IMG/VR virus record: IMGVR_UViG_3300042112_000169
Coordinates: 1 to 29,352 of that record
Strand: one strand, 5' to 3'
DNA from: a virus
DNA: 29,352 nucleotides
Shown here: positions 1 through 29,352 of the stretch, piece after piece
Numbering within the stretch: position 1 is the first letter of the stretch
Layout: each line of letters starts with the position of its first letter
The notes under the pieces: model-generated
What the model was told of the DNA's origin: nothing
What the model saw: the letters and a program-made list of their open reading frames with translations, nothing else
Databases searched by the model: none
Made by a program: the position numbers and the translations under genes

Positions 1-387
1 GTACTTCAACATGTATTCGTCGGAGTACATGTCGGACAAAACATTGTCGGGATTCATCTCATCGTATGATGCTTCAACAAACTTTTCAGCCGTGATAAAA
101 AAACCACTTAGTTGATGGTTCAATACGATTTCACGAAGCAATCCACAAGCAATATGCGTTTTACCACTACCAGAGCCACCAAAGAAGTAAAGACCTTCTC
201 CGCATTCTCTGTTGTGTTCAATGTTTACTAACCACTGACGAACGTATGTAACAACATCGGGACTGCCTAACTCTGTGTTGTAGTCATCTAAAGTTTTTTT
301 AGTAAAACGTTTTGGTATGTGCGCATTCTTCAATCGTTCAATCGGTTGTCTATTGCGCCAATACTTCGCAGAGTGCCACTCACTCAT
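1..387 (-). CDS. DnaC-like helicase loader ATPase (C-terminus outside window)
   Basis: 129 codons from an ATG at 387, cut by the window edge. A P-loop GGSGSGKT lies at about residues 70-77, preceded by a short N-terminal region ending in IPKRF and LDDYN. This layout is usual for DnaC/IstB-like AAA+ loaders, which deliver the replicative helicase to an origin. The ATG overlaps the stop of the upstream gene by 8 nt (ATGAGTGA), so translational coupling is likely. It follows a winged-helix initiator and two small genes, the order expected of an O/P-like replication module. Walker B and sensor motifs would lie outside the window, so a DnaA-like or other AAA+ ATPase is not excluded, but the context favours a loader. 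Confidence 0.82.
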   Translation of the reverse strand, partial: MSEWHSAKYWRNRQPIERLKNAHIPKRFTKKTLDDYNTELGSPDVVTYVRQWLVNIEHNRECGEGLYFFGGSGSGKTHIACGLLREIVLNHQLSGFFITAEKFVEASYDEMNPDNVLSDMYSDEYMLKY

Positions 388-778
388 GTTTACCTCTCAT
401 CAATCTCTTGTCAACAGTGTATTCGGAATAATCGTATTTTGTCAAAGGAGTGTCTACTTTTTTCTTTAATGCATCCAACCGTGATGCAAATCCCTTCCAC
501 GTTGGTACATCTGTTGGCAATGGTGTTTGTTTAATCTCGTGGGCAAACACATCAATCATTTTATAAATTTGTTCTATTGTCACGCCTTTTTCTTGCAAGT
601 TCTTAAATACCTTCATTAAGGCTATTCCGTTAACCGGAGCATTTAGGGTCATGTTTTTACTGGCTGTCGCATCTCTAAAATAAGCAACCAGTCCAGTTGT
701 TGAACTTTTCTTTTTAACTGGTTGTTTATCAACAGGTTCATCAGCGCCTAAAGTTTTTCCACCCCAATCATCAATCAT
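380..778 (-). CDS. Replication-module protein of unknown function (132 aa)
   Basis: I do not recognise a family. The protein is soluble: a Lys-rich stretch KQPVKKKSS near residue 20 is followed by helical segments (VNGIALMKVFKNLQEKGVTIEQ and WKGFASRLDALKKKV). The start at 778 is chosen because it gives an 8-nt overlap (ATGATTGA) with the upstream stop, as at both other junctions of this operon. An ATG 10 codons upstream would overlap more. Its place directly before the DnaC-like loader suggests a primosome accessory role or an initiator-loader adaptor; that is inference from position only. Confidence 0.75.
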   Translation of the reverse strand: MIDDWGGKTLGADEPVDKQPVKKKSSTTGLVAYFRDATASKNMTLNAPVNGIALMKVFKNLQEKGVTIEQIYKMIDVFAHEIKQTPLPTDVPTWKGFASRLDALKKKVDTPLTKYDYSEYTVDKRLMRGKHE

Positions 779-938
779 TGCCCAAACTCGTTTTGCCCTT
801 ATCAACAATGTACTTCACTCTAATCTTTTTACCATTCTCAACCGGAGTCAAAGACAATTTAGGCATCATTACTTCCTTGCCTTTAGCGTCCAGTTCTTTC
901 ACGCTGTACTCCCACATCCATCGCATTCCTCTACCCAT
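771..938 (-). CDS. Small basic protein of replication operon (55 aa)
   Basis: A 55-codon gene from an ATG at 938 to a TGA at 771-773. The N-terminus is MGRGMRWMWEYSV and the body is basic (about ten Lys) with alternating hydrophobic residues, as in a small beta-rich protein. It starts inside the end of the initiator gene (8-nt overlap ATGGGTAG) and its stop overlaps the next start by 8 nt. Both overlaps and the tight packing support a real gene despite its size. No family is recognised; a small nucleic-acid-binding protein is possible but not shown. Confidence 0.68.
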   Translation of the reverse strand: MGRGMRWMWEYSVKELDAKGKEVMMPKLSLTPVENGKKIRVKYIVDKGKTSLGND

Positions 939-1506
939 TGCTGTTTCTCCCGTCGGTAAGTTTTAACTGTCGGTTCCACCGACTATCCGTTGAGTATAAA
1001 TCCAAGCTCTTAGTACCTTTTGTTTTCTTTTGGTTTTCCTTCTTATTATTATTTTTCTTTCTTATTTGGGTGTCTGTGGAGTCACTCAATATGAGTGTCT
1101 CTGGAGTCACCCCAGTAGTGTCTGGGGAGTCACTACTAAATACCCCAGTGTCTCTGGAGTCACCCTCATTAATTAAGGCTTCTGCGGCTGCCGTATTGTA
1201 CGTAATTACGTACAAATTGGGCATGTTCTTTCCGTATCTACCCATCTTTACAATCTTGCGAATGACACCAATCTCAACCAAGCGATGCATAGCCCTAATC
1301 ACTGTCCTACGGTTGTAACCAGTATCTCTAGCCAAAACATCGTAAGTTGTAGATAAAGTTTGGTCATGTGTGTTCATGTAACCAATTGCACAAGTCAACA
1401 CATGCAAAGCTATAGAGTCACCTTTCATGTACTTAACAACCCAAGTAGGTATGGAAATCCAGGGACCTCCCAGTTTGGTATTCTCCGCCGCACTTTTTGG
1501 TTTCAT
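931..1506 (-). CDS. Winged-helix replication initiator-like protein
   Basis: 191 aa. Residues 15-100 form a helix-turn-helix domain (TLSTTYDVLARDTGYNRR then TVIRAMHRLVEIGVIRK, followed by a wing), as in phage replisome organisers and RepA-type initiators. The C-terminal part is low-complexity: an Asp/Ser/Thr-rich segment encoded by four DNA repeats, then an Asn/Lys-rich segment from a purine-rich strand. The start at 1506 is preceded by GAGAGGA at a good distance. The gene overlaps the next start by 8 nt and leads the operon to the DnaC-like ATPase, matching the lambda O-P arrangement. It could instead be a transcription regulator, but the repeats plus A/T-rich tract within the gene favour an initiator that binds its own coding region. 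Confidence 0.8.
   Translation of the reverse strand: MKPKSAAENTKLGGPWISIPTWVVKYMKGDSIALHVLTCAIGYMNTHDQTLSTTYDVLARDTGYNRRTVIRAMHRLVEIGVIRKIVKMGRYGKNMPNLYVITYNTAAAEALINEGDSRDTGVFSSDSPDTTGVTPETLILSDSTDTQIRKKNNNKKENQKKTKGTKSLDLYSTDSRWNRQLKLTDGRNSNG
1017..1163 (-). other. Probable replication origin (iterons plus A/T-rich purine-biased tract)
   Basis: The four iteron-like repeats (1070-1163) are followed within the same gene by about 50 bp (1017-1066) that is strongly A+T-rich and almost all pyrimidine on the plus strand and purine on the minus strand. In lambda the origin lies in gene O and consists of four near-palindromic iterons next to an A+T-rich, strand-asymmetric unwinding region. The layout here is the same, with a winged-helix protein and a helicase-loader gene in the same operon. 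The origin call is inference from that likeness. Confidence 0.65.
1070..1163 (-). repeat. Four 16-bp iteron-like direct repeats inside initiator gene
   Basis: On the plus strand the unit is gtgtctNtggagtcac, at 1070-1085, 1095-1110, 1118-1133 (with one extra mismatch, tctggggag) and 1148-1163; starts are 25, 23 and 30 bp apart. Each copy is nearly palindromic (GTGACTC, two bases, GAGACAC). Copies 1, 3 and 4 are read as D-S-x-D-T, whereas copy 2 is read in another frame (V-T-P-E-T), so the DNA rather than the protein is what is conserved. This is how initiator-binding iterons behave. Confidence 0.85.
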
Positions 1507-1548
1507 ATAGTTGCATCCTCTCTTATGATCGTGTTATGCTTTTGGTAA

Positions 1549-1574
1549 GTAAACGGTTCCCTTCTCCCGTTTAC
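1549..1574. other. Perfect 8-bp stem-loop with loop containing ttcccttct
   Basis: GTAAACGG (1549-1556) pairs with CCGTTTAC (1567-1574) around a 10-base loop. It lies 43 bases upstream of the initiator start in the only sizeable gap of the window (1507-1659). No T-run follows on either strand, so an intrinsic terminator is not indicated. The loop core recurs in the neighbouring stem-loop at 1623-1646. Confidence 0.6.
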
Positions 1575-1604
1575 TATTGCGAGTTATTTATTAACTGCGC
1601 AAGG

Positions 1605-1659
1605 CCCACTTGATAGTGGGGGCGTTGGTTTCCCTTCTTGCCAACGTCCTCACTGTGGG
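1605..1659. other. Intergenic stem-loops downstream of the 1660-2286 gene
   Basis: Two hairpins can form. CCCACT (1605-1610) pairs with AGTGGG (1615-1620) around TGAT. CGTTGG (1623-1628) pairs with CCAACG (1641-1646) around a 12-base loop containing tttcccttct; this second stem can extend to 13 bp (1616-1628 with 1641-1653) if G-U pairs are allowed in a plus-strand RNA. The extended stem and the first hairpin share bases 1616-1620, so they are mutually exclusive. No convincing U-run follows, so a terminator role is uncertain, and I see no clear promoter in 1507-1659. Confidence 0.45.
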
Positions 1660-2286
1660 TTATTCTGAACTTAAGAACTTTAAAACTGAGGCCTTAGGTC
1701 CAACAAAAAACGCCAATTTACCGTCCTTAACGTAACTAAGCGCGTAGTCGTCATTAGACGCTTTAGAAACCGAATCCTGTGTAGGGGGAAGGGTACTCTT
1801 TTTTGACGCATCCTGGGGCTTCCTAGAGGCCTCTGAGGGCTTATCCTCAACTGGTTCCCCAACTGTCAGAGGCACTAAACCATTACATAGGTCTAAGGTC
1901 TCCATTCCCTTTTGGTTAGCCGTAATAACAATGTCTTCCACAAATTGGGTTGGTTGACCGAGAGTGGCAACCTCATCCCATAAAACAAGCACAGTAGCTT
2001 CTGGATAGCTGTCCAAACTATCGTCAATAAGATTGTCTACTTTTAATACTCGGTTTGCAGCACCTTCCACTAGATGATGAACTTTGGCGTCGGCATGAAC
2101 AACGGTAAAAGATGCTGAATGCTCTATAAGCCAGTCATACACCCTGCTTTGCCCATCGGTTGGTTTACCAGTCCAAAGGACTACAAACTCCTTGGTGGTT
2201 AACGCCACATCGTTTAAGCCAGTTTCAATTACATTCGCACTTGCGTTACCCGTACCTGCAATGAGGTAATACCTAGACTTCTGCAT
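1660..2286 (-). CDS. Unknown alpha/beta protein with acidic/Lys linker (208 aa)
   Basis: Not assigned to a family. Residues 1-140 alternate hydrophobic strands and helices (RYYLIAGTGNASANVIETGL, EFVVLWTGKP, SFTVVHAD, ATVLVLWDE), suggesting a Rossmann-like or ferredoxin-like fold. A polar Ser/Lys/Pro linker follows (about 145-180), then a short C-terminal segment YALSYVKDGKLAFFVGPKA. No catalytic motif is obvious. A strong ribosome-binding site (AGGAGGACAAC) precedes the ATG at 2286. It is the last gene of the late operon after the baseplate block and a membrane protein, and is followed by stem-loops. A nucleotide-binding or host-takeover role is possible but not supported. Confidence 0.75.
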   Translation of the reverse strand: MQKSRYYLIAGTGNASANVIETGLNDVALTTKEFVVLWTGKPTDGQSRVYDWLIEHSASFTVVHADAKVHHLVEGAANRVLKVDNLIDDSLDSYPEATVLVLWDEVATLGQPTQFVEDIVITANQKGMETLDLCNGLVPLTVGEPVEDKPSEASRKPQDASKKSTLPPTQDSVSKASNDDYALSYVKDGKLAFFVGPKASVLKFLSSE

Positions 2287-2295
2287 GTTGTCCTC

Positions 2296-2550
2296 CTACT
2301 TTAAAGACTTGTTATGTGCCATATCTCCTAGATAAGTCAGACAGCGTAGCACCGTGTGACAGACACCAGCAAGTGTTGCGATAACTAAACCGCCTACCCA
2401 AAGATTATCTACCTCAACAACAAACGAAGCGCCGTAAGAAACAACGACTCCCGCTAAAACTTTTACCCAAGGCATTGCCTCTTTAGGTAAAAGCAAATCA
2501 ATTACTTGTAACAGTTTGTAAACGGCTAGTGCACAAATTATATAGTTCAT
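2296..2550 (-). CDS. Small membrane protein, holin-like (84 aa)
   Basis: The start at 2550 gives an ATGA overlap with the stop of the upstream tail gene, so the longer upstream start is rejected. Three hydrophobic segments are visible: YIICALAVYKLLQVIDLLL (residues 3-21), VKVLAGVVVSYGASFVVEV (about 29-47) and LWVGGLVIATLAGVCHTVL (about 50-68), with a polar Lys-containing C-terminus. Small multi-pass proteins of this kind in phage late operons are often holins, but a second holin candidate sits beside the endolysin at 26393. An alternative is a membrane protein used in DNA entry or superinfection exclusion. Confidence 0.7.
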   Translation of the reverse strand: MNYIICALAVYKLLQVIDLLLPKEAMPWVKVLAGVVVSYGASFVVEVDNLWVGGLVIATLAGVCHTVLRCLTYLGDMAHNKSLK

Positions 2551-4187
2551 GTTTTTCCTGGAATCCAATCGTAGTTAATTGTTTTGTCTATGGATGGGTC
2601 AAGAAGCATAGTGACTGGTAACAATTTTGGCAACAACTCAGCAATGGTTTCTTGCGTCTTTTTTCTGTTGGTTGAATACGTAGAATAAGATGCGTATTGA
2701 CTACCAGACCATTGATGGTCTGCAAAATTGTTTTGATAAACAAAACCGCCAAAGTCTGAATCACCATTAAAGAACGGGCCGTAAGAGTTAGGCTCAACCA
2801 TCCACTTAGTTATTGTGGTTGATGCACCAGCCGCTAAACCAAGAATAAGAACTGGGTACAACATAGCCGTGGTGTTTTGTGTTGGCGCTAGTATTACTTT
2901 TCTACCAGCTGGACTTAGGTTTGCAGGAATGATTTGATCGCTTTGGTTACTGGTTGACCAGTTAGACCATGACGTTGATGCAGATGCCCATTGAGCACCC
3001 CAAATACTTCCAGCAGATGCTGTTGTAATTTCAATAGATGACCAATAATCAATATTGTCTTTTACGGGAACAGCAACAGTAGACATCAAAGCAAATTGTG
3101 CTGATGAACTTCCTGAGTTGGTGACCGTTAGATATTGACCTGATTTAGTATAAGCAACAGAAGCAGTCTCTGTTGTTAAATTCCATTTTTTAGTTCCAGT
3201 ATCAATTACAAACAACGAGTCTGCAACTAGGTTTGCTTTTTCGGCATGGATATTAAATGTGTAACGAGGACTGCTAGTTGATTCAATGACATCAACTTCA
3301 GAACCAGTTACAGCAATCAAATATTGTTTTGTTGCTTCAAGAGTTCCTTTTCGTTGACGATAGTAAGCAATGTCTTTTAATATTTGCCGGATTCGTGATG
3401 TTCCTAAATCCTGAATAGAAACCTCTAAACCAAACATAGTAGCTAATTGGTCTATAGATTCTGTTTCTGTTTTCTCAGGATCGTATTGTTGAACTACAGA
3501 GTTAAGCAAAGTTCTAACACGGTCAAATTCAAATCCAAAAATGTCCAAGAACCGATATAAGTATCCTCGTGACAAACCTTCTGGGTCTGTAGAAGCTCCA
3601 TTAGTGTCAGAAACACGATGGTGAGATGGTATGCGTTTCCATAAAGCATCGGTTGTATGATGGTCAAAAGGCACCAATTCTTGTAATGTTGCAACTCTTT
3701 CGTACCAATTGATACCAGAAGGTCCTGTTCCGTTTTGATTCCAATGTAGAAATAGAGAATAATATGCCCACGCCCCTGAAGGAACATTATAATGAGTTAC
3801 TGCGTAAGTTGTGTCTAGATAAGTTTGTGTTTTAATGATCAACCCGTCGGCAACTGTTTCAGGAGCACCTGTTTTAGAATAAACAACAACAACACCTATA
3901 ATGGAAGTATCTCCAGATCCTATAGTTTCAGGATCCTCAATTAAGAATGAAGACCACGATAGGTCTACTGAGGAATGGGTTGTTGCTGTTGCTTCAAATG
4001 TTGCATCAATATTCAGCACACCAACTGGGGCAATGAAACCATCTGCTCGTAAAGAACTATCCGAATCAAGACGTGTTTGACCAATTGGAGCGTCTGTATC
4101 TGTACCACGAACATACGAACCAAAAGGGTTGGCGTCAGGACTTGAAATTAAGTCAACGCGACGAATCCTAAAAGATTTATATGCCAT
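2547..4187 (-). CDS. gpI-like tail protein fused to FN3-like and C-terminal beta domains
   Basis: 546 aa. The central part (about 176-300) matches P2 gpI-type tail proteins: it ends the wedge after gp25 and J and has the typical helical core with YRFLDIFGFEFDRVR, an IDQLATMFGLEV segment and the IAYYRQRKGTLEA signature. Before it, residues 55-170 look like a fibronectin-III-like beta sandwich. After it, about 310-510 is Ser/Thr/Trp-rich and beta-like, as in carbohydrate-binding or receptor-binding modules. gpI proteins normally bridge baseplate and fibres. Here the protein is about twice or more the usual length and no separate fibre gene follows, so it may carry the receptor-binding domain itself. 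It starts with a TAATG overlap of the J gene. Confidence 0.82.
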   Translation of the reverse strand: MAYKSFRIRRVDLISSPDANPFGSYVRGTDTDAPIGQTRLDSDSSLRADGFIAPVGVLNIDATFEATATTHSSVDLSWSSFLIEDPETIGSGDTSIIGVVVVYSKTGAPETVADGLIIKTQTYLDTTYAVTHYNVPSGAWAYYSLFLHWNQNGTGPSGINWYERVATLQELVPFDHHTTDALWKRIPSHHRVSDTNGASTDPEGLSRGYLYRFLDIFGFEFDRVRTLLNSVVQQYDPEKTETESIDQLATMFGLEVSIQDLGTSRIRQILKDIAYYRQRKGTLEATKQYLIAVTGSEVDVIESTSSPRYTFNIHAEKANLVADSLFVIDTGTKKWNLTTETASVAYTKSGQYLTVTNSGSSSAQFALMSTVAVPVKDNIDYWSSIEITTASAGSIWGAQWASASTSWSNWSTSNQSDQIIPANLSPAGRKVILAPTQNTTAMLYPVLILGLAAGASTTITKWMVEPNSYGPFFNGDSDFGGFVYQNNFADHQWSGSQYASYSTYSTNRKKTQETIAELLPKLLPVTMLLDPSIDKTINYDWIPGKT

Positions 4188-5992
4188 TAGACAGAAGCAA
4201 CTCCACCACTAGCAGTTACAGCTAATTGAGAAAGCAACAACAACCTATTTGTTGCAGCTTGAACTCCTTCAACTGCAGGTATTAATGATGCAGTATCAAT
4301 TACACTAGATGCGCCAGTAGTAAAACGTGAGATGCTGACATAGTCAACGCCATCTACATCCAAAATTGCACGGTACAAAGTACCAAGAGTTATTGTTTGA
4401 CCAAACGACACATCGTCAAATTCAAACAATGCTTTAATTGCAATTTCTACTTCTTCCTTGACTGCATCCTGGATGTAGCTTGGTAGAACAGATACATTGC
4501 ATGTAATTTTTACTAGATCTAAAACAACACTAGGAATTACAAGAGAATTGACTCCAACAATTTCTCTAGGAACAATATAATCATAAATTAAATCCCTGTA
4601 ATTTGTGTCTAAAGTAAGAGGACTAGTTGTTGGGCTAACGGGCAACGTACCATCGTATGTGTCTTGTGCCGTTAATGCATAAATCTTAACTTGTGCATTT
4701 TTATATGTTGCAGTTGATGCAACGCTTGCGGATGCAACGCTTGCTGAAACAAGAGCATAAGTAAAAGATGTAGGAGTAGGTGTACCTGTTATTACATAAG
4801 TGCCGTCAAAAGTATCATCAACGTTAAATACTCCAACATACTCACCAACCGATAACCCATGATTCGCACTTGTTGTTAACGTAGCAACCGATGAGGTTTT
4901 GGCTTTGTTTGTAATTATTCCTTGTTTTGCAGTAGCTCCAGTAACTATTTCTGCTTTTGTTTTGACAATTCCTGGAACGCGCAAAGTAAGTTCTTCGTAG
5001 TCCTGTAAAGAGACAGCTCTATCTTGAGACCTAAACGATGCCGGAATGTTTGTCTTTAATGAAATAATACTTTCTGAATCAGAACCACCAAAGGCACGAG
5101 TTGTGTTTGGCGTAATTACAATTCCGTCATAAGTTGGTCCAAAAGCATTTGACAACGAATAAAAAGCAGTTACAGCATTTGCTTCAACGTTTCCAGCCAA
5201 CCCACGACTTCTGCGATAAGTAATAGTTACGACAGCGTTAGTGGATGGAATTTTTCCGTGAATTCCGTTACCAAAGCTGATAACGACACTGTCGTCGGCC
5301 TCAATATTTGCCACATATACTTTGTCGGAATTAGTGTTTTCAATCAATCTGTCTACTTGTGTATAGGGAACAGATGCTCCAAGAACACCTTCAGCAACAG
5401 ATATAACTAGAGAACTTTTAACTACGCCAGTTTTAGAAATTGTATATGTTTGAGAAATTTGACCATTACTTGTAAACGTTTCTGTAAAGAATTCTCCTTC
5501 AGTTAGGCTTAACAAAGCAGGAGTTGTTTTGGCATAAGTAACATACCCTGTAATAGCAATTCCAGTTGCATTAAAAGCAATTGCTTGGTTAGATGTAAAG
5601 ATTACAGAATCAGCAGTTTCTACAAGAGGTTTTGCAGTGAACTTAGTGTTAGCAGGAATCAATATTGGTGCTGCATCCGTAGCCAATGAATTTGTTGCAT
5701 TTAAAGTTATTGATGTTTGTGCTGCCGTTCTGCCGTGTGGGATGTAGTCCAACAAGCTTGCAATCGCTAACAAAGAAGAACGACGAGTAGCTGTTTCTAA
5801 GAACGATTCTCTAGCAGCTTGGTCTACGTAATAATGAAGGATGTCTCCCATGTACGCCACAAGGTCAACAAACAACATGCCAAAATCTGAGTTATCACGA
5901 GATGTCCATTCAGGTAAAACTACAGAAGCACGATTCAATAAATCGTTGCGAATTGAAATGTAATCGCGGTTAGTGTAGTCAAAAGTTGTCAT
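4187..5992 (-). CDS. Baseplate J / gp6-like wedge protein
   Basis: 601 aa. The N-terminus (FDYTNRDYISIRNDLL, then DLVAYMGDILHYYVDQAARESF and RRSSLLAIASLLDY) is typical of the J/gp6 family, which forms the baseplate wedge ring that opens on infection. A GNGIHGKIPS loop (about 245-255), the R-A-x-S-x-x-DYEELTLRVPGI segment (about 335) and a C-terminal helical end containing LLLLSQL are also family-like. Residues about 365-430 form an inserted Ser/Thr/Val-rich beta domain (SSVATLTTSANHGLSVGEY) containing a short tandem repeat. ATGA overlaps the gp25 gene, as usual for this pair. Confidence 0.93.
   Translation of the reverse strand: MTTFDYTNRDYISIRNDLLNRASVVLPEWTSRDNSDFGMLFVDLVAYMGDILHYYVDQAARESFLETATRRSSLLAIASLLDYIPHGRTAAQTSITLNATNSLATDAAPILIPANTKFTAKPLVETADSVIFTSNQAIAFNATGIAITGYVTYAKTTPALLSLTEGEFFTETFTSNGQISQTYTISKTGVVKSSLVISVAEGVLGASVPYTQVDRLIENTNSDKVYVANIEADDSVVISFGNGIHGKIPSTNAVVTITYRRSRGLAGNVEANAVTAFYSLSNAFGPTYDGIVITPNTTRAFGGSDSESIISLKTNIPASFRSQDRAVSLQDYEELTLRVPGIVKTKAEIVTGATAKQGIITNKAKTSSVATLTTSANHGLSVGEYVGVFNVDDTFDGTYVITGTPTPTSFTYALVSASVASASVASTATYKNAQVKIYALTAQDTYDGTLPVSPTTSPLTLDTNYRDLIYDYIVPREIVGVNSLVIPSVVLDLVKITCNVSVLPSYIQDAVKEEVEIAIKALFEFDDVSFGQTITLGTLYRAILDVDGVDYVSISRFTTGASSVIDTASLIPAVEGVQAATNRLLLLSQLAVTASGGVASV
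4716..4745 (-). repeat. 15-bp tandem duplication in baseplate J gene
   Basis: Two near-identical in-frame 15-bp units (gatgcaacgcttgcg, then the same with a final t) encode the repeated peptide ASVASASVAS in the inserted beta domain of the J protein. It is probably a recent slippage event in a surface loop. Confidence 0.8.
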
Positions 5993-6390
5993 AATACAGA
6001 ATCCTCAGTTAGGTCAGTTGGCAAAACTACATCAATGGTTGCTTGTCGTTTGCCAAAGGTTGGTATTTGGTATTCCACAGTAATTTTAATTGTAGAATCA
6101 TTTTGTAGAGAGTTTGGTCCATTAATTATCAAGTTCGTTATTTGAGCACCAGCGATGTTTCTTTGCATTCCTTGCAGTGCCTCTAATTTATATTCTTCAA
6201 AAATTAATGGGTCAAAGTTTTCATACAAAAGAACATTAGTATTTCCTCCGTATGTTGGCATCATGGGTCGTTCAAACATAGATGTAGATAGATAATCTAA
6301 AACTTTTTGTTTAACTATGTCATCAAGCTTTGCAACTTTTGCAAGTTTTCCAGATGAATCAATGTTTAATGGCAGTTTTATAATTGACAT
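5989..6390 (-). CDS. gp25-like baseplate wedge protein
   Basis: 133 aa, the usual length of the gp25/W family, which joins wedge and sheath and starts sheath contraction. Family features seen are an early helix with KQKVLDYLSTSMFERPM, the GG-containing turn TYGGNTNVLLYENFDP, and a C-terminal beta region (STIKITVEYQIPTF). It lies between the OB-fold spike gene and the J gene with an ATGA overlap to J, the standard order in P2-like and T4-like baseplates. Despite the name, no lysozyme activity is expected. Confidence 0.92.
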   Translation of the reverse strand: MSIIKLPLNIDSSGKLAKVAKLDDIVKQKVLDYLSTSMFERPMMPTYGGNTNVLLYENFDPLIFEEYKLEALQGMQRNIAGAQITNLIINGPNSLQNDSTIKITVEYQIPTFGKRQATIDVVLPTDLTEDSVL

Positions 6391-6402
6391 AAAGTTCCTA
6401 AT

Positions 6403-6714
6403 TTAACTAAAGACCTGAACAGAAAGAATAGATCCATATCCATCTGTTTGGGCAATTACTGGAGTAGGTGAGGGGTTAAGGTTAAGAATAAAAATATTCG
6501 TGTAATTAGAGCTATCAGTAGTAACCACGACTTGATCACCAATTGCTGGTACAGGCCAAACGCCATCTACTTTTTTTCTACCTATAAATGATATATCTAA
6601 TGTCAACTCCGGGCCAAACTTTGAAGGTATTCGTACTTTTATTTCACCCGTATTCGGATCAGACGCAGAAACAATAGCTCTGTGTACATAGGATTGAAAA
6701 ACCTCAGTATACAT
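6403..6714 (-). CDS. OB-fold baseplate spike/hub protein (gp5/gpV N-terminal type)
   Basis: 103 aa from an ATG at 6714, chosen because AAGGAAG stands five bases before it; an ATG ten codons upstream would overlap the previous gene by 41 bases. The sequence HRAIVSASDPNTGEIKVRIP, then VWPVPAIGDQVVV, is the OB-fold signature of gp5/VgrG/gpV spike bases. There is neither a lysozyme domain nor a long beta-helix needle, so this is only the collar that sits on the hub. No separate PAAR-type tip is seen in the window. Confidence 0.85.
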   Translation of the reverse strand: MYTEVFQSYVHRAIVSASDPNTGEIKVRIPSKFGPELTLDISFIGRKKVDGVWPVPAIGDQVVVTTDSSNYTNIFILNLNPSPTPVIAQTDGYGSILSVQVFS

Positions 6715-7867
6715 ATGCTTCTTCCTTGCTGGCTTTCCAAACACGATTAGATAGTTTTGGTGGCACTGATGTTCTATATGAAGACTCTTTTGCTATGGAC
6801 AAAGGGGCTTTGTTTAAAGAATCTGTTTTTAGTTTAAGTGTTGTAATGTAGTGTTTTTCGTTTACATGATGGGTTGCTTCTTCAATTAACCAATACCCGT
6901 CAAACTCTGAATTATATGAATCTATAAAAGCAAGACGACCAGGCATTGCCGTAGAGATACCGACAACGCTAACAAGGGCCGTCATCCCATACGAATCCCT
7001 TGTATATTTTTTAACAAATTGTTCCAATGCGTCTTTTGAAGTTGTATTAATAGCAATTTCGTGCGTAAACCTATTTTCAACCTTGGAGCCAAGCCCGCTA
7101 GGTCTATCTTGCGACGACGTATATTTGGATTCTTTTCCTAGATTGTCTAATGATTTTAAAACCCAGTTAGCAGCTGCTCCTTGTGGAGTAGTGTCCCCAA
7201 AGAAACCATTAAGTTGATATATGTTTCCAGGACGTTTTTCTATTCCTGAATCAGACCTTAAAGTTCGCAATGTAGTTATTGGGGCAGTTTTTACATATGA
7301 AGAAAACGGATCATATACAGATATATGAGTGCCGTTTGCTGTTACTGAATACCCTATTTTGTTTGCGGTAGTTACTAATAATTCCCAATCACTAATTCCT
7401 TGTTGAGGTATTAACGAAAAAATGTATTTGTTGTTTGGAACGGAATAAGAAAAATTGTATTTAGAAGCAATTATTTCTGTTAATTGTTTAATGGTTTTAT
7501 TAGCATACGTTGTGTTTCTTAAAGGTTTCATTTCATAACTACTCCCAAAACAAACAACTTTGGCCATTTGAATTAAAGAATCATTTACTATTCCCATTCT
7601 TGTTTGTGCTTCAATTTCAACATATGCAACATAACCAATAAACTCAATTATGTTTGCTTCATTGTTACCTAGAGTAATACGTACTGGTAATCCTTTATAA
7701 GAGGTTACTGCAATTCCTGGAAATCCGCCGTACGTGATAGTAGCAATGTCATGTTTATTTTCAGAAAAGGTAAGTTCAACATTTCCTATTTGAGTAGTTG
7801 GTACAGTCCCACCTATAACATCTACGTTTACCAGTGGATTGTCAATTGCTGCATTTGTAAAAATCAT
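6704..7867 (-). CDS. Baseplate hub protein, gpD/gp27-like
   Basis: 387 aa. It has the late-control-D/gp27 architecture: beta strands with TIGNVELTF-like and GLPVRITLG segments near the N-terminus, a helical insert around 120-140 (TIKQLTEIIASKYNF), then the diagnostic QQGISDWELLVTTANKIGY followed by a short strand and VYDP. The family forms the trimeric hub that joins tube end to spike. It starts with an ATGA overlap of the LysM gene and its end overlaps the OB-fold gene by 11 bases. The run LysM - hub - OB spike - gp25 - J is typical of contractile tails. Confidence 0.87.
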   Translation of the reverse strand: MIFTNAAIDNPLVNVDVIGGTVPTTQIGNVELTFSENKHDIATITYGGFPGIAVTSYKGLPVRITLGNNEANIIEFIGYVAYVEIEAQTRMGIVNDSLIQMAKVVCFGSSYEMKPLRNTTYANKTIKQLTEIIASKYNFSYSVPNNKYIFSLIPQQGISDWELLVTTANKIGYSVTANGTHISVYDPFSSYVKTAPITTLRTLRSDSGIEKRPGNIYQLNGFFGDTTPQGAAANWVLKSLDNLGKESKYTSSQDRPSGLGSKVENRFTHEIAINTTSKDALEQFVKKYTRDSYGMTALVSVVGISTAMPGRLAFIDSYNSEFDGYWLIEEATHHVNEKHYITTLKLKTDSLNKAPLSIAKESSYRTSVPPKLSNRVWKASKEEAYVY

Positions 7868-8112
7868 AGAGGCACGCGAATACGGTCATTTGCTTTTAGA
7901 TCAAATGTAAAATCTATTTGCGGATTTAAATCTAATAATCTCCAATGTTGAGAACTATCTCCATATATTTTGGCTGCCAAATTTTCAAAAGTATCGCCAG
8001 GCTTCACAATGTATATTTGAATAGGTATTTCAGAATATTGTTTACGCACAGCAACAACAGTTCCGTCATTAGCCACCTCTGTGGTGTAACGAGATAAAGA
8101 ATTAATTGTCAT
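7864..8112 (-). CDS. LysM-domain baseplate/tail protein (gpX/gp53-like)
   Basis: 82 aa with one LysM domain at about 33-81: IYIVKPGDTFENLAAKIYG, then WRLLDLNPQIDF and ending IRVP. Short LysM proteins in this position (P2 gpX, CIS LysM adaptors, part of T4 gp53) link the tail tube or hub with the baseplate wedge rather than act as lysins. ATGA overlaps at both ends couple it to the CIS-tube-like and hub genes. Confidence 0.88.
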   Translation of the reverse strand: MTINSLSRYTTEVANDGTVVAVRKQYSEIPIQIYIVKPGDTFENLAAKIYGDSSQHWRLLDLNPQIDFTFDLKANDRIRVPL

Positions 8113-9881
8113 GTTTGCGATGTTGCAGCAAAACTTAATTTTTTAAATAAAACATCATCTCCGCAAGCTGAAACTTGATCGTAAACTATTTTTTGCCCAA
8201 CTGGGTAAGAAACACCAAATCGTTGAAGAGTGATTTTAATTTCTAACTGCACTCTAAATTTGTCTTGTTCAAAGGGTCGCGGATTAATTGCAGCAGGAAG
8301 ATTCATGTCCCATTTTGCCTCTTCTTGAGCACTAAGACCAAATGCAACAGAATCATTATCTCCAATAATGTGGTCTATGTCATCATCAAGTAAAGATACT
8401 GCGTTAGGAAGATCTTCGTATATTTGACCAGCCCCTGTTGCTATAACTAACGGGTTACTAATTGTCCCCCATTGTTCAAACCCAGCAGGATACCCTTTAG
8501 TTAAGGTTCCTCCAGTAGCCGAAGTCCTAGTTGGTTGTCTTGAATTACTTGCTCCAGATACGTATGAATCCCAATACATTGAAATTGTTCCTGTCCAGTG
8601 AAAAGATGGCTCACCTCCGCCAGCTTTTGACAATGTATTAATTCTGTAATTGAAACCTGCTTCACTTAAGCGTAACGTAAAATTAAAACTTTGTTGCGGG
8701 TCCGGTTTAAGTATATAGTTTAGTAAATCCTTGCCACCTTTATGATGAGACACGGATTTATAAAAAGACTTAACACCATCTAAAGTTGCTTTTTCTACTG
8801 CTATGTCAGCTTCTGTTTTTGTTTTTTCATCAGGAGCCGATCCAGATTCAGTAAGCGACGGGTCTTGCGTAAGAATAGTTGTTTTTTTAGCAAAACCAAT
8901 ATATAAAGCTTGCACACTTAGTTCTACAGTTGCCTGTGTTGGAACAAACTTTTTAGAAAATTTATGAAAGTTTACGCTGCTTTCCAATACAAAACCTTCA
9001 ATAATCATAAGGTTAGATAACACAATACGAACTGGAGTTGGCACCAGGAAAGCTTGGTTACCTAAATTTGCATTATTTCTAGTATCATCCAACCAATAAG
9101 ATGCAGCTTCAGCTGCCAATGTCGCATCCTTGTCTTGTTCATCAGCATTGCTTTCTTCTCCCTCAACTGGTTCGGTTGGGTTTTGTGCATTTGATTCGGC
9201 AATTTTTTTGATAGTAGTTAAAGTTTCTTTACTTATACCTTGACCAATAACTCCATCCAAAACCATAATGTCAGCAAGAACACCAATCTTAGTAACCCAA
9301 GATTGGTCAAAATTTCCTTCAAGTAGGTCAGCTATATCTTCGGATGTTTCCAAAAGTGGGTTATATACAGAAGAAAAACTTTTGCCTTTTACTTTTTGAC
9401 CCTTAGACATGTAGTACCCAGAAGCTACTTCTGCTTCACGATTAAACAAAAGCTTTAAACCGTAAGTGGATTGGCCGGGGATGGGTACAGTTAATTGCTC
9501 AGGTCTTTGGTTAAAAAAGTACTGTGTGTCATAACTGTTTGCATTTACACTGCGCACAATAGTTTCTGGTTGAAACTGAAAGTTACAACGACGACCTTGT
9601 ATGTCGCTTGCCCCTTCTCCCATACGACTGTAGAATTCATTTAATCTACGAATGTACCCACGTACTGGTTTATACGGGGCGCCACCCATTGTTCGGGTTG
9701 TTGGACCAGGAAATATAAAATTAGGATTATCTTGCAAACGAGTAGTTGGAGATTCTAAGTTTCCTTCTTTGTAGTAAGAAGTTTGAGCATCATTAAACAC
9801 TTGTGTTGGGGCGGCAACGCCTATTTTGCTACGGCTTCTTTTTAGTTGTGCTTCTTTTTGTTCTTCACGACTCACAGCCAT
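8109..9881 (-). CDS. CIS-tube-like baseplate adaptor with long C-terminal extension
   Basis: 590 aa. The first half shows features of the 'contractile injection system tube' family that pairs with a LysM protein: CNFQFQPETIVRS at about 100, LTVPIPGQSTYGLKLLFN, and the strand block PVRIVLSNLMIIEGFVLES followed by FVPTQATVELSVQAL. Between these parts lies an acidic linker (about 232-258, with EPVEGEESNADEQDKD). The second half (about 360-590) has no family I recognise; it contains FNFTLRLSEAGFNYR and an end rich in strands. Family members are usually about half this length, so the C-terminal part is an addition or fusion. It sits between tape measure (TAATG overlap) and LysM gene (ATGA overlap). 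Confidence 0.72.
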   Translation of the reverse strand: MAVSREEQKEAQLKRSRSKIGVAAPTQVFNDAQTSYYKEGNLESPTTRLQDNPNFIFPGPTTRTMGGAPYKPVRGYIRRLNEFYSRMGEGASDIQGRRCNFQFQPETIVRSVNANSYDTQYFFNQRPEQLTVPIPGQSTYGLKLLFNREAEVASGYYMSKGQKVKGKSFSSVYNPLLETSEDIADLLEGNFDQSWVTKIGVLADIMVLDGVIGQGISKETLTTIKKIAESNAQNPTEPVEGEESNADEQDKDATLAAEAASYWLDDTRNNANLGNQAFLVPTPVRIVLSNLMIIEGFVLESSVNFHKFSKKFVPTQATVELSVQALYIGFAKKTTILTQDPSLTESGSAPDEKTKTEADIAVEKATLDGVKSFYKSVSHHKGGKDLLNYILKPDPQQSFNFTLRLSEAGFNYRINTLSKAGGGEPSFHWTGTISMYWDSYVSGASNSRQPTRTSATGGTLTKGYPAGFEQWGTISNPLVIATGAGQIYEDLPNAVSLLDDDIDHIIGDNDSVAFGLSAQEEAKWDMNLPAAINPRPFEQDKFRVQLEIKITLQRFGVSYPVGQKIVYDQVSACGDDVLFKKLSFAATSQT

Positions 9882-12565
9882 TAGGTTGTCCTCAACAATT
9901 CTCGTTTAAGATCGTTATCCAGTAATCGGGCTATTTCTTCAGCCATACGTCTTGCGTCTGACGAGTTGTTTCCAGTGGAGGTCACATATATGTTCGGAGC
10001 AATTGTAACACTAGTACCACCAGCAACTTGTACTGTTGTACCTCCACGAGTAGGTTCGTTTACAATAGGGTCACCTTGGTCAAGACCTAGTTGGCGAGTA
10101 ATGGCTTGGGCTTTAGGCATAATTTCTGCCGTTCCCGTCATTGGGTTTCCTTCTTTATTCCATGGAGAATAGTTTCCACCACCAAATAAAATTCGTGCAG
10201 CTTTAATGTTTAATTTAGGGTCGTACAGATCTTCGTTTTTTGAAATACCAAATTGTTGTCTGCGTTTAATTGGGTCTAAACCAACAGACTTATCATCCTT
10301 CATATTTATTTGAAATAGTCCGTAGGACAAATCGTCAGAGTCGTCTGCAAGAACACCAGGTCGCCACCTTGATTCACGCCAAGAAATAGCAAGCATGTTT
10401 GTAATGTCTTTACCTTTGAAACCACGACGGCTTAGTAATTGGGCAATTTCTGCTGGGTCCATCGCCCCACCAGGCGTTGTTCCAGCACCTTGCGGACTCT
10501 TTGCGGAACTTTCTCCATAAGCCGCTTTACTTACAACGCCAGAACTAGCAGCCCCATCCATTTTGTCAAAGCTAAAGTTTCCTGGTCCTGAAACAATGTC
10601 GCTAATACTTACTTGGTTAAATGTTTCAGCGCCACCATGACCACCTGGAGAATACTTTGCAAAATATTTGTCACCTACAACATACCCTCCTGTAGGTTTG
10701 CCAGTAGATGGGTCTAGCTTTACTGAACCTTTAGAAGTGCCAGCAGGTTGACCCCACTTAGAACCTTGTTTTTCGTATTCCCATCTAGAATCTGGAAGCT
10801 CTGCTGGTTGAATGTGCCATGGCTCTCCCAAGTTTTTTCCAAATGTTTTTAGTCCATACTTGGATGCATTTTCTTGAACCCAATCAAGGTCTCCAACTAA
10901 GTCTGCAGCCAAACCGATCTCGTGCATAGAACGACCCGGAGGAGCAGCAGGTGCACCTGAAATATGTTTGTATTGTTCGCCATTCCACTCAACATCACCA
11001 GCAGAACCATCAGTTACTTTTTTGTAACGGCTTAAGAACATAGTCCTTTGTTCAGATTCGGAACGACTACCAACTCCCAAACCAACATTAGGATTGTCTG
11101 CAAACATTCGCAACAAACGATCTTTAAAAGTAGAGTTTAATGTTCTAAAACTTGTAGAGTTTGATAGTTCACCAAGACTCACACGCTTTGCAGGACTGCT
11201 GTACCCCATTGGTACTTTTGCACTACCGCCTTTTTTTACACCGCTTTCAGGTGGGTCACCCATCATTGTGGCTCCAAGCATACTAAGACCAAGACTTGCT
11301 CCCATAGACGTAGGAGCCATTAATGCACCTCCAACCATTAGTGCTGCTCCACCAGCTTTTCGTAGGATGCTTCCTCGTGAGGATATGTTTGCTCCTACAA
11401 GGCCGCTTAAAGTTTCTTCTAGTTGCCCAAGTGCCTTAGTAACTGCTTGAGTATTCTTTTCAAATTGGGCTAAGTTATCTGCTTGGCGTTTGTAGTAATT
11501 CTCATCACGTCCTTCTTTAACACGGGCTGTTTCTTCAGCTTGTGTTGCAAAATTCTTCTCAATACCCATGATTTGACGGTCTGATTTTTTAGACGGGTCA
11601 TACATAGTTGTTTTGCCAGTCTTCTTTTGGTACTGAATATTGGCATTTGCATAATCCAAAATTTGGTCAATCATGTCTTCCGGAACACCGGAAGCCATTA
11701 ACATAGCTCTAGTGTTGGACCCTGCTTGACGAGCACCAGCAAGTCTTCCTTCGTTTGTTAAACCCGTCCGTTGGACAATTTGTTGCATGACTTTATCCAT
11801 TGAACGTTGTTGTCCACCGAGACCGTACATACCAGTGCCCAACATCATCGTCAATCTGTTGTTAGCAGCAGGTCCAGCAAGCGTGGCAGCTTGTTGTGCA
11901 AGTTGATCTGTACTAATTGAATACCCAGAAAGAGCACGCAACCCAGCAAAACCAGCGGCATTTCCTGCAGCACTTAATCCTGTTTGTGCTTGCATGGATA
12001 GTAGAGTACTGATGCCACCATAGCCAAGTCTTTGACCAGTCATATCTTGGCGCATGCCAATGTATTGCATTTGCGATATGCCTCGTTGCTGTTGGTAATA
12101 AACGCCTAATTTGTCAGCTGACAAAGAACGGTCATAGTTGTTGTCCATTCTTTGGTTCATTGCATCAATGGTCATTGTCAGATACTGCAAACCTTGTGCT
12201 GCGAGGGCGCCACCTTTTCCGCCTCCCCCACCACCCTTAGGAATAAGAGGAACTGCGGCCTGAACAAAAGCTTGGTTTTGAGTTATGCTCCCAGTAGATG
12301 GAGTTTGGCTTTTAGGATCACCAAGTGGTAATGAAACTGCGTAAGGCGTTGCTGAACCACTACCACTTCCAGGTAAACCACCAGCGGCTTTGATACTTTG
12401 GAGATGTTTTAAAGTTTGAGCTAATTGTGCGTTGACACCTTTGAGGCTTTTAGACAAGGCATCAAAGTCGGTACGAATAGATTTAACACCCTTGACCAAC
12501 TTGTCCATTTGATCAACGTCAACTTTAAACTTAGCTCTTAAGTCTCCTAAGTTTTTTTCTGCCAT
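9881..12565 (-). CDS. Tape measure protein with M15 peptidase and transglycosylase-like domains
   Basis: 894 aa. Residues 1-60 are helical, 60-125 Gly/Ser/Pro-rich, 125-400 helical and Gln/Met-rich, and 403-436 hydrophobic, as in tape measure proteins that set tail length and enter the cell envelope. Residues about 478-600 form a VanY/M15 peptidase: S546-M-H548, G551, D555 and E581-P-W583-H584 supply the zinc ligands and catalytic Glu. Residues about 703-810 resemble a lysozyme-like transglycosylase: E731 in WRESRWRP and SYGLFQIN at 747-754. A C-terminal helix with ARRMAEEIARLLDNDL closes the protein. AGGAG precedes the ATG at 12565. Both enzymes probably cut peptidoglycan during DNA entry. 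Confidence 0.93.
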   Translation of the reverse strand: MAEKNLGDLRAKFKVDVDQMDKLVKGVKSIRTDFDALSKSLKGVNAQLAQTLKHLQSIKAAGGLPGSGSGSATPYAVSLPLGDPKSQTPSTGSITQNQAFVQAAVPLIPKGGGGGGKGGALAAQGLQYLTMTIDAMNQRMDNNYDRSLSADKLGVYYQQQRGISQMQYIGMRQDMTGQRLGYGGISTLLSMQAQTGLSAAGNAAGFAGLRALSGYSISTDQLAQQAATLAGPAANNRLTMMLGTGMYGLGGQQRSMDKVMQQIVQRTGLTNEGRLAGARQAGSNTRAMLMASGVPEDMIDQILDYANANIQYQKKTGKTTMYDPSKKSDRQIMGIEKNFATQAEETARVKEGRDENYYKRQADNLAQFEKNTQAVTKALGQLEETLSGLVGANISSRGSILRKAGGAALMVGGALMAPTSMGASLGLSMLGATMMGDPPESGVKKGGSAKVPMGYSSPAKRVSLGELSNSTSFRTLNSTFKDRLLRMFADNPNVGLGVGSRSESEQRTMFLSRYKKVTDGSAGDVEWNGEQYKHISGAPAAPPGRSMHEIGLAADLVGDLDWVQENASKYGLKTFGKNLGEPWHIQPAELPDSRWEYEKQGSKWGQPAGTSKGSVKLDPSTGKPTGGYVVGDKYFAKYSPGGHGGAETFNQVSISDIVSGPGNFSFDKMDGAASSGVVSKAAYGESSAKSPQGAGTTPGGAMDPAEIAQLLSRRGFKGKDITNMLAISWRESRWRPGVLADDSDDLSYGLFQINMKDDKSVGLDPIKRRQQFGISKNEDLYDPKLNIKAARILFGGGNYSPWNKEGNPMTGTAEIMPKAQAITRQLGLDQGDPIVNEPTRGGTTVQVAGGTSVTIAPNIYVTSTGNNSSDARRMAEEIARLLDNDLKRELLRTT

Positions 12566-12567
12566 GA

Positions 12568-12729
12568 TTACTCCTGTCTACGCCAACGGCTCATCGCCGC
12601 CCAATAGGTGCGTTGACGCACCGTCATGTTTTGTATGTCGTTGAGCGAGAAGCCCTTATAAACAGATGCAATAGCATCGTAATCCCAATATGTATGTACT
12701 AGATTAGCCGAATAAAAGGGAGGCCCAGT
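12568..12729 (-). CDS. Frameshift-dependent extension of gp26-like tail assembly protein
   Basis: The frame is open from 12729 to a TAA at 12568-12570, 53 codons, and fills the whole gap before the tape measure. The peptide contains WDYDAIASVYKGF and DIQNMTVRQRTYWAAMSRWR, a helical, Trp/Arg-rich sequence like the second part of frameshifted tail assembly chaperones. It has no ATG, GTG or TTG start before Met35 and no ribosome-binding site. A TAA in this frame at 12730-12732 and the upstream gene's stop at 12704-12706 confine a +1 or -2 shift to 12704-12729, over the zero-frame codons TCC CTT TTA TTC GGC. Probably expressed as a fusion to the 12704-13498 protein. The exact slip site is not determined. 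Confidence 0.72.
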   Translation of the reverse strand, partial: TGPPFYSANLVHTYWDYDAIASVYKGFSLNDIQNMTVRQRTYWAAMSRWRRQE

Positions 12730-13498
12730 TTAGTGCGATTGGGAAAGGTTTTTCGCAATGGGCACAGTGGGCTTCCACCTCCTTGATTTCTGGGCCTGGT
12801 TGTGCTTCAAGTAACTTGTCAATAATCAAAGCACGATCCTTCATGCCAAGATTTTTAGCCCACTTCTCAACATCGTCTGGTTTGTTGTCGGCATCCCAAA
12901 CGGCGCAACGAGAAATAAGGATAGTATTTTGCTCAGGAATACTTTTGGCTCTTTTGCCAACAGTCTGACTATCTTTTCCTGAAACAAGACGAAACTTTTG
13001 TTTTGTCCCATTACGGAGAGTTACCACGATTGGTTCCTGTGGGTTACCTTTTGGTTTTTTAACTGGAAACTCTGACATTTCAATTAACACGTCGTTTGAT
13101 TTCTTGCAATGAGGACAATTCATTTCGTACTCACGATTTTCACCGTAGGTTGCACGAACAGTTGCAAGGAACAAAGAATCCCTGTCACCTAGAATTAAAG
13201 CATCAATGATGTCTGGCTTTTCAGACACTTTTATGTTTCCAATGGTGACAACACTTCGTTTCAAAAGTGCTGCCATGTATTGTGCGTAAAGCAAATCATC
13301 GTCGGCATCTAGTGCCGCCAATGCTTCCTCATCTTCTCCAGTTAGTTCTTTAACTACAGCCGTAGTCTCCCACTCCTTAGTAGTTTCATTAAAAATGCCA
13401 CAAACTAATTCTAAAGTGGTATTTGGTGTTGATACTATGCGTGGAACTGGATCGGATATAGCCGCCGCAACAGCCAATGCATCTTGTTGTGTACCCAT
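12704..13498 (-). CDS. T4 gp26-like baseplate/tail assembly protein with CxxC pairs
   Basis: 264 aa. The pattern LTGEDEEALAALD near 53, GDRDSLFLATVRATYGE at 105-120 and a following CPHC is that of the T4 baseplate gp26 family. C128/C131 and C245/C248 form two CxxC pairs that could hold zinc. It lies between tube and tape measure, exactly where tail assembly chaperones (the lambda G/GT position) lie, and its C-terminus appears to be extended by frameshifting. It is therefore more likely a tape-measure chaperone than a virion part. AGGAG precedes the ATG at 13498. Confidence 0.8.
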   Translation of the reverse strand: MGTQQDALAVAAAISDPVPRIVSTPNTTLELVCGIFNETTKEWETTAVVKELTGEDEEALAALDADDDLLYAQYMAALLKRSVVTIGNIKVSEKPDIIDALILGDRDSLFLATVRATYGENREYEMNCPHCKKSNDVLIEMSEFPVKKPKGNPQEPIVVTLRNGTKQKFRLVSGKDSQTVGKRAKSIPEQNTILISRCAVWDADNKPDDVEKWAKNLGMKDRALIIDKLLEAQPGPEIKEVEAHCAHCEKPFPIALNWASLLFG

Positions 13499-13519
13499 TT
13501 TATACTCCTATGTTTTTAA

Positions 13520-14140
13520 TTAATTTGCTGTGTCAATTGTTGCAATTTCTTCAGGTGTCCAAGCTACTACAAAACCCTCATGGTGAATGTTCAACTGCTG
13601 AATCATAATACCGTTATCACCAGCGTTAAGGTCGCTTAGACCGTAGGCACCTGGCCAGCAATTAAACAATTTAAAAGCTAATTTAATATTGCCTGGCTTG
13701 AGCACTGTGTTTTGATCCGAACTATCGTAAGCATACTTTGCGTCACCTGCAGTGTACGGGTGATCAAAAACTTTGACAATGATGTTGCAACGGTAGTTAG
13801 TTGTATCTCCCGCTGCACCACCCGGCTCACCGCTTGAGCCACCGTCAACCCATGAGTGCATGAATTTCTGCCACTTGTAGAGTTGAGCTTGTTCTGCAAA
13901 AGCTCCTCGTGCAAATGAAATTGGTGGAAAATCTGATTGACCAATCATCTTGTGTGGGTGCGTGTTCATTCCACCCTCACGATATGCGATCAACTCATTC
14001 TGCACCGAAAGACCGCCCATTTGAGCAAAGCCCAAATCGCCAATGCCCGATAGTTTTGTACTGAGGGCTGTGCCAAGCGGGACAAACTTAACCGTAAACT
14101 TAAAGTTACGAAGAGGGTCTGTGCGTTGTGTTCTTGCCAT
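13520..14140 (-). CDS. Tail tube protein (gp19-like)
   Basis: 206 aa. It starts MARTQRTDPLRNFKFTVKF, followed by a loop with GIGDLGFAQMGGLSVQNE and YREGGMNTHPHKMIGQSDF, the typical tube-protein core (strand, 'R-E-G-G', strand). The C-terminus has IMIQQLNIHHEGFVV as expected for the last strands. It follows the sheath gene directly, with AGGAGAT before the ATG. Tube proteins stack as hexamers inside the sheath. An insertion rich in Gly/Ser (about 97-112) is likely a surface loop. Confidence 0.93.
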   Translation of the reverse strand: MARTQRTDPLRNFKFTVKFVPLGTALSTKLSGIGDLGFAQMGGLSVQNELIAYREGGMNTHPHKMIGQSDFPPISFARGAFAEQAQLYKWQKFMHSWVDGGSSGEPGGAAGDTTNYRCNIIVKVFDHPYTAGDAKYAYDSSDQNTVLKPGNIKLAFKLFNCWPGAYGLSDLNAGDNGIMIQQLNIHHEGFVVAWTPEEIATIDTAN

Positions 14141-14148
14141 GGTATCTC

Positions 14149-15693
14149 CTAGATAGATGTTGCTGTTGATCCACCAGTAAATTGACTGATGTTGATTACA
14201 ATGAATTCAGCAGGAGTTTGCAAAGCAACTCCAACTTCAATATTTACTTGTCCGTCTTCTACCGTAAGGTTCGTGTTGTTTGTTGAGTTACATACAACAT
14301 AGAAAGCCTCGCCAGTAGTTCGTCCTTTCAAACCTCCAGTGCCCCAGAAGTTAGTAAGAATAGCCGAAACCTTAACGCTAAGGTCTGACCACAGGCGCTC
14401 GTCGTTTGGTTCAAACAAAGCATATGCTGTTGCTTCCTTTAACGTTTGTTTTAGGAAGTTGAGTGAACGACGAACAGTGATGAACTTATCTGTTGTGTTT
14501 CGTGCTTGTGTACGGGAGCCATTAATAATTACGCCAACTCCAGGAACAATACTAAACAAGTTCAATTGTTCTGTTTTGTACAGTTGACCTTGTTCTGCTT
14601 CGGTAAGTGTGGCTACAAGACCAAATACGTTGCGCAAATCCAAACCGTAACCAGCTGGGGCTTTTGCAACGCCTCGTGCTACTTCGGAACGAATCATTGC
14701 ACCAACTACGGCACCACCACAAAAAGTGTTGCGGATTGCTGCAGCACCAGATTTTGTTGGGTCATACATTTTAAGAGCTGGTCCATAAACAGCTGCATAG
14801 CTTGATTGTGTGTACCCAGCAACTGCTGACGACAATGAAGCCTTAGTAGTTGACGTTAATGGGGTGTCTACAACCAGGAACGAATTTCCCCTAGAAATCA
14901 TCTTAGTGATTGCGTTGTTTACGATTGTAGATGAAGTTTGACCAACTAAGTTAAAAATTAACGATTGCTGGTTTGCGTCATAAGCATTTAAAGCTGTTGA
15001 CCAATCCGATGAGTCAATTGAACCAACACCATCGCTACCGTTTGCAAAAGTTTTAGTAACTGCATACGAAGACGATGTCAATCCGGTAATTGTAAGTTCA
15101 GCACCCACTGCAACAGTAGCAACGCTTGCTGTTGTTACATATGATGAATAGAGATCAAGAATTGTTGTAATGTACCTGTTTTGCTCAGGGTCAACTGACA
15201 GTCCAGACCATTCTTCTACTTGTACACCACCAAGTTTTACAGTAACTGTAAACAGCGTATTTTTTGTAAACTTTGGAGTTGTTGTAGGTGTGGTTAATGT
15301 GGTGTTATCAAAAGTATAGTCAACAGTTAAGTTATTTCCCCAAACGCCAACCGACTTAGCTTCAAGTGTCCAAATGTCTGCAGCAGAACCTACTCCAGGT
15401 GTTCCTTGAATAGTGCTAGTAGCTTTTACAGCAGAACCATCGGCAACACGTGTAACATAAGCTGCTTGACCACCGTTTGCAAAAAAGTGGTAAACCGCGT
15501 AACCAAGATCGTAAGCATTGTCCAATGCCCCAAACAAACTTGTGTATTGTGCCCAGCTTGTTACTAGGGCTGGTGTAGTTGGTCCTCGTTCAGCTGTGCC
15601 TACAAACGCTGCAGCCGTAACCCCTGTGTTTGCTTGAATGTTGGTAGTAAACGCCGATTCTGAAACGTATACTCCTGGACGCTCATATGCCAT
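14149..15693 (-). CDS. Tail sheath protein
   Basis: 514 aa. The N-terminus MAYERPGVYVSESAF and the segment TAAAFVGTAERGP, followed by YDLGYAVYHFFANGG, are hallmark sheath features. The C-terminal domain has RGVAKAPAGYGLDLRNVFG, LNLFSIVPGVGVIINGSRT, FITVRRSLNFLKQTLKEAT and FEPNDERLW, the conserved contractile core. Residues about 110-240 are a variable Thr/Ser-rich beta domain facing outward. It forms a single complete sheath gene, so the virion is a contractile-tailed myovirus. AGGAGTTATC precedes the ATG. Confidence 0.97.
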   Translation of the reverse strand: MAYERPGVYVSESAFTTNIQANTGVTAAAFVGTAERGPTTPALVTSWAQYTSLFGALDNAYDLGYAVYHFFANGGQAAYVTRVADGSAVKATSTIQGTPGVGSAADIWTLEAKSVGVWGNNLTVDYTFDNTTLTTPTTTPKFTKNTLFTVTVKLGGVQVEEWSGLSVDPEQNRYITTILDLYSSYVTTASVATVAVGAELTITGLTSSSYAVTKTFANGSDGVGSIDSSDWSTALNAYDANQQSLIFNLVGQTSSTIVNNAITKMISRGNSFLVVDTPLTSTTKASLSSAVAGYTQSSYAAVYGPALKMYDPTKSGAAAIRNTFCGGAVVGAMIRSEVARGVAKAPAGYGLDLRNVFGLVATLTEAEQGQLYKTEQLNLFSIVPGVGVIINGSRTQARNTTDKFITVRRSLNFLKQTLKEATAYALFEPNDERLWSDLSVKVSAILTNFWGTGGLKGRTTGEAFYVVCNSTNNTNLTVEDGQVNIEVGVALQTPAEFIVINISQFTGGSTATSI

Positions 15694-15728
15694 GATAACT
15701 CCTATTTGATTTTGGTATGGACGAGATA

Positions 15729-16397
15729 TTACTCATTAAAAACTGTTAGTTGATGTTCAATTGTACTATTAATTGTAGACACTGGTTTAGCAGTAGCAAT
15801 GGCGGTATATGTATCGCCCGTGATTTCTGCTGACATTTTTAAAGTATAGACTTTGCGAAATATGCGTTTTCTAAAGCCAGATTCTTGATCCAAAAGGTCT
15901 GCGTTCGTCCAATCCAAAAGGTCAAGCCTTCTGGTTGTGCCGTCTGCTTGTATGCTAATAGAATTGTATCTAAAAGGAATTACCCGTTGTAATAGTCGGG
16001 CCGTTAATTGACGGTCATGTAAAGCCGTTCTGCAATAGGTAGATACTTGATACAAAAGATCTACGGGTATAAAATCGTCTGTTCTTTTGAAAGTCGTAGT
16101 TGACCCACCAGTAACGCTGGCGCTAACACTAGGCCAGTAATCAAAATATGCTGGATTATCCGACCACCCACCAGCATTTCCAGAATAAATTAAAACATCG
16201 GAATGTTGTCTATCTGTTGCATGTAGGATATCAATAAGTTCAATTGTAATAAATGGGTAATTGCGCTCAGTTTCGGCTTCTGGATATCTAAAGAATACAT
16301 CTACTTCTCTGGAATTATTGCGGTCATCCGACACCGTACAGTTGGAGAAACGTAGTTTTATAGCCTCATCTTCAGCTAAGAGAAACCCAGTTTTCAC
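15729..16397 (-). CDS. Tail terminator/neck protein (likely)
   Basis: 222 aa with a GTG start that forms a GTGA overlap with the upstream stop. Alternating strands (YPFITIELIDIL), a DDFIPVDLLYQVSTYCRTA segment and RQLTARLLQRVIPFR resemble tail-terminator or sheath-stabiliser proteins, which measure local structure at the top of the tube. Its position immediately before the sheath gene supports this. I see no diagnostic motif, so a general neck protein is the safe reading. Confidence 0.65.
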   Translation of the reverse strand: MKTGFLLAEDEAIKLRFSNCTVSDDRNNSREVDVFFRYPEAETERNYPFITIELIDILHATDRQHSDVLIYSGNAGGWSDNPAYFDYWPSVSASVTGGSTTTFKRTDDFIPVDLLYQVSTYCRTALHDRQLTARLLQRVIPFRYNSISIQADGTTRRLDLLDWTNADLLDQESGFRKRIFRKVYTLKMSAEITGDTYTAIATAKPVSTINSTIEHQLTVFNE

Positions 16398-16789
16398 GCT
16401 TTATCACCCAAGAATTTCTTAATGTTATTGTCTATTTGTTTTCCAAGAGTTTTATTGACGTTAAGGATTTCATGCCTTAACAATGATTTTGCTGGAGGGC
16501 CATATTCCAAACTGGCTGCTTTTGCATTAGAAGCACCCACCACGTCGTAGGAAAAAGACAGGTCTTTAGAATCCCAGTTAATACTAAAGTCTTTAGAAAT
16601 AGAGTTCCATTCTGCTTCTTTTTGTGGCAAAGATTTTCTAATTCTCTTCTCTTCTTCTAATACCGCATCGCCAATGATGTTAGTTAAATGATCTTCAAGA
16701 TTAAGAAAAAGGTCTGCAAGATAGGTAATTGGGGCAGGACAACCTGTGACAATAGGGTTAGAGGATGCGTTCGTAGATTTGCCAGTCAT
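16394..16789 (-). CDS. Neck / head-tail joining protein (131 aa)
   Basis: The ATG at 16789 is preferred over a GTG two codons upstream because AAAGGAG lies five bases before it. The protein has an acidic helical part (LADLFLNLEDHLTNIIGDA, then EEEKRIRKSLP), a beta part (WDSKDLSFSYDVVG) and AASLEYGPPAKSLLRHEIL. The YGPPA motif after a beta region recalls HK97 gp10-type tail-completion proteins. It lies between neck proteins and the tail terminator. Function as a tail-completion or neck component is inference from position and this weak likeness. Confidence 0.65.
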   Translation of the reverse strand: MTGKSTNASSNPIVTGCPAPITYLADLFLNLEDHLTNIIGDAVLEEEKRIRKSLPQKEAEWNSISKDFSINWDSKDLSFSYDVVGASNAKAASLEYGPPAKSLLRHEILNVNKTLGKQIDNNIKKFLGDKA

Positions 16790-16816
16790 TGGCACTCCTT
16801 TAACCCTAGGCGTTGT

Positions 16817-16840
16817 ATTGCTTAACGCTCGTTAAGCAAT
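16817..16840. other. Perfect 11-bp inverted repeat in neck-gene gap
   Basis: ATTGCTTAACG (16817-16827) and CGTTAAGCAAT (16830-16840) are exact inverted copies with a 2-base centre, in the 60-bp gap between two neck genes. There is no following U-run on the minus strand. Its perfect symmetry and tiny loop suit either an mRNA-processing hairpin or a dimeric-protein binding site. Confidence 0.75.
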
Positions 16841-16849
16841 TACAGTTTA

Positions 16850-17380
16850 TCAGGTAAGGGATGGCAACGTAGAAGGCCAAGGAAGGTCAGTAACAGACAT
16901 CGCTGCAGGACCTGGATCGTTTGGCATTTCATCATCTACGTAAACTTCAATTCCTTCAACAACAACCAAAACATCATCTTTCACACGACCACGAACGCGG
17001 TACATGGTAACGCTATAGTACCTAGCGTCATACATAAACATGTCGTTTAAGTGTCTTTGGTATTCGTAAGGTTCTTCAATACCAGCATCTCGCATGTCAG
17101 CAATAGACAAAACAACGTTTACTACCTGCACTGGTTGCCTACCTTCTGGGATAGCTCGTTTCGTATCTTCGGTTTCAGTAACCATCAATACTGGGACAAT
17201 TACTTTGTCTTTGTATTTCTTACCATCTGACCCATACGGCCCTTCATCGTACACATCATCGTATTCACTGCCAGTGGGCGAGAAAGGAATAAAACTAAAC
17301 CACGCTATGGTTTCCCCAACTTGTCGGTGATATTGACGATAATTCTTGCGAATGTGAGCAAGTTCTCTGCGACCATCCAT
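16850..17380 (-). CDS. Neck / head-tail connector protein (176 aa)
   Basis: Not assigned to a named family. An N-terminal basic helix (MDGRRELAHIRKNYRQYHRQV) is followed by beta strands (KVIVPVLMVTETEDTKR, VQVVNVVLSIADMRDAGI) and a basic-hydrophobic end (YSVTMYRVRGRVKDDVLVVVEGI), with a Pro-rich tail. It lies three bases after the preceding connector gene and before the YGPPA neck protein, so a virion neck role is likely from context. Confidence 0.68.
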   Translation of the reverse strand: MDGRRELAHIRKNYRQYHRQVGETIAWFSFIPFSPTGSEYDDVYDEGPYGSDGKKYKDKVIVPVLMVTETEDTKRAIPEGRQPVQVVNVVLSIADMRDAGIEEPYEYQRHLNDMFMYDARYYSVTMYRVRGRVKDDVLVVVEGIEVYVDDEMPNDPGPAAMSVTDLPWPSTLPSLT

Positions 17381-17383
17381 GAT

Positions 17384-18217
17384 TTATATTCCGTAGATAG
17401 CAGACGAGTTGGTAGTCACCCCAGGTTCAATTGTGACGAAAACATCGCTAATTTGTTTGTCTTCAGGTTCTTCAATGTTAATAACACCATCTCCAATTTC
17501 TGGAAACAGTCGTTCAATCGGCCCATACTCTCCAAGTTCTTTAGACTTATAGATTGGAACATATCTGTTTGTGTTTCTAGAAACACGGCGAAGATTCATT
17601 ATCTCAATCCTCTCAAGACCAATATTTAGAGCCTTAGCTTGTTTTTCATAAACCTTTGACCAATAATCAAGCAAACTTTGAACCATTCTAAATCTTTGAC
17701 TTGCTGGTATATGTACAGATTCTGAAGTCGTAATATCAATATCTCGGCTATATTCCGTGAGCAACCCCCATAAAGCCTCTACCACACAGTGCATGCCGAT
17801 AGTGTCAATCACAATTGAAGACATGCTTTCAAGGGGCAAATCTAAATTATATACATGCTGCTCAATAGAATGGTTTGCGTAAAATTCAAGATCAGAAGGC
17901 AGAACCCATTCGTAATAATAACCTTCAACCAGGATACTTGCGCTTGCAGATGGGGTTTGATTAAAACGCAATATTCCATTACGAGCATCTAGTGAATAGT
18001 AAGAACTGGCAGAAGTGTTTGAAGATATTATTGTTGGGGCACTGTTTGTGTAAGTAGCAACCCATAGAGAATCCGCGTCAATGTTAGGATTACCAAGTTC
18101 ATAGGTTCTGCCTACTGCGTTAAACGATACTTGAAAAAATTTAGGAAAATCTCTTAAAAACTTTCTAGCAATTGTTGTAATTGTTTTTACTGAAGCAGGG
18201 TCAAATACTGTATGCAT
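17384..18217 (-). CDS. Head-tail connector / neck protein (277 aa)
   Basis: An N-terminal helix with ITTIARKFLRDFPKFFQVSFN, a beta part with LRFNQTPSASASILVEGYYYEWVLPSDLEFY, and a mostly helical remainder (IVIDTIGMHCVVEALWGLL, RFRMVQSLLDYWSKVYEKQAKALN). Proteins of this build and position in phages with N4-gp56 capsids act in the neck between portal and tail. No ribosome-binding site is strong. Exact role not determined. Confidence 0.68.
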   Translation of the reverse strand: MHTVFDPASVKTITTIARKFLRDFPKFFQVSFNAVGRTYELGNPNIDADSLWVATYTNSAPTIISSNTSASSYYSLDARNGILRFNQTPSASASILVEGYYYEWVLPSDLEFYANHSIEQHVYNLDLPLESMSSIVIDTIGMHCVVEALWGLLTEYSRDIDITTSESVHIPASQRFRMVQSLLDYWSKVYEKQAKALNIGLERIEIMNLRRVSRNTNRYVPIYKSKELGEYGPIERLFPEIGDGVINIEEPEDKQISDVFVTIEPGVTTNSSAIYGI

Positions 18218-18234
18218 GATAATAGTTTACTTTA

Positions 18235-18387
18235 TTATTGATCGCCAGAACCAGAGCCGGGAACTGTGTCTTGCAATTCTTGGTTCATTGCAGGTTGTTG
18301 TTCTCTGAAACGCCCCAAACTAACGCGGCGAACTCTTGTAATGTCTGTAACAGTTCCCGCAGGAGTAGGAAGAAGTTCCTCGCTCAC
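18235..18387 (-). CDS. Small Pro/Gln-rich protein (50 aa), GTG start
   Basis: The GTG at 18387 overlaps the stop of the upstream gene in a GTGA, the same coupling used elsewhere in the operon, so it is preferred to longer starts inside the upstream gene. The peptide begins MSEELLPTPAGTVTDITRVRR and ends in GSGSGDQ. It has no visible domain. It may be a small capsid-associated or connector peptide; real expression is likely but unproven. Confidence 0.55.
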   Translation of the reverse strand: MSEELLPTPAGTVTDITRVRRVSLGRFREQQPAMNQELQDTVPGSGSGDQ

Positions 18388-19025
18388 AATCCAACAAGCA
18401 AAAATGGATTCAGAGGAACATCTGGAATTACTGTGTATACACCTAAGTTTTGCCAAGATCCGGAATGCTTTACATACAAAGATGATTGACCGTTGGCTGG
18501 TGTAAAGCCAGTTCGGATATACAAGTCGCCATCTACACCAACTGCAGGAGGAACTCCAGTTCCACTACGGATAACTGTAGATGTTAATTTGCGTTTATCT
18601 ACAACGCTGTTGTTGCCAAAAGTTTCCCCAGATTTTCTGTACAAAGCATAAAGCACAATTTGAGTAGAAGCAACTGCTGGGAAAACAGGATTGGTTGAAC
18701 TTGCAGTGCCAATAACAGTATTTAAAGAAAAAGTACCAGCGCTATTTTGCGCAACAATTAAATCAAATCGTGGATCGGCAGAAGGAGCAGTAAATGTCAA
18801 GGTGTCTCCAGAAACTGAACCGTACACTCCATCAATAATTACTTCTCCGCTAGCAACGATTGCTGAGCCATTAGAGGCTGCGTTGAAGGTAGCAGACAAA
18901 CCAGAAAGAACCGCGTAGCGGTTGTTTCCAACAATTTCAAAATCTAATGAATCAGGTTCTGCTTGATCTAAACTTTGGATTGATACACCAAATTGATTTG
19001 CGTTCGGTACTATAAATCCTGTCAT
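18384..19025 (-). CDS. Head decoration/fibre-like beta protein (213 aa)
   Basis: A Ser/Thr/Val/Gly-rich beta protein. Residues about 30-140 resemble phage-fibre or receptor-binding tip folds (SGLSATFNAASNGSAIVASG, RFDLIVAQNSAG), and the C-terminal part shows the GVDGDLYIRTG ... SLYVKHSGSWQNLG pattern found in tail-fibre and head-fibre proteins. It lies in the head block just after the capsid and a small protein, which favours a head fibre or decoration protein over a tail fibre. Confidence 0.62.
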   Translation of the reverse strand: MTGFIVPNANQFGVSIQSLDQAEPDSLDFEIVGNNRYAVLSGLSATFNAASNGSAIVASGEVIIDGVYGSVSGDTLTFTAPSADPRFDLIVAQNSAGTFSLNTVIGTASSTNPVFPAVASTQIVLYALYRKSGETFGNNSVVDKRKLTSTVIRSGTGVPPAVGVDGDLYIRTGFTPANGQSSLYVKHSGSWQNLGVYTVIPDVPLNPFLLVGL

Positions 19026-19035
19026 TGTTTAAACC

Positions 19036-19287
19036 TCAGAGTGTGTCGTAGATGTTTCCTGATTTCTTAAGATAGTTAAACAATTCACGAGGAAGCTTGT
19101 AACGCTGTCCATCCACGAATGAATAGCTTGACTGACTCCAAAACATAACCCAGCTACCTTTAACTCTTGCTGATACCAAGTCGTCTTTAGTAGTTGGATC
19201 AAGTACTTCAGCCTCATCACGATCAATTGCATACAAGCTTTGATCTTGCTCAACAAATTCTTTAATTTCTTTTTTAGCACGTGCCAT
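19036..19287 (-). CDS. Small virion-region protein (83 aa)
   Basis: A Lys/Glu-rich N-terminus (MARAKKEIKEFVEQDQSLYAID residues 1-22), then a beta-like SARVKGSWVMFWSQSSYSFVDGQRYKLP and helix RELFNYLKKSG. AAAAGGAG precedes the ATG. It follows the capsid gene after a hairpin. Proteins of this kind after the capsid can be head-completion or decoration proteins; nothing diagnostic is visible. Confidence 0.65.
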   Translation of the reverse strand: MARAKKEIKEFVEQDQSLYAIDRDEAEVLDPTTKDDLVSARVKGSWVMFWSQSSYSFVDGQRYKLPRELFNYLKKSGNIYDTL

Positions 19288-19318
19288 TTTATGGCTCCTT
19301 TTTGTGTAGTTAAGAATG

Positions 19319-19342
19319 AAGTGGAGGTATTAACCCCCACTT
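19319..19342 (-). terminator. 9-bp hairpin after capsid gene (attenuator or processing site)
   Basis: On the minus strand AAGTGGGGG (19342-19334) pairs with CCTCCACTT (19327-19319) around TTAATA, with one G-U pair in RNA. It lies 16 bases after the capsid stop. The weak pyrimidine run CATTCTTAA follows, not a true U-tract. A partial terminator or 3'-end stabiliser that leaves capsid mRNA in excess would fit. The role is inference. Confidence 0.5.
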
Positions 19343-19358
19343 ACATCTTAGAGATTAA

Positions 19359-20438
19359 TTAGGCGATTGCTCCACCCTTGGTGTTAATCACAACACGGGA
19401 TTCTCCAGTAATCATACCGAAGCCCCAAATTGCGTACCAAGCAAGACCATGCTCACGACCAAAGTCAATGACACCACCGTCACGGAGTTCTACTGGCAAT
19501 GCAATAGCGTGACCGAAAGCGTTGTCACCAATCATGATGGCGCTGTATGAAGTTGCTGTTGGAGCCTGTGCACCAGTTGTACCTGATACAAGGTCTGCAG
19601 GACCGCCGCCTGCAACAACTTGAGTTGTCTCAATGAACACTACGTCGTAGATACGACCAATTTCACCGAGCATGAAGTTGCCTGGGGCAGCATACTTAGT
19701 TACTTCAATGAATTCTGGCCAGTCACGAAGCGCACGGCTTTGTGATGGGTGAACGAAGCAAACATAAGTGTCGCCAAGACGTGGGATGTTCTGACCAGCA
19801 AGGATTTCAACTGCATCTTTAATAGCTGCAGGTGACAAGTAACCTGGACTGCTGTATGTACCTACGGTACCTGCATCGTATGGTGAAATTGTTGTACGAG
19901 CACCCGATTGAACGTTGCGACCAAACACGACGCTTGGTGGAACTGCTGCACCACCAGAGAATGGAACTGCATTCTGGTAGAGAGTGTTGCGAGCTTGAAT
20001 GTCCATTGACTGTGCCATGTGACGACCAAGCAAGCGGCTTGAAGATGCCATTACGTCATCAAACGATGCGTTGAGGAGAAGTTCAGTTACTGCAAGAGCC
20101 TGTCCTTGTTCACCAACCGTGATTTGAATCTGTGATGCTGAAAGAGCCACTGGCTCCATGCGTACACCTTCAGTCAAAGTTGCACCTACAGCCTCGTCTG
20201 TTGACAAGTTTGAATAGCGCATGAAGTTAATTGTCAAACCAGGCATTACACCAAGTTCTGTTTTCTTTACTGCGAACTGTTCAAAACGAAGAACCGGCAT
20301 TGCTTGGAACAAAATTTCTTTTGACCAAATCTGTTGAATTGCTGGTGAGAGTGTTGCATCACTTGAGTAGCCTGTAGTCGTTACTGACGTAAGACCTGCT
20401 CCTGTAATTGCGCCACCTTGTGGGCCTGGAATTGCCAT
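19359..20438 (-). CDS. Major capsid protein, N4-gp56 family type
   Basis: 359 aa. Features of this HK97-fold capsid family are LSPAIQQIWSKEILFQAMPVLRFEQF near 30-55, GLTINFMRYSNL, then helix and strand ending IQITVEQGQ-like (QITVGEQGQALAVTELLL), YVCFVHPSQSRALRDW at about 226-241, and GEIGRIYDVVFIETT. The C-terminus (HGLAWYAIWGFGMIT) is typical. Codon use looks richer in G/C at third positions than neighbouring genes, as for a highly expressed gene. AGGAGATAAATT precedes the ATG. Scaffold upstream, hairpin downstream. Confidence 0.94.
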   Translation of the reverse strand: MAIPGPQGGAITGAGLTSVTTTGYSSDATLSPAIQQIWSKEILFQAMPVLRFEQFAVKKTELGVMPGLTINFMRYSNLSTDEAVGATLTEGVRMEPVALSASQIQITVGEQGQALAVTELLLNASFDDVMASSSRLLGRHMAQSMDIQARNTLYQNAVPFSGGAAVPPSVVFGRNVQSGARTTISPYDAGTVGTYSSPGYLSPAAIKDAVEILAGQNIPRLGDTYVCFVHPSQSRALRDWPEFIEVTKYAAPGNFMLGEIGRIYDVVFIETTQVVAGGGPADLVSGTTGAQAPTATSYSAIMIGDNAFGHAIALPVELRDGGVIDFGREHGLAWYAIWGFGMITGESRVVINTKGGAIA

Positions 20439-20473
20439 AATTTATCTCCTAAATTTCCTATTGAATATGGACC

Positions 20474-21277
20474 TTAAAAACGACCCTTGTTGGATCGTGA
20501 ACTTAATAGCCTGTCTCTCATTTTAACATACTGGTCCATTGTCATGTTTCGGATGTCATCCGAGTTCAACGTTTGGTATTCCTGTTGGTTTTCCATTGGT
20601 CCAGACACTGGCGAAGTAACCGATACGCCTTTAAGTTGGCGTGGTTGCGTCGCTTGTTGGACACTTTGAAGTATAGCAGCACTACGTTGGCGCAAGATAT
20701 CTACTGAAGCGTCTACCTCTTCAATGGTGTTACCAGCGACAAGATCAATCAATTCTGGAATGATATTCTCTTGTTCCTCGTGAATCTTGCGCTGACGATA
20801 GGTTTCTAATTCGCGCAATTCGCGTTCTTTATCAAGCAATGCTTGCTGCGACTTGCGATCCTCTTCAATTGCCGCAAACCTAGCTTGCCATTCAGCGTCA
20901 ATGTTCTTAATTTTGGCATTGAACTCATCTTCGGTTTTGGCCAACAATTGCTTAGAGGTAAGTTCTTCAAACTCACGTTGTTTGCGGATTTCTTCCTCAG
21001 CACGGGCTTTTTCTTCAGCTTTTTTAATAGCTTCTTCACGGTCTTGAGCAAGTACTTTAAGTTGCTCTTCCATGGCCTTTGCTCGTGCATCGGCTTCTTC
21101 AAGACGCTTGTACATCTTGTCTTTTTCCTGTTTACGGATGTTTTCCACATCTGTTTCAGAAAAGATTTTACCCGTTGGGGTAACTTGATTACTTGGGGCT
21201 ACTTGTTGAGCCGCCTCATTAAACGCATCAACTGCAACTGCAGGGATGGTGATTTCATCTGTTTCTCGCTTTGCCAT
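20474..21277 (-). CDS. Capsid scaffolding protein
   Basis: 267 aa. A highly charged coiled coil runs from about 35 to 160, with repeated Glu/Lys/Ala heptads (RLEEADARAKAMEEQLK, EEAIKKAEEKARAEEEIRK), followed by less charged helical parts and a basic C-terminus ending MRDRLLSSRSNKGRF. Lack of fixed domains, a coiled-coil core and a basic tail just before the capsid gene are the marks of a phage scaffold. It has no protease-like motif, so it is not a fused protease-scaffold. Confidence 0.88.
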   Translation of the reverse strand: MAKRETDEITIPAVAVDAFNEAAQQVAPSNQVTPTGKIFSETDVENIRKQEKDKMYKRLEEADARAKAMEEQLKVLAQDREEAIKKAEEKARAEEEIRKQREFEELTSKQLLAKTEDEFNAKIKNIDAEWQARFAAIEEDRKSQQALLDKERELRELETYRQRKIHEEQENIIPELIDLVAGNTIEEVDASVDILRQRSAAILQSVQQATQPRQLKGVSVTSPVSGPMENQQEYQTLNSDDIRNMTMDQYVKMRDRLLSSRSNKGRF

Positions 21278-21328
21278 AATTTTCTCCTATGTTTTGTTTA
21301 GCGAATATTTACTGATGTAGTTAACGAA

Positions 21329-23023
21329 TTATTTGTCTTCATCAGGAATACGACGCTGTGCAAACCTTGCGCCATATGCCCGACTAGTCATTTTATTAAT
21401 TAGATCTTCCTCAATTGGTGGAATACCACCAACACCTGGAAGCGGTCCGCCCGTTCCCGAACTTCCCGCACTAGATACATTAGCACCTCCAGCAGAAGTC
21501 GTTTGCATACCAGAGGCATCAGGCAATAGGCCCGTAGCAAGCATCACTGCTTGACCAATCTGTGCACGTACCATATCAAGTGCACCTTGATCAATTGCAT
21601 CGTCCATAAGTTCATCAAAAATTTCAATCATCTTCTCATTCGGGAACTCTTCACCTAATGAACGAAGCGCACCTTTCTTAGACTCAATACCTAAGGCCAT
21701 CTTTGCTTGTGCTTCATTAAGTTTGATAAGAGCATCAACAGGAAGGGGTTCTGGCCAATGGATTGTTGTCTTATATGTATTTGGGTCCATTGGATCTAAT
21801 TGAGTTAGTTGATCTGCTTCCGGCATTGCGGATTGTGATGGGTCGTACATTAAAAGTTCTGGCATAAACACCGCCGCTGTTCTAATGATAATTTCATTAA
21901 GTTTCTCTAAACCATTAGTAAAGTGAACTTTCTTCATTTGATAACGGTTCATTAAAGGTTGATACTGAATTGCTAAAGCAACACCAGAAGTGTTAGATAC
22001 TGGTTGAAATTGTCCCAATGCTGTTTCTGGAACACCAGTAATTTCATGCATTGCTCTCTTTATCATCTGGATGTACTCAAGAGCTCCAGCCATTTCTCCA
22101 CGAGATTCAAGGTTAAATACTTGTGCATCCTTTGGCAAACCAGCCCAAACTTTCTTTGGACCTCGCTCAAGTTGGCTTGCTTTTGCACCAGTGATAATTG
22201 TTACGGGAGCAGCGTGATAGTTAATGATGTCTGAAACTTCAGTCATCTTTTCATTCAACTCACGGTTTAGTTGGATTACATCCCAGATGTCTGATTGACC
22301 CCAAGGTGATGAAGTGATTGTGATGTTTGGAATATGAACAATAGGAACTGTTCCAATTGGGTTTGGATATGAATCAATTAGCTCGTCGTTTACATATTGT
22401 TGAACTAATTCGTCGGTAAGGATTTCTGTAAAGGTGTAAACCTGACGAGTACCTTCTGGAGATGTACCCCAAAACCGATATTTAAGTTTAAACCGCAGCA
22501 AACGTTCACGATCATGTGGGTGATATTCAGGGAAACAGTGCGCTGGGTTAAGAGGCAAAATGCGAACACGTCCAGGGCGCATAACGCCAGCACCATCCGT
22601 GTACGGTTCATCATACGCAACTTTTACAAAACAATCTCCAGTAACACTGGCTAGTTGCCCCATCTGCCAAAGCAGATAATGCTTGTTGTTTTGATTATCC
22701 CAAATCTCGTGAAGAAGTCGTGGAATGATTGCTTGATTTTGTTCTGGAACTTTAAATTGAATTCCTTTACCAAAACAAAAATTGGTGATGAAGTCCGACA
22801 TTGTTCGGACATAGTTCATCGTTATGTTGTTGTCGCCCATCTCACGACGGTATGACCAGTGGTGTCCTAGATACCAAGCCCATGCAGCCGAATAGCGATT
22901 AAGGCGTGGGCCGTGAACTTCAAACTCTTCGTCGGCAAGTTCAACTAGTCCTAAAGGACTAATAGCAACTGTTAAGTCGCTAGATGCAGCCCTATAAGAC
23001 GGAGACCAAAAATCAATAGGCAT
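21329..23023 (-). CDS. Portal protein
   Basis: 564 aa. The N-terminal half has RYSAAWAWYLGHHW, NYVRTMSDFITNFCFGKGIQF and GDCFVKVAYDEPYTDG; the centre has PIVHIPNITITSSPWGQSDIW, then IQLNRELNEKMTEVSDIINY, the long stem helix motif of SPP1/HK97-type portals; later come ITGVPETALGQFQPVSNTSG and a helical crown, as usual. The C-terminus is Gly/Ser/Pro-rich with a last basic helix. It forms the dodecameric DNA channel at the head vertex. Its place before scaffold and capsid is canonical. Confidence 0.94.
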   Translation of the reverse strand: MPIDFWSPSYRAASSDLTVAISPLGLVELADEEFEVHGPRLNRYSAAWAWYLGHHWSYRREMGDNNITMNYVRTMSDFITNFCFGKGIQFKVPEQNQAIIPRLLHEIWDNQNNKHYLLWQMGQLASVTGDCFVKVAYDEPYTDGAGVMRPGRVRILPLNPAHCFPEYHPHDRERLLRFKLKYRFWGTSPEGTRQVYTFTEILTDELVQQYVNDELIDSYPNPIGTVPIVHIPNITITSSPWGQSDIWDVIQLNRELNEKMTEVSDIINYHAAPVTIITGAKASQLERGPKKVWAGLPKDAQVFNLESRGEMAGALEYIQMIKRAMHEITGVPETALGQFQPVSNTSGVALAIQYQPLMNRYQMKKVHFTNGLEKLNEIIIRTAAVFMPELLMYDPSQSAMPEADQLTQLDPMDPNTYKTTIHWPEPLPVDALIKLNEAQAKMALGIESKKGALRSLGEEFPNEKMIEIFDELMDDAIDQGALDMVRAQIGQAVMLATGLLPDASGMQTTSAGGANVSSAGSSGTGGPLPGVGGIPPIEEDLINKMTSRAYGARFAQRRIPDEDK

Positions 23024-23053
23024 TTAAAACCTCTTTAAAAAAGTAATAAGATA

Positions 23054-23305
23054 TTACTTCTTTTTTGCTGGGGCTTTTTTGGCAACAGGCTTTGCTGGGG
23101 CTGCGGCTACGGCTTTAGTAGCCAAGTCAATCAACATGGTTGTGTTTTTGTCACCGATTTTAGTTGAAATAAATGACAAAGCAAGCGCTGCTACTGGAAC
23201 ACAGGCAGCTACTACTTCTGCTGAAACGTCGTATTTTGTGCCGACATATGTCAACAAGCCTAACAAGGCTCCTTTTGCTGTTGCGTCTACATGAGCTGTT
23301 TTCAT
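23054..23305 (-). CDS. Small membrane protein with Lys/Ala/Pro-rich tail (83 aa)
   Basis: Residues 11-26 are weakly hydrophobic and 31-47 (VVAACVPVAALALSFIS) are a clear membrane segment. The last 16 residues are Lys/Ala/Pro-rich (AAPAKPVAKKAPAKKK), like histone-H1-type or mycobacterial HupB-type tails. AGGAGTAATACC precedes the ATG. It lies between the proteasome-like protease and the portal. A holin or membrane anchor is possible, and the tail could touch DNA or membrane phospholipids. I do not recognise a family. Confidence 0.68.
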   Translation of the reverse strand: MKTAHVDATAKGALLGLLTYVGTKYDVSAEVVAACVPVAALALSFISTKIGDKNTTMLIDLATKAVAAAPAKPVAKKAPAKKK

Positions 23306-23333
23306 GGTATTACTCCTTTTGTTGGTTTGTTAA

Positions 23334-23969
23334 TTATACAGGTTTACGCGATTTACTGCGCACTTCGTATTCTTGCACAAAGGTGTGATAAGGCGCACCC
23401 GTGTATGGGTCAAACTTAGCAGAGATTGCAATGGCTTTTATAGCGTTGGATTTTGCTTGGTTTACCGTCTGCTTTTTATTGTGCACTAAAGCTTGTAATG
23501 CCCCAAGAGCGTATGACGAACCAGTGCCAATTGCGTAAAGTCCTGTAAAGTCGGAATACCACGAATAATCCCCATCAATTAAGTACAGAGTTCCGTTGAT
23601 TGCCAAAAGAATAGTTGACCCTTGCTCAGCCATATGTTCTTTATCATCACGATCAGGAACTGAGTATCCCTGAGAATCAAAACATTCTCTTAGTGCCGGA
23701 ATGAATTTGCTAGTAATAAACTGATCTAGTTTTTTACCTTTAGTGTTGGGTGTTGGCGTAGGTGGTTGAAATACATGTTGAAGAATATTGATTGCTCTAA
23801 GGTCGCCAGCAGTTGCCAATAAGTATTTTCCATTGACAGCCACTTTTCCAGAACCTTCACGCAAAGTTCCTATTTGAGATATCAATCCATCAGAGTAAGA
23901 ATCACTAATACGAGAGTCAGCACAAATTACTGAGAACCCATCTCCTTGAATAGCAATAATTGTTGTCAT
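23334..23969 (-). CDS. Proteasome-beta/HslV-like Ntn hydrolase
   Basis: 211 aa from an ATG at 23969 (the longer upstream start would overlap the phosphoesterase and bury the catalytic Thr). Met is followed at once by Thr-Thr-Ile-Ile, so Met removal would expose Thr1 without a propeptide. Numbered from Thr1, the proteasome set is present: D17 in ADSR with R19, K41 aligning with K33 of classic beta subunits, AGD at 53-55, G147-T-G-S150 before a helix SYALGAL, and D186/T189/G190 aligning with D166/S169/G170. A Pro/Thr-rich insert lies at 67-75. The family forms self-compartmentalising ring proteases. No alpha subunit or unfoldase is in the window. It starts 5 bases after the phosphoesterase stop. 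Confidence 0.9.
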   Translation of the reverse strand: MTTIIAIQGDGFSVICADSRISDSYSDGLISQIGTLREGSGKVAVNGKYLLATAGDLRAINILQHVFQPPTPTPNTKGKKLDQFITSKFIPALRECFDSQGYSVPDRDDKEHMAEQGSTILLAINGTLYLIDGDYSWYSDFTGLYAIGTGSSYALGALQALVHNKKQTVNQAKSNAIKAIAISAKFDPYTGAPYHTFVQEYEVRSKSRKPV

Positions 23970-23974
23970 GTGTT

Positions 23975-25144
23975 TTAAGCACTGTACTCTTTGCCGTGGT
24001 ACATTGCCCAACCATCGTAAATTGGAATTACTTCGTAAGCAAACTTATGTGCTCCAGTGTCTTCATAAGTAACTACACCAAGACCTTGCTGCCAGTTCTC
24101 ATACCGAACCAACGGACGCCCATCTAAATCTACACCACCTTTAGTAGAAGGGATAGCACCATCAATGCGAGCGAGACAACCAGGCGACGCCGCCATGATT
24201 GTGCGAGGACCGTCAAAGTCTTCTCTAGTCTTATATGCAGTTTCAATCCTGTGAATGTGTCCATAAATTACCGATGTCTTTTCTTGGTTGAGATATACGT
24301 GAGCAGTTGAACCACTTGACTTAACTCTATCTCCATGAATAACACGAAGTTTTTCATTAATCCAAAAATCTGAAGCTGGATACCCTGGTCGGTACTCAAC
24401 ACCAAATTCATCCATTCGGCAAAGATATGGAACACTCAATACGGGCCAAGATTCTGGGATATTTCCTTTTCGCAACCCATAAGCAGCGCCAGCGTTAGTA
24501 AGTAAATATTTAGGCATTCTTTCTTCGTGGTTACCTGCTAACCAAACAATTTGCGCGTTTGGAGCAGCGTTTCGCATCTCTGCACAAAAAGCAGTTGCTC
24601 TGTCAATTGATGCCTGTGTTGTTTGTGCATACGCTGGGTATGTAAGATACTTTCCCATTTCTGGTAAATCTAAATTGTCACCAACACAAACAATTACTTC
24701 TGGCTTTACTGTTTTGATTATTGCCAATGAAACAGAGATTGCTTTTTCGTCATGGGTTGCTTCTAATTCTCCAGACCTACCACGATAGAAACCTATTTGT
24801 AAATCAGGAACAACAACACACGTTTTAAAACCAGTAACTGGTTTAGACGACGTTTTGTTTACAGGAATTTTAAAAGATGGACCTTGTTTAACCAACGGCC
24901 ACTCTGGACCAACCTCCCATCTAGGAGACAGTTGAACAACAACTGTTTCTTGGGTTTGTGGTTCTCCTTCTTTGTCTTTAGAAAAACGTTGTGTAACAGT
25001 AACTTTCTTAAGGTCACCTATCTCCGATACATCAATGTCTTTTTCCAGTAACACGTCTGCCAAAGAACTAAGCAATTTATCTTTGCGTTGTTTCTTTTCT
25101 TGTTCAGACGTGATGTTATTTAATTTGCTTTGCAAATTACTCAT
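23975..25144 (-). CDS. Calcineurin-like metallophosphoesterase
   Basis: 389 aa. The order of metal motifs is complete: D114 in VVVPDLQIG (His of the usual DxH replaced by Gln116), GDNLD at 155-159, GNHE at 204-207, HGD at 270-272 and GHIH at 295-298. Residues 1-90 are a charged helical and beta extension with no match. The family cuts phosphate esters in DNA, RNA or nucleotides. Its tight coupling (ATGA with the HTH gene; 5-base gap to the protease gene) puts it in an accessory block between lysis and head genes. Loss of the first His is common in phage members and can favour phosphodiester or cyclic nucleotide substrates. Confidence 0.9.
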   Translation of the reverse strand: MSNLQSKLNNITSEQEKKQRKDKLLSSLADVLLEKDIDVSEIGDLKKVTVTQRFSKDKEGEPQTQETVVVQLSPRWEVGPEWPLVKQGPSFKIPVNKTSSKPVTGFKTCVVVPDLQIGFYRGRSGELEATHDEKAISVSLAIIKTVKPEVIVCVGDNLDLPEMGKYLTYPAYAQTTQASIDRATAFCAEMRNAAPNAQIVWLAGNHEERMPKYLLTNAGAAYGLRKGNIPESWPVLSVPYLCRMDEFGVEYRPGYPASDFWINEKLRVIHGDRVKSSGSTAHVYLNQEKTSVIYGHIHRIETAYKTREDFDGPRTIMAASPGCLARIDGAIPSTKGGVDLDGRPLVRYENWQQGLGVVTYEDTGAHKFAYEVIPIYDGWAMYHGKEYSA

Positions 25145-25434
25145 TGTTTGTTCTCCAAGTTATTCGGAAAGCATAAACATTGATCATCTGTTCCCGCTTT
25201 AAAACAATGACGTTTATGGTTGATTGTGGTTCTTGATATTGAAAATCCTTCTGAAATTAAAGCCCTGTGTATTTCGCTTGATGAGGCCGGACTTTGTAAC
25301 GCTGACAGAAAAGCCTGCGCTGTCTCTTTGTCCAATCTTTTGTAAATCTTCCCCAACGGACAAGGTGCCTCAACTGATTTTGACATCACCGCTAATTTTG
25401 AAAGAAGCGTTTCTTCTTGTGTACCTTTTGTCAT
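25141..25434 (-). CDS. HTH-like phage protein with C-terminal Cys residues (97 aa)
   Basis: The middle part shows CPLGKIYKRLDKETAQAFLSA, then SSSEIHRALISEGFSISRT and TINHKRHCF, ending DDQCLCFP. This pattern (Cys-Pro early, helix, helix-turn-helix, then His-Arg-x-x-x-Cys and CxC) is common in small actinophage DNA-binding proteins. The four Cys could bind zinc. AAGGAACC precedes the ATG. It may be a regulator of the downstream head operon or a small terminase subunit; the large terminase lies several genes upstream, so a small terminase reading is less likely. Confidence 0.75.
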   Translation of the reverse strand: MTKGTQEETLLSKLAVMSKSVEAPCPLGKIYKRLDKETAQAFLSALQSPASSSEIHRALISEGFSISRTTINHKRHCFKAGTDDQCLCFPNNLENKQ

Positions 25435-25574
25435 TTTGGTTCCTTTTTAGCCAATTTGTTTTTTTTCTCCAACAACAGCTTGTCTATTAAGTCTACTAAC
25501 TTTTGTTCTTCCATTTTTCCTGGATAAACTTTTCGTAAGAAATAAACTATTAGATCAATGTCTGAAACCCGCAT
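25431..25574 (-). CDS. 47-aa charged helical protein, probably leaderless
   Basis: ATG at 25574 begins six bases after the -10 box of a strong promoter, so the transcript would begin at or near the A of ATG. The peptide is MRVSDIDLIVYFLRK followed by a helix (MEEQKLVDLIDKLLLEKKN) and a basic end; its stop overlaps the next ATG as ATGA. It has no ribosome-binding site. Length, charge and coupling to the HTH gene support a real small gene. Function unknown. Confidence 0.65.
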   Translation of the reverse strand: MRVSDIDLIVYFLRKVYPGKMEEQKLVDLIDKLLLEKKNKLAKKEPK

Positions 25575-25580
25575 ACAGGC

Positions 25581-25609
25581 ATACTATCAACTCCGCGACA
25601 GGTCGTCAA
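25581..25609 (-). promoter_or_regulatory. Sigma70-like promoter, TTGACG - 17 bp - TAGTAT
   Basis: On the minus strand the -35 box TTGACG is at 25609-25604, the spacer is exactly 17 bp, and the -10 box TAGTAT is at 25586-25581. It lies just after the endolysin stop and six bases before the ATG at 25574. It would drive the 47-aa gene, HTH, phosphoesterase, protease and on into the head genes. Confidence 0.78.
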
Positions 25610-25625
25610 TAGAGTGTTGTAATGT

Positions 25626-26393
25626 CTAATTTAGGCCTAGAAGTTCTTTTACTTTTGGACCAACGACGGAGTCGGCGTTAAGCTTGTTTGCAACCTTGAA
25701 CGCTTTGACAGCTTCTTGAGTTTTTGGACCAAGATCGCCATCAATTGCCCCGTTGTAAAAACCTTTGTCTTTAAGGGCTTGTTGAAGTTCTTTGTTTGCG
25801 TCCTTAGAAACGTCAGCTACCGGAGCTGCTGCTGTGCTTGCAGCAGGTGCTGGTTGCCCAGCAGCATAAGCAACAACGGCTGGAGGTGGTGTATCACCAC
25901 ATACGTAGCGCAAATGCCAAGGTTCGCTGGGAACCACTTCCCACGAAAATCCAAAATCTTTAACATTGGCAATTAACCAATTAAGACGCTTTGGCTCACT
26001 TGCTGAGTGCACGTCAACGGCAAGACCAAGATTATGATTTGATTTTCCTGGGGTGGCAAGCATTGCCATACCTTTTTTCAGGTACCAAGTTTTTCCTTCA
26101 AATGTTTTTGTGCTGGTTCCCTGAATTGGTTCCAGAACGTAGCGCTGTTTAAAACTCGCCAGTTGCGACTCGTAACTGCGATAGAGGTCGCCAGATGACG
26201 TGGGCTTGAGTTCAATTCCGTCGGCTTTGGCTTTGGCGACCATTGCGTTCCATGCGTTTGCTGCAAGCCAGTGGAGTTTTCCTCCTGTTGGGATTGCTCT
26301 GAGTAATGATTCGGGCAGTTTTCCAGGTTCAACTCCTTTCAAATCGGCTGGCATTTTAATAGGAACAATATAATCCCAAGCAACTTTGTTCAT
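25626..26393 (-). CDS. Endolysin: M15 D-Ala-D-Ala peptidase plus PG_binding_1
   Basis: 255 aa. Residues about 30-165 form a VanY-like M15 peptidase: S118-N-H120, G123, D127 and E157-P-W159-H160 are the zinc ligands (H120, D127, H160) and catalytic Glu157. An Ala/Pro linker follows (about 168-195). Residues 198-253 form a PG_binding_1 domain (ALKDKGFYNGAIDGDLGPKT). It cuts peptide cross-links in host peptidoglycan at lysis. There is no signal peptide, so it needs the holin next to it. The start overlaps the holin stop (TAATG). An M15 domain also occurs in the tape measure. Confidence 0.93.
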   Translation of the reverse strand: MNKVAWDYIVPIKMPADLKGVEPGKLPESLLRAIPTGGKLHWLAANAWNAMVAKAKADGIELKPTSSGDLYRSYESQLASFKQRYVLEPIQGTSTKTFEGKTWYLKKGMAMLATPGKSNHNLGLAVDVHSASEPKRLNWLIANVKDFGFSWEVVPSEPWHLRYVCGDTPPPAVVAYAAGQPAPAASTAAAPVADVSKDANKELQQALKDKGFYNGAIDGDLGPKTQEAVKAFKVANKLNADSVVGPKVKELLGLN

Positions 26394-26677
26394 TATTTAG
26401 CCTTTGGTTTTGTTGGTTTTTCTTCTACTGTTGAATCTTTTCCGTCTACTTTATTGAAGACGTCGTTGATTTCAGAAAGCGTAAGTTTACCATCATCTAA
26501 GAATGAACGAGACAAACCTTCAACAACAAATGCCACGCCTGCAATTCCTGCCATAAAACAGGCTTTCCACAACGGAACTCCAGCGATTGCTCCTGCACCA
26601 ATTACGCCCAAACCTGATGCCGCAAATGTTGCAAGGATTCTAAGAAGGACATTAACAAGCAAATCTTTATTTTTCAT
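26393..26677 (-). CDS. Holin candidate (94 aa)
   Basis: Starts MKNKDLLVNVLLRIL; an ATG two codons earlier (26683) is equally possible and could give a dual start like that of classic holins. Two hydrophobic helices are seen at about 6-33 (with ATFAASGLGVIGAGAIAG) and 36-54 (WKACFMAGIAGVAFVVEGL), then a polar segment and a Lys/Pro/Glu-rich tail (EEKPTKPKAK). A two-helix protein next to the endolysin (TAATG overlap) is the usual holin setting. Confidence 0.8.
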   Translation of the reverse strand: MKNKDLLVNVLLRILATFAASGLGVIGAGAIAGVPLWKACFMAGIAGVAFVVEGLSRSFLDDGKLTLSEINDVFNKVDGKDSTVEEKPTKPKAK

Positions 26678-26879
26678 ATGCATGCCAATCTATGTGTTTA
26701 TCTAGTTTCTTTCCTACCTTCTTGACGCTTTTTGTTAAAACTTGCATTTCTTCCATAACCTTGTTATGATCGTCTCTGTTTGTTTTTGCAAGGTTGAACA
26801 AAAGTTTTATTACCCAACCAATTCCTGTAGCCAAAACAGGAATAGACGCAGCGATAACTATTGCCCAAGCGTCAGTCAT
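26667..26879 (-). CDS. Small membrane-anchored coiled-coil protein (70 aa)
   Basis: One membrane helix near the N-terminus (AWAIVIAASIPVLATGIGWVIKLLF, residues 4-28) is followed by a charged coiled coil (RDDHNKVMEEMQVLTKSVKK) and the end HIDWHAYEK. The N-in anchor, coiled coil and His/Trp end resemble small actinophage proteins of the lysis or minor tail region. It lies two bases after the GP88-like gene and overlaps the holin gene. A holin partner or antiholin is the likely role. Confidence 0.72.
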   Translation of the reverse strand: MTDAWAIVIAASIPVLATGIGWVIKLLFNLAKTNRDDHNKVMEEMQVLTKSVKKVGKKLDKHIDWHAYEK

Positions 26880-26881
26880 AA

Positions 26882-27916
26882 TTACAACTGCTTACGAGAA
26901 GGTTTGCGGCTAAGGGAAACATTTTGTCCAGGTATGTTTTCACGTATAAAACCGTGTTCGTTAGTGTGTGGGTTTATTATTAATCCTTTAGAATAATGAC
27001 CACGTTTCTTTTCAGCAAAAACACCAAAAGATGCTTTTTCAGGATCTGCCCATCTAGCGTCATCACGATCTGCATCAAAAGAAGGTGCTGTAACCTCTGC
27101 TCCTGTTTTTAAGTCTTTAAATGTCGTATATGGGTAAACATGAGCAGGACCCCTTGATCTATCAACTGGGAAATACACATTCCTATTTTGTTTTATAAGT
27201 TCGGCAACACGACCTGCTGTAGTTAATTCGCTTGCGCTGTGGGCTATATGGTGGTGTGCATAAACAGGATCTGGTTCAGGAACTCCACGTACATCACGCA
27301 TATTTTCTTTTGAATATTCGTTAAAAGTCATTCCTGGAAGATGCCTAATTTCTTTAGGTAAATCCAAACCCTTTGGAGCTTCCGCATATTGACCAATAAT
27401 AATTGGAGCAACTTTTAACCTATGAAAAGCTGTGTCCGAAATTGTATTTAAACGTGCTACGGGGTGTAAACCTAAAGCATACGCCTTTTCACTATGTTGG
27501 CTTAATTCATCTCTGAGAGTTGCTAAAAACAAATCTGGATGCAAAACGCCAAATTTTGTACGATTAATCTGTGCTGCCTGTTGATCTGGTCCAGACATTT
27601 GATGAGTGTCATTAATGCAGTTATTGCGACAACCCGCGGTTGAACAAGAACCGCAGGTATCTGTAACTCCAGAAGACCTAGCTGGAGATAAATTCATGCT
27701 GGCTTGGTAAGACAAACGAGCCATTGGGTTTGTAGAAGTCATGTTTTTTTTAATTTTTGTATTACTTTTAGGAGATGTTAATAGTGTCAAACCAGGATTT
27801 CTTCCTTGATCTATTAAGAATTTGCTGAATTGAGCACCCCCTCTTCCAACAGGTATCCTGTTTAAATCAGCTTCACTTACTTGGTCTAATTCATAAAAAA
27901 ATGGTGTTTCTGCCAT
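26882..27916 (-). CDS. GP88-like Cys-cluster protein
   Basis: 344 aa from an ATG at 27916, preceded by GGGAG at eight bases; an upstream ATG inside the previous gene is rejected. A CX2CX4CX3C cluster lies at C88, C91, C96 and C100, followed by a helix with HPDLFLATLRDEL (about 126-138), RLNTISD at 155-161, MTFNEYSKEN at 196-205 and HIAHSASEL at 223-231. This order recalls the phage GP88 family, of unknown activity, which may hold an Fe-S or zinc centre in a barrel-like fold. The C-terminal 80 residues are charged. Recognition is from motif order only. Confidence 0.62.
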   Translation of the reverse strand: MAETPFFYELDQVSEADLNRIPVGRGGAQFSKFLIDQGRNPGLTLLTSPKSNTKIKKNMTSTNPMARLSYQASMNLSPARSSGVTDTCGSCSTAGCRNNCINDTHQMSGPDQQAAQINRTKFGVLHPDLFLATLRDELSQHSEKAYALGLHPVARLNTISDTAFHRLKVAPIIIGQYAEAPKGLDLPKEIRHLPGMTFNEYSKENMRDVRGVPEPDPVYAHHHIAHSASELTTAGRVAELIKQNRNVYFPVDRSRGPAHVYPYTTFKDLKTGAEVTAPSFDADRDDARWADPEKASFGVFAEKKRGHYSKGLIINPHTNEHGFIRENIPGQNVSLSRKPSRKQL

Positions 27917-27920
27917 GTTG

Positions 27921-28454
27921 TTAACTCCCGTAGTCGTATTTGTCTTTGCGACCTTTTTCAACGTGCAATGCACGCCTACGAAGATCTGTTTCTTTGCTCA
28001 AGCGTCCCTCTTCCTCTGGCCTCTCAACATCACGAACACCAGCATCTAGATGCGGAGATTGTGTTCCAAACGCAGAGTCAACTGGGTCCGCAGGTTCTTC
28101 TGAGAACTGTTGGTTGGAAAGAGCAGTTGGTTGCAAACCAGAACCTGCTAAGTTCTTTGGCATGGCGTAACCCGTTGGTTGATAAACAGAAACTCCCAAT
28201 GTATTTTTTAAATACGAGTTAAGAACAAACGGGTGTCGTCGTTCTCTTAATTCAGCAGCTGCTGGTGGGGTGCGCAAAACAAGAGTTTGAAATATACCTT
28301 TTCTGCTCTTGTAACCTCGTGGACTAAACGCACCTACAGGACTTAGCCCGTAGGTTTGCGCAATACTTTCAGATAGCTCTTGCGTTCCTGTGAGACCGCT
28401 GTCTCCAGATTCAAGACCGCCGGACTCAGATGCGGAAGCTGTTCCGCCTTCCAT
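27921..28454 (-). CDS. Unknown late-region protein (177 aa)
   Basis: No family recognised. Residues 1-35 are Gly/Ser/Glu-rich and disordered; the middle has RTPPAAAELRERRHPFVLNSY and VSVYQPTGYAMPKNLAG; the C-terminal third is very charged (RRRALHVEKGRKDKYDYGS). Low order and a basic end suggest a nucleic-acid-associated or scaffolding protein. It starts two bases after the preceding gene's stop and is followed by the GP88-like gene. Confidence 0.65.
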   Translation of the reverse strand: MEGGTASASESGGLESGDSGLTGTQELSESIAQTYGLSPVGAFSPRGYKSRKGIFQTLVLRTPPAAAELRERRHPFVLNSYLKNTLGVSVYQPTGYAMPKNLAGSGLQPTALSNQQFSEEPADPVDSAFGTQSPHLDAGVRDVERPEEEGRLSKETDLRRRALHVEKGRKDKYDYGS

Positions 28455-28456
28455 TG

Positions 28457-28864
28457 TTAGTCGCTAACAACAGTTACGTTTGGACGGTTCATGTGACCAC
28501 CGCTGTTGTAGGAGTACTCCCACTTCGGCATGTCGTCGCCAGACATGGCACCTTCCACAAATTCGCTAAGCACTGATGGTGCTTCAACCCATGAGGCTGA
28601 ACCTACGTGCGCACGCTCGCGCATAGTGTCTGCGGCATGCTTGTAGAACATCTCTGGGTTATTTTGGTTCATTCGCATTGGCGATGGAGCAGTGTCCTCA
28701 TATGCGCCTTTAGCAAAGTCGTTTGGAACGTCAGTGTCTGTAGCAACGCCTTCTTCAAAGCGAAGCGGACCCTTGTTGCCTGGAATGCTTGGGGCGTACT
28801 CGCCTTCAAACATAATTTCGTTACGACCCGTTTCTGGGAACATAGGTGCTGGTGATACTGTCAT
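28457..28864 (-). CDS. Unknown late-region protein (135 aa)
   Basis: No family recognised. The first half is Pro/Glu/Asp-rich (MFEGEYAPSIPGNKGP, VATDTDVPNDFAKGAYED); the second half has a helix MFYKHAADTMRERAHVGSAS and ends WEYSYNSGGHMNRPNVTVVSD, likely beta. AAGGAG precedes the ATG. Its place after the large terminase suggests a virion or packaging accessory protein, but nothing in the sequence proves it. Confidence 0.65.
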   Translation of the reverse strand: MTVSPAPMFPETGRNEIMFEGEYAPSIPGNKGPLRFEEGVATDTDVPNDFAKGAYEDTAPSPMRMNQNNPEMFYKHAADTMRERAHVGSASWVEAPSVLSEFVEGAMSGDDMPKWEYSYNSGGHMNRPNVTVVSD

Positions 28865-28904
28865 GTGTCACTCCTTAGAGTTAATCGGATATTAAAGAAT
28901 ACCA

Positions 28905-29352
28905 TTATTTAAAGAACGGGTTTTCCCCAACTTGGATTGTAGGCATGGTGTCATGAATAGTGTTAGAACACGCCAGAGCAAGGGAATCTGGGTAATCGTC
29001 AAACGCTCCTTTTTCGTCAGGAGCTTCCGCCAACATATATGGACCTTTATAAACTTTCTCTAAATCGTTCATTTGTTGATTAAATCTTTTCCACATTTTA
29101 GTACGACGAGCTTTTGAATGCCCTGGAATAATAAGTTGTTCTCTTTGTATTAATTCTGTTAAATGTACCCATCTTTCATTTTGGCTTTTTGAATCAGATG
29201 AGGTAGCCGTTATTTCTATATGGGGTAGTAGGATTTGAAGACGTTCGGCAACCGCACCACCGACACCTTGGGCGTCTACGGCAACTTTACAAACTTCGTA
29301 ATTGCGCAGAAAATCAACAATTTGAAAGTATTGGCTTTCCCATTCTTGGTCG
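28905..29352 (-). CDS. Terminase large subunit, C-terminal nuclease part (N-terminus outside window)
   Basis: 148 residues plus stop remain. VAVDAQGVGGAVAERL contains the second catalytic Asp of the RNase-H-like nuclease and GAFDDYPDSLALA the last one. Between lie RWVHLTELIQREQLIIPG and an Arg-rich segment (KARRTKMWKRF), all typical of terminase nucleases that cut concatemeric DNA during packaging. The ATPase half is beyond the right edge. The short 40-base gap after it holds AAGGAG for the next gene but no clear terminator. Confidence 0.88.
   Translation of the reverse strand, partial: DQEWESQYFQIVDFLRNYEVCKVAVDAQGVGGAVAERLQILLPHIEITATSSDSKSQNERWVHLTELIQREQLIIPGHSKARRTKMWKRFNQQMNDLEKVYKGPYMLAEAPDEKGAFDDYPDSLALACSNTIHDTMPTIQVGENPFFK

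Follow-up and report, generated by a model that had tools for sequence, protein, structure and literature searches.

A proteasome-like (BPH/HslV-like) threonine peptidase encoded beside the portal gene of phages with WhiB genes, and optional among relatives with the same head block

Proteasome homologues are already known from phages (Fuchs et al., 2021; PHROG 1040). One of them, PPH, is a protein of about 140 residues without helix H2 that occurs in phages and their hosts (Fuchs et al., 2021, PMC8665760). Another, AAH, is a Group I homologue present in alpha-proteobacteria, Actinobacteria and many phages, although an Actinobacteria-specific phage with AAH could not be found (Fuchs, Alva and Lupas, 2021, PMC8665760). 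The papers that we found contain only annotated phages with the family, and none of them is a functional study of a phage member. One annotated example is the PHROG 1040 member of phage DSL-LC01 (OQ999401), named 'ATP-dependent protease subunit'. Here we describe a homologue from the virus record IMGVR_UViG_3300042112_000169, analyzed over its 29,352 nucleotides (hereafter, the window). The window protease and the DSL-LC01 protein are 44% identical; the DSL-LC01 copy lies about 10 kb from its portal gene, beside a WhiB gene, whereas the window copy lies beside the portal gene.

The gene occupies positions 23334-23969, where an earlier sequence-only reading had placed it, on the minus strand, with its ATG at 23969, and encodes a BPH/HslV-like threonine peptidase of 211 amino acids followed by a stop. 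Its N-terminal sequence, MTTIIAIQGDGFSVICADSR, begins with Met-Thr-Thr and lacks a propeptide. A longer, TTG-started frame overlaps the metallophosphoesterase gene, whose stop is 5 nt before the protease ATG. Because of this upstream stop, and because the aligned relatives share the same [M/V]TT start, no conserved propeptide is visible. Counted from the threonine, the protein has T1, T2, D17, K41, GTGS at 147-150, D186, T189 and G190, that is, every residue that had been listed from the sequence alone; K41 is the K33-equivalent in the alignment of the relatives' profile to BPH. On the minus strand, the codon of the nucleophile Thr1 (residue 2 when Met is 1) is at 23964-23966, that of Asp17 (residue 18) at 23916-23918, and that of the Lys33-equivalent (residue 42), aligned with the BPH lysine, at 23844-23846. 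The GTGS motif (residues 148-151) is encoded at 23517-23528, and the D-P-Y-T-G stretch with the D/T/G set (residues 187-191) at 23397-23411. The loop after helix H2 (residues 100-118; 23616-23672, minus strand) takes the position of the 'pore loop' of BPH and HslV, a meaning taken from PMC8665760. It consists of 19 residues with a net charge of -3, being only mildly acidic, and is modeled with low confidence by AlphaFold2.

Profile and structure comparisons agree on the family, and the profile matches far exceed chance. The window protease matches Pfam PF00227 (Proteasome; E 2e-7, 31.3 bits against a gathering cut-off of 22.4) and PHROG 1040, 'peptidase HslV family' (E 3e-24), and the best PDB match of a profile built from 28 relatives is BPH 5ovu (E 1.5e-13, profile positions 2-192). 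The AlphaFold2 monomer model (mean pLDDT 85.6, pTM 0.82) shows an Ntn strand core with helices H1-H4, the long H2 spanning residues 78-99. In a Foldseek search against the PDB, BPH 5ovs ranks first (E 4e-11, TM 0.69/0.78, the latter by target length), followed by HslV and then by proteasome subunits and Anbu, with Anbu 5lox at rank 40; the nearest viral model, 42% identical, comes from an uncultured phage and already bears the name HslV peptidase subunit. Thus, the gathering score, the Thr1/Asp17/Lys33 set and the Ntn fold with H1-H4 all place the protein in PF00227, and the original proposal that the phage encodes a proteasome-like protease with its catalytic set complete stands on both the profile matches and the predicted monomer.

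The closest described system is BPH (PDB 5ovs, 5ovt, 5ovu), which provides the best profile and fold match and shares with the window protease a mature TT N-terminus, the Thr/Asp/Lys set, four helices, a loop after H2 and the lack of a known unfoldase. The two proteins are only about 20% identical in the structural alignment, and the window protease is phage-borne. BPH has a long, highly acidic pore loop and forms a double heptameric ring; the loop of the window protease has 19 residues and is mildly acidic, and a ring is only predicted for it. HslV (ClpQ) is similar in fold, MTT start, Thr/Asp/Lys set and G-S/T-G motif, but has a shorter loop after H2. A true HslV was rejected: the NCBIfam HslV equivalog models give 27.2 bits against a cut-off of 137 and 25.6 against 157.75, and no HslU is present in the records of the window's own phage group (group 1). 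The search of these records for an HslU/Clp-type AAA_2 ATPase leaves room for an HslU supplied by the host. A full 20S proteasome with an alpha subunit was rejected as well, since each record has one credible PF00227 place; the 20S beta equivalog models are also far from reached (21 against 224 bits and 13.6 against 191.9). Both negatives agree with the sequence-only reading, which had seen neither an alpha subunit nor an unfoldase. PPH, although also a phage-borne proteasome-like protein, was rejected because the window protease has 211 residues and a long H2, and Anbu because the model lacks a helix after the last strand, where Anbu has the long C-terminal helix H5. The nearest bacterial homologues are on rhizobial, Paraburkholderia and Streptomyces plasmids, a distribution that resembles that of AAH; the likeness is one of distribution. 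These plasmid proteins start with MTC or MTV, and the four tested form a clade separate from the MTT actinophage clade. The bacterial carriers of AAH thus resemble those of the homologues found here; no actinobacterial phage with AAH was found by Fuchs et al. (2021, PMC8665760).

The active site is strictly conserved. The first 81 loci, almost all of the head-block type, contributed 46 distinct sequences to the group-1 alignment, 44-100% identical to the window protease. T2, D18 and K42 (Met=1) never vary in these 46, and only one truncated row departs from D187, T190 and G191; G148 and G150 of the GTGS motif are invariant as well. In a second phage group, represented by 54 distinct sequences, the corresponding Thr, Asp and Lys do not vary either. 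Thus, the loss of the catalytic Thr or Asp in relatives, which would have counted against the enzyme, was seen in neither group. Pairwise dN/dS of the protease is 0.009-0.06, close to that of the portal in the same close pairs (0.011-0.024), most values for the capsid, scaffold, sheath and endolysin being higher; all are simple pairwise estimates, some distant pairs being saturated. Judging by these substitution patterns, the gene looks maintained as an enzyme rather than decaying.

The gene lies in a head-gene block, all on the minus strand. Its constant upstream neighbour, found in carriers and non-carriers of the protease alike, encodes a metallophosphoesterase (23975-25144; PHROG 20266, E 8e-83). 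The protease gene is followed by an 83-aa gene (23054-23305), the SPP1 gp6-like portal gene (21329-23023; PF05133, E 3e-32; PHROG 64), a gene for a probable scaffold protein of 267 aa (20474-21277), assigned by position and coiled composition and matching no family, and the gene for the major capsid protein of the N4-gp56 family (19359-20438; TIGR04387, E 6e-36, over the cut-off; PHROG 1357). The order phosphoesterase, protease, 83-aa gene, portal, scaffold, capsid is conserved in nearly all of 80 IMG/VR loci, and the protease family is present in hundreds of IMG/VR contigs. The neighbourhood is therefore as had been noted from the sequence alone, and so is the lack of a visible serine or ClpP-like prohead protease: ten records of relatives (64-216 kb) contain no S78 or ClpP protease, and eight records gave a single sub-cut-off S49 match, the search covering these three families, so that S77 (T4 gp21) is not excluded.

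Comparison of related loci demonstrates that the protease is optional. In a portal-anchored search restricted to loci with enough upstream sequence, it is present in 128 and absent from 10; some contigs are counted twice here, and removal of identical portals leaves 57 against 7 distinct portals. In the loci without the protease, the phosphoesterase and portal genes are intact, the portals are 79-80% and the capsids 77-85% identical to those of the window, and the scaffold length is unchanged. The protease slot is filled by a 95-aa ORF (phrog_25889) in 12 loci, all of which lack the protease, and by another small ORF in L157; examples of the former are L134 (9337-9621) and L138 (8677-8961), in addition to ten other group-1 loci. 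A profile search of six frames found no copy elsewhere in ten non-carrier loci, and no homologue is present in six whole non-carrier records, including those of 94.5 and 99 kb, for which the longest group-1 carrier records (97-98 kb) are the comparison; all records are linear according to IMG/VR and may be incomplete. The portal tree requires four changes between presence and absence, at least three of which are forced by well-supported branches. These comparisons make it more likely that the gene is not needed for head building and that the slot between the metallophosphoesterase and the portal is swappable. In the roughly one relative in ten that lacks the gene, its absence might go together with a different host, or with an altered substrate other than the portal, capsid and scaffold compared.

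A second example of portal-side placement is provided by a group of phages with the 39-kb type record OX376640, which has a WhiB-like gene. Their protease is 34-39% identical to that of the window and directly follows the portal gene in 78 of 79 loci. The portal best matches a PHROG different from that of the window portal, and the capsid matches the PHROG of the window capsid (1357). The gene is optional there too: a portal-anchored scan gave 64 loci with and 9 without it. In a tree of 37 homologues, in which long branches make some joins unsure, groups 1 and 2 form two distinct clades, both nested in a larger, well-supported one (100/99) together with the proteins of DSL-LC01, Microbacterium phage Pumpernickel, Arthrobacter phage Pitbull and two large phages, whose genes, as far as the flanking sequence could be read, lie apart from head genes. 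Other homologues sit among nucleotide-metabolism, WhiB or small early-type genes. Because the two groups are separate clades, with the protease on opposite sides of the portal, among copies off the head genes, the tree suggests that portal adjacency was probably gained twice, upstream in one lineage and downstream in the other. The linkage to the portal, which the sequence-only reading proposed to check, is therefore real in two lineages, but the gene is optional in both and several other phages carry it away from head genes. A further locus, L159 (JAURLY010000091.1), contains the phosphoesterase and protease genes as a pair, and the next 10 kb encode no recognisable portal of the window type; because the pair is kept there, the phosphoesterase may be the older neighbour of the protease in the window's group, to judge from gene order.

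The hosts are indicated by WhiB genes (PF02467), present in all ten large records tested, with Corynebacterium the sole positive among the controls. This gene content indicates actinobacterial hosts, and the window virus would be one of freshwater actinobacteria. A bacterial-genome scan returned a single match, on the phage-like contig L159, which is titled Gammaproteobacteria MAG. This contig carries an endolysin, a holin, the phosphoesterase, the protease and a WhiB-like ORF, and is probably mis-binned. A wider viral scan with the DSL-LC01 protein gave two relatives only.

Overall, the family is widespread among phages with WhiB genes and strongly constrained by purifying selection; it lies portal-side in two lineages, yet is optional. 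With somewhat better than even confidence, we favour an accessory, probably ring-forming, unfoldase-independent threonine peptidase that acts in the infected cell and not in head building. The reading starts from what was computed, namely the family, fold, catalytic set, purifying selection, absence with the same head block and repeated portal-side placement; from these we infer Met processing, ring formation, activity, timing and substrates. Methionine aminopeptidase is established to remove Met from Met-Thr starts, and the host enzyme would thus expose Thr1. By analogy with BPH and HslV and given the fold, the subunits may then assemble into a self-compartmentalised ring, which, having no dedicated phage unfoldase, would cut peptides as well as unfolded or damaged proteins inside the infected cell. 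Such cleavage might help in the turnover of host or defence proteins and in amino-acid supply. The weak acidity of the loop after H2 (-3) speaks against this account. The gene lies among late genes, in a swappable metallophosphoesterase-portal slot, and would be dispensable for the head. Among the roles offered by the sequence-only reading, degradation of host or defence proteins comes closest to this one.

A more specialized scenario is a counter-defence protease directed against one bacterial immunity protein, the slot exchanging alternative anti-defence genes. In each of the loci examined, the slot contains the protease or a different small ORF but not the two together, which is the usual pattern of swappable accessory genes, and its at least three presence changes on the portal tree fit the same pattern. 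Nevertheless, PADLOC gave no match for the window protease as a defence-system protein, no known anti-defence neighbour and no specificity feature were identified, and the strong conservation is unlike the fast change often seen in arms-race genes, so we regard this scenario as unlikely.

Alternatively, the protease could be packaged in the virion and enter the host together with the DNA, to attack host or defence proteins early in infection, its place by the portal reflecting packaging into the head. Recurrent adjacency on opposite sides of the portal in two lineages is consistent with this, as is the optional nature of the gene for head building; a role in the virion might also explain the portal-side placement together with the very low dN/dS. 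In group 1, the C-terminus is a conserved basic tail (mostly R/K-R-K-P/T/K-V; 23334-23366 in the window), a candidate interaction tag. However, the tail is missing from the second group and the large phages, and other carriers hold the gene far from head genes, which makes virion packaging quite unlikely. To the stronger version, in which two lineages independently put the protease by the portal to have it packaged with the portal vertex and injected as a compartmentalised protease against host or defence proteins, we give only a slim chance.

Head maturation or scaffold removal had been suggested from the gene's position: the peptidase would enter the procapsid and cut scaffold, capsid or portal in place of a prohead protease of the S78 or ClpP fold. 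The adjacency to portal, scaffold and capsid in most group-1 loci and to the portal in the second group, the lack of another recognised prohead protease (S78, ClpP, S49) and the low, portal-like dN/dS speak for it. However, relatives with the same head proteins lack the gene, and the S78, ClpP and S49 searches recognise no prohead protease in these non-carriers either. Moreover, no compensating change accompanies the absence: in a column-by-column comparison, carriers and non-carriers are not set apart by any position of the portal, capsid or scaffold, and the two sets overlap in the lengths of these proteins or differ by a few residues. Related copies in other phages are away from head genes. 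A prohead protease need not be required at all, because P22, SPP1 and other phages that have a separate scaffold release it with no such enzyme. Head maturation was the one rival tested here; the sequence comparisons show a clear negative tendency, so that it is not supported and appears distinctly unlikely. The natural pairs of carriers and non-carriers with near-identical head genes argue against it and make the role of the protease directly testable.

Finally, a subunit that joins or poisons the host 20S proteasome belongs to the same superfamily and would find its target in many Actinobacteria, which possess a 20S proteasome, but this is very improbable because the 20S beta models are missed by such a wide margin (13.6 against 191.9 bits), the best relatives are the homomeric BPH and HslV, and strict conservation of the active site is more in keeping with an enzyme than with a blocker.

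Several observations concern the surroundings of the homologues. A partner AAA+ ATPase was considered and rejected: the head-block phages yielded neither the AAA gene that lies 9 kb upstream of the protease in L074 and L080 nor the ClpA/B-type ATPase of the L080 phage. That 216-kb phage encodes a 475-aa AAA+ ATPase (L332, 1182-2609), similar by eye to the second ATPase domain of ClpA/ClpB and not found in its 171-kb relative. In the second group, a 1764-aa protein without a PHROG match, possibly an internal virion protein, is encoded just downstream of the portal and protease (L246, 8727-14021). DSL-LC01 (L083, 20715-20954) and L159 (7657-8085) both have a WhiB-type gene a short way downstream of the protease. 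In the late region of the window, the GP88-like gene at 26882-27973 has only 24-30% identity to its counterpart in many relatives in which the genes on either side exceed 85%, and is thus a swapped gene.
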